From the IMG/VR virus record IMGVR_UViG_3300010354_000135, positions 1 through 49,740 of that record: a DNA stretch of 49,740 nucleotides; one strand, 5' to 3'. Below, piece after piece: positions 1-49,740 of this stretch. Numbering within the stretch: the first letter of the stretch is position 1; each line of letters opens with the position of its first letter. A program made the translations under genes and the position numbers. Source of the DNA: a virus. The notes beneath the pieces were generated by a model. It made no database searches. It was not told where the DNA came from and saw nothing but the letters and a program-made list of their open reading frames with translations.

Positions 1-2214
1 CAAGATCACGGTCTTGCAGCTGGAACTCCAATTAGCGTCAGTGGCACTAAGTCTCTTACAGCAGATGGTTCTTACATTATTAACTCTGTGCCATCTGCAA
101 GAACGTTCACGTACTTGGCTAGGGAGACTCAATCCCAGACCTCAAGCATTGAGGATCTTTACAGCTCAATTATCACTGGAGAGTTTTTTCAGGGGTCGCA
201 GATCAGAATTTCTGACTCTGGCGGTATCACTACAAATGCACTGGCTACTTCAACTCTTACTGTGAGAACAGATACTCCTCACGGCTTTGGCGTCAATACG
301 CCATTTTATTTTCTAAACTTGAACTCTTCCATCACCCTTGAATTTGACTCAACAAACACCGAGTCAAAGTCTTTTGACTCTTCTAATAGTGCCTCAGCTC
401 GTACCTTTGACGGATCGAACACTGTTGCCTCACTTACAGCGAATCTGTCGAATAGAGCAGCGTCCAATACTGCAGCGGCGGTGGGAAGCACTGTCACAGC
501 TGTAGATACCACTGGCGACACGATAACTGTCCTGCATCAGACAAATAACGAGAACTTTTTTGGAAGATCGCTAGGAACTCCACTTCAGTACAATTTCACT
601 GCCGTTGATGGCTACTTTGCCACTAATCCAAGAGGAGTCGTGTATCTCAAGAGCACGGCTGGCCTTGGAACCTCATCATCCACATTTCAGATGAGTGCTA
701 CTCCTGATGGAGACGTAATAGATCTGACATCAAACATCACCGGAACTATTCAACTTGCAGATCTTGCAGTGACTTTTGCCGGAAGCAATCTTGACACTAT
801 TAACCAGATTTCAGTAAATCTTTTTGCCGACACTCAGTTCGAGTTTGACGGAGATAATTCAGAAAGTCAAACATTCACTGTCCAGTCTTACGCCGGGGCT
901 TCAGGAATTATTACCTTTACTGCGCCCACCGGATGGTCGCAAGGACAGATGATTCTATACAACACGACTGGATCTGCAGCTAGCGGTCTCACAAACAACA
1001 CGACTTATTGGGTCTCTGCTGTCAACGCATCTGGAAGTCAGATCAACATAATTGACAATCCGACTCTGGTAAACGTCAGCAATATCCTGAATATTACCGG
1101 GGGAAGCGGCACTCAGACATTCAGGACGATTTCTGTATCTCTTGATAGGGATGTAATCGCCGTACCTGGACACAACTTCCAGGAAGCCGACATGGTTCGG
1201 TACAGATACCCAACAAATGGAAGATTTACTACTGCCACTCTAGCGGAAACATTTGATCATTACTTTGTTGAAAGAGTTTATGACAACAAACATATTTCTC
1301 TTACCAGAACTAGAGGATTTCTTCTTGACGGAAGCACCGAGGCGAGAGCAGCTACTAGCGCTGCGGCAATAAAGATAGTAAATCCGACAGCTGGAGACGG
1401 TGCTTACTGGATCAAGCCATCAGGATCTTCTACTGCATACCTAACATGGTGCAATTTCTCGCTTGAGAGCGGGAACTGGATGCAGTTAATGAAGATTTCC
1501 AGTGGAACTCTTCAGACAAACTCGCTTCCAACTGCCACTGCAAACATCAGTTCCACGGGAGCTGGAGTCACCTTTGGGCCTCACTGGGATGGATGGGCTT
1601 GGAACACAGACGCTCAGTTTGCAACTTTGTTTACTGCATCTAATAACGCCAATTTCAATGATGTCGATTCCTTCAGCCCTCTCTTCTACAGGCTGCCATT
1701 CAATGACGTTATGGTCGTATCCATAAACGCCACATCTAGTAGAATTGGCTGGAGACATAGCAGCACTATTGCAAACATGAGAGCGGTTACTGGAGCCACT
1801 TCAGTATCTACATACGGAGATTCTTGGCTGTTCCCAAGCGTTACTACCGATCAGTACTCCTGGCTTATCAGATTGCAGACAGTTGCATCAGTGACTCAGC
1901 TTGCAGTACAGACTCCTGTTGTCTATGGATTCAAGATCCTTGCAGATAGGGCGAATAACTACAGCAATCCAGGACAGTTCATTACCGGAGGATTCAGCAC
2001 TGACACCTCCGGAGGAAGTACTGGAAACGGTGTGGCAATGATTGGCATAGGAACTAGCGGTGCCCCCGCAGCTAGCAGGTGGGGTGGTGGAATTGGATTT
2101 ACGTATAACTCCAATTCTCAGTGGCGTGCTCATGGAAACTGGCATGGCCCGTCCACAACTTCTGGTGGAACGAGCAATAGAACATTCACTGGACTAGCAG
2201 TATTTGTTAGATAG
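1..2214 (+). CDS. Tail fibre/adhesin with fibrinogen-like C-terminal domain (5' end outside window)
   Basis: The reading frame is open from the first base, so the true start lies upstream; 737 codons are visible. The first 40 residues are a copy of module A (HGLAAGTPISVSG ... FTYLARE). Around 885-1370 there are two module-B-type units (LTNNTTYWVSAVN; HNFQEADMVRYRY). From about 1375 to the stop the protein changes character: DGAYWIKPSGS..AYLTWCNF....GNWMQLMKI resembles the opening of fibrinogen-related domains (G.Y.I.P......YCDM..GGGW), followed by a Gly/Ser/Trp-rich tail. Such domains bind glycans or proteins in other systems, so a receptor-binding role at the virion surface is inferred. The gene ends 34 bases before the next fibre gene in the same direction. 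No membrane segment or enzyme motif was seen. The fibre assignment is firm from context and repeats; the fibrinogen likeness is moderate. Confidence 0.8.
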   Translation, partial: QDHGLAAGTPISVSGTKSLTADGSYIINSVPSARTFTYLARETQSQTSSIEDLYSSIITGEFFQGSQIRISDSGGITTNALATSTLTVRTDTPHGFGVNTPFYFLNLNSSITLEFDSTNTESKSFDSSNSASARTFDGSNTVASLTANLSNRAASNTAAAVGSTVTAVDTTGDTITVLHQTNNENFFGRSLGTPLQYNFTAVDGYFATNPRGVVYLKSTAGLGTSSSTFQMSATPDGDVIDLTSNITGTIQLADLAVTFAGSNLDTINQISVNLFADTQFEFDGDNSESQTFTVQSYAGASGIITFTAPTGWSQGQMILYNTTGSAASGLTNNTTYWVSAVNASGSQINIIDNPTLVNVSNILNITGGSGTQTFRTISVSLDRDVIAVPGHNFQEADMVRYRYPTNGRFTTATLAETFDHYFVERVYDNKHISLTRTRGFLLDGSTEARAATSAAAIKIVNPTAGDGAYWIKPSGSSTAYLTWCNFSLESGNWMQLMKISSGTLQTNSLPTATANISSTGAGVTFGPHWDGWAWNTDAQFATLFTASNNANFNDVDSFSPLFYRLPFNDVMVVSINATSSRIGWRHSSTIANMRAVTGATSVSTYGDSWLFPSVTTDQYSWLIRLQTVASVTQLAVQTPVVYGFKILADRANNYSNPGQFITGGFSTDTSGGSTGNGVAMIGIGTSGAPAASRWGGGIGFTYNSNSQWRAHGNWHGPSTTSGGTSNRTFTGLAVFVR

Positions 2215-2248
2215 CAATAACTAGAGAGGCAAAGAGGAGTAAATAAGA

Positions 2249-5200
2249 ATGCCTATTAATATCACTGCCGTAGGTGCAGCAGGCACTCACACTCTCCAAA
2301 AGCTCAACGTCAATATTGACGAGAGCTATATTTACTTTGCCAATCGCGACTCTGGCACTGCATTTCCTACTCAGATTACTGATGATTCTGCCTGGGTTCT
2401 TCGTGAGCCGTCAGGAGCGCTTACCGGTGTAAACAATGACACTGTCTATTTTTTGAATACCCTTGGTGCTGGAGAGACATCTCCATTTAGTATCCAGTTC
2501 TCTAACACATCCGGTGGATCTGCAATTACTTTAACCGGATTCACTGCTGGAGCCATAACTCTCAATTTTCCGTTCGTTTATCAGAACAACTTCAATATAT
2601 CTTCGGTTAAGTTCAATGACAGGCAGGCTGTTAGATACGTAACTAATGGAACTCCTATTACTGGACTTACCTCTGGAAGTACCTATTACGTAAGAAATCT
2701 TCTTACTGGCTTAGGTGGATCTTCTCTATACGAGTTCAATACTTTGGACTTTACAAGCGCTGGGGTTACAGGAAGAGTTGGACCAACTATCTCTCAGCTT
2801 AGGACAGCTTATGTAGCTGCTGGAGCTACATGGGCTAACACATACCTTAGTCAGGGAACTTTTCAGGGGTATCAGGATTGGACTGTTCCAGAGGATGGAA
2901 CGTATGAGTTCACTGTTAGAGGAGCTCCAGGTCGTCAAGGATCGGCACTAGGTGGCGGAGGTGCCATTGTCAAAGGGAGGGTTCGTCTCACAAGAGGTGA
3001 AATAATAACTATTGCTGTCGGTCAGAGAGGCGAGCTTCCAACTGCAAACTTTGTTTCGCCAGGATCTTCTGGTGCGTCTTTTGTAGTTAGAAAAACTGGA
3101 AACGTACCGCTGTTTGTTGCTGGTGGAGGATCAGCGTCATCTGGAACTAATAACGGTTTGAATGCGGTACTTACTACACGAGGTGGAACATCAACTACCT
3201 CTGTTGTAGGTGGAGATGCAGGAGCTGGAGCTTCAGCAAACGTATCAGGCGGTAGCGGTGGTGGATTCGTGTCCGCTGGAGCAGCTGCCACAGGTGCTCC
3301 AAACTCTCCTGGTGGTGGTGGTTTCAATAATGGTCTAGTAGGTGGACTAACACCTAATACATCTTCCGGTAGTGGTGGATTTGGTGGAGGTGGAGCCTCT
3401 GACGGGACAACTCCAACTTCTGGAGGAGCTGGAGGATACAGCGGTGGTGCGGCAAACACCGCAGTAGCAAATGCTCGTGGTGGTGGCGGTGGATCATTCA
3501 TCTTTGCTACAGCAACAAATGTCGCTACTTCAACTGGGCAGTTCAACGGCTCAAGCACATTTAATGGTGTTGCAATAACCAATCTCAACCAGTACAACAC
3601 AGGAGCAGCAGAAGGCTCAGTCACAGTAACTCTCATTGAGTCGTCAGTGTTTGGATTTACTCTTCATCCCAATGCTCTGAGTGCTAATAACAATACTGAT
3701 GTAATTTCAGTAACCCCAGCCGGAACTTCATTCCATTCATTCGTTCCGATCACACTTGATTCAGTGAACGAGACAATCAACCTAGTTAACGGTCATGGAT
3801 TCTTCAGTGGACAGCCGATCAATTACTTCTTTACTGGTACGGCGGCTAGCTCTTTGAATTCCACCACTGTCTACTATGCAGACACGGTAAATGACTACAC
3901 GTTTAGACTGAGCACTACTCCAGATCCTAGCTTTACTACAATCAACCTGACTACTCCTTCCAATACCACTGCAGAAGGATTCAGACCGGCTATTGTCAAT
4001 ACCTCTGCGGACTCCTTTACCATTTCTAATCACTCGTTCTTGGTCAATCAGCCAGTTCGATACAGCAATGGTGGAGGTACAAGCATCACTCCACTGCAGA
4101 ATAATGCAACTTACTACGTAAAGTCGGTACTGGACGCTAATCGATTTACACTGAGCCAGTCTTTGGATGGTCCAACCCTGGATATTACTGCTCCAGGAAC
4201 GGGGACAAATCACAGCTTTATCTTCACGGTGCTGAACGAGCTTGAGGACTCTATCTACATTCCGAGTCACGGCTACGTGTCAGGTCAAACTGTTCGATAC
4301 CAGAAGTCCAGAGATTTTGCTATTACCAGTATTACTGCCCAGCAGACTCCGACAAATCAGAGAACTGTTACCACCGCCACAGCTCACGGATTTATAACTA
4401 ATCAGAGAATTTCTTTTGATGCTTTCACTAGACCGAATACCGCCAATTCAGTATTCACGATAACCCAGATCTCCAGCTCAACTACTACCAGAACGGTAAA
4501 CACCTCTGCGGCTCACGGTCTAGTTGCCGGAAACTACATAACTATTGCTGGGTTTACTGGAGCCCCTGGAACAAGCACTAGAGGCGGGCAGTTCAATGGA
4601 ACCTACATTGTTGCCACTGCATCTGGAAACACTCTTACATTTACCGCTGAAGAGTCGATTACATTTACAACTGAAAACGTAACTGGAACTCCTACTCTTA
4701 CTAGAAGAGCAGACTACGAGTTCGTTGAGAATACTCGTCCAGTGGCAATAAGAAGTTTTGCCTCATCTGGTACGACAAGAACTATTGTCACTGCGGACCC
4801 ACATCAGTTTAATTCTAACGCAATCGTAACTATCAGTATTGTGCATTCGAATTCAGAACTTACTCGCTACTTCAACGGTACTTACACAATTACTGTTACA
4901 AACAGTAATACGTTTACGTATACAGGTGCTTATCAGGACCCTACAAACGCAGTCAACAGAGACCCCAGTATCACTATTGCTACTACTACCCCATCAGGCA
5001 CAGCTACTGCTACTAGAGAAATAGTTATTACAAGCACTCCCAGTAGCACCACATTTACTTATCTAATGCCTACTGCGTCCAACTTGAACATTCCAACAGC
5101 AGAAACAGCAACTGGACGAGTGTCGGCTACCTCCATTGCAACTACTAATAGGCAACTACTTGGGAGAACAGTAGGGGAAATTACTACTGGACTCAACCAC

Positions 5201-8200
5201 GGGTTGCTTGTTGGGGATAGATTCAGGCTGACTAACCTGACTGGAAACAATCAGGATGTCTTCAATGGGTCTTATCAAGTTGTCTCTATCCCGTCTACTA
5301 CGACAGTACGATTTACTGCTACTCCAAGCTCTAAGGCTCTTCTCAATAAGAGCATTACCTCAAACACATCAGCTCGCATTAACTGCAGCGTTCCGCATAA
5401 TCTAGTGGCTTCAAATCTGTTCTACCTAGAGGGAGTTAGCGGATCAGACACCGGATTCTGGGACGGAGACGTTAATATCATTAGCAGATCCAGTTCTGGA
5501 ACTACAAGGACTATTAACACTGATAATCCTCATTATCTATCTGCCAACAGCAGAATCAGAATTATCAGCATTACTGGCGACAATGCCAGTGACTACATAG
5601 GCGACTGGATTGTAGCCACAGCCCCAAGTGCAACTCAGATTACTCTCACTACTCGTCACGACGGGACAGCCGCAACTTCGCTATCTCAGCCATTAGAAAC
5701 CGTAACTGGTCTTCTATCCAGGGCTCAGACTGTGTCTTCGGTTCCTGCTTACACAATTCAGTCAAGATTCAAAACTGGAGCAGTAGCAGACATTACATTT
5801 ACCGCTGCTCATGATCTCCTTGTTGGCGAAACTATAAGAATTACCAACATTGGTGGAACATTCCCCGAGGAATTCAATGGTGATTACGTTATTACCGGAG
5901 TTCCAACAAGCACCAGAATTACCTTTAATTCTGCTGTAAACACTACTAGATCAGTTGAAACTGTCGGAGGAACGGCCACCGCCGTAAATCAGATCAGATA
6001 CACAATCCCTACGTTCACTAGAAACATCACAAATCGTCAACTGGTGTCGAATACAGTAGCTTCATACACTTCCCAGTTTGAGCATCAGCTTGCCGCAGGA
6101 TCAACAGTAACTTTAACTGGGTTTACTGGTAATCAAGCTTCCATATTTAATGGAACTTACGTAGTTGCGTCAACACCGTCATCGACCCAGTTCACTGTCA
6201 CACGACCACAGACTGCTGGAGTGACAACATTTACTGTCTCTAGTCGTCTTAAGACCGGAGTTTTTTGTGAACTAACCATCAGTGGTGGTCACGGAAATAA
6301 TATTCAACCTGGCAATACAATAACTGTTTCTGGGATGACTGGTCCTGATTCTAGTGTGTTCACTGGAACTTTTATTGTTTCAGCCGTACCAGACACTAAC
6401 AGAGTTACGTATTTCGTAAACGATCCAAACAACGTTTCTTCTCTCTCAGTAACAGCAAACGTTACATTGGATGTTGTTGCTGACGCTAGTGTTTCTGGTG
6501 TAACTGCTACTTTGAATACTGTTCCAACTACAACCACTACAGCTGGTGCGCTGTCGATATCTGAAGTCACTGCATCTGGTCAAGTTGGAGAGTTTTTCAT
6601 AGACACCTTGATTCCAGGATTAAGAAATCAAAACACTTATTATGTGTCTGTAGCAGATGCCAACACAATAAAACTATCTAGCACTAAAACTATAAGTCAG
6701 TCAACGATAGTGGACATTACTGGCGTTGGTATTGGATCTCATCAAATTGTTACTACGTCAATTGACTACGCAGAAAACAGTATTACTATTCCCGCTCACG
6801 GATTTACTGCTGGAGAGCTCGTAGAGTACGACACAGCTGGACAGACAGCCATAAGTCCTCTGTCTTCAGGAACTCCATATTACGTAATACCTGTAGACGG
6901 AAACACCATTAAGCTGGCTACATCAAGTGCAAATGCAACAGCTGGCACAGCAATAGATCTTACTACTGCTACTACTCCAGTTGGCCGTCATAGGCTTAGG
7001 TCCCTGATTAGGACACCTGACGGTACTTATACCATTTCAGCTGTTCCTACACCTACCACTTTTAATGTAACTGCTAGTGGTTCTGTTCCTACAATCACTA
7101 AGACATTCAACCCAAGAACAAATCTGAGCATTGACCAGAACTATATAAAGATCACTAATCACGGATTCCTTACTGGAACACCTGTCACATACTCAAATGG
7201 TGGTGGTACTTCTCTAGGCGGTCTTACCAACAGCACTGTTTACTACGTTATTGTCATAAACAAGGATCATCTAAGACTGGCGTCAACTGCCGACAGCGCT
7301 GACGCAGGCACCCCGGTGTCAATAACTACGTTCGGTGCGGGTGGTACGCACACTCTTACCAGCTCCCAGATTAATGGACGAGTAACTGGAACCGGCACAG
7401 TATCGACTACTGTTGGCTCTGTTCTCGTGAATGGATCAGGAACTCAGTTCTCTAAGATTCTCAAGGTTGGAGATGAATTCCGACTATTCCCACCAGACAC
7501 GGAGCAAATTTCGTTCTTCCAGTCTGCTGGCATAAACACCTCAACAGATGAAATAACAGTTCCAAATCACGGACTGACAACCGGTGAGAGCATTATCTAC
7601 TCTCCTGGATCCGGCGGTCCTAGGAGAAACATCTATCAAATTGCATCGTCTGGTACAACAAGAACTATAACCACCGCTGAGGCTCACGGATACAACGCTC
7701 TCGAAACAGTGACTATTAGTGGACTTAGCTCTGCATCTGCCGCCGATTTCAACGGTACGTTTACTATAGCTACAGTACCTAGCAGCACTACATTCACTTA
7801 CACTGCTACCAACAGCTTGACTCTTGCTACGGAAAATCAGACATCTGGAATTTCAACAAGAGTCGGTGTTGCTGGAACTGCACCAACTCCGCTTATCGAT
7901 GGTTACTACTACTTTGTTCGATCTATTCCAAATACGACTATCTCAAGCATTACCAACAGAGAGAGAACAGGAAACGTAATTACGTTTACTACTTCCTCAG
8001 CGCATAACTTGTTGCCAGGAAACGTAATAACAGTTTCAGCAATGACCGGAGCAAACCCAGAGCTATTCAATGGGACATTCACTGTAGTTAATGTTCCTAG
8101 CACTACTTCGGTAGTTGTCTACTCTTCTACCTCTGGATCAGTGGCTCCTGTTGGAGTTACAGGAACTCTTACTCCCGTTACCAGCAACACCATCAGACTG

Positions 8201-10918
8201 TTCAATACTCTCGCTGACGCGAATGCAAACACAAATGTTGTTGACATTCTCAACGCTGGATCAGGGTTTGCTCATAGGCTGACTAAGGTAATTCCCGCCT
8301 CGCCAATTGTCAGAAAGATCACCGCTATCGGATCTGACACTCAGATTACGGTCAACAGGACATACTCATCAGCGTTTACTGCAATTAACTACTCATATCC
8401 AACATTCGTTTATGTACGTCCACAAGGCTACTCCCTGCATAGGCCGTTTGACGGTGGAGTTGAGATGTCAACGGGACTCGGTACGTGGAATGGTCAAATA
8501 GTTCGTCAGACCAGAAAGTACTTCCGCTACCAGTCTGGTAAGGGCATTCAGACATCTGCTGGTATGAATTTTAAGCCTTCCATTGACATTGAAAGCATGA
8601 CAAGAGTTGGCAACTCACAGACTATTACGGCTCGAACTCGTAGACCTCATGGTCTTCAAAATGGACTGTTCTGCCGTATTGACGATGCAGTTGACTCCCA
8701 AGGAGTGACTAGCACTGTATATAACGGAACATTCCAAGTAACAGTTATAGATGCGTATAACTTTACATTTATCACTGCTGGAACAATAGTTGAGACCAAG
8801 GCGTATGGATACCCAAGACTCCACGTAACTGCGTGGACAAATGGAGCTCTTCGCGCTGGAATGTTCGACTTCCAGAACGGAATGTTCTTCGAGTTTGATG
8901 GTCAGAAAATCTACTGTGTAAGAAGATCCTCTACTCAGCAGATCGCTGGAACATGTGCCGCTCTGCAGGGTTCTGAGTTTGTCTTTGGAACTAATACTTC
9001 ATTCACCACTCAACTTTCTTCTGGGGATTACATAATTCTCAGAGGGCAGAGCTACAAGGTAACCGAAGTAACAAGCGATACTCGAATTTCGGTTCGCCCA
9101 GAGTTCAAGGGAGCTTCTGGAATAGAAAAGGAATTCGTACCAGGAAACGGAACTACTGGGGTTGTCAGAGTGGCAGTTCTTTCCGGAGGACTGCCGACTT
9201 CTACTACAAATCTATTCAATATACTTCAGCACGGATTTACTCAAAATCTTCCAGTTGTATACAACTCCATTGACGGAAGCGCTATTGGAGGCTTGGTCAG
9301 CGGAAAGACTTACTATGTTGATGTTGTAGATAGCAATAACTTCAGGTTAAAGGGATCACCAACATCTGCACAGAATGTCATCATCACTAGTACTGGCACA
9401 GGATCTCCGCATTCATTTACTCCAGCAAGAACTGGAATGATTGCAACTCTTACTGAAGACACAAGAGTTCCTCAGGAAAATTGGAATATCGATCCATGCG
9501 ACGGTACAGGTCCAACTGGTTACAATCTTGATCTTTCCAAGATTCAGATGGCCTATATGGATTATTCATGGTACGGAGCTGGAAAGATTCGCTTCGGATT
9601 TAAAACCACAGAAGGTCAAGTTCAGTACGTTCATGAATTCGTACATAATAATCAAAAGTACGAGTCTTACTTCCGATCAGGAAACCTTCCAGCAAGATAC
9701 GAAGTTACCACTTTTGATAATCCTACATACATTCCTGGACTATTTCACTGGGGAACTTCTGTAATAATGGATGGAAAGTTTGATGACGACAGAGCCTATC
9801 TGTTTACTAAGGCAAGTCAGAGCCTGAATATTGGAGGGACTACTGCCAAGACCTTTGGTACTAGCCAGATAAGCACTACTACCGATTTCTTGAGCATTCC
9901 TTCTCACGGATTCAGTACTGGAGATCTGGTTCAGTTCAGAGGAATTGGATCTGGAGGACTTGCTCAGGTTAATACTGACAACCCAGCTACAGAGCAAATC
10001 GCTGGTGTATACACTCAGTCAAACCTAACTAACGACTCAATCTACTCAGTAGTGGCTATTACTGCCAATCTTCTTGCACTCTTCCCACGACAGGCAGATG
10101 CAACTGCAACTCCAGCTACAATAACTAATATTTCCAAGAGTGCAAACGTAGTAACAGTAACCACGGCAGCAGCTCATGGATTTGTTGTAGGAGACTTGGT
10201 ACTGACCAATGTCAATACTCAGCCAGCCACTGTTCAGCTGGCTGTTGGAGGAGCAGCAAGAGTTACTGCTGTCACTACTGTAAGCCCATTCACGTATCAA
10301 TTTGTCAACACTAATGGGTCATCAAATATAAACTCTACTGCTACTGCCGGAACTGCTCTGAAGAATCCAATAAACCTGACATCAGTAGGAAATACTCAAG
10401 CTACATACGTAATAGCCCCGTCAGGAACTCTAAACAACACTTCTGGTCCTAGCTATCAGCCGCTTCTATCACTAAGACTAAGTCCATCTGTGTCAGAAGG
10501 ACTTACAGGAGGACTTGGCGAGAGAGATGTCATCAACCGAATGCAGTTGAGACTTCTGGAAATTGGTGTGGCAACCACTCAGCTGGTCGATGTAAAGCTG
10601 CTCCTCAATGCAAGACTTAACAATCTTAATTTTGTTGGAGTAACTTCCCCTTCTCTAGTTCAAGTAGTTGAGCACACCTCAAACGACACAGTTTCCGGAG
10701 GAATTCAGGTCTACAACTTCAGGGCTGGAGGTAGCGGAGGAAACGAGGCAACCACGACAGTGGATGTTACTGAACTCTTTGAGCTATCTAACTCAATACT
10801 TGGAGGAAGCAGCGTTTTCCCAGATGGTCCAGACATTGTCACTATTGCTGTGGCAAGACTTACAGGAAACTCAACGCTATCTTCAGCTAGAATATCCTGG
10901 AAAGAAGCTCAGGCGTAG
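2249..10918 (+). CDS. Giant modular tail fibre/virion structural protein, 2889 aa
   Basis: ATG at 2249 follows a strong ribosome site (AGAGGAG, 2233-2239). Domain order: an N-terminal B-type region (about 1-190); a glycine-rich domain (about 205-465) opening with WTVPEDGTYEFTVRGAPG, like the Gly-rich domains of phage fibres and ALK/LTK-type proteins; then a string of some 13 module A units (about 55 residues, FNGTY....VPS.TTFTY), about five complete module B units (YSNGGGTSI..L...TYYV..V) and module C units (GSGT.F...VGD). The C-terminal region (about 2065-2889) contains RQTRKYFRYQSGKG, DYSWYGAGKIRFGF, SGNLPARYEV and HWGTSVIMDG. The same series occurs in the protein at 15689-19012, so the two are paralogues. 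Some modules are nested inside others. There are no transmembrane segments. It is probably a long virion appendage or adhesin; where it attaches cannot be told from sequence. Confidence 0.85.
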   Translation: MPINITAVGAAGTHTLQKLNVNIDESYIYFANRDSGTAFPTQITDDSAWVLREPSGALTGVNNDTVYFLNTLGAGETSPFSIQFSNTSGGSAITLTGFTAGAITLNFPFVYQNNFNISSVKFNDRQAVRYVTNGTPITGLTSGSTYYVRNLLTGLGGSSLYEFNTLDFTSAGVTGRVGPTISQLRTAYVAAGATWANTYLSQGTFQGYQDWTVPEDGTYEFTVRGAPGRQGSALGGGGAIVKGRVRLTRGEIITIAVGQRGELPTANFVSPGSSGASFVVRKTGNVPLFVAGGGSASSGTNNGLNAVLTTRGGTSTTSVVGGDAGAGASANVSGGSGGGFVSAGAAATGAPNSPGGGGFNNGLVGGLTPNTSSGSGGFGGGGASDGTTPTSGGAGGYSGGAANTAVANARGGGGGSFIFATATNVATSTGQFNGSSTFNGVAITNLNQYNTGAAEGSVTVTLIESSVFGFTLHPNALSANNNTDVISVTPAGTSFHSFVPITLDSVNETINLVNGHGFFSGQPINYFFTGTAASSLNSTTVYYADTVNDYTFRLSTTPDPSFTTINLTTPSNTTAEGFRPAIVNTSADSFTISNHSFLVNQPVRYSNGGGTSITPLQNNATYYVKSVLDANRFTLSQSLDGPTLDITAPGTGTNHSFIFTVLNELEDSIYIPSHGYVSGQTVRYQKSRDFAITSITAQQTPTNQRTVTTATAHGFITNQRISFDAFTRPNTANSVFTITQISSSTTTRTVNTSAAHGLVAGNYITIAGFTGAPGTSTRGGQFNGTYIVATASGNTLTFTAEESITFTTENVTGTPTLTRRADYEFVENTRPVAIRSFASSGTTRTIVTADPHQFNSNAIVTISIVHSNSELTRYFNGTYTITVTNSNTFTYTGAYQDPTNAVNRDPSITIATTTPSGTATATREIVITSTPSSTTFTYLMPTASNLNIPTAETATGRVSATSIATTNRQLLGRTVGEITTGLNHGLLVGDRFRLTNLTGNNQDVFNGSYQVVSIPSTTTVRFTATPSSKALLNKSITSNTSARINCSVPHNLVASNLFYLEGVSGSDTGFWDGDVNIISRSSSGTTRTINTDNPHYLSANSRIRIISITGDNASDYIGDWIVATAPSATQITLTTRHDGTAATSLSQPLETVTGLLSRAQTVSSVPAYTIQSRFKTGAVADITFTAAHDLLVGETIRITNIGGTFPEEFNGDYVITGVPTSTRITFNSAVNTTRSVETVGGTATAVNQIRYTIPTFTRNITNRQLVSNTVASYTSQFEHQLAAGSTVTLTGFTGNQASIFNGTYVVASTPSSTQFTVTRPQTAGVTTFTVSSRLKTGVFCELTISGGHGNNIQPGNTITVSGMTGPDSSVFTGTFIVSAVPDTNRVTYFVNDPNNVSSLSVTANVTLDVVADASVSGVTATLNTVPTTTTTAGALSISEVTASGQVGEFFIDTLIPGLRNQNTYYVSVADANTIKLSSTKTISQSTIVDITGVGIGSHQIVTTSIDYAENSITIPAHGFTAGELVEYDTAGQTAISPLSSGTPYYVIPVDGNTIKLATSSANATAGTAIDLTTATTPVGRHRLRSLIRTPDGTYTISAVPTPTTFNVTASGSVPTITKTFNPRTNLSIDQNYIKITNHGFLTGTPVTYSNGGGTSLGGLTNSTVYYVIVINKDHLRLASTADSADAGTPVSITTFGAGGTHTLTSSQINGRVTGTGTVSTTVGSVLVNGSGTQFSKILKVGDEFRLFPPDTEQISFFQSAGINTSTDEITVPNHGLTTGESIIYSPGSGGPRRNIYQIASSGTTRTITTAEAHGYNALETVTISGLSSASAADFNGTFTIATVPSSTTFTYTATNSLTLATENQTSGISTRVGVAGTAPTPLIDGYYYFVRSIPNTTISSITNRERTGNVITFTTSSAHNLLPGNVITVSAMTGANPELFNGTFTVVNVPSTTSVVVYSSTSGSVAPVGVTGTLTPVTSNTIRLFNTLADANANTNVVDILNAGSGFAHRLTKVIPASPIVRKITAIGSDTQITVNRTYSSAFTAINYSYPTFVYVRPQGYSLHRPFDGGVEMSTGLGTWNGQIVRQTRKYFRYQSGKGIQTSAGMNFKPSIDIESMTRVGNSQTITARTRRPHGLQNGLFCRIDDAVDSQGVTSTVYNGTFQVTVIDAYNFTFITAGTIVETKAYGYPRLHVTAWTNGALRAGMFDFQNGMFFEFDGQKIYCVRRSSTQQIAGTCAALQGSEFVFGTNTSFTTQLSSGDYIILRGQSYKVTEVTSDTRISVRPEFKGASGIEKEFVPGNGTTGVVRVAVLSGGLPTSTTNLFNILQHGFTQNLPVVYNSIDGSAIGGLVSGKTYYVDVVDSNNFRLKGSPTSAQNVIITSTGTGSPHSFTPARTGMIATLTEDTRVPQENWNIDPCDGTGPTGYNLDLSKIQMAYMDYSWYGAGKIRFGFKTTEGQVQYVHEFVHNNQKYESYFRSGNLPARYEVTTFDNPTYIPGLFHWGTSVIMDGKFDDDRAYLFTKASQSLNIGGTTAKTFGTSQISTTTDFLSIPSHGFSTGDLVQFRGIGSGGLAQVNTDNPATEQIAGVYTQSNLTNDSIYSVVAITANLLALFPRQADATATPATITNISKSANVVTVTTAAAHGFVVGDLVLTNVNTQPATVQLAVGGAARVTAVTTVSPFTYQFVNTNGSSNINSTATAGTALKNPINLTSVGNTQATYVIAPSGTLNNTSGPSYQPLLSLRLSPSVSEGLTGGLGERDVINRMQLRLLEIGVATTQLVDVKLLLNARLNNLNFVGVTSPSLVQVVEHTSNDTVSGGIQVYNFRAGGSGGNEATTTVDVTELFELSNSILGGSSVFPDGPDIVTIAVARLTGNSTLSSARISWKEAQA
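2870..3640 (+). repeat. Glycine-rich domain coding region (GGGG-type)
   Basis: Within the 2889-residue fibre, this stretch codes for a glycine-rich fold: an opening beta strand (WTVPEDGTYEFTVRG), then VGQRGELP, many GG/GGGG turns, and a closing GGGGGSFIF followed by GSVTVTLIE. The layout matches the Gly-rich domain often placed at the start or end of phage fibres. Antisense it reads as a proline-rich open frame, which is an artefact. Confidence 0.65.
4310..10350 (+). repeat. Array of about 13 module A and 5 module B protein repeats
   Basis: Module A (about 55 residues) has the pattern TTxxHGF..G..V.I.G.......FNGTY.I..VPS.TTFTY. Recognisable units have their His-Gly cores near 4386, 4515, 4800, 5200, 5395, 5530, 5810, 6085, 6290, 7684, 8005, 8647 and 10176. 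Module B (about 75 residues) has the pattern I.I..HGF..G..V.YSNGGGTSI..L...TYYV..VD.N...LA.S with complete units around 3780, 4010, 6770, 7140 and 9205. Units are diverged at the DNA level, so the array is not a recent tandem amplification. In databases module A is often labelled as an E1 'FCCH-like' domain; I recall that label but could not check it. Confidence 0.75.
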
Positions 10919-10927
10919 GAGAAAATT

Positions 10928-12910
10928 GTGGCAATCACGAGGCTTGGGTTCACTAGGCCATTAGCTAACAACGCTACACTTTTAGCTACAGTCAGTAATA
11001 GCTATTTGGTGTCAGTTGTTGCTGTAAATCTACTGGCTACTGATAATCCTATCCCAAGAGTGGCTATATACGTAGCTCCTTCTGGAGCAAGCCTTGATTC
11101 TCAGTTTATCTACGTGTGCTCAAACGTTACGTTGGGCTATGGAAGCTCATTTGAAACTTTCAGATTTCCAGTAAACTCTGGTGATTCAATCTATTGCAGG
11201 TCTACTACCGCTGGTTGTGGTTTCTTCCTTAATGGAATACTTCAGGATGATGTTGTTGGTCCAGGAGACTCAACGCAGACATTTACGAACAAGACTATAA
11301 GAGGACTTGTTAATACTCTTTATCTTGATAAGGGAACTACAGCTCAGAGAAGACCGGATGCCGAAGTTGGTTATGCACGCTTCAATACAGAATACGACAC
11401 AATTGAAGTTCGCGGTGCAAGTACCTGGATTCAACTCGGAGCTACAGGGCCAACTGGTCCTTCTGGAGGCCCAACAGGTCCTACCGGTCCAGCTGGTCCA
11501 ATAGGACCTACAGGTGCAACCGGAGCAACTGGACCAATAGCTACCGGACCAACAGGTGCCACGGGACCTACTGGTCCCTCGGGTGGACCCACTGGACCAA
11601 TCGGTCCTACAGGTCCAACTGGTCCAACGGGTGCAGCTGGAATTGCAGGAGCTACAGGACCAAGTGTTACCGGGCCAACTGGACCTACTGGGCCAACTGG
11701 CCCTTCTGGTGGGCCAACAGGTCCAACAGGTCCACTTGGTCCAACTGGGCCTACTGGCCCGCCAAGTACAGTAACTGGACCTACTGGAGCCACTGGCCCT
11801 ACTGGTCCAACGGGTGCTGCTTCTACTGTTGCAGGGCCGACTGGTCCTGGCGGAATAAGCAACAGAAATCTTTTGATCAATGGTGGCATGCGAGTAGCGC
11901 AAAAGACTACTTCCGCAGCAAATATAGTTTCCGGAGCAAGTACACGGGCTATTGATAGATGGGTAATATCCACTGCAGGATCTTGGGCTACATGGACGAG
12001 TAGTCAGGATACTGACGTACCTTCTGGACAGGGATTTTCGCAAAGCTTGAAAATGACTGTTACTTCACCTGGAGCTCAGTCTTCAGTATCTAGTTGTCAG
12101 GTGTATCAATCGATAGAAGCTCAAGATGTTGCAAGAATTAAAAAGGGCACTGCATCCGCAGAGTCATTGACCCTATCTTTCTGGGCAAAGAGCAATGTCA
12201 CGGGAACGTACACTGCGAGAATCTCAACTGTAGGCAGTCCATTAACTGATTTCATGGTTCAGTACACGGTAGCAAACGCTGATACATGGACTAGGTATAT
12301 TTTGGTCATTGGACCAGAGACAACATCTCCAATAACTGCTAGTGGATCTTCTTTAGGCTTGAGACTGCTGTTTACTCTTGCGGCAACAGATTCAGAGATA
12401 GCAATAGCAGTTCCTACCACATGGGTAGACAGTTCCTCATTGGGGTACCAGAATCAGGTCAACGTAGCAGAAACATTGGGAAATTACTGGCAGATAACAG
12501 GAGTTCAGCTGGAGATAGGAACTTCTCCATCTGCCTTTGAGTTCAGGCCATATTCTCAAGTATTAAGAGATTGCCAAAGATACTATTATAAGACGTTCTC
12601 TCAGGCAGTGGCTCCAGCGCAGAATACTGGGAGCTTTAGCGGAGCGTTGTATGGAACCCCTGGAGCTGCCAACCAGTCATTCGTAGCAAATCTAAAGTTC
12701 CCTGTGACAATGAGAGACACTCCAAATATCACTACTTTTGCCCCAGACTCAGCGACAGCCAACTGGTCCGTAGTGAGTGCTGCGACTCCAACCGTGAGTG
12801 TCATAGCAGCAAGCATCGGCACTGAGGGCGTAGCCATACAAGGAACCACCGCCACCTCTGCTGGTGGAGCTCATGCAATACACGTAACTGCTGAGTCGGA
12901 GATGACGTAA
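10928..12910 (+). CDS. Collagen-like tail fibre with CBM-like C-terminal domain
   Basis: GTG at 10928, chosen because AGGAG (10917-10921) overlaps the upstream stop at good spacing. Residues 1-110 form a domain shared with the next gene (RLG..P.AN...L.AT; ETFRF.V...D.IY), probably the virion-attachment end. Residues 171-308 are collagen-like Gly-X-Y with Pro-Thr predominating and short interruptions (GGPTGP three times, IATG, SVTG, STVTG). Residue 315 onward starts [12 protein letters not shown]...AIDRW and continues as a beta-sandwich-like domain ([39 protein letters not shown]). That pattern is common at the tips of phage fibres and resembles carbohydrate-binding modules. The stop overlaps the next start (TAATG), so translation is likely coupled. 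A trimeric fibre with a sugar-binding tip is inferred. Confidence 0.85.
11438..11853 (+). repeat. Collagen-like Gly-Pro-Thr tract
   Basis: Nine-base units coding mainly Gly-Pro-Thr, with Gly-Ala-Thr and Gly-Pro-Ser variants, span residues 171-308 of the fibre. Three copies of the interruption Gly-Pro-Ser-Gly-Gly-Pro-Thr occur about 40-45 residues apart, with short breaks (IATG, SVTG, STVTG, STVAG) between. Such tracts form triple helices in bacterial and phage fibres. Synonymous codons are mixed, so the DNA repeat is imperfect. Confidence 0.9.
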
Positions 12911-15687
12911 TGCCTGTAAAGAGACTTGGAGCCAGTAGCCCGTCTGCCAATACTCAAACGGTAGTCGCCACTTCTGATGTCACTGCTGTAGCTTCAGTAA
13001 TCGTAACTAATAAGGGCACTACGGCTGCTACTACTTCTGTGTGGGTATCCCCGCAGGGAAGCAATAACTCCGAACCACAAAGAGTGTATTTAGCGTCAAA
13101 TTTGAGCATAGGTGCTGGACAGACTTACGAGACTTTTAGGTTTGCTATCCAGGAAAATGATCAGATATATGCGCTAGCCAACACTTCACTTGTCTCATTC
13201 TCAGTTAATGCTGTGTACGAGACAGAGGGAAGATCGAACGTAACCTATGCCTCGAATCAGCCCAGTTTTCCAGAGGTTGGAGATATCTGGGTTGATTCTG
13301 ACACGGGAGCAGTTTATTTCTATACAACTGGCTCCTGGGAAGAGCTTGCATACATTGGAGTTGGCCCAACTGGGCCAACCGGTCCTCAGTCGTACACTCC
13401 AGGTCCTACTGGACCAACTGGTCCTCAGGGATCTGGAGTACGAGTACTTGGCTCTTTTCTTTCGCTGGCGGCGCTTCAGGCTGCTCAACCTACAGGTCTA
13501 GTAGGTGACGCCTACATCGTAGGGTTTGATCTCTATGCCTGGTCACAGAACACTCTTTCCTGGGTAAATGTTGGTCCATTTGTCGGACCTGTTGGACCTA
13601 TTGGTCCTACCGGACCCACCGGACCTACCGGACCTACCGGACCAACTGGCGCTGCTAGCACGGTAACTGGCCCTACTGGATCTACTGGGCCTACTGGCCC
13701 AACCGGTCCTAGAGACGTGGCTTACTGGAGATTTTCCTCCACCACTACCGATTCTGATCCCGGCACTGGGCAATTCAGATTCAACAGTGGCACTGTTGGC
13801 TCTATCACTCAGATGTACATAAACAAGTCGGATTTTGTATTCAATACAGACTTTAGCTCTTACATAGAGACATTCGATGATTCAAGCTCAAGTGTCAAGG
13901 GATACATTTACTTTTTCACTACTGGGGCTGTGCTTCGGAATATTTTCCAAATAACCGGTGCCGTAACTTCCTCTGGAAATTACTACAAGGTGCCAGTCAC
14001 GCATGTTACGGGAGCACTTCCACTTTCTAGTAGCAATTACGGACTTGAGTTCAGCAGGACCGGAGACCTCGGAGTAACAGGTCCAACTGGCCCTACTGGT
14101 CCGACTGGACCGGCCAACTTTGCCAGCACTGCTAGCGTCTCGGCCAATCACACGGCAACTCTGAATCAGATTGTATTTACTGACAGTACGAGTGGACCCT
14201 TCACCGTAACTCTTCCAACTGGACCAGCTACTGGTGACAGAGTTGTAGTCATAGATGCGTCAGGCACTGCCGACACGAGCGCCATTACCATAAATAGGAA
14301 TGGCAGTCTGATAGATGGATTAGGCCAGAACTACATTCTGAATACCGAGAACGGATCGGTAGATTTCATATATGTAGGAGCGTCTTCTGGGTGGAGAGTA
14401 AATCTTCCGGCTCAGCTCCGAGAGCTCATTACTAATCCTACATTTAACACTGATGTAGATGTCGTATCGTCTGATCTAAATCTAACTGCAACGGCCACCA
14501 CAGTCGGAACTGTGTCCTCCGCTGTGGAAACGGTAAACGTAGTTCCAATTACCGCCCTAAGTGGGACAATTGCCAGCATTACTTGGTCCGGAACCAATCT
14601 CACTGTTGCATCTTCTTCCACTTTCAGTAAGGGTGAGAAGTCGGTACTTGACGCTATTGCAGTAGGAAATAACCTGACATTCAAGCAAAATGCTCAGGCA
14701 GATGTCACTCTTCAAGTGGTATCGATATCGATCACTACGAACTCATCTGCAAATACCTCCATTAGATGGGTTGTAGACACCAACAACTCTGGAGCGGATA
14801 AGCTTGCAAACTCCTTGGTTGTTCCTTCAACTTCTAACGTATTCAGGGTAACCTCTTCAGTTGGATCTCTTGGTCCTTCAATTCTTACCTCCATCTTCTC
14901 CATCGGCACTGCTGTATACGAGAAGTCAAGCTCTTTCTTCGATGCAGATAAGGTCACTGTTCTCACCAACCCGGTTGTGTCAATCGGGGCTTCTATCAAG
15001 TACTTCAGTGACAGCAAGATCATTGCTGTTGCCGGTGATGGAAGCGAGAGTTCTCTTGCATACAATCCTGCACAGAGAAAGTGGACAATAGACGGCAAGG
15101 ATCTTGCCTTCCCAGATCAGAGTGGTAATTCAGGAAAGTATCTCGGGACAAACGGAGTAGATGCCAGCTGGCAGGATGTAGTTCTTACGGCCAATGCAGT
15201 TGGAACCTCTAACATTGCCAATAGTGCTGTAACCACGGCCAAGATAGCCAATAGCTCGGTAACTACCGCAAAGATAAATGACGAGGCAGTAACTGACGAG
15301 AAGATATCAACATCAGCATTGGCCACTGTCCAGTTGGACTCGGTTCAGTTCAACGGTGTTGATTACGTCTACCAACCTACTCTCAATGGGGTTCCTTACA
15401 CGGTAACCAATCCATTGAGGCTGTTCATCTCGGTCAATGGTCAGATAGTAGGTCCATCTGCCCGTGGAAATGATCCGCTGTTCTTCTCTCCGCTAAGCCT
15501 CTTAGGAAGCACTAGCGGATCCTCAATAGGAAAATTCTCATTGCTAAGTAATGGTAGAATTCAATTCTCTAGTCTATACCCGCTAGGGGCTTCTTCTGAT
15601 ATCCGGCTAATTCCTGGATCATCAGTTGCTACACTGGCAACAAGCAGGTATCCATTTAGAGCATCAGATATATTATTAGGAGCATAA
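12910..15687 (+). CDS. Collagen-like tail fibre with VTTAKI repeats
   Basis: ATG at 12910 overlaps the previous stop (TAATG). The N-terminal 105 residues match those of the preceding fibre ([12 protein letters not shown]...; [14 protein letters not shown]), so the two are paralogues at the attachment end. Three collagen-like segments follow (13357-13438, 13573-13713, 14071-14115). Between the first two lies a small domain [13 protein letters not shown]...[14 protein letters not shown]...WVNVG that is common between collagen tracts of phage fibres. Next are a beta-helix-like part ([24 protein letters not shown]), a long Ser/Thr-rich stretch, and decapeptide repeats of the type [10 protein letters not shown] (15199-15310). 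The latter recur in the S74 fibre on the other strand. The C-terminus ([19 protein letters not shown]...[10 protein letters not shown]) looks like a compact tip. Host binding is inferred. Confidence 0.85.
13357..14115 (+). repeat. Three separated collagen-like Gly-Pro-Thr segments
   Basis: Segments at 13357-13438, 13573-13713 and 14071-14115 code Gly-Pro-Thr-rich triplets. They are separated by a VLGSF...WVNVG domain (about 45 residues) and by a non-collagen domain of about 115 residues. The middle segment contains five consecutive near-identical Gly-Pro-Thr triplets. Confidence 0.85.
15199..15310 (+). repeat. VTTAKI decapeptide repeats
   Basis: About four consecutive 30-base units code [10 protein letters not shown]-like decapeptides. 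The same decapeptide is repeated about 20 times in the S74 fibre gene on the minus strand, linking the two fibres by descent or module exchange. Confidence 0.8.
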
Positions 15688-15688
15688 G

Positions 15689-18600
15689 GTGGCACGCAAG
15701 ACTCTCCAGGAAGTAACGTATACGTTTACTCCTTCAACTAGAATTATAACTATTCCTAAGATTATTCCTAGGGAGAGACTTCTGCTCATCACGAACGTGA
15801 CGAGCAATACGGTCATCTATAACTTCTCTGATCCAGCTCTAACTGCTACCCAGTATTACACGTTCAATTCTCCTGGAACTCTGTGGGCTGATCAGGAGAC
15901 ATACACCCTGAATCAGATAGTCAGTTTCAACAACAATCTCTATATTGTTACGACTGCTGGCACGTCTGGAACTACCCCACCCACCCACACTACAGGAGCC
16001 GTTACTGCCACTGGCGGCACTGCAGTTCTGACATTCTTCAAGACTGCACTTCCTCAGGGCACTGAGCAGACGCATATCGTCCTCAATTTCAATACTGCAG
16101 CGATGGCTGTTACCGACAAGCTTCAGATTGTCACCGAAGAAGCTGACGATACATTTCTTCCAGCCGAGTCTTATGTTGATCCTGTATCCAAGTTCAGGAC
16201 TTCCTCTCCTCAGTCCCTTATTGACACCGACTTCGAGTACGGCACCCAGCCGACCAAATGGGAAAGTCTTTCCCTTGTAGGAAACCGTCCATTTGCTTAC
16301 TTTGACGTAACTACGCCATTCGGTGCTACTGGTGGATCTTTCGGAGCTATCACAAACGTCTCAACCGCAGCTGGAAACCCAACAAGAACTGTCACAGTCG
16401 CTCACACAAGCGGAACTGTTCCCGTTGGAACTCCAATATTTCTTCAAGGAAACACGAACTCTGCTCTAAATGGATGGTTTACAGTAGAGACATCAGCATC
16501 AGCGTCTTTTACTTTCACTTCTCCGGTGCCCCTCGCAGCAAACACTTCGTTCTTTGACGCTACTAAGACATTTGGATATGTAGGAACGTTCTACTCTGGC
16601 TCAGTTGAGTCTGGGGATGGTGCAACCAGATGCGGAATTGGCGTATCTCTGACAGCTAACACAGCTTTTGTTGCTAGCACTCTTACAATGACAGGTGCTT
16701 CATCAAGTGGAACTACTGTCACAGTAGTCAGCACATTTGGTCTTGCCGTTGGAGCTCTTCCGACTATATCTGGAGGTACGGGAACATTTGCTGCTGGAAC
16801 CTTCGTGACTCAGGTTCTCAGCGACACTCAGTTCGTAGTAAACGTTGCTCCATCAGTTGCATTGTCAGCAGCAACAATAACTGTCCCTGTTGTTACAGTT
16901 ACTACTCTTGCTCCTCACGGTCTGTACGCTGGCAACTTCGTGTCTATCATAGGAACTACCGCTACTACCAACCCTCCGAATGGCAACTGGGTAATTGCAA
17001 CGGTCCCCACTGTCAATACGTTTACTATTAACGTCCTAAATGCTCCAACTGGTGGAAACATCACCCCCGCTGCCCTTTCTACATATAGAACTCTTTACTC
17101 CAGGTCTCTGGCGCAAAATGTCCACAGACCGTTTGATGGTGGAGTCAACTTCACTGTCGGGTCTACACCTTCAGCTGGTAATCAGCTGATTCGCCAGACT
17201 CGTAGATACTTCCGGTACCAGTCAGGTAAGGGTGTTCAGTTCTCTACTGGAACGATGTTGAAGCCTCTTTTCAATGTCAACTCCATTACGTCTTCTGGCA
17301 CGACTGCTACTGTAACTACCGCATTTCCTCACAACCTGCTTCCTAACGCTAGGGTTGTCGTTGGGGGATCTACTGACGTTGCATATAACGGAGTGTTTTC
17401 TGTAGCGTCTACACCAAGCCCGACGACATTCACTTACATCACAAGAACAGCTCCAGCAAACGCTACTGCACCAGGATTTCCTCTTCAGGTTGGACCTTAC
17501 AACTGGAGCGGATCAACTATTCGTCTCGGAATGTTTGACGACCAAAACGGCTTGTTCTTCGAGTATGACGGACAGCAGCTCTATGCAGTAGCAAGAAGAA
17601 GCACTGATCAAATCTCCGGAACTGTTACGGCCACAGTCGGATCATCGACTATCACTGGAAGCGGCACGTTCTTTTCAACTCAGGTACTGCCTGGAGACAT
17701 GCTGAACATCCGTGGAATGTCTTATCTGGTAACTACAGTTCAGAGTGATACTACTCTTACTATCTCACCGGAGTATAGAGGAACTGCCACCGTAAGCAAC
17801 GTAACCGTATCGCTTAGACGAGAGAGAAGATTCCCTCAGTCTCAGTGGAATATGGACAGGATGGACGGCACTGGTCCGTCAGGGTATGCCCTTGATCTTA
17901 ACAAAATCCAGATGTTCTACATGGATTATTCATGGTATGGCGCAGGTGCTGTCCGCTGGGGCTTCAAGGATCAGCGCGGCAACGTCATCTACGGCCACAG
18001 GCTTGCTAATGCTAACAATGAGTCAGAAGCGTACATGAGATCAGGAAATCTTCCTGCTCGCTACGAAGTTGGAACCAATCCAGCAACATATTCAATCCTT
18101 ACATCTACGCTATCTTCAGCTGCTACATCTGGACTTGTCCTGCAAGATGCGTCCCTATTCCCGAATAGTGGTTCGGTTATCATTAGCGGAAACACGTCAT
18201 CTGCTCCAATTGAGTATGTCAACTACACCTCAAAGTCCGGAAACACTCTTAACGGACTGACTCGTGCAGTTGCTGGCGGAAATATTGCTCCGCAGACATG
18301 GACGTACTCAGCAACTGCTCCGATAGGAGTTCGACTAGCAGGAGCGACGTTCAATCCAAGCGTCAGCCACTGGGGATCGTCTGTCATAATGGATGGTCGA
18401 TTCGACGATGATAAGCAGTTTATCTTCCAAGGCGGTATGAACTCTAGCGTTACAAACCTGCCACTTAACGGTTCGCTTAACCATGCCCTCCTGTCAATTA
18501 GACTAGCTCCCTCTGTTGATTCAGGACTAACTGGATTGCTTGGATCAAGAGATATTATTAATAGAATGCAATTGACAATGCAGACAACTGACGTTGCTCT

Positions 18601-19012
18601 AATTGCTGGAACCGCGAACACTATTGTTAGAATTCAGCTGATTCTCAACGGAAGATTTACTAATCCAGGTGCTTCAACTTGGCAGAACGTCGGAGGATCT
18701 TCACTGTCTCAAATTATGTTCCACCCAACGACTGGAACTTTGGCAACTGTAACCGGTGGAGAAACGATTTATTCGTTCTTTATTACTGTTCCAACAAGCT
18801 CAACCGGATATCTTACTCAAGATTTGACTAAAGTTCGCGATCTAGGAACTTCTATACTAGGTGGTGGAACTCTAGCAACTGGAAACACTACTTCGTCAAA
18901 TGTTTATCCTGATGGACCGGATATTCTTACGATTACTGCTTCTATGATTGCAGGTCAAAACAATGGAGGACAGATCAACGCTCGCATTGCGTGGACTGAG
19001 GCTCAGGCGTAG
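15689..19012 (+). CDS. Modular virion protein, paralogue of the 2889-aa fibre C-terminus, 1107 aa
   Basis: GTG at 15689, preceded by AGGAG (15678-15682) with seven bases spacing; the previous stop is one base upstream. The C-terminal 650 residues run in the same order as the C-terminal part of the 2889-residue protein: HRPFDGGV, RQTRRYFRYQSGKG, a module A copy, GMFDDQNGLFFEYDGQ, a module C copy (GSGTFFSTQVLPGD), QWNMDRMDGTGPSGY, DYSWYGAGAVRWGF, SGNLPARYEV, HWGSSVIMDGRFDDD, and an ending AWTEAQA matching SWKEAQA. Two further module A copies lie near 16340 and 16880. A unit near 18080-18330 is absent from the paralogue at that point. No catalytic motif was recognised. It is a probable tail or fibre structural protein; its exact position on the virion is unknown. 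Confidence 0.82.
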   Translation: MARKTLQEVTYTFTPSTRIITIPKIIPRERLLLITNVTSNTVIYNFSDPALTATQYYTFNSPGTLWADQETYTLNQIVSFNNNLYIVTTAGTSGTTPPTHTTGAVTATGGTAVLTFFKTALPQGTEQTHIVLNFNTAAMAVTDKLQIVTEEADDTFLPAESYVDPVSKFRTSSPQSLIDTDFEYGTQPTKWESLSLVGNRPFAYFDVTTPFGATGGSFGAITNVSTAAGNPTRTVTVAHTSGTVPVGTPIFLQGNTNSALNGWFTVETSASASFTFTSPVPLAANTSFFDATKTFGYVGTFYSGSVESGDGATRCGIGVSLTANTAFVASTLTMTGASSSGTTVTVVSTFGLAVGALPTISGGTGTFAAGTFVTQVLSDTQFVVNVAPSVALSAATITVPVVTVTTLAPHGLYAGNFVSIIGTTATTNPPNGNWVIATVPTVNTFTINVLNAPTGGNITPAALSTYRTLYSRSLAQNVHRPFDGGVNFTVGSTPSAGNQLIRQTRRYFRYQSGKGVQFSTGTMLKPLFNVNSITSSGTTATVTTAFPHNLLPNARVVVGGSTDVAYNGVFSVASTPSPTTFTYITRTAPANATAPGFPLQVGPYNWSGSTIRLGMFDDQNGLFFEYDGQQLYAVARRSTDQISGTVTATVGSSTITGSGTFFSTQVLPGDMLNIRGMSYLVTTVQSDTTLTISPEYRGTATVSNVTVSLRRERRFPQSQWNMDRMDGTGPSGYALDLNKIQMFYMDYSWYGAGAVRWGFKDQRGNVIYGHRLANANNESEAYMRSGNLPARYEVGTNPATYSILTSTLSSAATSGLVLQDASLFPNSGSVIISGNTSSAPIEYVNYTSKSGNTLNGLTRAVAGGNIAPQTWTYSATAPIGVRLAGATFNPSVSHWGSSVIMDGRFDDDKQFIFQGGMNSSVTNLPLNGSLNHALLSIRLAPSVDSGLTGLLGSRDIINRMQLTMQTTDVALIAGTANTIVRIQLILNGRFTNPGASTWQNVGGSSLSQIMFHPTTGTLATVTGGETIYSFFITVPTSSTGYLTQDLTKVRDLGTSILGGGTLATGNTTSSNVYPDGPDILTITASMIAGQNNGGQINARIAWTEAQA

Positions 19013-19015
19013 AGC

Positions 19016-19147
19016 ATGAGTAATCTAGATTCGGTAATCGCATTGGCCGCATTCTTTGGGATTGTCAATGTGATGCTGCTTATTATTTATTATAAGCTTG
19101 GAAAAATACTCAAACAGCTAAGACCAAGTCCCATAAAGAATAAGTAG
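19016..19147 (+). CDS. Small single-span membrane protein, 43 aa
   Basis: A short frame, ATG at 19016 and TAG at 19145, starting three bases after the upstream stop. The product has a hydrophobic segment at about residues 6-26 (alanine, phenylalanine, isoleucine and leucine rich, ending in two tyrosines). A basic tail follows (Lys and Arg at 27, 30, 33, 36, 41, 43). This is the shape of a type I or holin-like small membrane protein. It lies between the last fibre gene and a hairpin, so it is probably the last gene of the fibre transcript. No strong Shine-Dalgarno was seen, so translation may be coupled to the fibre gene. The function is not known; a holin role is only a possibility because no endolysin is in the window. 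Confidence 0.6.
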   Translation: MSNLDSVIALAAFFGIVNVMLLIIYYKLGKILKQLRPSPIKNK

Positions 19148-19150
19148 TTG

Positions 19151-19178
19151 GCAAAGGAGCCCTGAGGGGCTCCTTTGC
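19151..19178 (+). terminator. Strong hairpin terminator after fibre operon
   Basis: A perfect 12-bp stem (GCAAAGGAGCCC with GGGCTCCTTTGC) and a 4-base loop lie directly after the 43-residue gene. There is no run of T after it, which is common for actinobacterial intrinsic terminators. It separates the fibre operon from the glycosyltransferase. Confidence 0.75.
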
Positions 19179-19180
19179 TA

Positions 19181-19186
19181 TATACT
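19181..19186 (+). promoter_or_regulatory. -10-like box for a leaderless glycosyltransferase mRNA
   Basis: TATACT ends six bases before the ATG at 19193, so transcription would begin at or next to the start codon. The gene has no ribosome-binding site, which fits a leaderless transcript as in actinobacteria. No convincing -35 box was found. Confidence 0.4.
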
Positions 19187-19192
19187 TGATTT

Positions 19193-20257
19193 ATGAAGGT
19201 TGCTGTTTACACTATTGCACTAAACGAGAAGCAGTTTGTTGATCCTTGGTACGAGTCGGCAAAAGAAGCCGATTATCTCCTGATAGCGGATACCGGATCA
19301 ACCGATGGCACTCCGACGAGAGCGAAGAAGCTTGGCATACATGTCGTAAAGCTCTCGGTAAAGCCGTGGAGATTCGACATGGCAAGAAATGCCGCCCTTG
19401 CTGCTCTTCCGCCCGACATTGACTACTGCATTGCTCTTGACATGGATGAAGTGCTACTCCCTGGGTGGAGAGAAGAACTTCAGGTTGCCTTCGATAGGGG
19501 ATATACCAGACCCAGATACCAGTACACATGGAACTGGAATGACGACGGAAGTCCTGGGCTTCAGTACGGTGGGGACAAGATTCATTCAAGGTTCGGATAT
19601 CGCTGGAAGCATCCAGTCCACGAAGTTGCCGTAGCCTACGGAGGCTTTGAGGAAGTTCAAGGGTGGGTAGGTCTGCAAATCCACCACCATGCCGACAACA
19701 CAAAGCCTAGAAGCCAGTATCTACCGCTCCTCAAGATAGCTGTCGATGAGGACCCGTGGGACGATAGAAATGCCTTCTACTATGCCAGGGAGCTGTATTT
19801 CTATGGCAGGTATGAGGAGGCTAAGACAGAGTTTAAGAGGCATCTAGAGCTTCCAAGAGCACTGTGGCCACCAGAGCGTGCCGCCTCAATGAGGTACCTA
19901 GGCAAGATAGAGACTGAAAACGCCGAGTACTGGTTCAATCGCGCAATAGAGGAGTCTCCTGGAAGACGGGAGCCTTGGCTTGACCTAGCCAAGTACTACC
20001 ATGCTAGGCAGGACTGGGTTAACTGCCTGAGCAGCGCATTGAGGGCTCTTGACATCAAGGAAAAGCCTCTTGAGTACCTGTGCGAGGCAGATGCCTGGGG
20101 AGCAGCGCCATGGGATCTGGCAGCGCTATCCTTCTACAACACTAGAAACTTTGAGCAGGCGGTTGAATTCGGCAAGGAAGCCGTAAGACTGGATCCAGAT
20201 GACCAAAGGTTGATTATGAATCTGAGGTGGTATGTGGAGGCTCAGGGCTCTTCCTGA
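19193..20257 (+). CDS. GT-A family 2 glycosyltransferase with C-terminal TPR-like region
   Basis: A 354-residue protein that transfers a sugar from a nucleotide-sugar donor. The GT-A fold is shown by ALNE at 9-12, DTGSTDGT at 33-40, RFDMARNAAL at 60-69 and the metal-binding LDMDE at 82-86. HPVHE (140-144) and IHHHAD fit the acceptor half seen in SunS/WaaE-like family 2 enzymes. Residues about 192-345 form helical TPR-like pairs (YYARELYFYGRYEEAKTEFKRHL; PWLDLAKYYHARQDWVNCLSSAL; NFEQAVEFGKEAVRLDPDD). It follows the fibre operon after a terminator and runs in the same direction, so glycosylation of the Thr-rich collagen-like fibres is a reasonable guess; host surface modification is the alternative. 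Its last 44 bases overlap the convergent WhiB gene. The ATG has no Shine-Dalgarno. Confidence 0.85.
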   Translation: MKVAVYTIALNEKQFVDPWYESAKEADYLLIADTGSTDGTPTRAKKLGIHVVKLSVKPWRFDMARNAALAALPPDIDYCIALDMDEVLLPGWREELQVAFDRGYTRPRYQYTWNWNDDGSPGLQYGGDKIHSRFGYRWKHPVHEVAVAYGGFEEVQGWVGLQIHHHADNTKPRSQYLPLLKIAVDEDPWDDRNAFYYARELYFYGRYEEAKTEFKRHLELPRALWPPERAASMRYLGKIETENAEYWFNRAIEESPGRREPWLDLAKYYHARQDWVNCLSSALRALDIKEKPLEYLCEADAWGAAPWDLAALSFYNTRNFEQAVEFGKEAVRLDPDDQRLIMNLRWYVEAQGSS

Positions 20258-20714
20258 GTCGCTCTTCTCTTTCTTGCTTATAGGCATTTATTGCATTGGC
20301 GCTGGTTCTACTTCTCCATGAAAAATTGCAATTAGCGCATGTGACAATCTTTGCCGTTGTCCACCTACCGCCTCCGGGAATTTTTTCGGTAGAAACGGAA
20401 AGTTTGTATGATCTGGCTGAACAATAGGGACATCTAGGAGGCTTTTTTCTTTTTAGCTCTTCTCCGGTATACGACACGGACAAGGCTCTTCGTAGATCAA
20501 ACTCATCAATTCCCCCCCAAATTCCCCATAATTGCTTGTTTTCAAGAGCCCACTGTAGGCATTCTGCCCTTACTGGACAAATAAAGCATAGATTTTTTGC
20601 CTCGTGCTTTTTGGAGATTTCGCTAGAGAAAAACAAGTCAACATAGTCTTTGTTTTCCGGTTTAGCGCATTCTCCCTTACTTTGCCAGTAAAGACTGTTA
20701 GCGGGCTTCCACAC
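20214..20714 (-). CDS. WhiB-like regulator fused to a C-terminal zinc ribbon
   Basis: GTG at 20714; 166 residues. WhiB proteins carry a 4Fe-4S cluster and bind sigma factor and DNA. The four cluster cysteines are C16, C43, C46 and C52 (C-x26-C-x2-C-x5-C), followed by the family signature GIWGG at 64-68 and a basic stretch (LKRKK). Unlike ordinary 80-110 residue WhiB proteins it continues into CPYC (95-98) ... CANC (126-129), a zinc ribbon of about 35 residues, and a charged helical tail. It is the last gene of the minus-strand block and overlaps the opposing glycosyltransferase by 44 bases. A -10-like box seven bases upstream suggests it has its own leaderless promoter. It probably regulates host or phage transcription. 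The WhiB assignment is very secure. Confidence 0.92.
   Translation of the reverse strand: MWKPANSLYWQSKGECAKPENKDYVDLFFSSEISKKHEAKNLCFICPVRAECLQWALENKQLWGIWGGIDEFDLRRALSVSYTGEELKRKKPPRCPYCSARSYKLSVSTEKIPGGGRWTTAKIVTCANCNFSWRSRTSANAINAYKQEREERLRKSPEPPHTTSDS
20241..20258. terminator. Small hairpin at the convergent junction
   Basis: CTCAGG and CCTGAG form a 6-bp stem around a 6-base loop, inside the overlap of the two convergent genes and across the glycosyltransferase stop. It could act as a weak terminator in either direction, but the stem is short and no T-run follows. Confidence 0.25.
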
Positions 20715-20721
20715 TTAATCA

Positions 20722-20727
20722 ATTGTA
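20722..20727 (-). promoter_or_regulatory. -10-like box for leaderless WhiB mRNA
   Basis: Read on the minus strand, TACAAT ends seven bases before the GTG at 20714. There is no Shine-Dalgarno between them, so a leaderless start is likely. The surrounding 50 bases are A/T rich; no clear -35 was found. Confidence 0.4.
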
Positions 20728-20766
20728 CACTATTAAAGTTATAAAACGGACATAAAGAATATAAAT

Positions 20767-21108
20767 TTAAACAGGTATCTCTACCCAGGTTGCTTCACTT
20801 AAGTAGTCAGTTTCGTCTCCATTCACTGTTTCTCCAAATTCATCAGTCACCTCTGGGTACTTCTCTCCTTCGGTAAACCCGCAGAACCCGTGAGATTCAA
20901 TAGACTTTTGTATGGCCCCGAATGAGTCCAAAAGAGAATCAAAAACTCCATCTCTCTGGACTCTAGAAGCCAAAGCTCTTCTAACTAACTCTTCGGAGAT
21001 ATCAACATTTTCATATGTAACGTAGACAACAGAGCTGGGAAGATTTTGGATAAACCCCTCGCCATCCCATTCTTCCCATAGCCACTCTCCTGGTCTTTTG
21101 TCATTCAT
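20767..21108 (-). CDS. Hypothetical acidic protein, 113 aa
   Basis: I do not recognise this family. The 113-residue product is acidic, rich in Glu, Asp and aromatic residues, with WLWEEWDGEGF near the N-terminus and a predicted helix around RRALASRVQRDGVFDSLLDSF. There is one cysteine, no membrane segment and no nucleic-acid motif. ATG at 21108 overlaps the end of the upstream gene by eight bases, so it is translated as part of the small-gene block that also contains the WhiB regulators. Confidence 0.7.
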   Translation of the reverse strand: MNDKRPGEWLWEEWDGEGFIQNLPSSVVYVTYENVDISEELVRRALASRVQRDGVFDSLLDSFGAIQKSIESHGFCGFTEGEKYPEVTDEFGETVNGDETDYLSEATWVEIPV

Positions 21109-21403
21109 AAGTGTCTTCTTCTGGAGTATTTAGCTCTAGCTCATACTTGCCGTCGCCATTATCTGTAAACTCTATTTCGTCGTTATTTTTTAATTCGTAG
21201 ATTCCACTTATGGTAAGTCCACCACAGGAAGAGCATACTTCTACTGCCCCATTATTTATCTTTATGGGAACGTCTACTCCAAGAAGTTTCATTCGAATAT
21301 TTCCCAAGTTGTCCATGCTCTCTGGCTCCCACCGAGTGTGTTGCTGGAGAAAGCACGATTCGCACACCGATACAACCGTAGTCGTGGTGTGGTTCTGGTC
21401 CAT
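21101..21403 (-). CDS. Small zinc-ribbon protein, 100 aa
   Basis: Two CxxC pairs, C14/C17 (CESC) and C57/C60 (CSSC), about 40 residues apart, form a probable treble-clef or zinc-ribbon site. The rest is beta-rich and the last 30 residues are acidic (NDEIEFTDNGDGKYELELNTPEED). No named family was recognised. It lies between two WhiB genes, and its 3' end overlaps the next gene by eight bases. ATG at 21403 lacks a Shine-Dalgarno but has a -10-like box seven bases upstream. A role in regulation or nucleic-acid binding is only inferred from the zinc site and neighbours. Confidence 0.75.
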   Translation of the reverse strand: MDQNHTTTTVVSVCESCFLQQHTRWEPESMDNLGNIRMKLLGVDVPIKINNGAVEVCSSCGGLTISGIYELKNNDEIEFTDNGDGKYELELNTPEEDTYE

Positions 21404-21410
21404 AAAAACT

Positions 21411-21416
21411 ATTTTA
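21411..21416 (-). promoter_or_regulatory. -10-like box for leaderless zinc-ribbon gene
   Basis: TAAAAT on the minus strand ends seven bases before the ATG at 21403, with a T-rich gap and no Shine-Dalgarno. The spacing equals that at the other two proposed leaderless starts. The region is A/T rich, so chance occurrence is possible. Confidence 0.3.
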
Positions 21417-21428
21417 CAGGCATTTGAG

Positions 21429-21707
21429 CTAAGGAAGTAGTTCTATCTCTATACTATTATTTCCAAATCTTCTTCTACTTCTTCTTATATTGTGTCTTTC
21501 ATTTGGGGAAAGTCCTCCCCAAATCCCCCATCTTTCTTTATGTATTCCCCATTCAGCGCATTCGATTTTATGTTTACAGCTTTTGCAGAGCTGTAGAACT
21601 TTTCTATATTCGTCTGTATTTTTAGATTCGTCTTCTCTATAGAAAAGGTCCAACCCCATGTCTTTACACATAGGGTTGTCGAATGACCAAGGAGGAGTTA
21701 AAGTCAC
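21429..21707 (-). CDS. WhiB-like iron-sulfur regulator, 92 aa
   Basis: A compact WhiB protein of normal size. Cluster cysteines are C14, C41, C44 and C50, the GIWGG signature is at 61-65, and a basic DNA-contacting tail (RHNIRRSRRR, 71-80) follows. Actinobacterial WhiB proteins bind the principal sigma factor and tune promoters; phage homologues can redirect host transcription or interfere with division genes. The GTG start at 21707 overlaps the stop of the DUF6378 gene (GTGA), so translation is coupled. It differs from the second WhiB gene at 20214-20714, which carries an extra zinc ribbon. Confidence 0.93.
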   Translation of the reverse strand: MTLTPPWSFDNPMCKDMGLDLFYREDESKNTDEYRKVLQLCKSCKHKIECAEWGIHKERWGIWGGLSPNERHNIRRSRRRFGNNSIEIELLP

Positions 21708-22015
21708 TTGTCTATGCCACCAACTTCAAATCCGCAGCCTGCGTATCCGGCTATGTCTATCCATGTGTCAGGTTGATACCCAGACTTAGATGCATATCTA
21801 GCCATCTTGACGGCGACCATGCACATGGCAACGTCTTCCATTGATACGTCAATGCCTAGGACTACACTCCACAGCTTTGCAATTCTATTGAAGTTCTCGG
21901 ACGGTGGGCCGTAGTGGACGTTTCTTTCTGAGTTAATGAGTCTTGCTGCTTCTCGCAAGGCTTCGACTCTTGGTGGAGATGGCTCTTCTGAGACTTTTTC
22001 ATTACCTGTAGTCAT
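21704..22015 (-). CDS. DUF6378-type protein (MazG-like fold suspected)
   Basis: The core ALREAARLINSERNVHYGPPSENFNRIAKLWSVVLG...MEDVAMCMVAVKMARYASKSGYQPDTWIDIAGYAGCG matches the small phage family I know as DUF6378. Its helical pattern with conserved Glu, Asp and Lys resembles all-alpha nucleotide pyrophosphohydrolases, but no activity is proven. I chose ATG at 22015; an earlier in-frame TTG at 22030 would add five residues and overlap the upstream gene further. The stop overlaps the WhiB start by four bases. Control of nucleotide pools during replication is the usual guess. Confidence 0.8.
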   Translation of the reverse strand: MTTGNEKVSEEPSPPRVEALREAARLINSERNVHYGPPSENFNRIAKLWSVVLGIDVSMEDVAMCMVAVKMARYASKSGYQPDTWIDIAGYAGCGFEVGGIDK

Positions 22016-22223
22016 GTCGTAGTTTCGCAATCATGTCGCAGGAGTAGACGAATTCTGATTCCATATCAGGAGCTTTGGTGATGATTAGCTCATAGTTGAC
22101 TTTCTGCTGCACTTCCTCAATAGGGACTTGCAATAAGTCAGCTATCTCAGTCTCGGCTCTGTCTTGGAGCTCGTCAAAGCTGTCTCCCCAAACAGTAACC
22201 TTAAATGTCGTAGACGAGCTCAT
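22002..22223 (-). CDS. Hypothetical protein, 73 aa
   Basis: A short product with a beta-alpha-beta look: FKVTVWGDSFDELQDRAETEIADLL, then a Glu/Gln-rich helix and NYELIITKAP. The repeated alternation of strand and helix with acidic residues suggests a small ferredoxin-like fold, but I recognise no family. ATG at 22223 overlaps the upstream stop (ATGA) and its 3' end overlaps the DUF6378 gene by 14 bases, so it is embedded in a coupled cluster. Confidence 0.72.
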   Translation of the reverse strand: MSSSTTFKVTVWGDSFDELQDRAETEIADLLQVPIEEVQQKVNYELIITKAPDMESEFVYSCDMIAKLRHDYR

Positions 22224-22648
22224 GACGGTATCAACTTAAATAGGTCATGAGGTGAGTAGTGAGTGCCTTCTAGTCTTGGCTCTCTATCGTCTATTGACTT
22301 TACGATGATGTCTCCGTATCTCACTGCAGTGACTCGGCACACTCTTCCATTGTGCCTTGGGCCAGCAGCTCCTGTAAAGGCGTCTGACTTAACCTTTACT
22401 ATGTCTGCCACCTTTATATTTCCTGGCTGACACTCAACCCAGTTTCCATCTAGAGGAACTTCCTCCTCTGCTATTGCATAGCCCATTGCAAGCTCTTTGA
22501 ATACTTGCAGGGCTTCCTTGGCTAAGTTCTCGCTCAGGTCACCCTTATTCCATACATCAAGGAGTTTGAGGACCATGTCCCCGGACCCCTTTCGTATTTT
22601 TGCCTTAGTCATCTGGTCCTTGACCCAGGGAATATCTACGTTATTCAT
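22220..22648 (-). CDS. Hypothetical protein with SH3/KOW-like C-terminus, 142 aa
   Basis: The N-terminal half is helical (WVKDQMTKAKIRKGSGDMVLKLLDVW). The C-terminal half (about 80-142) is beta-rich with IKVADIVKVKSD..TG..G..HNGRVCRVTAVRYGDIIVKS and ends SPHDLFKLI, a pattern typical of small SH3-like barrels. I chose ATG at 22648, preceded by AGAGGA that overlaps the upstream stop, rather than the in-frame TTG at 22660. The stop forms an ATGA overlap with the next gene. No function can be assigned. Confidence 0.75.
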   Translation of the reverse strand: MNNVDIPWVKDQMTKAKIRKGSGDMVLKLLDVWNKGDLSENLAKEALQVFKELAMGYAIAEEEVPLDGNWVECQPGNIKVADIVKVKSDAFTGAAGPRHNGRVCRVTAVRYGDIIVKSIDDREPRLEGTHYSPHDLFKLIPS

Positions 22649-22656
22649 TGGTCCTC

Positions 22657-23664
22657 TCAATCAAGTAATGACTTCACTAGCAAACTTACACTATCTTCCC
22701 AATCAAGTAAAGAACTTGAGTATGAATCGATTTGTTGTTCACTCAGAACAAGTCTTTCTTTCGGTGACATGTCCTCTATAATTCCAGGAAGAACCGTCCA
22801 GCTTTCTCCAAGCATAGAGCTAAGCAGCCAATCAGTTACTACCGGAACTCTAAGTCTCAAAGACTGAGATATTGATGGAGTCCACCATGGATCTCCTCCA
22901 CGATGCACAGGGACAAAACATCCAACCGACTGAAGCAGTCTTTCCCTGGACACGGCTGAGTACTCCCACCTGGATCCCTTGAGGGGGATTACTGGAAGTC
23001 TTACTGTTTTTTCCTGCTTTCTGCTCCATTTAGTGTTGGGGGCATCAGACACCCAATACTTAGGAGTCTCTACTGGAAGCTCAGGATCAAGCTCGCTGAG
23101 ATGCTCCTTGTCGAAGCAGAGACCTAATAGATTTTTGTGGTCAACATTGGGTATGTAGGAAGAAACGGAAGCGAATGACATCCATGGGAGTTTGGGATAA
23201 ATTGTATTTGGCCATCTTGAAGTAAAAAGTTTATCTACTCCGTCGATGATCTTTTTGAAGACTTCTTCGTCAAAAGTCTTGGAGTATTCGCTTCTCTTTG
23301 AATAAAAATCCTTGACTAGACTCTCCGGATTTGAATGAACTGAATTTAATCCAGCCCATATTCTTCTAGGATCTGGAGCATCTATTACAATGCTCAAGTT
23401 ATTCAAGTCCCAAGCTCTTGAAATTACGGATAATGCTCCGTAGATTCTGTGAGCAGAGGTACTTGTAGGTGGAGCTAACCCTACTATGACCGAGTCAAAT
23501 TCGGACAAATAGTCGTCAGACATACGAACTGACGGCTCTGTCCAAACTACGTCATGATGATCTGACTTGAGGGCATGTTCCAGCAATCCGGTGAATGTGA
23601 CTGTTCTTGAGTTTCTTGACTCAGACACATGAGCAGCTGTGCATCCAGTAAGAAGTATTTTCAT
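22657..23664 (-). CDS. GT-B-like glycosyltransferase (putative)
   Basis: A 335-residue protein with a Rossmann-like start (MKILLTGCTAAHVS) and a second half ending CFVPVHRGGDPWWTPSISQSLRLRVPVVTDW. That is the arrangement of GT-B donor-binding domains, where a His/Gly/Asp-Pro turn and a following helix bind the nucleotide sugar and are followed by a 'PVV' strand. The middle part (ERLLQSVGCFVP) supports this. ATG at 23664 has a good Shine-Dalgarno (AGGAG, five bases away). A hairpin precedes it, so it may head the regulator block. Similar proteins occur in actinophages; the substrate could be phage DNA bases, host glycans or virion protein. The fold is moderately sure, the substrate unknown. 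Confidence 0.65.
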   Translation of the reverse strand: MKILLTGCTAAHVSESRNSRTVTFTGLLEHALKSDHHDVVWTEPSVRMSDDYLSEFDSVIVGLAPPTSTSAHRIYGALSVISRAWDLNNLSIVIDAPDPRRIWAGLNSVHSNPESLVKDFYSKRSEYSKTFDEEVFKKIIDGVDKLFTSRWPNTIYPKLPWMSFASVSSYIPNVDHKNLLGLCFDKEHLSELDPELPVETPKYWVSDAPNTKWSRKQEKTVRLPVIPLKGSRWEYSAVSRERLLQSVGCFVPVHRGGDPWWTPSISQSLRLRVPVVTDWLLSSMLGESWTVLPGIIEDMSPKERLVLSEQQIDSYSSSLLDWEDSVSLLVKSLLD

Positions 23665-23687
23665 TTCACTCCTAAATACAGATATGC

Positions 23688-23713
23688 CTGCCGCCCGTTT
23701 CTACGGGCGGCAG
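23688..23713 (-). terminator. Hairpin terminator after DUF669 gene
   Basis: An 11-bp perfect GC-rich stem (CTGCCGCCCGT paired with ACGGGCGGCAG) and a 4-base loop lie between the recombination genes and the GT-B gene. On the minus strand it follows the DUF669 stop by 15 bases. No T-run follows, as with the other hairpins here. Confidence 0.65.
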
Positions 23714-23728
23714 ACATAATCTGATCTA

Positions 23729-24283
23729 CTAGAACGGTGCTGGAGGAACTGTAGCGGTTTCCATTGAAGGTGCTCCAGCAGGTGCAGGTGCAGGTGCAGG
23801 CGCTGGTGCAGGAGGTGGAGGCGGCGGCGCTGCAGCCGGGACTGAAGATCCCTGCATTGACGATGCATCATCTGCACCTCTTGGTGGGTAGTACGTCTTG
23901 ATCTCGTTCTTCTTGTCGCCCTGCCAGACCCGAGAGCCAATCTTCGCTCGGAACTTCCGACCGATGAGTGCGCTTTCAATCTGAGCATTGCTTGGCTGCT
24001 TGGAGAAGTACTCCTTGGACAGTCCAAGAGCGGCCATCTTGTTGAAGAAGATACCGAGAGCGGTGGCGTTGTCCTTGGTGACAACAAGGTTATCCCAGAC
24101 TCGCCTCTTGTTGAAGGGACCACCCTGTACTTCGGCGGTGACCTTGAACATTGCCTTTCCGGACTGCGACGTAGTCGCTGAGGCTTCAATGATCACAAGA
24201 TCATAGTCGCCGTCTGGAAGTGCTTCGTAGCTGGCAACTTCTCCAGCTTCCTTGATGAGATCTCCCCAGTTGAGGCTACTCAT
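23729..24283 (-). CDS. DUF669-type single-stranded DNA-binding protein
   Basis: A 184-residue protein. Residues 1-140 show the DUF669 pattern: LPDGDYDLVIIEASATTSQSGKAMFKVTAEVQGGPFNKRRVWDNLVV..., then GRKFRAKIGSRVWQGDKKNEIKTYYPP. DUF669 proteins behave as phage SSB-like partners of recombinases. The C-terminal 45 residues are a flexible Pro/Ala-rich linker (PPPPPPAPAPAPAPAPAG), as in bacterial SSB tails, though the end (VPPAPF) is not acidic as in typical SSB. ATG overlaps the stop of the Sak4-like gene (ATGA), giving a coupled pair. The role is coating ssDNA and loading the annealing protein. Confidence 0.85.
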   Translation of the reverse strand: MSSLNWGDLIKEAGEVASYEALPDGDYDLVIIEASATTSQSGKAMFKVTAEVQGGPFNKRRVWDNLVVTKDNATALGIFFNKMAALGLSKEYFSKQPSNAQIESALIGRKFRAKIGSRVWQGDKKNEIKTYYPPRGADDASSMQGSSVPAAAPPPPPPAPAPAPAPAPAGAPSMETATVPPAPF

Positions 24284-25065
24284 GATGCTACCTCTTTCTT
24301 AGGTGTTGACTTTACTGCGGTGGATGATTGCTTGGCACCGAAAACAATGTCAAGCATTCGGTCTATTGAAAGGTTTTGCTGCTCTACTACTGACCCGAGA
24401 CGGCCCTGGACTCGCTCACCGGCCTCGTATTGGTTGTTGCGCTCAACATACATGCGCCTGACCTTATACGGGGGCTGCATCGGATCCGGGTTAACCATCT
24501 CCTCAACAGTGAGTGCTCCAAGAATGTCGTAGAAGTACGGAGCCTGGATAGCCAACTGACCTTGAAGGTACGGCTTGTACCTACCGCTCATGTCCTGACG
24601 AGCCATTGCCGTCAGTACGACTGCCTCAAGCGGATTGGTCGGATGCATTGTCAGATCGCGGAGGTCGCGGAGAAGACCGCCCATGTGGCGAAGCAACTCG
24701 CCCCACTGCTGCATCTTCATCTGCTCATTTCCTGCAATGTTGTCAATGCACTTGACCTGCAACTCCGAGATGGAGTCGATAATCAGGCTCTTGAACTGGT
24801 GCTTTCCAGACTGAAGCCACTGATAGGTCTTCAAGACGGTGTCGTATGTGTGAACTACCACAACGCACGTATCCCAAGACCCATCAGCTACTGGAGGCTC
24901 ATCCCTCAGCGGGTCCCAGTACTTGATGACGATGGGAAGGAATCTATGCCCACCTTCTACATCCAGCATAAGCCTGGGATATGGAGCGGTAACTGCAAAG
25001 GTTGACTTTCCAACCTTCGACTCTCCATACACCATGGCTGTCAGAGATCTTTGGATCTCTCCCAT
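24280..25065 (-). CDS. Sak4-like RecA-fold ATPase (AAA_24)
   Basis: A single-domain RecA-like ATPase. The P-loop is YGESKVGKST just after the start and Walker B is LIIDSISEL about 75 residues later; a third conserved stretch (VVLTAMARQDMSGRYKPYLQG) is typical of Sak4/AAA_24 recombinases. These promote single-strand annealing with an SSB partner, here the DUF669 protein encoded four bases overlapping downstream. I chose ATG at 25065 because AGAGGA lies seven bases upstream; the GTG at 25071 would leave the ribosome site almost no spacing. The length is normal for the family. Confidence 0.85.
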   Translation of the reverse strand: MGEIQRSLTAMVYGESKVGKSTFAVTAPYPRLMLDVEGGHRFLPIVIKYWDPLRDEPPVADGSWDTCVVVVHTYDTVLKTYQWLQSGKHQFKSLIIDSISELQVKCIDNIAGNEQMKMQQWGELLRHMGGLLRDLRDLTMHPTNPLEAVVLTAMARQDMSGRYKPYLQGQLAIQAPYFYDILGALTVEEMVNPDPMQPPYKVRRMYVERNNQYEAGERVQGRLGSVVEQQNLSIDRMLDIVFGAKQSSTAVKSTPKKEVAS

Positions 25066-25091
25066 TGCCACTTCCTCTCTATTTCTTTTAG

Positions 25092-26012
25092 TTACTCTGT
25101 GCCTTTGCTATCAGAGTTGTAGTAGGAATACGGATCTGTTTCCTCAAACATCTCAGTCAGCGCTTGTTCTGCAGAACTTCCGTCATCGAACATAGTGCAG
25201 ATTGAGAAGAATTTACACTTCCACTTGCAGTCCCGAGTAGGACTTGGATACGCAACGAGAGAGTGATCTTCGCCCTCATCTAAAGCAGTTCGAACTCGCA
25301 TGAGGTCTGTAATGGCTCCATGAATTCGATTCCAGAATGATCTGAGGGTGAAGACATTGTGTCTGACTTCGATCTGATCGTAGAAAGGGGGACGAGCATT
25401 TGCTGTCCTTTTTACCTTCTTGAGCATAGTGAAAATGCCACCCTCGGAGCGACTTGTCTCATTCTCCTTTGTTGACTCAAGGAGCATGTAAGTCAAAATC
25501 TGCTCATTCATCGGAGCCAGATTTGCAAAGTCAGTGAGAGATCCTCCGACAGTCTTGAAGTCGCGAAACATGCGAACACCATCAATCTTGCGACGGACTC
25601 GCATGTCTAGCTTTCCTTGAAGCTCTACGTCTCCGTTGAATAGAGGAGCAATGATTGTCTCTTCGGTGGAGACCATCTCTAGCTCTGCATCTATTCCATT
25701 CTCTTCCACCCACTCAAGGTAACCCTCAAGCATTACTCTCCCGAGATCTGCTTCAGTGTCCAGCGTACTGGTGTCACGCCAGTCTTCCTCAAGAAGAGCA
25801 CGGTCGGCCTTCACCAAGTCCGAGTGAGCCTTGAGAAGTGGGACATTATTTGAGTAGTACTCGTCTAGTGCCTTGTGGACCCTTGATCCAAGCGCAAGAG
25901 CTCCGGTGTACTCCTTGCTCTTTGGCTGCATGCGTCTGTAGTAAGTAAGCCACCACCTACGACGGCAGTCCTTGAAGGTTTGAATCTCGGAATTAGAAAG
26001 CCTTACCGTCAT
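25092..26012 (-). CDS. PD-(D/E)XK nuclease with 4Fe-4S cysteines (Cas4/RecB-like)
   Basis: A 306-residue single-domain exonuclease of the PDDEXK_1/RecB family. Motifs: H46 in GSRVHKALDEYY, D136 in QGKLDMRV, D151-x-K153 in FRDFKTV, and Q171...Y175 in NEQILTYML. Four cysteines, C16 near the N-terminus and C262, C266, C272 near the C-terminus, are placed as in Cas4 and AddB, which hold a 4Fe-4S cluster. It would degrade DNA ends to give ssDNA for the Sak4 and SSB-like proteins downstream. ATG at 26012 forms an ATGA overlap with a 49-residue zinc-ribbon gene. No cas1 or cas2 is nearby, so this is a recombination nuclease rather than a CRISPR adaptation factor. Confidence 0.9.
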   Translation of the reverse strand: MTVRLSNSEIQTFKDCRRRWWLTYYRRMQPKSKEYTGALALGSRVHKALDEYYSNNVPLLKAHSDLVKADRALLEEDWRDTSTLDTEADLGRVMLEGYLEWVEENGIDAELEMVSTEETIIAPLFNGDVELQGKLDMRVRRKIDGVRMFRDFKTVGGSLTDFANLAPMNEQILTYMLLESTKENETSRSEGGIFTMLKKVKRTANARPPFYDQIEVRHNVFTLRSFWNRIHGAITDLMRVRTALDEGEDHSLVAYPSPTRDCKWKCKFFSICTMFDDGSSAEQALTEMFEETDPYSYYNSDSKGTE

Positions 26013-26158
26013 GCTGACACCAACTTTCCACTGCAGAGCCTGCAGTAATTTTTGTGTTCTGTTGAAAGAGCAGACTCAATGTAGCGAGAAGCTCCGCAGG
26101 ATCTAAATATTAGGCAGGCAAACTCATCGTCATTGAGATTGTCATACTCCACGGTCAC
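26009..26158 (-). CDS. Small zinc-ribbon protein, 49 aa, coupled at both ends
   Basis: A short frame from GTG at 26158 to TGA at 26011-26009. The GTGA at its start overlaps the stop of the SNF2 helicase gene and the ATGA at its end overlaps the start of the nuclease gene, both by four bases. This exact double coupling, and the lack of any other use for the 142-base gap, support it as a real gene. The product is acidic at the N-terminus (EYDNLNDDEF) and has four cysteines, C15 and C21 (C-x5-C), then C39 and C42 (CRLC), which can form one zinc site. Its partners suggest an accessory factor in recombination; no family was recognised. Confidence 0.75.
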   Translation of the reverse strand: MTVEYDNLNDDEFACLIFRSCGASRYIESALSTEHKNYCRLCSGKLVSA

Positions 26159-27957
26159 TTCTTCTCCTTGTCAGTCTTAAGCAGGGAGAGAAGCTTGTCG
26201 CGATCTCTGACTATCTCCTCAAAGTTATCGGACTTCGTTCCGAGTACTTCAATTACTCGTTCCTCAATCGATCCTTCGGTTACGTAGTCTGTGATGATGA
26301 TCGAATCGTGGATCTCAGATCCGATGCGGTGGACGCGATCCAGAGCCTGCTTGTAGTCAACGAGCGACCACGGACGCTGAAGCATCACGAGACGACGAGC
26401 TGCGGTCAGAGTGACACCAACACCACCAGCCTGAGCCGTGAAGAGAATCCATTTTGTTCTTCCACTTTGGAAGTCGTCAATGGCCTGCTGCCTATCGTCC
26501 TCTGAGACTGTTCCAGTTATAAGTCCATGAGGTATGCCAGCCTTTGTCATTGCCGAACTTAGTAGGTCAATCAACTGACGAGACACAGCGCACACTGCCA
26601 CTGAGTCATTCCCGAAGTCTCCGCTCTTGATGTCATCCATCAGAGCATCGACCTTACAGGAGGGCTCTGACAGAACAGCCTTGGACTCCCCTGTAGTTTC
26701 GTCTACAACAAGCTCAGCGTATGACGAGGAAAATTGAAGCAATCGCAAGGTCTGCGTGAGAATGCTTGGGGCAGAAAGAACTTCACCAGACTCCAACTCA
26801 GCGATCATGTGATCGCGCATGTCGGAGTAAGCCTTCTGCTGCTTTGTTCCCATCTCTATGTCTCGTCGGTCATTGACAACCTCAGGAAGCCAAGGAAGCA
26901 CCGACTTCTTAAGCATTCTCCTCATGTACGGATTGACGGTGTCGTAGAACTCCTTCTGCATGTGCGGCTTTACGCCGATCACCATCATTCCACCGAAAGC
27001 ATTGAGCATCGTGTCAATGTAGCGATCAATCCACTTAGTTTTCGTCGGCCAGTCTTCCGGCGAAAGCCAGTGAAGAATGCTCCACAGATCTACTACGTCA
27101 TTGGCTATAGGCGTTCCTGTGAGAGCGAATCGAATGTCCGCATCTCCTGTTGCAGCCCATAGCGCCCGAGTCTGCTTGCTTTTCGGATCCTTGGATCTGT
27201 GAATCTCATCAGCAATAACAGCTTTGAAATCCATCTCGTTTAGTTCTCCTGGATGAACTTCACATCTGTTTGCCGAAACCTTCTCATCCTCACCTCCGCA
27301 CGGAACGCATCTCTTGAGAGAGATAGATCCGTAGCCAGTAAGACGTGAGTGAGACCTAAGCGACTCCCAGTTGATGATGAATACCTGAGCATCCTCACTA
27401 GACAGCTGCTTCTTCCTAGCTGCGGCAGATCCTTTGACTACCTGAGTAACTACACCAGGCCACCACATCTTGAACTCTCGTTCCCAGTTCTTCTTGAGGG
27501 TGTTTGGGCAGATAATCAGCGCAGGAAAGACATCGGTTCCGGAATCGTGGAGTGCCTTGAGTGATCGAATTGCCTGTGCGGATTTCCCAAGTCCAGGCTC
27601 GTCGGCAAGAAGTGCCCTCTTGGCAGTTGAAAGAAATGCCACCCCCGCACGCTGATGCGGAAAGAGGTCCTCATCTCCGTCGAATGTCTCAAGTTCCCTG
27701 AGCTCTAGTGCTGGATTTATGCGAGTTTTCCGGTAGTTATCGGCCCACTGATTAAGATCTGGCTCAATATTCAACTCAGAGTTGAATGTGGAGCGTAAAG
27801 CTAAACACGAGGTCCAACTCAGTGGAACTCTCCAGAACCCGTCTTCCCTACTCCATGAAGCCCCTGGAAGGCTCTTGCAGAGCTCCTTCCATCTCCATTC
27901 AGCTTCTATCTTGATGTGCTTTCCAGTCTTCGGATCAATATCAACTGATACCGGCAT
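26155..27957 (-). CDS. SNF2-family DNA helicase/translocase
   Basis: A 600-residue superfamily 2 ATPase that translocates on double-stranded DNA. Walker A is DEPGLGKS at 119-126, motif II is DEIH at 250-253, LTGTPIAN is motif III, and the C-terminal helicase half ends with GGVGVTLTAA and QALDRVHRIG (motifs V and VI). The N-terminal 80 residues (WRWKELCKSLPGASWSREDGFWRVP) resemble the small domain preceding the ATPase in SMARCAL1-like phage enzymes. Between motifs Ia and II lies a likely zinc knuckle, C217, C220, C232 and H235. ATG at 27957 has a clear Shine-Dalgarno (GGGAGGA). It may remodel forks or branched DNA with the RuvC-like nuclease and the Sak4-like protein. Confidence 0.92.
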   Translation of the reverse strand: MPVSVDIDPKTGKHIKIEAEWRWKELCKSLPGASWSREDGFWRVPLSWTSCLALRSTFNSELNIEPDLNQWADNYRKTRINPALELRELETFDGDEDLFPHQRAGVAFLSTAKRALLADEPGLGKSAQAIRSLKALHDSGTDVFPALIICPNTLKKNWEREFKMWWPGVVTQVVKGSAAARKKQLSSEDAQVFIINWESLRSHSRLTGYGSISLKRCVPCGGEDEKVSANRCEVHPGELNEMDFKAVIADEIHRSKDPKSKQTRALWAATGDADIRFALTGTPIANDVVDLWSILHWLSPEDWPTKTKWIDRYIDTMLNAFGGMMVIGVKPHMQKEFYDTVNPYMRRMLKKSVLPWLPEVVNDRRDIEMGTKQQKAYSDMRDHMIAELESGEVLSAPSILTQTLRLLQFSSSYAELVVDETTGESKAVLSEPSCKVDALMDDIKSGDFGNDSVAVCAVSRQLIDLLSSAMTKAGIPHGLITGTVSEDDRQQAIDDFQSGRTKWILFTAQAGGVGVTLTAARRLVMLQRPWSLVDYKQALDRVHRIGSEIHDSIIITDYVTEGSIEERVIEVLGTKSDNFEEIVRDRDKLLSLLKTDKEKK

Positions 27958-28003
27958 CTGTCCTCCCTTCCTTCCGTCACTGATACTAACACCAAATTTT
28001 TAG

Positions 28004-28477
28004 TTATTCAATTTTTTGTGTAAGTAATTCTACAGGCTTCCATCCGGCCTTGACAAGCCGAAGAAGAGCGTGCCGAATCGCATCATTTGCGTGGCCGTCC
28101 CCGCCTTTATGCCATAGATTAAGGACCTTGAGCGCTTCGTTTGGGAACATAGTCTTAGCATTTACTGGTGCTTGAAATGATATATTTTGCTTGTCATATC
28201 CGTTGAGATGACATAGATATTTAAGCACTCCGATGTTCTCAAGACTCCAGGGAGCCTGAGAATTTCGTACAGTTTGAGCGTTTATCACAAAAGACTCGCA
28301 AGCAACATAAAACTGTGCTACATTAACGTGTTGAATGAGAGCTTTCTGTATCTCTTTGCCGAAGTCGTCTGGCCCAGATTCTAGCGAGTACAGAATAGTT
28401 GGCCTAGATTCTGGACCTTCCCAGGAGACTACGGCAATTCCACTTGCTTTTCCTGGATCTACTCCTAGTACAATCAC
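28004..28477 (-). CDS. RuvC-like Holliday junction resolvase
   Basis: A 157-residue RNase H-fold nuclease. The acidic catalytic set is visible: D7 in LGVDPGKASGIAV, E61 in VACESF, and D127 and D132 in GDGHANDAIRHAL. Such phage resolvases cut branched DNA before packaging. GTG at 28477 overlaps the stop of the deaminase gene (GTGA), so the two are coupled. The length is typical of phage RuvC-like proteins. Confidence 0.88.
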   Translation of the reverse strand: MIVLGVDPGKASGIAVVSWEGPESRPTILYSLESGPDDFGKEIQKALIQHVNVAQFYVACESFVINAQTVRNSQAPWSLENIGVLKYLCHLNGYDKQNISFQAPVNAKTMFPNEALKVLNLWHKGGDGHANDAIRHALLRLVKAGWKPVELLTQKIE

Positions 28478-28794
28478 GTCCAGACCACCTTCGCTACTCC
28501 AACTCTATTAAGATATCCTTCGCACTTCTTGCAAGGTTGCGAATCTCCAGGAGATCCGTCTGCAAGAACCCGAGCTACGTATACGAGTGCTCCTGGGGCT
28601 CTCTTACCGGCGGCAAGAACTGCAGCAACTTCGGCATGAATGTGTGCTTTTCTCCATGCCGTCTTTGGGTCTCCTACCTTTTTGTTCGTTGCCTTTGACA
28701 CGATTCTTCCGTTACTGACAACGACGCATCCGTGCTGATACCTGCACCTGCTCGTCTTGGCAACTCTTAGAGCTTCTTCCAGGTACTTATTCAT
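28474..28794 (-). CDS. Zinc-dependent cytidine/deoxycytidylate deaminase family protein
   Basis: A 106-residue deaminase domain. The zinc and proton-relay motif HAE is at 53-55 (HIHAEVAAV) and the second zinc motif P-C-x2-C is at 87-91 (PCKKC). The small size and the CxxC form fit phage dCMP or cytidine deaminases, which make dUMP for dTMP synthesis; a base-modifying deaminase is also possible. I chose ATG at 28794, where the family domain begins and which lies just past the polymerase stop. A TTG at 28830 would add 12 residues and overlap the polymerase. Its stop overlaps the RuvC-like start. Confidence 0.82.
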   Translation of the reverse strand: MNKYLEEALRVAKTSRCRYQHGCVVVSNGRIVSKATNKKVGDPKTAWRKAHIHAEVAAVLAAGKRAPGALVYVARVLADGSPGDSQPCKKCEGYLNRVGVAKVVWT

Positions 28795-28808
28795 CTTTTT
28801 ATCATTTC

Positions 28809-30629
28809 CTAAGAGTACTTTTCGCCCCAATTTTCAAATGGACCATCTACTCCAGCGGTTAATGGGACAGACCATCCGTCAGAAGTAGTCATGCACTTCT
28901 TGACAATATCCCTCACCTCGTCAACGTCCTCTCTTGGGCACTGCAAAACTATCTCATCGTGGACAGGAACAATCAGCATTTCAGTAAGGTCTGCTTGATC
29001 AAGTTTTATGAGGTTTGTCTTGAATACCTCTGCTGCGCTTGACTGCACAAGATAGTTGGTCAGGCTATAAACCCTGTCTTCGTCGCATGGCAAACGCCTT
29101 CCAGTCTTCGTGAGGACGTATCCCTGACCTTCAGACTGTAGTCTCCTCATGCCAGCATCTTCAACCTTCTTCTGAAGCATCTTTACTCCAGGATAAGAAC
29201 GGTCGAAGGCATCTACTACCTCCCTCATCTGCCCTTCTGGGACACCTGCGGTGAGGGCCATCTTAGGAACACCTGCTCCGTACAGTTTTCCGTAGACAAC
29301 GCCCTTGACGAGCTTCCTCCGTGGATCAGACTTCTTCAACGTTTGATCCTGATATATGTCGCGCATGATTTCAGTGAAAGCGTCCCCACCCTCCTCATCC
29401 GCCTTACGGAATAGGTTGATCAACTGAGGGTCCTCGCTCATCGCGGCAGTGAGCCTAAACTCAACCTGATCCAAGTCAGAGGACAAGATCACATGATTCT
29501 CGTCCTTAGGAATGAAGGCCCGACGAACTGTGGCCTCTCCCGATGGAAGGGTTTGAAGCGCTGGGTCGGTGATTGACATGCGACCAGTCCTAGCACCAAG
29601 GGTCTTTATGGACGGATGCAGAAATCCGTCGATCTCCTTGTCGATGAAGTTCTGGAAGTACGTGTTCGCCAATTTGTCGGCTTTTCGCTGTGCCAGCACC
29701 GTATCAGCAAGATGCCGAACTTCATCGTTTCCTTCAATGGTCAACCTCTTGAGCTGATCTGCGCTAGCTGACTTCTGCCCAGACGGAGTGAACTCAGTAA
29801 TAACTCCACCAAGCTCTTCGATGAGCCTGACAAGCTGAACGTTGCTTGTGATCTTGTAGCCATATTTGTTATATGCCCAGAGCTTTACTTTTTCCGTGTA
29901 CTCAATGAGCTCATCTCTTTTTTGCCTTGAGTATTCGAGATCGACTTTTGCTCCGTTGATCTCCATCCTCGTGACAATTTTTCTAGTGCCCATCTCAATT
30001 TCGTAGGCTTCGTTATACGGCTTTCCTGGTCCGCACTTTTCGTAGAACTGCTCCCACAGACGAAGGGTAATCACCGGATCAAGTGCTCCGTATGCCCAGT
30101 ACGGCTCAAATTCAATTGGAACCGTCCCCCATGTCCAGCCGTTTTTGGCCAGCGATGAGCTGAGGGTGTCCTGAAGATTTGCACTGTGGGAGTCCACATA
30201 GACACTAGCTAGTCTTTTCAGAGCGCCAGAGCCGAGAGGATCAATGAGGTGCGCCATGATCATGGTGTCATGAGCGCGATGCCACGGAATTCTCCAACGA
30301 GAACGTATCTCAAACCATCTGGCCTCGAAAGCTATGTTGTGACAGACGATATGACCGTCAAACTTGTCCATTGCCTCGTAGAAGACACCTGACCACTCCT
30401 CCCACGGGATGGCCCAGCCCTGCATTGAATCCCCGACTTGAACAAGACGCAGAGTTCCATGCCACGGAGATAGTGCGTCTTCTCGCTGCCTGCCAGGAAG
30501 TTCGCCAGTCTCAGTGTCAATGGCAATAGCGTTATTTGGTCGTCGCTCGCCAAGCCAGGTAATGAAGTCTGCAGCAGTCTGAGAATTGTTCACCAGATGC
30601 AGCTTTACGTCTGAAAGACCGTTGTTCAT
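28809..30629 (-). CDS. DNA polymerase I family (family A) with 3'-5' exonuclease
   Basis: A 606-residue replicative polymerase. Exonuclease motifs: D38 and E40 in AIDTETG, HNIAFEARWF at 97-106 (Glu where Asp is usual), and YGALDPVITLRL at 180-191. Polymerase motif A is SSDLDQVEFR (383-392), motif B is RRKLVKGVVYGKLYG (437-451), and motif C is VHDE (556-559). Tyrosine 446 stands at the position of E. coli Phe762 and T7 Tyr526, a feature of T7-like polymerases. There is no 5'-3' exonuclease domain. It heads the replication block downstream of the tail genes. Confidence 0.95.
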   Translation of the reverse strand: MNNGLSDVKLHLVNNSQTAADFITWLGERRPNNAIAIDTETGELPGRQREDALSPWHGTLRLVQVGDSMQGWAIPWEEWSGVFYEAMDKFDGHIVCHNIAFEARWFEIRSRWRIPWHRAHDTMIMAHLIDPLGSGALKRLASVYVDSHSANLQDTLSSSLAKNGWTWGTVPIEFEPYWAYGALDPVITLRLWEQFYEKCGPGKPYNEAYEIEMGTRKIVTRMEINGAKVDLEYSRQKRDELIEYTEKVKLWAYNKYGYKITSNVQLVRLIEELGGVITEFTPSGQKSASADQLKRLTIEGNDEVRHLADTVLAQRKADKLANTYFQNFIDKEIDGFLHPSIKTLGARTGRMSITDPALQTLPSGEATVRRAFIPKDENHVILSSDLDQVEFRLTAAMSEDPQLINLFRKADEEGGDAFTEIMRDIYQDQTLKKSDPRRKLVKGVVYGKLYGAGVPKMALTAGVPEGQMREVVDAFDRSYPGVKMLQKKVEDAGMRRLQSEGQGYVLTKTGRRLPCDEDRVYSLTNYLVQSSAAEVFKTNLIKLDQADLTEMLIVPVHDEIVLQCPREDVDEVRDIVKKCMTTSDGWSVPLTAGVDGPFENWGEKYS

Positions 30630-30668
30630 CGCTCGTCTCTTTGTATTGATCGTGGGCTTACAGGGATA

Positions 30669-31145
30669 TCAAGGTATCATTTCTACCCGATAGATACCAT
30701 CAATCTTTGCATCGTTTTCCGATGCCATCTCAAGGAGTCTCTGAGCTACGTTAGTCAGGTATCTTGCTCCACCGTTGTCGTATTTATATAGAGCTTCTAA
30801 TACGGCTTCTGGGTCCTCGGATACTTGAGCCCAGTATCGGTATTTCTCAGGAAAGACAATCGGAGCTTGAAGAGACGGCTTGCATTCATCACACGGTATT
30901 GAGTCTTCTAAAACCTTATCAGTTGAGCATTCAATTAGTCCGTATCTCTTCACTAGAGGGCATGCTGCAGCATGGTAGACCAGCGATACCCCAGTGCGAG
31001 AAAGCACGTATGACCCGCTTTCGGTTTTATAGAGAGAGAACTCTATCCAGCGAGTAGCTCCCTTCCTCCAAGAAGACGACTCTCCGAGCATAGATCCACT
31101 AAATTTAAGAATTCTTGAACCATCTACAACTTCATACATAGTCAT
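30669..31145 (-). CDS. Hypothetical protein with four-cysteine motif
   Basis: A protein of unknown function. It has a beta-rich first half (YEVVDGSRILKFSGSMLGESSSWRKGATRWIEFSLYKTESGSYVLSRTG) and a cysteine set C-x9-C...C-x2-C (ACPLVKRYGLIEC; CDEC) that could bind a metal. The last part is helical (DPEAVLEALYKYDNGGARYLTNVAQRLLEMA). I set the start at ATG 31145 because it lies just past the upstream stop and has GAGAG before it; an in-frame ATG at 31220 would overlap the upstream gene by 47 bases. It sits between the tail block and DNA polymerase. Confidence 0.65.
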   Translation of the reverse strand: MTMYEVVDGSRILKFSGSMLGESSSWRKGATRWIEFSLYKTESGSYVLSRTGVSLVYHAAACPLVKRYGLIECSTDKVLEDSIPCDECKPSLQAPIVFPEKYRYWAQVSEDPEAVLEALYKYDNGGARYLTNVAQRLLEMASENDAKIDGIYRVEMIP

Positions 31146-31173
31146 CTCTCTGTTATTCAACGTATGTGTTTGG

Positions 31174-31515
31174 CTACGCAGGAACTTTCTCTCTTCTTGA
31201 TAAAAAGTACCACCACTCATTTATTCTTGAGTTGAGCATGTCGATTTCATACCATCCAACAACCGGCCATCCATTAGATGGATAGCTTCCTAGGGGAGTT
31301 ATTGAAAGAGTCCCAAATAGAGAAGCCATGTAACTCGTCAAATTTTCTATATGCTGCCATATAATATCGTCAGATATTTTTTCTAACTCGTCCGTGTTCT
31401 GTAGAGGAACTGAAGTAAGAATGTAGTTGTCTACATTGCCATCTAAATCAATTACTTTGTAAATCTTCGGTTCCGAGGTGCCGTCATTTGCTGCCTCATA
31501 AAAAATTTCAGCCAT
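31174..31515 (-). CDS. Hypothetical tail-region protein, 113 aa
   Basis: It overlaps the end of the S74 fibre gene by eight bases and shares its direction, so it is probably expressed with the tail genes. The product has many aromatics (IWQHIENLTSYMASLF; GWYEIDMLNSRINEWWYFLSRRE) and a strand-rich first third (KIYKVIDLDGNVDNYILTSVPL). The position directly after an S74 fibre resembles fibre-assembly chaperones, but the sequence does not match one I know. Confidence 0.68.
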   Translation of the reverse strand: MAEIFYEAANDGTSEPKIYKVIDLDGNVDNYILTSVPLQNTDELEKISDDIIWQHIENLTSYMASLFGTLSITPLGSYPSNGWPVVGWYEIDMLNSRINEWWYFLSRREKVPA

Positions 31516-32806
31516 TGTCCATCACTTCCTTTTTCATTTCAGAGATAGTTTTTTCTAGTGCTTCTATACGATTCTGCTGTTCCTTGACTAGCTCAAGGGT
31601 CAGCACTCCTATCAGCGAATAGTTTATACGATTAGGCTGCCCATCTGAGTTGTACGCCAGAGGCTCTTCTAGGCCCACTTCTTCAAAATCCTCAGCAATA
31701 TATCCGTATTCCCATTCGGCGTTTCTGGTTAAGTCTTTGTATGCATTTAAATACTTGAATCTAACTAAAGTAGTTTTTAGTAGCTTAGAAGTATCAAATT
31801 CATAGGTTGATATGTCTTTTTTAATAGTTCTAGTTGATCCAGCAAAGAAGTCATGGCTGTGTACTTGTATTGTTGTTTGGTTTGGTGGTTGCCCTGTGGT
31901 AATGCTATATGTTGGGTGAGCACTGGCACCAGTTGTTCCTGAGTGATTATGCGAAGTTCTAGCGTACCTAAGATCAAGAACGCTGTAGTTTACGCCAACA
32001 GTAGGAGAGCCATCAGTCCCCCCTACGGTAATAGCGGTGCCCGCTGTTATTGAAGATATAACGGAAAAATTTATCTTTGCTCTAGTAACTTCTCCGTCGC
32101 CAATTTTTGAAGTTGTCACAGCGCCATTGGCCAGCTTTGCGTTCGTGACGTTTCCGTTTATAAGTTCAATATCACCAACTGAGTTGGCAGCCATTTTCTG
32201 TCTAGTGATATTTGCAAAGTCAATGTTGAAGGTTCTTACCTGACCCTGGCCGATATTGTCTGTCGAAACCTGACCAGCTCCGATCTTCGAAGTGGTAACA
32301 GCGGCAAATGCCAGCTTAGCTGTTGTGATAGCTCCGTCACTGATTCTGTCAGTAGTTACTGCAGACCCAGCAATCTTTGCTGTAGTGACATTCCCATCGG
32401 CAATCTTTGCTGTAGTGACTGCTGAGTTGGCTATTTTTGCTGTGGTTACTGCTGAGTCAGCTATCTTTGCTGTAGTAACTGCGGAATCTTGAATCTTGTC
32501 AGCAGTAACAGCAGAGCTGGCTATGGTTCCTGTAGTGACATTTCCTGGGGTAATATTGTCGGTGGTAACTGAGTTAGTAGACAGATTCCTATTTGTGACT
32601 TCGTCAGTGCCTATCAGTCCATTCTTTATAGACAAATTTTCTATCTGATCAGTGCTTATAGTTTTAGGTCTAATGTTAGTTCTAGTTACAACTTGAGATG
32701 CTAGTCTTGTATAAGACGGTCTTGACTCAAGTAACTGCAGACGACGTTGTGTATCTGTCAAGTTTCCAATTAGGCTATTTCTCCTAGCCATCCTTCTAGT
32801 TGCCAC
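31508..32806 (-). CDS. Tail fibre with decapeptide repeats and S74 intramolecular chaperone
   Basis: A 432-residue fibre. A short helical N-terminus (about 1-35) is followed by about 20 decapeptide repeats (about 61-250; type [10 protein letters not shown]), a predicted trimeric beta-fibre. A His-rich spacer (HNHSGTTGASAHP...VHSHDF) and a C-terminal peptidase S74 domain follow (about 320-432). The self-cleaving Ser-Lys dyad S-x4-K is in GSTRTIKKDIS (about S323 and K328), then YGYIAEDFEEVGL, the S74 signature, and a coiled coil (EQQNRIEALEKTISEMKKE). S74 domains trimerise the fibre and cut themselves off. GTG at 32806 has GGAAGG eight bases upstream and overlaps the hub gene by 11 bases. It is a side or tip fibre of the tail. 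Confidence 0.9.
   Translation of the reverse strand: MATRRMARRNSLIGNLTDTQRRLQLLESRPSYTRLASQVVTRTNIRPKTISTDQIENLSIKNGLIGTDEVTNRNLSTNSVTTDNITPGNVTTGTIASSAVTADKIQDSAVTTAKIADSAVTTAKIANSAVTTAKIADGNVTTAKIAGSAVTTDRISDGAITTAKLAFAAVTTSKIGAGQVSTDNIGQGQVRTFNIDFANITRQKMAANSVGDIELINGNVTNAKLANGAVTTSKIGDGEVTRAKINFSVISSITAGTAITVGGTDGSPTVGVNYSVLDLRYARTSHNHSGTTGASAHPTYSITTGQPPNQTTIQVHSHDFFAGSTRTIKKDISTYEFDTSKLLKTTLVRFKYLNAYKDLTRNAEWEYGYIAEDFEEVGLEEPLAYNSDGQPNRINYSLIGVLTLELVKEQQNRIEALEKTISEMKKEVMDNG
32057..32626 (-). repeat. About 20 in-frame 30-bp repeats (VTTAKI decapeptides)
   Basis: The ten-residue unit with V at the end of each decade and TTxKI after it runs without a length change from about residue 61 to 250. 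The central units at 32371-32500 are the most alike at the DNA level, suggesting recent expansion there. Shorter runs of the same unit occur at 15199-15310 in the opposite-strand collagen fibre. Confidence 0.85.
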
Positions 32807-34811
32807 GTTGATCGACCTTCCAATCTGGGACGAGAGTCAGCTCAACCACCTCGGGCATTGACGGAGCATCTGGAACTGTGACTTTGTAAGATACAATTTT
32901 TCTAATAATTATGTCGTCACGCGGCTCTTGGTCGCTGGCTAATCTGCTTTTTACAAAATCATCGTTGATGATAATAGAACACCAGTCTCCTGGATTATAC
33001 GAACCTACAGATGGTTGCAGAGTTCCATTTATTGTGAGCTTATATTCTGCAATAGGAGGACGAGACTCGTATAGATAGTCACTTGCATATTGATAAAGAG
33101 TAAATTCATCAGAAACATCGTTAAGAACTTCTAGCTGATCTAGGAGAGGCCAATCTCTTCCGGAATTGTTGTTAAGCATGTCTTTTGCAGAAGCAGCTGC
33201 GTACGGTTTACTAGCGTCTTGACCTAGATCCGGAATGTTTCCTTGCGTAAAAAATCTGGTAGCACTGTCCTCAGCGTTTTCTGATATCTCAAACGTACTT
33301 ATATTTCCTGGATATTCAAACACAAGATTTTGAGCGCCAAGCTCAGTAACGGCATATATACTTCCATCTTCAGGGACAGAGGCTGGCGTTGAGCTCAGTA
33401 AAACAAAAGTTCGAGTAAAAGAAGCGGTAGTAAAGTCGTAATCGCAGTCAATTCTGTAATCGAATCCGTCTATATTCGTAGAATATTGCTCTAGAATTTC
33501 TCCAGCAGTTTTATTCTGGTACCCACGAAAAATCTGAGTATCTTGATATAAGCCGCTTTTCGAGTTGTCGCTAAATACAATTCCTATGTCTGAGTTAGAA
33601 GTAAAACTTCCATACTCTCCATATAGAACCTTGCTGCCTAGCGAAGCTGTTCCTCCATAAGATGGTCCTCGTGGAATATTAAGAATTCCTCCGGACTGAT
33701 AAGCAAAAGCAGTACTGTCTATAATCCTACTTATGGTTTGACGACCATTGAATGAAGTATCCAATTGACCAGAAAAAAATCCATCAACTCCATCAATAAT
33801 TACCGTCTGCCCGACGGTCGCCCCGTGTGGTACATCAGTGGTGATAATTGCTTCGCTTGGAGTGGGGTATTGCTCAACGCTTATTAATTCTCTAAAAGCT
33901 ATATTAAGGAATCTTACTCCAGACAAAGAAGTTTGGCTTACGTTTGATCCAGGAGACTCATATGTAAATGTGTACTCGTCTGGTATGTCTGTTACAACGT
34001 GAAATCCATCAAAATCTGATCCGACCTCTACTACCTCAATTTCTTGACCAACCACAATACCGTGCGGCTCGAAGGTCTTTAGTCGTGCTATTCCCTCAAT
34101 TTTAGACTTTTGAATTACAGACGCTTGCTCTTCTCTAGCTGGCTTAATTTCTTCGTTAGCAAAATTAAGTCCCTGTAGGTCTAATGATATTTCTTTTACA
34201 ATGCTGCGAGCAAAGTCGTATGTGTCTACTAGACTTCTACAAGCACCACTTGTATTTTGAGTAGTAGAGATATTCCCTGAAGAAGATACGTACTGAAATG
34301 TGGTTGAGTTTGGAACATTTGTAATCTTATATGTTCCGTCAATAGCAGGATTTGTGAAGGTGATACGAACCATATCTCCTACACCAAATCCGTGAGACTC
34401 TTGAGTAGTGATAGTTGCTACTGAATTACTAATTTCATAAGTATTTATCCCGATAAATTCTGAGCCGTATACGATGGTCTGCCAGATGTTTCGATGATAA
34501 AAGTAACTTATGAACTCTGAACCACTGACACTTAATGTTCTGTCTTTAACGTTGTAGTTTCTGGACCATATGATTCCACCCCAGATGACTTTATTATTTC
34601 TTGTTATATATAGCCCAGTTCTCCCCGGCATTGTGGCTTCATATAGGTCAAGACCTTTTGTTTCTGGTATGAAGGGAATATTGCCAGAAAAGCTTCCGGC
34701 ACGACGATTAGCTCTTTCAAAACTTACGCCTTTGAATGGAATTTCAGCTATAAGTTCATTGCTTAGGAGATCGGTAAGAAAATATCTATATATTACTGAT
34801 GTCTCATTCAT
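32796..34811 (-). CDS. Tail hub/baseplate-like protein (gp27/Gp37-like) with three inserted module A copies
   Basis: A 671-residue protein in the place of the siphovirus tail hub (Tal), after the Dit-like gene. The N-terminus (LIAEIPFKGVSFERANRRAGSFSGNIP...LYITRNNKVIWGGIIWSRNYNVKDRTLSVSG) is the beta-barrel pattern of gp27/ReqiPepy6 Gp37-like proteins. The C-terminal part (YKLTINGTLQPSVGSYNPGDWCSIIINDD) continues it. Three module A copies interrupt the middle (cores near 34400, 34060 and 33830; HGFGVG, HGIVVG, HGATVG). No lytic domain was seen, so it is structural. ATG at 34811; the stop overlaps the S74 fibre start. Confidence 0.82.
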   Translation of the reverse strand: MNETSVIYRYFLTDLLSNELIAEIPFKGVSFERANRRAGSFSGNIPFIPETKGLDLYEATMPGRTGLYITRNNKVIWGGIIWSRNYNVKDRTLSVSGSEFISYFYHRNIWQTIVYGSEFIGINTYEISNSVATITTQESHGFGVGDMVRITFTNPAIDGTYKITNVPNSTTFQYVSSSGNISTTQNTSGACRSLVDTYDFARSIVKEISLDLQGLNFANEEIKPAREEQASVIQKSKIEGIARLKTFEPHGIVVGQEIEVVEVGSDFDGFHVVTDIPDEYTFTYESPGSNVSQTSLSGVRFLNIAFRELISVEQYPTPSEAIITTDVPHGATVGQTVIIDGVDGFFSGQLDTSFNGRQTISRIIDSTAFAYQSGGILNIPRGPSYGGTASLGSKVLYGEYGSFTSNSDIGIVFSDNSKSGLYQDTQIFRGYQNKTAGEILEQYSTNIDGFDYRIDCDYDFTTASFTRTFVLLSSTPASVPEDGSIYAVTELGAQNLVFEYPGNISTFEISENAEDSATRFFTQGNIPDLGQDASKPYAAASAKDMLNNNSGRDWPLLDQLEVLNDVSDEFTLYQYASDYLYESRPPIAEYKLTINGTLQPSVGSYNPGDWCSIIINDDFVKSRLASDQEPRDDIIIRKIVSYKVTVPDAPSMPEVVELTLVPDWKVDQRGN

Positions 34812-34836
34812 TAATGTCTCTTTCTCTCTAGATTTT

Positions 34837-37422
34837 CTAGGTTAGCCAACCAGATCTGTAAAACACTCTAATTGCTGATTCACTGACGCTAGATCCAGAG
34901 TCTTCAAACTCAATAACATTTTCTCCCGGCTGAAGTGTTATAAAGTCTGCAAGAACATCTATTTTTCCTCGTGCTCCTACTGTTTCTCCGTTGAATGCCA
35001 CTTCTCGGTTATAGGTGTCAATTTCTAGGACATCTGCGTCAACTTTTGCAGTTGCCTTTGATTCATTAGCGCTAAGTCCAGGTGTAAATATGGTCTCGTT
35101 TTTCTTCACTGCCACACCTACGGCTTCAACACGGCTAATAGTTGTAGACACAGATGCAGTTCCAGGAGTTACGGCAAATGCAAGATCTCCACCAGAAGTG
35201 GCAGTAGCTCCTGTAGGAGTTTCTTGCGATACTGATCCATTCACGGAAGCGAATCCAGTGTATATAATTGCGCCGTCTCCAGCTGATCCACCCGAGAGAT
35301 TTGCTGCAGTCTGACTAAACCTGATTTGAGTGTTACTTGGGACAGCGGTGATTGTCTTGGCTCCGTTGGTGATCCCATCTACTTTGTATGTATTAATAAC
35401 GTCGCCTACAGCAAATCCATGAGGATTAGACAGAGATAGTGTTGCAACATTAGCGTCTATAGACCTCTGAGACACAGAAAAATATGTCTCAACTGCAGGA
35501 ATGTTTGTTCCACTTGATTTTGTGTAGCTAAATGTATTGTCGGTGACAGCTGTAATTACGTAAGTTCCGTTAAAAGTAGATTTTAGTCCAGAAACAGTAA
35601 CTGTCTCACCTACGTTGAATCCGTGAGAAGTTCTAGTAGCGAGTGTGGCAACACTTCCAATTAGCGAGTTACTCGTAATCATGAGTCTGCTTCCATTAGC
35701 GAAGCAGTTGGACACTGTAGTTGGGATTATGGTTGAAGGTACTATGCCGTATGAAAAAGTGGTAGAGCTAGGAACTTCAGTGATTACAAAAGATCCGTCA
35801 AATGGTATACCTACTCCCGACACAACTACTGTCTCATTTACAGCCAATCCATGAGGAGTAGAAGTGGTTAGAGTGGCAGTTCCTCCTGCTCCCGACTTTA
35901 CGATAATTGGGACACGATTAGATCTGACTTTGAGAAAAGTAAAAGTACTTGAGCTAGGCACAGAATTTACAAGGTAGGAGCCATTATAAGTACCTGATGC
36001 TCCGGAAATAGATATTGATTCTCCGACAACGAATCCGTGACTAGCAGCAGTAGTTATAGTGGCCACTAAGTTCGTCATGCTAGTTGCGGATATGGCTCTT
36101 TGAATATTTCTTAGTTTTGCGTAGCTAAACTGCAGTCCATCATTTGATATTGATGTGATCGTGTAGCTACCGTTGTAATTAACATCATTTACACCAGCAA
36201 TTGTCACAGTCTCACCTACGACAAAATTGTGAGGAGCTGTAGTAGTTATAGTTGCAACATTTGCGACAATTTTTGATCCCGAAATTGTAGCCGCAGGAAC
36301 TCTTGTTTTTGCGTATGTAAATTTGTTTGTTGATGGGACACCAGTGACTGTGTAGTTCCCATTGAATATGGGATCAACATCAGTTATGAATACAGTATCT
36401 CCCACTGAAAGACCGTGAGTACTCAATGTTTCTATGGTAGCAACAGAGTTGAGAAGTTGTTTAAAAACTACCTGACTAACTATAGAAACGGGAGTAAGTG
36501 GACTATAAGTAAAAGACAGAGGAGTTGGTATTGATTGGATTGTGAAGACTCCGTTGAATTGACTCTCCGGGACTCCAGACACCGACACACTGTCCCCTAT
36601 GGAGAAGTTGTGGATGTTGGATGAATAGATCGTGGCTATGTCCACAAGAGATGCCTCATCGAACTTCATTTGACGAGCTTCCAAGAACGTTTGTTTGGTC
36701 CCTAGAAGAGTGTCTGTTATCAGAATAAGTTCGTTAGAAGTTCTATTAAAAATTTTAGCTGGACCTTTTAGAGGACCAAAGACTTCAAAAATAACTGGAA
36801 CTGGATAGTTTCCAATATTAGTAATGATCTTTTCCCCGGAACCAGAGATATTTATGTTCTTAGCTGAGAACTCTTCAATAAAATATCCCTCAGGGTCAGC
36901 GTCATTCCACTCGTACTTAATTGGATCTACAGCTCTGAGTCCTATAGAAAAATCTGTTCTTCCTCTGGCATTTACAGTAGACATGGTGACTGGACCGGTT
37001 ACACGGACCCAGGAGGCTCTAATTGGATTAGAGCCAGTCTTCAGCCAGCCTCCCTTATAGACAAGATTAATCGATTCGGTAAGCCTATCGCGAGCAGCTT
37101 CTACGAGAGAGGGATCGGAAGTAAGGATAGATCCATTTAGAACTAGACTTCTTGCTTTGTATCTTCCTTTTACATCGTATGACCCGTCTCCGTATCCACG
37201 AGGAATATCCGGGACTTCAGGTTCTGGGACACTCCACCAGCCTTCAATATCAGTTACAACCCACACAACACCAAACTCATCAATGGTATTGAGTAGAAAT
37301 CCATTGATACTGATATCTCTGGCAAGCTTCATTCCAGTTAGGTGAGGAAGCGGAAGAGGCTTCAGAGACCCACGAGTTTTTGTGAATTCGTAGTCTTGAC
37401 TGTAAAAGCTTTCAGTTGTCAT
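34837..37422 (-). CDS. Distal tail (Dit)-like protein with seven inserted module A copies
   Basis: An 861-residue protein. The first 240 residues (LARDISINGFLLNTIDEFGVVWVVTDIEGWW; LVLNGSILTSDP; VDPIKYEW) match the Dit/minor-tail family that follows the tape measure in actinophages. The C-terminal 100 residues (NREVAFNGETV...ADFITLQPGENVIEFED) match the usual Dit end. Between them lie seven module A units (His cores HNF/HGL/HNF/HGF/HGL/HGF/HGF, positions 36608 down to 35420), so a family normally of about 250-350 residues is more than doubled. ATG overlaps the tape measure stop (TAATG). It would form the ring at the tail tip, with modules displayed outward. Confidence 0.85.
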   Translation of the reverse strand: MTTESFYSQDYEFTKTRGSLKPLPLPHLTGMKLARDISINGFLLNTIDEFGVVWVVTDIEGWWSVPEPEVPDIPRGYGDGSYDVKGRYKARSLVLNGSILTSDPSLVEAARDRLTESINLVYKGGWLKTGSNPIRASWVRVTGPVTMSTVNARGRTDFSIGLRAVDPIKYEWNDADPEGYFIEEFSAKNINISGSGEKIITNIGNYPVPVIFEVFGPLKGPAKIFNRTSNELILITDTLLGTKQTFLEARQMKFDEASLVDIATIYSSNIHNFSIGDSVSVSGVPESQFNGVFTIQSIPTPLSFTYSPLTPVSIVSQVVFKQLLNSVATIETLSTHGLSVGDTVFITDVDPIFNGNYTVTGVPSTNKFTYAKTRVPAATISGSKIVANVATITTTAPHNFVVGETVTIAGVNDVNYNGSYTITSISNDGLQFSYAKLRNIQRAISATSMTNLVATITTAASHGFVVGESISISGASGTYNGSYLVNSVPSSSTFTFLKVRSNRVPIIVKSGAGGTATLTTSTPHGLAVNETVVVSGVGIPFDGSFVITEVPSSTTFSYGIVPSTIIPTTVSNCFANGSRLMITSNSLIGSVATLATRTSHGFNVGETVTVSGLKSTFNGTYVITAVTDNTFSYTKSSGTNIPAVETYFSVSQRSIDANVATLSLSNPHGFAVGDVINTYKVDGITNGAKTITAVPSNTQIRFSQTAANLSGGSAGDGAIIYTGFASVNGSVSQETPTGATATSGGDLAFAVTPGTASVSTTISRVEAVGVAVKKNETIFTPGLSANESKATAKVDADVLEIDTYNREVAFNGETVGARGKIDVLADFITLQPGENVIEFEDSGSSVSESAIRVFYRSGWLT
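35310..36645 (-). repeat. Seven module A units within Dit-like gene
   Basis: Consecutive units of 50-65 residues with pattern ATI.T..HGF.VGETV.ISGV...FNGSY.I..VPS..TFTY. They alternate with short Ser/Thr/Ile linkers. This is the densest minus-strand cluster of the module that also fills the plus-strand fibres. Confidence 0.8.
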
Positions 37423-40400
37423 TAGATCGCACCCTTACGCATTTGAAAGGCAAGTTCTCTGGATACAAGCTTTGCCAGCTCAACCTCATCCATTCCTGGA
37501 GACGGATTTACTGTGACATAAACATCTCCCCCCAGACCAAAGTTATTCGGCAGCGGACCATTTCCTGGAGTCTTACTCAGTGGAATGATTGCTTCTGGAC
37601 CAGCTTCACCAACAAGAGTATAGGTAGGACGATTGACTATACCGCCTTCTGCAGCCACAACTGTAGGAGGAACAACAACTTCTCTGATAATTCTCTTTAC
37701 GTCAATAACTACGTCGAATTTATCCTGACTGAGTTTTATTTTTAGCTTTACTGTTCTTGCAAGTTTTCTAGCAAGTGCGCTGATGGCTTTATTTAGTGTG
37801 CTGTCTTCTCCCTGTTCTCTAGCAAATATTGCTTCAATGCCTTTTACTTCTCCCTCGGCAGCATCAGTTCCAGACTTGAAGAATGCGTTGTATCCCTCAG
37901 CTGCTAGCTCTTCTGTTAGTGCATTTAATTCATTTTGAATGCTAGTGTCCAGAGAAAGAAGCTCAGTTCCCCCATCAAGAATTGCTTGAGCTAGCTCGGT
38001 TCCTCCGTCTACTCCCTGTGCAATAACTTGATCAATTACATCTCGCGAGTAGTTAGCACTGATAAGAGCCTTTAGTTTTGCTCTAAACTGCCTAGTTTTT
38101 TCTAACTGCTCATTAATAATTGTAGTAAGACTCTTAGTACTGCCGTCTTCTGCTTTCTGCAAAGACTGCTGATATGCGGAGTCAAAGCTAACTCCACCCA
38201 TGATTGCGGAAGAGATCGACGACTTAAAGTTTGCAAAGTCTTGCTTCCATTGACTAAAATTGGCTCTTGCTCCATCTAAAGCTGAAATAAGATCAGTCTT
38301 AAGTACTTCGCTTAGCTCAGTCAATCTAGATGAGGCATTTGCTATCTGCTTGTCAGACAGAGCTCCCTCTGGTCCGATAAACTTTTTCCTGAAATCAACA
38401 AGCTTTGCAGATGTGTTAGCTAATGCGGACTCTGCTTTCTTTAAGAAGTCTCCAGTCACTAATGGACTGCTCTCTACCTCCGGAGGATTAAGAGCATCTC
38501 TAAGCCCCTGAGAGAAATCTTTAGATAATTGCCCGAGTGTTCCAAGAGTTCCTATGTAGTTGTCATAGATGGTTTTTATCTCTGCGCCAAAGTCCTGAAG
38601 CTTCTTTCCCCCACCCTTAATCATCTTGTCGATGACTGTTTCAAAAGCCTTTGCTGGCTTATCGGAATTTTCTGTTATTCCTAGAACAAAACCAAGAACG
38701 GTATTTTCACCATTCTCACGCATCACCTTTGATGGCGATTCAATTTTTAGTTCAGCTTGTAGACCGCTATTTGATATTCTTCCCAGATATACACCTGCAT
38801 CGTAAGCTTCCTTTGCTCTAGCTCTTAGACCATCAATAAATCCTTGACCTGCTAAGGCTCCAGTCTTTCTGAAATCTGCTTTGGCTTTTTCTCCTGCAGT
38901 CTGAACTCCAGAAAGAATTGTCTTGGCCTGTTCTGGAGTTGCCTTGAGCTCTTTTAGATATGCATCTACGTCTTCTGGCTTGAATTTAGCCTTGATTAGC
39001 TTCTTTCTAACTTCCTCCATCCCCTTGCCGAATTCTACGGCAGCCGCAGCAGGGCTTAATCCAAGACCTTTTACCCTGGCAATTTGGTCTTCTACTAAGC
39101 CGATAATAATTTCTTTGTTTGCATCTGCCTTTGCGGTAGTGCCTAGAATTGCATCCCCGTTTTCTTTCACCGCTGCTGTCAGATCTCTATAAGCGGCACG
39201 GAGCTTAATTTGAGCTCTTTGACCGCTCATTGTCTTTCCAATTGAGTCAAGAGCGTCTTCTAGGGCTTTAAGCTCTGCCTCCATCTCAGCGGCTGCAAGC
39301 TCATTGTTATACAGCCATTTTTCATGTGATGTAAGAGATTTGATATTTTTATCGAATTCAGCTGTCAGTTCTTCTACAGATTTTTTAGCTTCTTCTTGGG
39401 CAACTGCAAGGTCTTTTTCTGCTTGAAGCTGCAGAGCAATTTTTTTGGATGCTTCGTCTCTAGTTTCACCTTGATTTTCTATAGCACTACTAAGATTATT
39501 TAGAAGATTACTATTATCTATACCTGATTGAGTATTTCTATCCTGAGCTATTGTGGCTGCGTCAATTTTTGCTTGAACTGCATCAAGAGCTTCTCCCCCT
39601 TCAGCAAGAGCTACGGCAAGGTCACCAATAGTCAGACCAGTAAGCTCAGTGATGGTCTGCCACTCGTACAATTCGGTGATGTCTTCAGAAAGTTTCTTGG
39701 TGTAGAATGCAGCCGCTGCCTCGTTCATTGCGTTGCGATTATCAAGCATTGCTGAGGTTAAGTCGTCTACTGCAGCCTGAGCATTTTGATTAGACATCCA
39801 GAAAGCGCCGAGAGCTGTGGTTATGGCAGTTAGAGCAAGCATCCATGGATTGCTAACGCTGAGAGCAGTTAGAGCAATTTTGAACTTATTTACAGCACCA
39901 GTTCCCATTAGAAAAGCAAGCTGCACTTTTCTCACGTTAAGTTCAAGACCAAGCATTGCCAGAATTGCTTTACCCATAAATGCAAGAGAGCCAAGTATGG
40001 CTTTTCCGAAAAACGCAAACAGTCTAGTAAGAAGAGATAGAGCGGATGCTATCGCTAAAATAGGAGTAACGTATCCCAAAATTTTTGCAACAATTTCATT
40101 ACTAAATATACTTTCGAATAATTGACCTACGGTCAACAGTACTTTGTAGAACGTCTCTAGCGCTCCTATGTCGGAAAATGCAGCAAGAATATTTGCAACT
40201 TGCGTGAATAATTGTGCGAAAGACGGACCAGCTGAATTTAAAGTATCTATTATTTTTTGTATTGCTGGTCCTGCTTCTCTTATGTTTTTGACAAATAGTC
40301 CAGTAGTCTCGTCGTCAGCAAGTTTTAAAAATGCTTTTGCAATACTAGTAAGAAGTTTGAGAACTTCAATGGCATTTTTTGAGGCATCCAAAAAGTACTG

Positions 40401-42302
40401 TTTTAGACTGCCATCTGCATTCATTTGGCCAGTAAAGTCTTTGAATTTCTTGGTAGCAGCCTCAAATGTGTCTAAGAGAAGCTGACCCCCACTCCCTGGG
40501 CCAACAGAGGCATCAAACATATTTTTAAGAGCGCCGCCGATATTCTTAAAAATCGTCCCTAGTTGAGCAGCAGTTTTTCCAGCTGACCCAAACATTGTCG
40601 TAAGTTGGCCTGTTGCTTCCTTCACTTGAAGACTGATCCGGGCAGACTCAGCTAGTCTTTCTATCCAAGAACCAAATTTATCAATTAGAGGACTAGCAGC
40701 AGAAAGAAGAACGAGAAAACTTGTATACAGCTCCTCAACTACAACTCCAATTTGACGAAGAAGCCTGTCTCCAGTTTTCCAGACATCCCACAGTCTCTTC
40801 AGGTTTGATGCTTGAGTAATAGTGTTAGCGAGCCCTATTGCTATATCACCGAGTACGCCGCCAGTCGCCTTGAGAAGAGGATTAAGAACAGGAAATAGTC
40901 GATCAACAAGTTTTTGTAGAGCAATTTCAAGTTTTGGAAAAAGTTCTTGTCCTGCAGAGTCTCTAAGTTTTTTAAACTCTGGCTGGATTTTTAGAAGATA
41001 TTTAACAAAATCCTGTGCTTCTTTGGACAATTTTGACATGGCCTGAGCAAATGCATCAGAACCTCCACCGCCCCCTGCAAATGTCTTTTTTCTTGCTTCC
41101 ATTAAATTTTTCAAAGCATCGTTAAGATCGTCTACTGCTTCCCTCTGTCTTTCGGCATTTTCTCTTTCTACTTCGGCTATATTTCTTGCAGCTTTTGCTG
41201 CATCATTTCTAGCTCTTGTTACTTCTTTCTGTGCCTCTACAACTCCTCTAAGAGCATCTTCTTCAGATCTTCTTGCTTGTCTTAGTGCATCTTGTGCAGC
41301 AATTACTTTCTTAGAACCATCAACTCCTGCTTTTGTGGCAGCAGCCTCTTCTTTCTTTAAATCAGCATTCTTGTCAATAGCACGACGCAAGTTGAGATCT
41401 GCTTCAGCAAATGATAGTTCTGCTTCTCTTCGAGCACGGGAGTTAGGCGGAAGATCTTGAACTCTCTGCAAGGCATCGCGAGATTTTTCAAATTCTAGAC
41501 GAGCCTTTTTCTCCCCCAAGGAGGCTGCCTCTGACTCAAATCTGAGCTGTTGAAGGTCTTCTATAGCTTCTTTGCGAGCTTCACTGAGTTCTTGAACTGC
41601 TTTACGAGTAGCTATCTGGGCATCAGCATAGTCCCGATCAGCTCTACTGGCATTGAATACAGCGTCTGCAACATTTTCGTTTGCCTGGGCTAGTTGTTCT
41701 TGAGCCTCAATTCTTCTTTGAACATTTTCCCTAATAATCTGAGTAAGTCTTTTTCGAGCTTGAGCAACAGCGTCTGCTGCTGCCTTAATCTGCTTTGCAT
41801 TGTCAAGCGCTTGACGACCTGCGCTTCCTCCTCCACCACCTTTAGCCTTTAGACCTGCAGAGAATGCTGCCCCAACTCCACTAAACGCAAGTTTTAACGT
41901 TATAGCTGCTTGAGCAATAGAAGTAAAAATTGAAGGCAAGACAATCAATGAAGGAGCAGCCGACAGAGCTGCTGAAGATAGAGCAAATAGTCCAGATACG
42001 AGAGAGCTAATTGCCCCCACAACTCCTACGATGGCTGGACCCACAATATTGCTAATGGCAATCATATTTTGCAGAGCTAATCTTGCTCTAGCTGCTTCTG
42101 CCATTAACTTGTCGGAGAAAAAGCTGGCAGAGCTTCCACCACCACCTCTTCCACGAGAGAATCCTCTATTGAACTGCTCTCGTACCTGTCTTCCAGAGTT
42201 TTCAGCAACAGAGCCTGCCGAATTAAATGACCTTTGTATGTCATCTCTGACGGAGTCGGTGACAGCATGAACTTTTATATAAGCATCACCTACGATAGCC
42301 AT
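37422..42302 (-). CDS. Tape measure protein, 1626 aa
   Basis: The longest minus-strand gene, between the assembly chaperones and the Dit-like gene, as in all siphoviruses. It sets tail length. An N-terminal conserved part (AIVGDAYIKVHAVTDSVRDDIQRSF) is followed by a hydrophobic segment at about 80-145 (MIAISNIVGPAIVGVVGAIS), a long charged coiled coil at about 170-420, a second hydrophobic region at about 735-785 (LGYVTPILAIASALSLLTRLF), and more helical repeats. No peptidase or lysozyme motif was found. At about 0.15 nm per residue a tail of up to roughly 240 nm is suggested. ATG at 42302 has a very strong ribosome site (GGAGGTGA). Confidence 0.95.
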   Translation of the reverse strand: MAIVGDAYIKVHAVTDSVRDDIQRSFNSAGSVAENSGRQVREQFNRGFSRGRGGGGSSASFFSDKLMAEAARARLALQNMIAISNIVGPAIVGVVGAISSLVSGLFALSSAALSAAPSLIVLPSIFTSIAQAAITLKLAFSGVGAAFSAGLKAKGGGGGSAGRQALDNAKQIKAAADAVAQARKRLTQIIRENVQRRIEAQEQLAQANENVADAVFNASRADRDYADAQIATRKAVQELSEARKEAIEDLQQLRFESEAASLGEKKARLEFEKSRDALQRVQDLPPNSRARREAELSFAEADLNLRRAIDKNADLKKEEAAATKAGVDGSKKVIAAQDALRQARRSEEDALRGVVEAQKEVTRARNDAAKAARNIAEVERENAERQREAVDDLNDALKNLMEARKKTFAGGGGGSDAFAQAMSKLSKEAQDFVKYLLKIQPEFKKLRDSAGQELFPKLEIALQKLVDRLFPVLNPLLKATGGVLGDIAIGLANTITQASNLKRLWDVWKTGDRLLRQIGVVVEELYTSFLVLLSAASPLIDKFGSWIERLAESARISLQVKEATGQLTTMFGSAGKTAAQLGTIFKNIGGALKNMFDASVGPGSGGQLLLDTFEAATKKFKDFTGQMNADGSLKQYFLDASKNAIEVLKLLTSIAKAFLKLADDETTGLFVKNIREAGPAIQKIIDTLNSAGPSFAQLFTQVANILAAFSDIGALETFYKVLLTVGQLFESIFSNEIVAKILGYVTPILAIASALSLLTRLFAFFGKAILGSLAFMGKAILAMLGLELNVRKVQLAFLMGTGAVNKFKIALTALSVSNPWMLALTAITTALGAFWMSNQNAQAAVDDLTSAMLDNRNAMNEAAAAFYTKKLSEDITELYEWQTITELTGLTIGDLAVALAEGGEALDAVQAKIDAATIAQDRNTQSGIDNSNLLNNLSSAIENQGETRDEASKKIALQLQAEKDLAVAQEEAKKSVEELTAEFDKNIKSLTSHEKWLYNNELAAAEMEAELKALEDALDSIGKTMSGQRAQIKLRAAYRDLTAAVKENGDAILGTTAKADANKEIIIGLVEDQIARVKGLGLSPAAAAVEFGKGMEEVRKKLIKAKFKPEDVDAYLKELKATPEQAKTILSGVQTAGEKAKADFRKTGALAGQGFIDGLRARAKEAYDAGVYLGRISNSGLQAELKIESPSKVMRENGENTVLGFVLGITENSDKPAKAFETVIDKMIKGGGKKLQDFGAEIKTIYDNYIGTLGTLGQLSKDFSQGLRDALNPPEVESSPLVTGDFLKKAESALANTSAKLVDFRKKFIGPEGALSDKQIANASSRLTELSEVLKTDLISALDGARANFSQWKQDFANFKSSISSAIMGGVSFDSAYQQSLQKAEDGSTKSLTTIINEQLEKTRQFRAKLKALISANYSRDVIDQVIAQGVDGGTELAQAILDGGTELLSLDTSIQNELNALTEELAAEGYNAFFKSGTDAAEGEVKGIEAIFAREQGEDSTLNKAISALARKLARTVKLKIKLSQDKFDVVIDVKRIIREVVVPPTVVAAEGGIVNRPTYTLVGEAGPEAIIPLSKTPGNGPLPNNFGLGGDVYVTVNPSPGMDEVELAKLVSRELAFQMRKGAI

Positions 42303-42322
42303 GAACTGTCACCTCCTCTCGT

Positions 42323-42826
42323 CTATCCGCCTATTGGTCCGTCGATCAGACGACCGAACGGTTGAGGCGAGTTTTCATTAAATTCTGTTGCTGGAATATA
42401 AGGTTTATGCGTCTTCTGAATTGGTGGCTCACTTGGATCGAATGGAACTATTATCTCATCTGTTTGAAACCCTTCTTTTTCTATATCAGAAGGTATATAG
42501 GTTCCGTCTGCATAAAAATCTTTATCAGCGTCTGATGAAGATGATCTGCTACTGGAAACTCCATATTGATATTTTCTATCGTAGAAAATTCTGTATATCG
42601 TTTCTCTAGTCTTGGACTTTGATTCGATCTCGGCTGCCGAACCAACGAACATGTCCTCTTCCAGCATGAAATGAATGACATCAAGCATGTCATCACACTC
42701 CATCGACGCTAAGTTGAGTCCGCTCATCAGTGCCTTACCATTCACATACGGCCAGATGTCTACTGCCCATTCGAGGAGTCCTCTGGCTGCTGTGTAGGGC
42801 GGTTGGAGTACTCTCCTACCAACCAA
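42323..42826 (-). CDS. Tail assembly chaperone, second frame (probable -1 frameshift product)
   Basis: This frame overlaps the end of the preceding chaperone frame (42760-43110) by 67 bases and is in the -1 frame relative to it. It opens after a TGA about 30 bases upstream of its TTG (42826). Tail chaperones of this kind are made as a short form and a frameshifted long form. The product has DILPYVN-like helices, MECDDMLDVIHFMLEEDMF, and an acidic, Ser-rich middle (SSSRSSSSDADKDFYAD). No canonical X-XXY-YYZ slip site was found in the overlap, so an independent start cannot be ruled out. It lies just upstream of the tape measure gene. Confidence 0.75.
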   Translation of the reverse strand: MVGRRVLQPPYTAARGLLEWAVDIWPYVNGKALMSGLNLASMECDDMLDVIHFMLEEDMFVGSAAEIESKSKTRETIYRIFYDRKYQYGVSSSRSSSSDADKDFYADGTYIPSDIEKEGFQTDEIIVPFDPSEPPIQKTHKPYIPATEFNENSPQPFGRLIDGPIGG

Positions 42827-43110
42827 GAAGTGATTTCTCCTAGAGTTTCAACAGTTACAACCTTTTCTGGGTCTTCTATAAGAGTCTGAAAACGCTCATA
42901 ACTTTCCGGCTTTAGCGTCTTCTCAAAAAATCCAAGAACGCTGTCTGCCATATTAGAAGTGTCGTCTGACGTTGACTTTGATACCATCTCAAGCAAAACT
43001 TTCCCCTGCAATGCTGGATAGCACTCAAACTCTTCATTGTGAAGCTTGAATTTAAGTGGAATGTTGTTTACCTTTGATCCCTTGCCAAAATCTTTGAATC
43101 TAGTTGTCAT
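42760..43110 (-). CDS. Tail assembly chaperone, first frame
   Basis: A small protein directly upstream of the second chaperone frame and the tape measure, the fixed place of the G/T-type chaperone. Sequence: an N-terminal beta part (IPLKFKLHNEEFECYPALQGKVLLEMV) and a helical rest (SDDTSNMADSVLGFFEKTLKPESYERFQTLIEDPEKVVTVETLGEITSWLVGEY), as in the family. I chose ATG at 43110 because AAGGA lies about six bases before it; an ATG at 43149 would add 13 residues with no ribosome site. The downstream frame overlaps in -1. It probably binds the tape measure before tail tube assembly. Confidence 0.82.
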   Translation of the reverse strand: MTTRFKDFGKGSKVNNIPLKFKLHNEEFECYPALQGKVLLEMVSKSTSDDTSNMADSVLGFFEKTLKPESYERFQTLIEDPEKVVTVETLGEITSWLVGEYSNRPTQQPEDSSNGQ

Positions 43111-43151
43111 CAGTTTTCCTTCATGTGTCATTGACCCGATTTGAGTCATTA

Positions 43152-43538
43152 CTAATTATTTATTAATCTAAGGTTATCAGTAAGGTACTTATTTGCTTTT
43201 GTTCCTGGATGTCTTACTAGATGTGCATAGGTGAGCACCCCTCTTCTTACAAATCTTAAAACAGTTGCTCTTTTTGGAGTAATTAAATGTGGCTTGGTCC
43301 CTTCGTGATGCATAAGTGCATATGGAAGAGGGGATCCAATTTTTATATACTGACCGCGAGAATCCCTAAGATGTCTCATATGGATCGAAGCTCTTAGAGC
43401 TCCAGTTCTGACTCCTACTTGACCTTTAGCTGCAGCCTCAATAAGTCTGCCTCTACTGGCTAGATACCTACCTACTTCTCCTCTAGGAGAATTTAAGTAG
43501 TAATCCATGGCGGGCTCTCGAAAAATTACACGAGTCAT
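43152..43538 (-). CDS. HK97 gp10-like neck/tail completion protein
   Basis: A 128-residue protein with the HK97-gp10-like pattern: GQVGVRTGALRASI, YALMHHEGTKPHLITP, VRHPGTKANKYLTDNL. These proteins link the head connector to the tail tube. ATG at 43538 overlaps the upstream stop by one base (TAATG). Its place, between the terminator-like protein and the tail chaperones, fits the role. Confidence 0.8.
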   Translation of the reverse strand: MTRVIFREPAMDYYLNSPRGEVGRYLASRGRLIEAAAKGQVGVRTGALRASIHMRHLRDSRGQYIKIGSPLPYALMHHEGTKPHLITPKRATVLRFVRRGVLTYAHLVRHPGTKANKYLTDNLRLINN

Positions 43539-44044
43539 TATGGGATCGCAGCCGTGAGTGTCATAGTAGTGGTTTGAAATCCCCCTTCAGGGGACTCCGT
43601 TTCCACAGTAGCGATAATTCCTAGCCCTGGCCCAGAAGTTCCCCACGGATCTAAAGAAGCTGCTCCCTCAAGCAAACACCAAGCGTCATATCCAACTAAC
43701 TGAGAAAAATGTTGAATGGACTCAGCAGAAGGTGGACGACCGCTAGGACCTACAACAGGAACTTGCCTGGAAACTTTTACATGAACTGTAGCGCTTCTTG
43801 GATCGCGACAGCGTCTTGGCTCGTTGGCTTCGTCTCCAGGAGATCCAATATATGCTTGGATAAAAGAAACAACTAGCTGTTCGCAGTCAACTGCAGGAGT
43901 TCCTAGTGTCCAGTACCTACGGCTGGGCAAAGGCATCAAAAAAGAGTTGTAGACATTCTCTACTCTATCCAAAATTTCTTGAAGAAATTCGGTAAGAGCT
44001 TTTGCATCAGACGATATTATAGATAGATCAATATCGTTCGCCAT
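43538..44044 (-). CDS. Putative tail terminator-like neck protein, 168 aa
   Basis: It lies between the adaptor and the gp10-like gene, where tail terminator or head closure proteins are found. The N-terminus is helical (DAKALTEFLQEILDRVENVYNSF). The centre has ATVHVKVSRQVPVVG and the end is beta-rich (GLGIIATVETESPEGGFQTTTMTLTAAIP), matching the alpha/beta fold of terminators in broad terms. The family was not recognised by sequence, so the function rests on order. ATG at 44044. Confidence 0.65.
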   Translation of the reverse strand: MANDIDLSIISSDAKALTEFLQEILDRVENVYNSFLMPLPSRRYWTLGTPAVDCEQLVVSFIQAYIGSPGDEANEPRRCRDPRSATVHVKVSRQVPVVGPSGRPPSAESIQHFSQLVGYDAWCLLEGAASLDPWGTSGPGLGIIATVETESPEGGFQTTTMTLTAAIP

Positions 44045-44062
44045 GGCACTTCTCTCTCATCG

Positions 44063-45202
44063 CTACGCCGTATAAATTGGCAAGACTCGCTCGCCAAGCT
44101 GAAGGATAACATTGCTTGACACAAGGTTGATTACTTCGTCTATGGATGGATTGCCGAGAGCCGGTCTAGTGGCAAAAAGATCCATTACTCCAGGGTCTCT
44201 TGATCCTATTATTGAGACTATGTCAGAGTAGTTAGCCGATACTCGTATTGTCTGGTCAACTGTGTCTAGTACGGTCGAATTGGCTACAGTCTGAGTCTTC
44301 TCATTTGCCCAGTCTGATACGACAAGACTCAGCACCCACGATGTGTCGCTAAGAAGGAATTCTCCTCCGATTTCATCTAGGTAAAGGAGAACTGCTCCAC
44401 CATCTGTCGTCACATACAAATCGAACGAAGACAGTGGAATTGCTGGACTCTTGGCAGATATACGCCTAGCCCTGTTTGTATCAGGAGAGAAGACTCTTGC
44501 TCTCGCTCGTGCCTTGTCTGGATTTGCTGTCTTTAGGAACATGTCAACGGCATAGATGCCAGTACGCATATTCTCTAGAAAGTCTTGATTGTCAAGAATG
44601 GTGTAGCTGACTCCCTGCCTGCTAATGCTCGTTACCCTTTGGGGGAGCGCACAGGTGTCGTCGCCTTCATACATTTTAACTAGCTCGGTGGCAAGCAGCT
44701 TTGCTGCAGCTCTCCCAGCTGATGGGGGTGGAGTTCCGTATGTATATGTCACTTCGACATTGAACGGATTCCAGTTAGCATTCGGAGCGCCGTAGATTGT
44801 TGAGTGATCAGCAAGGTAGTACTTCTTTGGGTCTACTACATTACCGTCTCTGTCTCGAACGGTATGAATCTTTATTACTTTTCTACCGCGAAGTCGTACT
44901 CTTGAGCGAGATGAAGTTCCGTCACCAAGATAATCATTTCCGTAGACTCTTAAATCTCGTCCTACGGGAAGATTTTGGACATTCCCTTCAATAAGGGTTG
45001 GAAGGTACTTATATCCAGATCCGGCTGTTCTGAAATACGGATCAAACTGGGAGACATATCGCTCAGTTACAGTGGTAATCCCACTGTATTTTCTTCCAGA
45101 CATTGCCCAAAGAAGGTAAGAAGCAGTCTTGCATGCGTCGTATGCATAGTCAGACTCTGCGTAGTCACCAAGACTCTCTACAGTTGTCCACAGATTGCTC
45201 AC
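44063..45202 (-). CDS. Head-to-tail adaptor protein
   Basis: A 379-residue protein. The N-terminal 190 residues have the helical adaptor pattern (DYAYDACKTASYLLWAMSGRKYSG; VTYTYGTPPPSAGRAAAKLLATELVKMYEGDDTCALPQRVTSISRQGVSYT) that I associate with actinophage head-to-tail adaptors. The C-terminal 130 residues are an extra beta-rich domain (FDLYVTTDGGAVLLYLDEIGG...WVLSLVVSDW), and the C-terminus is hydrophobic. GTG at 45202 has GAGGT five bases upstream. It follows the major tail protein and a hairpin, which is a less usual order than head, adaptor, tail. Confidence 0.75.
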   Translation of the reverse strand: MSNLWTTVESLGDYAESDYAYDACKTASYLLWAMSGRKYSGITTVTERYVSQFDPYFRTAGSGYKYLPTLIEGNVQNLPVGRDLRVYGNDYLGDGTSSRSRVRLRGRKVIKIHTVRDRDGNVVDPKKYYLADHSTIYGAPNANWNPFNVEVTYTYGTPPPSAGRAAAKLLATELVKMYEGDDTCALPQRVTSISRQGVSYTILDNQDFLENMRTGIYAVDMFLKTANPDKARARARVFSPDTNRARRISAKSPAIPLSSFDLYVTTDGGAVLLYLDEIGGEFLLSDTSWVLSLVVSDWANEKTQTVANSTVLDTVDQTIRVSANYSDIVSIIGSRDPGVMDLFATRPALGNPSIDEVINLVSSNVILQLGERVLPIYTA

Positions 45203-45223
45203 GTCTTACCTCACTAATCAAGA

Positions 45224-45271
45224 GGGGCGAGTAGCGTCCAAGTCAATGAAGACTAGAACGCTCCTCGCCCC
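45224..45271 (-). terminator. Hairpin after major tail protein gene
   Basis: An 8-bp GC stem (GGGGCGAG with CTCGCCCC), one mismatch, then a further 5 bp (AGCGT with ACGCT), with a 20-base loop. It lies 9 bases after the major tail stop, before the adaptor gene, where partial termination would set a high tail-tube to neck ratio. No T-run follows. Confidence 0.55.
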
Positions 45272-45280
45272 ACTCGGTGG

Positions 45281-46324
45281 TTATGCGGTTGGATCGACCG
45301 CCGAATTGATGATGAAGTCAATCGGCTGATCGGCGTTGTAATCCTCGTTGCCAGGAACGTTGAACGCTGTGTCGGATGCTCCAGCAATTGATGTCACAGC
45401 GGCGTAGCCCTTCTGACGAACAGCTGTTCCTACTGGGCTGACAGCAGTAGATGTAACATCAGTAGCGTTCTTTGAGTAGCGGAACTGTGTTGTTGACGGA
45501 ACCGCTGTGATTGTGTACGTACCATTGAAGGTCGAATCAACACCAGCGACCACCACGGTCTGGCCGACGGAGAATCCGTGAGCAGATGTTGTGGTTAGAG
45601 TTGCAATGTTAGATGTCAGGGACTTGTTGTTCACGCTGGCAGCAAGATCCTTGTGCCATGTGTAGAAGCCCTTGAGACCTGTTGGTGCCCACGAAGAGCG
45701 AGCGTATGAGTACGAGCGCTCGGTGGCAACTGGCCACTCCCAACGTCCGTCTAGTCCAGTGTCGAACGTAACGTTTCCAAGGCCGTAGCCCTCGAACGTT
45801 GTCGCAAGCATTCCGTTCTCAATCACGCGGTCACCGGACTGACGTAGACGGCAGTAGGGGAAGACCCAGTGGAAGTAGGGAAGTGTTGATGCGCGGCGTC
45901 CATCCTTGACGGCGAAGGACCAAACCTCAAGAGCAACGCCATTTCCTGTGGGATCATCACCAACTGAAGGTGCTGACCAACCGATGCTCTTATTGTCTGG
46001 TGATGCAAACGTACCGAAGTTCTTGCGAAGAAGCAGACCTCCTGAAATGAGCGCTGTTAGCTCTGAGTCTGGCTCACAGATGGCAAGCTCCATCGTGATC
46101 CGCTTCATGGTGTCGGGAGCCTTATAAGACACGCACACTGTGCCGTCCGCAGACTTCTCAACGATTTCGTCACCCTCCTCATATTCGGGGGTGAAAGATG
46201 CACGCATAAACGCCGAAGTGGTGTAGCTGTCCCCTGCGGAGTTCAGCAGGTTTCCAGCGGCGTCCAGTCTTGTGACTCGGATCGCCACACCTTGGACGCT
46301 CGCCGCGTAGTCCTGTGTGGGCAT
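45281..46324 (-). CDS. Major tail protein with a C-terminal module A
   Basis: A 347-residue tail tube protein. It is early in the structural block and has a good ribosome site (AGGAGATAGAA before ATG 46324). Residues 1-230 (VAIRVTRLDAAGNLL; RASFTPEYEEGDEIVEKSADGTVCVSYKAPDTMKRITMELAICEPD; LEVWSFAVKDGRRA) fit the actinophage major tail protein family. Near the C-terminus there is one module A (ATLTTTSAHGFSVGQTVVVAGVDSTFNGTYTITAVPSTTQFRYSK), followed by about 45 residues. In tube proteins of other phages, C-terminal Ig-like domains decorate the tail surface, so the module would be present in every tube ring. Confidence 0.85.
   Translation of the reverse strand: MPTQDYAASVQGVAIRVTRLDAAGNLLNSAGDSYTTSAFMRASFTPEYEEGDEIVEKSADGTVCVSYKAPDTMKRITMELAICEPDSELTALISGGLLLRKNFGTFASPDNKSIGWSAPSVGDDPTGNGVALEVWSFAVKDGRRASTLPYFHWVFPYCRLRQSGDRVIENGMLATTFEGYGLGNVTFDTGLDGRWEWPVATERSYSYARSSWAPTGLKGFYTWHKDLAASVNNKSLTSNIATLTTTSAHGFSVGQTVVVAGVDSTFNGTYTITAVPSTTQFRYSKNATDVTSTAVSPVGTAVRQKGYAAVTSIAGASDTAFNVPGNEDYNADQPIDFIINSAVDPTA
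45424..45633 (-). repeat. Single module A in the major tail protein
   Basis: One unit of the HGF..G..V.VAGV..TFNGTY.I..VPSTT.F.Y type, the same as in fibres, Dit-like and hub genes. It uses more G and C at third positions than the fibre copies, like its host gene. Confidence 0.8.
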
Positions 46325-46355
46325 TTCTATCTCCTATAACTTTAATGTCGCTAAT

Positions 46356-47231
46356 TTATGAAGTTGGTAGAGTCACTCTGACTGTATAGTGAATGCTTGG
46401 ATCAAATGTGACTGCAGCTGGCCTGTAAGCCTTGATCCGCATATCGTTAATAGTAGCATCAACTCCTTGAGCCAAGTTATCGTTGATAACTTCTATCTTT
46501 CCAAGATGAACGTCTACGCGACCTGTTGCGTACATCCACTTGTTTGTGGCACTGGCTGCTGCTCCGGTGGCTCCGATAGGTCCTTTTCCAGAGAATCCAG
46601 ATCCAATAACAACTCTTGTGCCAAGACGTGTTATTAGGTGTGGTCCAGTTTCGTTTGTTTCCTTGTGGAGAATGCTTGATCCTAGGTACGACGCAACATC
46701 TCTTGTCATGTGAATGAGTGCGTTCTCTCCCGTTGGTGAGTTGGAGATAGACTGCTCAAGATACATAAGGGCAATATCAGGAGGATAAGCTCCGCTTGCC
46801 GCTTCGGTTGCAGCGCTTGCCTTGCTTAGGAATAGATTGGCATTTCCGTCTCCAAGAGCAGCTCTTCCGTCCCAGAATTCAACTTCGACAGCTTTTTGTG
46901 TAGCCGCCTCAAGCTGCTTCTTGACTCTCTTGAACCGATCTTCTCCTGGAAGGTCGAATGTAGATCTGAAGTCTTCAACCTCAACAAAGAAAGGTATGTA
47001 TGTGTTATACCTGTCGCTTTTTGTGCCGTCGTACAGGGTTCCATCAGTTACTGTCTCGTCATTGGTTGTGAGTAGACGAACGCTAGGAAGAGTATCAAAT
47101 TCGTGATCGAATCCTCTAATCCAACGCTCGTCATACTCACTACCAGTGTGAGTCATAACCTCAGCTACGCTCAGAAGCCCGCAAGAGGCTGGCGATAATT
47201 CAGGTGGAGGAAAGTATCCTCTGAATGGCAT
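46356..47231 (-). CDS. Head-region structural protein, 291 aa (second capsid-like candidate)
   Basis: It follows the major capsid gene in the same direction. Sequence: LSVAEVMTHTGSEYDERWIRGFDHEFDTLPSVRLL; a long helix FKRVKKQLEAATQKAVEVEFWDGRAALG; PPDIALMYLEQSI; and ALIHMTRDVASYLGSS..., THLITRLGTRVVIGSGF; then NKWMYATGRVDVHLGKIEVI. The last motif, with a Trp-x-Tyr-x-Thr-Gly strand, is found in actinophage head proteins, some of which I recall as pentamer-type or decoration proteins. The role here is not settled. ATG at 47231 has AGGAG about eight bases upstream, inside one arm of a 17-bp inverted repeat. Confidence 0.65.
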   Translation of the reverse strand: MPFRGYFPPPELSPASCGLLSVAEVMTHTGSEYDERWIRGFDHEFDTLPSVRLLTTNDETVTDGTLYDGTKSDRYNTYIPFFVEVEDFRSTFDLPGEDRFKRVKKQLEAATQKAVEVEFWDGRAALGDGNANLFLSKASAATEAASGAYPPDIALMYLEQSISNSPTGENALIHMTRDVASYLGSSILHKETNETGPHLITRLGTRVVIGSGFSGKGPIGATGAAASATNKWMYATGRVDVHLGKIEVINDNLAQGVDATINDMRIKAYRPAAVTFDPSIHYTVRVTLPTS

Positions 47232-47257
47232 GTCTTATCTCCTCTTGCGGGCTTCTG
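47172..47257 (-). promoter_or_regulatory. 17-bp perfect inverted repeat enclosing start and RBS
   Basis: Arms 47241-47257 (5' arm in the mRNA, CAGAAGCCCGCAAGAGG) and 47172-47188 (3' arm) are exact reverse complements, 17 of 17, with a 52-base loop. The 5' arm contains the AGAGG of the Shine-Dalgarno for the gene starting at 47231; the ATG lies in the loop and the 3' arm covers codons for about residues 16-20. The mRNA could therefore hide its own ribosome site. Confidence 0.7.
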
Positions 47258-47280
47258 GCGTGTTAGCTGATTAGTTCGGC

Positions 47281-49194
47281 TTAGTACTCAATGGCCGCAG
47301 CTGTTGCTCCACCTGTGGTGTCGCGTAGAGCGGCAGCCACACCATTAATGCTGATGGTGGAGGTGATTGCAAGCGACTCAATTCCGACCTTGGCAACACC
47401 CTCGAAGGTCTCAACGAACATCTTGTAGTCGTTGGTTCCGACGAGGCTGGAGTCGCGGATGATTCCGAGATCCAGTGTTCCGCCGTCAAGGAACAGGAAT
47501 GTTCCCTCAGCGAACATGTACCAAGTGAAGGAGTCAGAGAACTCGTTGAGAGCTCCTGTGCTCTGAGTGCCGTAGACGTTCTGGTCTAGTGAGTAGGACA
47601 TCACAACACCGCGAGAAGACAGGTATCCGTCAATCTCAGATCCAGCGTTCATCGTGCCATCACCAGGCATTGCCAGAGTCAGATCGGCAACCATTGCATC
47701 CTTGACCCATGAAGGGGCAATGACGCGAAGGGAAGCGTCTGGCTCAAGGCGATGACGGCTGCGGTACGCAACTGCAGCGCGAGCGATCTGGACTAGGAAG
47801 TCGCGACCGAAGCCGATGAGGCTTGATGTGGTCACGGCTGTCGAACCAGCGGCGATCTTGCTGAGCAGGTACTGCTCGGCCTCGCGAGCGTGCTGAATCA
47901 GGCCAAGCTCGTTGTGACGAGCAATTAGCTCTGGGTAGGCGCGTGTTGCGAGGTTTCCGAACTGCATCTGGAGAGTCACAGCATCTGTAGCAACTGTGGT
48001 CTCGGTAGCAGCAGCCACTGTCAGGCTTGCCTTTGTTGCCGGGTCAGGAGATCCAGCTGCATCATTTGCAGCTGTCCAGACTCCGACAGCATTGTCGTAG
48101 CTTGACAGGACGGGCGGCAGAATGTAGCGAATGCCGCCACGATCTGCCTGGAAACGCGGAAGTGCGTCACGAACGGGACGGTTTGTGGTACCGAACCCGA
48201 AGATGTCGTAACGAACCTCGAACGGAGCCTGGTGGCCACCAGAAGCGACGAGGGCCTCAGGGCCAACGACGTTCTGAACCTTTGTCCAGTTCTCCTCTGG
48301 ATCTGTCCCAAGGGTACGCTCCTCGGGGAAGGTGGTTGTGAGAGAAGCAACGATGTGCTGCTCTCCATCTCCACCATTGACGCGACGAAGCGCATGCAAG
48401 CGCTTTGCCATGGCCTCAGCCACGGCATTCATGTCGCTTAGTGGGCTGCCAGCCGTGTACCCAGGAATGTCTGCACCAGCCGTGATCGCCACGGGTGCGG
48501 CAGAGACCTGTGTAACTGGGCGACGGTCAGCCGGAACCTCGATATTGAGGTTATCTGCATTCTCAGCAGCGGCGGTCACGGGTGCCTCCAGGGTTGGGTT
48601 TTCTGTATCGGTGATGGTTTCCTGCACAGAAGCCTCTGCATTTGCATTGGCCTCAATTGTTGTTTCTGTCGAAAGCTCCACGGTCTTATCCGCATCGGCT
48701 GACGCTTCGGAAACGATGGACATCTCCATCTTCTCCTCTTCCTTGTCCTCTTCGGACTCGGGTTCTGGCATGGGCTCCTCCTCAACCTCAACCTCAACGA
48801 CTTCCTCAACGGGAGCCTCTTCGGCTGGGGCCTCGTCTGCTGGAGCAGGAGGCATCTCCTCTTCCATATCCATCGCCATCTCGGCGTCTTCTTCTGGAAT
48901 CGGCATACCTTCTTCTTCCATACCTTCCTCTGTGTCGCCGTCTTGACCGTGAACACGACTTGCAGCCTCAGCAGCCTTCTGAGCAAGCTCGGCTGCCAAA
49001 ACCTCGCGGCGCTTGACCTCAGAACGAACTGTGTCAAGCATGTCGGCAAGAGACGTCATAGCGTCAACTGTCTGCGGAGTGGGATCTTGAGATTCGACCG
49101 TTTCGAACTCAGTGATGATCTGACTCTGGAGCTCTGAGACCTGATCGTCGTCAAGCTCTGAGAGCTGATCCATCTGCTCTTTGATTCGGTCCAC
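47281..49194 (-). CDS. Major capsid protein (HK97-like) with long acidic N-terminal scaffold-like arm
   Basis: A 637-residue protein. Residues about 240-637 are the capsid core (AMAKRLHALRRVNG; FEVRYDIFGFGTTNRPVRDALPRFQADRGGIRYILPP; LGLIQHAREAEQYLLSKI; APSWVKDAMVADLTLAMPG; VVMSYSLDQNVYGTQ; TFLFLDGGTLDLGIIRD), recognisable as an actinophage major capsid. Residues 1-220 are different: a helical start (1-85) then an extremely acidic stretch (about 88-160: EEEGMPIPEEDAEMAMDMEEEMP; EEVVEVEVEEEP) and Ala/Thr-rich linker. This is like a fused scaffold or delta domain to be cut off by a protease. GTG at 49194 follows AGGAGGGA. It has its own long leader upstream. Confidence 0.88.
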   Translation of the reverse strand: MDRIKEQMDQLSELDDDQVSELQSQIITEFETVESQDPTPQTVDAMTSLADMLDTVRSEVKRREVLAAELAQKAAEAASRVHGQDGDTEEGMEEEGMPIPEEDAEMAMDMEEEMPPAPADEAPAEEAPVEEVVEVEVEEEPMPEPESEEDKEEEKMEMSIVSEASADADKTVELSTETTIEANANAEASVQETITDTENPTLEAPVTAAAENADNLNIEVPADRRPVTQVSAAPVAITAGADIPGYTAGSPLSDMNAVAEAMAKRLHALRRVNGGDGEQHIVASLTTTFPEERTLGTDPEENWTKVQNVVGPEALVASGGHQAPFEVRYDIFGFGTTNRPVRDALPRFQADRGGIRYILPPVLSSYDNAVGVWTAANDAAGSPDPATKASLTVAAATETTVATDAVTLQMQFGNLATRAYPELIARHNELGLIQHAREAEQYLLSKIAAGSTAVTTSSLIGFGRDFLVQIARAAVAYRSRHRLEPDASLRVIAPSWVKDAMVADLTLAMPGDGTMNAGSEIDGYLSSRGVVMSYSLDQNVYGTQSTGALNEFSDSFTWYMFAEGTFLFLDGGTLDLGIIRDSSLVGTNDYKMFVETFEGVAKVGIESLAITSTISINGVAAALRDTTGGATAAAIEY

Positions 49195-49214
49195 TGTCCC
49201 TCCTACAGGGCAGT
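49193..49214 (-). promoter_or_regulatory. Hairpin over the capsid gene ribosome site
   Basis: On the mRNA, ACTGCCCT and AGGGACAGT pair around GTAGG, an 8-bp stem with a bulged base. The hairpin holds the AGGAGGGA ribosome site and the first two bases of the GTG start. It is short, so it may be breathing, not blocking. Confidence 0.4.
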
Positions 49215-49309
49215 CGTGGGTCTGGGACCTTCCCAGTCCCTAGCTGATCAGTCAAAGGCCGAGGGACTCCCAACCGCGCAAGGCGTGGAGGCACTCCACC
49301 TAATACTGA

Positions 49310-49315
49310 ATTGTA
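49310..49315 (-). promoter_or_regulatory. -10-like box upstream of capsid gene
   Basis: TACAAT on the minus strand, 116 bases before the capsid GTG and identical to the box before the WhiB gene. It would leave a leader of about 108 bases with several small stems (49285-49300; 49228-49242). No -35 box of usual form was found, so this is tentative. Confidence 0.3.
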
Positions 49316-49356
49316 CATTGGTTTTCACACGGTTAGTTGTACGATTTTTTTATCTT

Positions 49357-49740
49357 TTAGGTAAGTAATCTCAGCAGCTTCGCCATCTGCGATGAGATAT
49401 CGCTTTGGCTGTAGAAATCCCCACCAGACATGAAGGACTTAATATCCTTAGTGGCAATTGCGGCGTCTTCCGTACCGATCTTGGCCTCAACCTTGGTAAT
49501 CATGTCCTTGATGAGATCCCGGAGGGCTGGAGGCACGTCAGAGAACCGAATCTTCTCTGCATCTTCTCCGAATGCGAACGGAAGATTTGCCACAACTCGG
49601 CCAAGCTCTCGGCTACTCTCACGGACATTTCGTATTGCATCAGGATTTAGGGCACCAGTGTCAAGTCTATCTATGATGCCAATAAGATCACTAGCAGCCT
49701 TTGTAGCTCTTCCATAGTCCCCGGCGTAGTCAAGGTTTTC
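49357..49740 (-). CDS. Head-region hypothetical protein, start outside window
   Basis: The frame is open from the window edge to the TAA at 49357, so at least 127 residues are seen and the true start lies further right. The visible part has a helical look: YAGDYGRATKAASDLIGIIDRLD, PDAIRNVRESSRELGRVV, then LPFAFGEDAEKIRFSDVPPALRDLIKDMITKVEAKIG and SGGDFYSQSDISSQMAKLLRLL. It precedes the capsid gene, where portal, protease or minor head genes usually sit, but I recognise no motif. An internal GTG at 49593 could start a shorter form, but the upstream frame is open and uses similar codons. Confidence 0.7.
   Translation of the reverse strand, partial: ENLDYAGDYGRATKAASDLIGIIDRLDTGALNPDAIRNVRESSRELGRVVANLPFAFGEDAEKIRFSDVPPALRDLIKDMITKVEAKIGTEDAAIATKDIKSFMSGGDFYSQSDISSQMAKLLRLLT

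Follow-up and report, generated by a model that had tools for sequence, protein, structure and literature searches.

Probable three-level nesting of domain insertions in a large tailed-phage virion protein, with stages of the nesting found in relatives

Does a repeat-rich segment of a phage structural protein consist of small domains that follow one another, or have its modules been inserted into one another? This question is raised by an open reading frame (ORF) of 2889 residues in the window, by which we mean the whole stretch of 49,740 bases, an IMG/VR phage record, that was analysed. The reading that we favour, and consider very probable, is that domains have been inserted into one another at three levels in this large tailed-phage virion protein: a module C is interrupted by a module B, which is itself interrupted by two modules A that were added to it later. 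We have chosen to refer to this arrangement as C(B(A,A)), and to simpler forms as C(B), C(BB) and C(BBB). A 2026 survey describes nested insertion over several levels as the minority case, and its showcase is the six-level SI3 of cyanobacterial RNA polymerase (PMC13114784).

The host protein and its genome

The gene set of the record is siphophage-like and includes major head, head-tail adaptor, major tail, tape measure and Dit-like tail proteins, as well as a DNA polymerase and a helicase. Collagen-like fibre genes adjoin the ORF that carries the nested modules:

2249 to 10918, + strand: ORF of 2889 residues, virion structural protein with a phrog_5838 core

Besides numerous small beta modules, this ORF contains a glycine-rich domain and the conserved virion core, which was matched by phrog_5838 downstream of C (PHROGs, E 5e-136, best stretch residues 2053-2292). 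A second, shorter version of the phrog_5838 virion protein is encoded by the same phage. This paralogue of 1107 residues, at 15689-19012, shares the core but lacks the split C-B-A segment; its C is undivided.

The glycine-rich domain, at residues 215-441 (2891-3571), matches ALK_LTK_GRD (PF12810) above the cut-off, here within a phage virion protein. The closest named relative is from Actinomycetia phage DSL-LC01, where it was deposited as 'ALK tyrosine kinase receptor', a name that probably reflects the glycine-rich domain alone and is misleading. DSL-LC01 is an uncultured phage from a lake, with a predicted actinobacterial host (PMC10611076). After the ALK/LTK-like domain, a piece resembling the second half of B is found at residues ~471-502 (3659-3754), with no first half directly before it.

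Layout of the nested segment

The segment and the undivided copy of C are laid out as follows:

7376 to 7504, + strand: first half of C, residues 1710-1752 (C2-profile model 6-34, E 6e-7; alignment)
7517 to 7612, + strand: first part of B, residues 1757-1788 (B-profile model 1-23 at 1766-1789; undivided in relatives lacking A)
7613 to 7870, + strand: insert A1, between B strands 2 and 3, residues 1789-1874 (absent in 21/21 relatives lacking A; A profile E 4e-15)
7871 to 7927, + strand: middle strand of B, YYYFVRS, residues 1875-1893 (B-profile model from 23; contiguous with the other B parts in relatives lacking A)
7928 to 8179, + strand: insert A2, between B strands 3 and 4, residues 1894-1977 (84-residue gap in 21/21 relatives lacking A; A profile E 7e-8)
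8180 to 8284, + strand: last part of B, residues 1978-2012 (B-profile match to model 75)
8300 to 8398, + strand: second half of C, residues 2018-2050 (C2-profile model 43-60 at 2023-2040; joined halves, hhalign)
8930 to 9127, + strand: undivided second copy of C, residues 2228-2293 (profile)

The limits of the two inserts are the gap limits common to the 21 relatives that lack A, within one residue. The first-pass annotation had described, for 7378-8395, a C interrupted by B and a B interrupted twice by A. All the peptides that it quoted are present and in frame in the ORF at 2249-10918, and the interruptions themselves were borne out by undivided-copy profiles and by the relatives lacking A, with refined coordinates. 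Undivided copies elsewhere do align with the halves of both B and C.

Relatives and the order of insertion

A scan of IMG/VR returned 80 loci. In 21 aligned relatives, B is a continuous module of roughly 85 residues inside C, and all 21 show gaps against the window at 1788/1789-1874/1875 and at 1894-1977. The comparison with homologues lacking the A units, which the first-pass annotation had proposed, thus found B uninterrupted at exactly the two points where A is inserted here. Both A modules are present in 16 other aligned sequences, and in other relatives the same loop of C holds a tandem of two or three B modules. The forms C(B), C(BB), C(BBB) and C(B(A,A)) can therefore all be read directly in sequences. 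Among the 64 distinct sequences available after further scans, the insert in the C loop falls into three discrete size classes, of ~100, 190-219 and 270-299 residues, the longest of which includes C(BBB) as well as C(B(A,A)). Within this set, no insert of a size between the classes was found, and neither was an orthologue of the split C without B (insert size zero). A search of a genome collection returned four partial matches to B-like stretches, in bacterial contigs.

With regard to the order of the insertions, a tree was built from the conserved core, for which distant C(B) rows and rows with the core alone served as outgroups. On it, the C(B(A,A)) sequences all fall, together with three truncated ones, into one clade (98/96) within the C(B) diversity. 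C(BBB) also forms a single clade, and two changes are required to account for C(BB). Since the B(A,A) clade is nested in C(B) and the distant outgroups are C(B) or core-only, B would have entered C first and A would have entered B later, in line with the successive insertion that had been proposed for this segment. The addition of A after B is the most likely order, its weakest point being the root, as the outgroup branches are long. The second, undivided copy of C and the variable number of B modules in the loop (1, 2 or 3) suggest that B entered an ancestral undivided C. In the mechanism that we propose, C is a small beta domain directly before the conserved phrog_5838 core, and one loop of C takes one to three B modules, depending on the lineage. 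In one lineage, B would later have gained two A modules, in the loops between strands 2 and 3 and between strands 3 and 4.

The reverse history, in which C(B(A,A)) is ancestral and most lineages cleanly deleted both A modules, would be expected to leave the same picture if two exact deletions took place, and it would fit the observation that the B(A,A) sequences found all carry two A modules, no single-A intermediate having turned up. We nevertheless regard it as improbable, given that B(A,A) is confined to one clade inside the C(B) diversity, that the distant outgroup, podophage ctQRb9, is C(B), and that several lineages would each need two clean excisions.

In the ORF of L091 (Synechococcus phage S-BM3), at residues ~850-1340, B-like inserts are apparently present in at least two places before the same core. 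This suggests that insertions took place independently in cyanophages.

Joined halves and predicted structure

The C profile was built solely from the undivided second copy of C (2228-2293) and its orthologues, and includes no split-C sequence. Its model positions 6-34 match residues 1715-1743 and positions 43-60 match residues 2023-2040, so that both halves of C are present in order and without overlap. The C-terminal half alone scores weakly against this undivided-C profile (1.6 bits). When the two halves were joined, they aligned with the undivided C family with an hhalign value of 96.8% and an E of 2.5e-10. In a window scan of the whole protein, the true second half of C was equalled or beaten solely by windows that overlap the undivided C or duplicate the N half.

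An earlier B profile included one seed from the C site, and the test was redone without this seed, with a profile of undivided copies in other contigs. Against this profile, the three B pieces scored 19.1, 0.8 and 17.2 bits apart and 48.8 bits when joined, whereas the uncut B stretch, with the A modules left in, scored 21.5 bits. The A profile, whose seeds were all A repeats from two further proteins of this phage, matches residues 1806-1853 (E 4e-15) and 1909-1954 (E 7e-8).

AlphaFold, run on residues 1707-2063 with alignment input, returned a mean pLDDT of 91.3 and a pTM of 0.76, and its confident strands coincide with the B and C pieces placed by alignment. B and C would fold from their separated halves, and the A modules would protrude from B as side branches. 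For residues 656-1506, which lie upstream, the values were 88.3 (pLDDT) and 0.73 (pTM).

These results bear on the reading in which the segments fold in order as separate small domains, like beads on a string, the likeness of the pieces to B and C being an accident of repeat-rich sequence. The protein is indeed rich in weakly similar beta repeats, and the A, B and C profiles are faintly alike (hhalign, A against B 13-33%, A against C 68%). Separate beads are very unlikely, however, as the middle piece of 19 residues is joined to both ends of B in one continuous module in the 21 relatives, as the B pieces score 48.8 bits when joined against 21.5 bits for the uncut stretch, and as the AlphaFold prediction is confident across the whole stretch.

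The A modules are absent from relatives at exact points, as mobile or intein-like cargo removed from the mature protein would be, but we give this reading hardly any weight: the inserts are in frame, they consist of A-type beta modules, which tail proteins of this phage contain as well, the G+C of the A inserts is that of the remaining ORF, and Pfam reported no mobile-element or intein domain. Since no DNA repeats of 24 bases or more were found between modules, the modules are old.

Other split B modules in the same protein

Three B copies in the ORF host inserts, in three different loops overall, and two further copies just upstream of the nested segment are undivided:

4247 to 6757, + strand: second split B, residues ~667-687 and 1453-1503 (B-profile 2-32 and 25-76)
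6776 to 7369, + strand: two undivided B modules, residues 1510-1587 and 1630-1707 (B profile E 3e-31 and 4e-30)
9881 to 10405, + strand: third split B, residues ~2545-2719, with A in a later loop (A-profile match 2633-2683)

In one loop (residues ~688-1452), the second split B holds A-type modules that amount to ~765 residues; the total length at this site in relatives is 85-96 residues. As to the third split B, A is absent in the relative L046 and present in the relatives L084 and L082. Together, these sites form a natural series of loops accepting inserts of ~85 to ~765 residues.

Nesting of A in A was considered within the 765-residue chain (residues ~706-830 and 1040-1175). It is not claimed, as what might be the last strand could just as well open the next A, and the same arrangement is present in every long relative. 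Between the two undivided B modules, at residues ~1588-1620 (7010-7110), lies an orphan second half of A (DGTYTISAVPTPTTFNVTASGSVP), the first half of which was not found. This half is conserved even in the distant ctQRb9.

Fold likeness and possible function

A Foldseek search against the PDB returned no match to the whole segment. Among local matches, the FCCH domain of ubiquitin E1 is the best specific one, and phage endosialidases are also listed. The viral matches are long, mostly uncharacterised phage proteins with low TM-scores. A-type modules match E1 FCCH with a Foldseek probability of 1.00 over roughly 90-115 alignment columns, which makes E1_FCCH (PF16190) their best specific structural match, although the phage protein has no ubiquitin chemistry. 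The Pfam model gives 38.4 bits for the whole protein against a cut-off of 29.5, with its best stretch in the third split B; it does not match A1 or A2 in isolation. FCCH is itself an inserted beta barrel, and inserted domains such as E1 FCCH have their two ends close together. Repeated insertion of a module would be possible if its two ends lie close together.

With regard to endosialidases, the End_beta_barrel model (PF12195; phages K1F and phi92) scores 14.8 and 13.6 bits in its matches to A1 and B, far below the cut-off of 35, and this weak sequence match is accompanied by a fold match. In contrast to endosialidases, no propeller or stalk fold was found in the phage protein. The endosialidase barrel contains a sialic acid binding site (PMC12632334). 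That the modules here may bind sugars is a guess, prompted by the likeness to this barrel, the sub-threshold Pfam scores and the low-TM Foldseek matches.

The PHROG virion and tail annotation, the neighbouring collagen-like fibre genes, the occurrence of A in Dit-like and major tail proteins and the Foldseek matches all bear on function. From these, we infer a surface appendage, presumably placed close to the tail or neck. The simplest reading is that of a long, branched, non-enzymatic appendage, whose many small modules would serve as spacers, or would make contact with the host surface in the manner of a multivalent adhesin, possibly by binding sugars.

We also entertain a broader idea, which is possible but somewhat doubtful: A, B and C might be remote members of one superfamily, and phage appendage proteins might in general acquire side branches through the repeated insertion of small FCCH-like modules into loops of distantly related modules, with loop additions and chain-end swaps exploring host contact. 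Common ancestry of A, B and C is not claimed, given that the hhalign signals between them are weak.

Comparison with known systems

Like SI3 of RpoC2 (PMC13114784), the segment consists of small beta modules that are repeatedly inserted into one another, in an A1-B1-C-B2-A2 pattern and with hosts that take several inserts. SI3, in contrast, belongs to a cellular enzyme and reaches up to six levels, whereas three levels are found here in a phage virion protein, of which nature also offers the staged forms C(B), C(BB), C(BBB) and C(B(A,A)). The searches made gave no sign of homology between the phage modules and SI3. Nested insertion as such is already known; the phage appendage setting, with its stages preserved in nature, is new, and a limited search of an incomplete literature collection returned no description of nested insertion in phage appendage proteins. 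As successive states coexist in related phages, the insertion order, the tolerance of loops and the folding of split beta modules become directly testable. Split modules of this kind will escape a linear annotation of domains in giant phage proteins.

Ig-like decoration domains are small beta domains that are spread between unrelated phage virion and tail proteins, usually at chain ends or in single loops and not several levels deep. The A modules, also small beta domains, resemble them in being spread between virion proteins, but have a different fold and are nested. A single A unit lies near the C-terminus of the major tail protein encoded at 45281-46324 (- strand), and a tandem array of A lies inside the Dit-like tail protein encoded at 34837-37422 (- strand).

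Follow-up and report, generated by a model that had tools for sequence, protein, structure and literature searches.

The sequence under study, referred to here as the window, is a 49,740-nt stretch of viral DNA corresponding to positions 1 to 49,740 of IMG/VR virus record IMGVR_UViG_3300010354_000135. Its minus strand carries a major capsid gene followed by a gene for a 291-aa protein (Table 1). The product of the upstream gene belongs to phrog_777, the major head protein family. The 291-aa protein matches phrog_779 (E 3e-23), a family that carries no function; Pfam and PDB sequence searches with this protein gave no match, and its probable nature came from a fold search. Its AlphaFold2 model is of moderate quality (pLDDT 66, pTM 0.66), and its best fold matches in the PDB are without exception HK97-type capsid proteins or encapsulins (Foldseek E to 4e-8; in structure comparison, Z to 12.1 over 212 residues at 4.0 A). 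Isolated phages have a homologue of the gene between those for the 'major capsid hexamer protein' and the 'major tail protein'. In Gordonia phages Thing3 and RiverRaider, phrog_779 members are annotated 'major capsid pentamer protein' and match the window family by profile; annotated pentamer homologues are 25-31% identical. The modelled fold and the annotation of homologues suggest that the 291-aa protein is probably a second, pentamer-forming, low-copy capsid protein, which would be placed at the five-fold vertices. In Saccharomonospora phage PIS 136, the homologue of the pentamer-like protein (JX006077.1 PIS_018, locus L145) carries the deposited name 'Epstein-Barr nuclear antigen 1', which is evidently a misannotation.

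Table 1. Features of the capsid and tape-measure regions, with positions in the window
Feature	Position	Strand	Basis or remark
Major capsid (hexamer) protein gene, phrog_777	47281..49194	-	Immediately upstream of the pentamer-like gene; relatives annotated 'major capsid hexamer protein'
5' arm, outward extension (UCAGCU + CGC, paired past bulge)	47258..47270	-	Minimum-energy fold
5' arm, perfect part	47241..47257	-	Leader of pentamer-like gene; overlaps first Shine-Dalgarno bases
Shine-Dalgarno AGGAG of pentamer-like gene	47239..47243	-	Sequence; 7 nt ahead of start codon
291-aa HK97-fold protein, phrog_779, probable capsid pentamer protein	46356..47231	-	Family match, fold, annotated homologues
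3' arm, perfect part	47172..47188	-	Codons 15-20 of pentamer-like gene, translated; synonymous constraint nearby
3' arm, outward extension AGCGUAGCUGA	47161..47171	-	Minimum-energy fold
Second element, Shine-Dalgarno arm GGAGGUGACAG of tape-measure gene	42306..42316	-	
Tape-measure protein gene, 1626 aa	37422..42302	-	
Second element, complementary arm CUGUCACCGACUCC in tape-measure coding region	42252..42265	-	

Results

A long stem at the start of the pentamer-like gene

A preliminary description of the window had noted a perfect 17-bp inverted repeat at 47172-47257, and this is borne out: the arms are complementary at 17 of 17 bases, with 52 bases in between. It is the longest perfect inverted repeat in the window with a gap of up to 100 bases. 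In 100 dinucleotide shuffles of the window, the longest repeat averages 11.0 and tops out at 15, in agreement with the earlier estimate of about 0.0003 for a chance occurrence. In the mRNA, the leader separating the major capsid gene from the 291-aa gene holds the 5' arm, and the start codon (47231-47229) sits in the 52-base loop with the 3' arm in coding sequence, as described. The statement that the Shine-Dalgarno (SD) sequence lies in the 5' arm holds in part, since only the AGG of AGGAG falls within the perfect arm and the remainder is outside; the predicted pairing probability of the SD is 0.65. The helix goes on outward beyond a bulge. A 151-nt RNA spanning the region folds at -63.3 kcal/mol (z -6.3), and none of 200 shuffles is equally stable. 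The loop is 52 nt in the window, and about 70-84 nt outside the conserved core.

We rejected two other readings of the site. An intrinsic terminator is ruled out by the length of the loop and by the lack of a U-run, and there is no terminator-like match at the stem. A later start at Met26, which would put the stem upstream of the gene, is contradicted by the N-terminal peptide, which is conserved across the family, whereas Met26 is not. At gathering score, Rfam gave no match in this region of the window or in nine relatives, with one spurious window match below threshold. No sigma-70-like site was found within 45000-49740, although phage promoters may differ.

The leader/codon stem is conserved across a clade

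Two IMG/VR scans and tblastn of phage records yielded well over 100 loci, of which 75 are distinct and have enough leader for analysis; a search of bacterial genomes for prophage homologues found none. Set 1 (clade 1, n = 58) comprises the window, freshwater contigs, Microbacterium phages A3Wally, Pumpernickel, Big4, Zooman and Cece, and Arthrobacter phages Talia1610 and Atuin. Set 2 (clade 2, n = 17) includes phage DSL-LC01. All 58 set 1 loci have an anti-leader sequence within the coding region, and in all 58 the leader pairs with codons ~15-24 more strongly than in any of 200 leader shuffles (mean z -7.0); for set 2 the corresponding figure is 0 of 17 (mean z +0.4). The helix is GCAACGCTCAG/CTGAGCGTTGC in freshwater contigs, CCGAGCCACACTGAA/TTCAGTGTGGCTCGG in Microbacterium phages and GTAGCTGGACTC/GAGTCCAGCTAC in Arthrobacter phages. 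A leader taken from another locus weakens the pairing by 16 kcal/mol on average, native leader/CDS pairs averaging -48 kcal/mol and swapped pairs -32 kcal/mol, and the native combination is better than the mean of the swaps in 58 of 58. The pentamer-like gene ranks top for leader/CDS pairing in the window, Cece and Talia1610.

Sequestration of the ribosome-binding site (RBS), as claimed in the preliminary description, stands in so far as the conserved core encloses the RBS. Direct pairing of the SD is not the conserved feature: pairing of the SD to the CDS above 0.5 is predicted in 44 of the 58 loci, and in the remaining 14 the SD is predicted to be mostly unpaired with the CDS. Some members may, therefore, limit initiation only indirectly.

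Compensatory change maintains the stem on the mRNA strand

We counted pairs in a sequence-only MAFFT alignment. Pairing is seen in 85% of alignment cells, compared with 33-40% after a shift of the partner column by 1-3, and both sides have changed in 115 cells, compared with 36.7 in shuffles (0/500). Twelve of the 17 stem pairs vary on both sides; alignment position 35/142, for example, is seen as A-U, G-C, C-G and U-A. Since alignment cells also count inheritance, changes were mapped on a tree of the protein past codon 35, which excludes the arm; the window row, out of register by one in the alignment, was omitted from this count. The tree has 39 two-sided pair-to-pair changes, compared with 0-3 in ten slid controls. 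Thus, the arms vary with covariation; variation without it had been named beforehand as evidence against a functional stem. Exceptions to Watson-Crick pairing are far more often G-U (55-58) than A-C (4-6), and hence we assign the structure to the mRNA strand. We conclude from these comparisons of sequences that it is near certain that the mRNA strand carries this stem and that compensatory change preserves it throughout the clade.

Codons 16-28 are among the most synonymously constrained in the gene, and Ser21 is AGC in 45 of 49 sequences. A further peak of synonymous constraint lies near the 3' end of the gene at codons 251-265 and equals the one at the stem in strength.

Other clades have a separate hairpin

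The 25 loci of other clades lack the leader/codon stem; in 23 of them a strong hairpin stands on its own between the hexamer and pentamer-like genes: 16 of 17 in set 2, and seven of eight tested Gordonia, Streptomyces, Microbacterium, Saccharomonospora and Dulem phages. The hairpin is missing from L044, where the contig ends, and from Nicole72, which has a 34-nt leader; SM23 and FuzzBuster, which have a long spacer or an extra gene, were left out of the scoring. No set 1 locus has a self-contained intercistronic hairpin (0/58). A strong structure directly after the hexamer gene is therefore common in the family, and in set 1 this structure has absorbed the RBS and codons. In L020-L050, L068, L137-L139 and L143-L146 the intercistronic hairpins reach about -50 kcal/mol and have no U-run.

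A shorter stem at the tape-measure gene

The runner-up for leader/CDS pairing among the 34 genes of the window is the tape-measure gene (z -3.8), and this gene likewise takes second place in Cece. The pairing joins its SD, GGAGGUGACAG, to CUGUCACC in codons 13-15, and relatives keep the register of the stem as GAUGGCGC/GCGCCAUC and GAGAGCGC/GCGCUCUC variants. This stem has z below -2 in 17 of 37 relatives and is absent from the others; it shows 9 double-change cells compared with 2.5, weaker support than for the pentamer stem. The tape-measure protein, too, is needed in few copies, such that two low-copy structural genes on the minus strand carry the device. Loci with the SD-pairing stem are L149, L152, L154-L156, L159-L161, L163-L165, L170 and L186-L188. 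An additional small hairpin, GCCC(CUUU)GGGC, lies about 25-40 nt ahead of the tape-measure start, upstream of the RBS, in the subclade formed by L152-L161, L164, L170 and L188.

The RBS is predicted to be open on short transcripts

When transcript fragments of increasing length are folded, a prediction based on equilibrium folds rather than kinetics, the SD stays mostly open up to ~40-50 nt of CDS, after which accessibility drops to 0.00-0.42 (from 0.69 to 0.35 in the window, and from 0.63 to 0.01 in L007). The core stem begins 11-42 nt after the hexamer stop codon. A terminating ribosome would hence not regularly melt it, and opening by ribosomes finishing the capsid gene, one of three routes suggested in the preliminary description, is unlikely as a general rule. 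Nothing points to the other two, a protein switch or temperature; a simple thermometer would need a much less stable stem.

Discussion

Pairing has been kept at this site in these actinobacterial viruses while the letters changed, from which we infer that the stem probably limits the second capsid protein relative to the main one. We consider it fairly probable that the conserved stem throttles translation of the pentamer-like gene, keeping it far below that of the upstream hexamer gene on the shared message. The translational switch proposed in the preliminary description is upheld in part, as regards an evolved mRNA structure at a translation start. Setting a ratio to the capsid protein is a sensible function given that the product looks like a pentamer-forming capsid protein; regulation as such is what the conserved structure suggests.

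A very stable structure over an RBS should make initiation at equilibrium a very rare event, although the protein has to be made. We therefore propose that ribosomes load before the 3' arm emerges. The leader would pair with codons ~15-24, holding the RBS in the stem or the loop, and on the nascent transcript the RBS would be free until the 3' arm, 40-80 nt beyond the start codon, is made. Ribosomes that load early would translate and keep the stem open, and a gap between ribosomes would let it shut for good. In this way a message would yield a limited burst of pentamer protein while hexamer translation goes on. The separate hairpin between the two genes in other clades, and a short SD-pairing form at the tape-measure gene, may be counterparts. 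A bolder generalization, possible but doubtful, is that large actinobacterial phages fix the hexamer:pentamer ratio, and the dose of tape-measure protein, by counting transcripts: the RBS would be open until the codon arm is transcribed, giving a fixed small burst per message, and clades would rely either on an intercistronic hairpin or on a leader/codon stem that encloses the RBS, the two being mutually exclusive.

The main rival, which we regard as unlikely, is an element that decides the fate of the mRNA, with any effect on the pentamer-like gene being secondary: the stem would shield the 3' end of the hexamer message, or RNase III cleavage would part the hexamer mRNA from the downstream mRNA. 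The core helix has sufficient length for RNase III, and the strong hairpin without a U-run that directly follows the hexamer gene in 23 of 25 relatives outside clade 1 does not touch the RBS, which suggests that a role shared across the family might be transcript stability or processing. However, a separate hairpin would serve this purpose without using codons, whereas clade 1 consistently has an arm in the coding region, where cleavage would ruin the pentamer message; moreover, the tape-measure element pairs the SD itself.

We think it quite improbable that a phage or host protein binds the stem and locks or opens it, for instance in self-regulation by the pentamer or hexamer protein. Arm sequences are well conserved within each clade, as such a site would be, but they are wholly different among clades while pairing is retained; the 3' arm encodes a peptide motif that is conserved also in phages without the stem, and this accounts for the conservation within clades. 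An aid to translation, in which the stem holds the RBS in an open loop and averts worse folds, would suit the 14 loci with a mostly unpaired SD, but is very improbable given that pairing mostly extends into the SD, perfectly so in the window, and that predicted SD accessibility declines once the 3' arm appears. A perfect 17-bp inverted repeat is also a DNA palindrome, and could in principle be a protein-binding site or cruciform, or a product of chance. Either is scarcely credible, because the excess of G-U over A-C exceptions rules out a DNA-level palindrome, and the shuffles, the covariation and the compensatory tree events rule out a chance repeat.

How separate hexamer and pentamer proteins from one operon are balanced is rarely understood, and the stem is a concrete cis-acting candidate. 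Compensatory mutation has preserved it in metagenomic phages and in isolated phages of Microbacterium and Arthrobacter alike, making it testable at the bench. One stretch of codons does two jobs, as a conserved peptide motif and as an RNA arm, in a leader/codon stem for which there is no Rfam model. A literature keyword search returned no description of such a stem and precedents only for RBS sequestration and co-transcriptional control of the SD, and a search directed at the gnd precedent gave nothing, although absence from such a search proves little.

In phage T4, the RBSs of genes e, soc, 49 and I-TevI lie within an inhibitory helix, which lowers synthesis from gene e about 100-fold (PMC3014915). 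There, an mRNA helix holds the SD and/or start codon of a phage gene, as may be the case at the pentamer-like gene. The purpose in T4 is timing, late promoters yielding transcripts that lack the 5' part (PMC3014915), whereas the element described here lies between two structural genes with no internal promoter-like site found. The T4 structures are local hairpins, unlike the long-range stem that encloses the RBS here. The MS2 maturation protein is a virion protein of low copy number, and its start is accessible only as long as a longer-range fold has yet to form, as we propose for the pentamer-like gene; PMC6733600 mentions the MS2 gene as one opened only on nascent RNA. However, MS2 is an RNA phage in which the pairing is with upstream leader sequence, and here a downstream codon arm is used in a DNA phage. 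In the E. coli gnd gene, an internal complementary sequence in the coding region pairs with the leader and RBS and lowers initiation, an arrangement like that proposed for the pentamer-like gene. Carter-Muenchau and Wolf 1989, as cited in PMC6733600, moved a coding-sequence anti-SD from codon 66 to codon 13. gnd is a cellular metabolic gene under growth-rate control, in contrast to a phage capsid gene with clade-wide covariation. The H. pylori aapA3 and hok toxin mRNAs have SD-sequestering structures, and co-transcriptional folding decides whether the RBS comes into use at all (PMC6733600), as in our proposal; these systems serve toxin silencing with an antisense RNA and are not stoichiometry devices. 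The closest arrangement in gene order and protein families is that of the Gordonia phage hexamer/pentamer pairs (phrog_777/phrog_779), which also have a strong structure between the genes, but there it is an independent intercistronic hairpin, and here the leader pairs with codons. RBS-sequestering structures are already known from T4 e/soc/49, the MS2 maturation gene and gnd, and the leader/codon stem is a variant of them.
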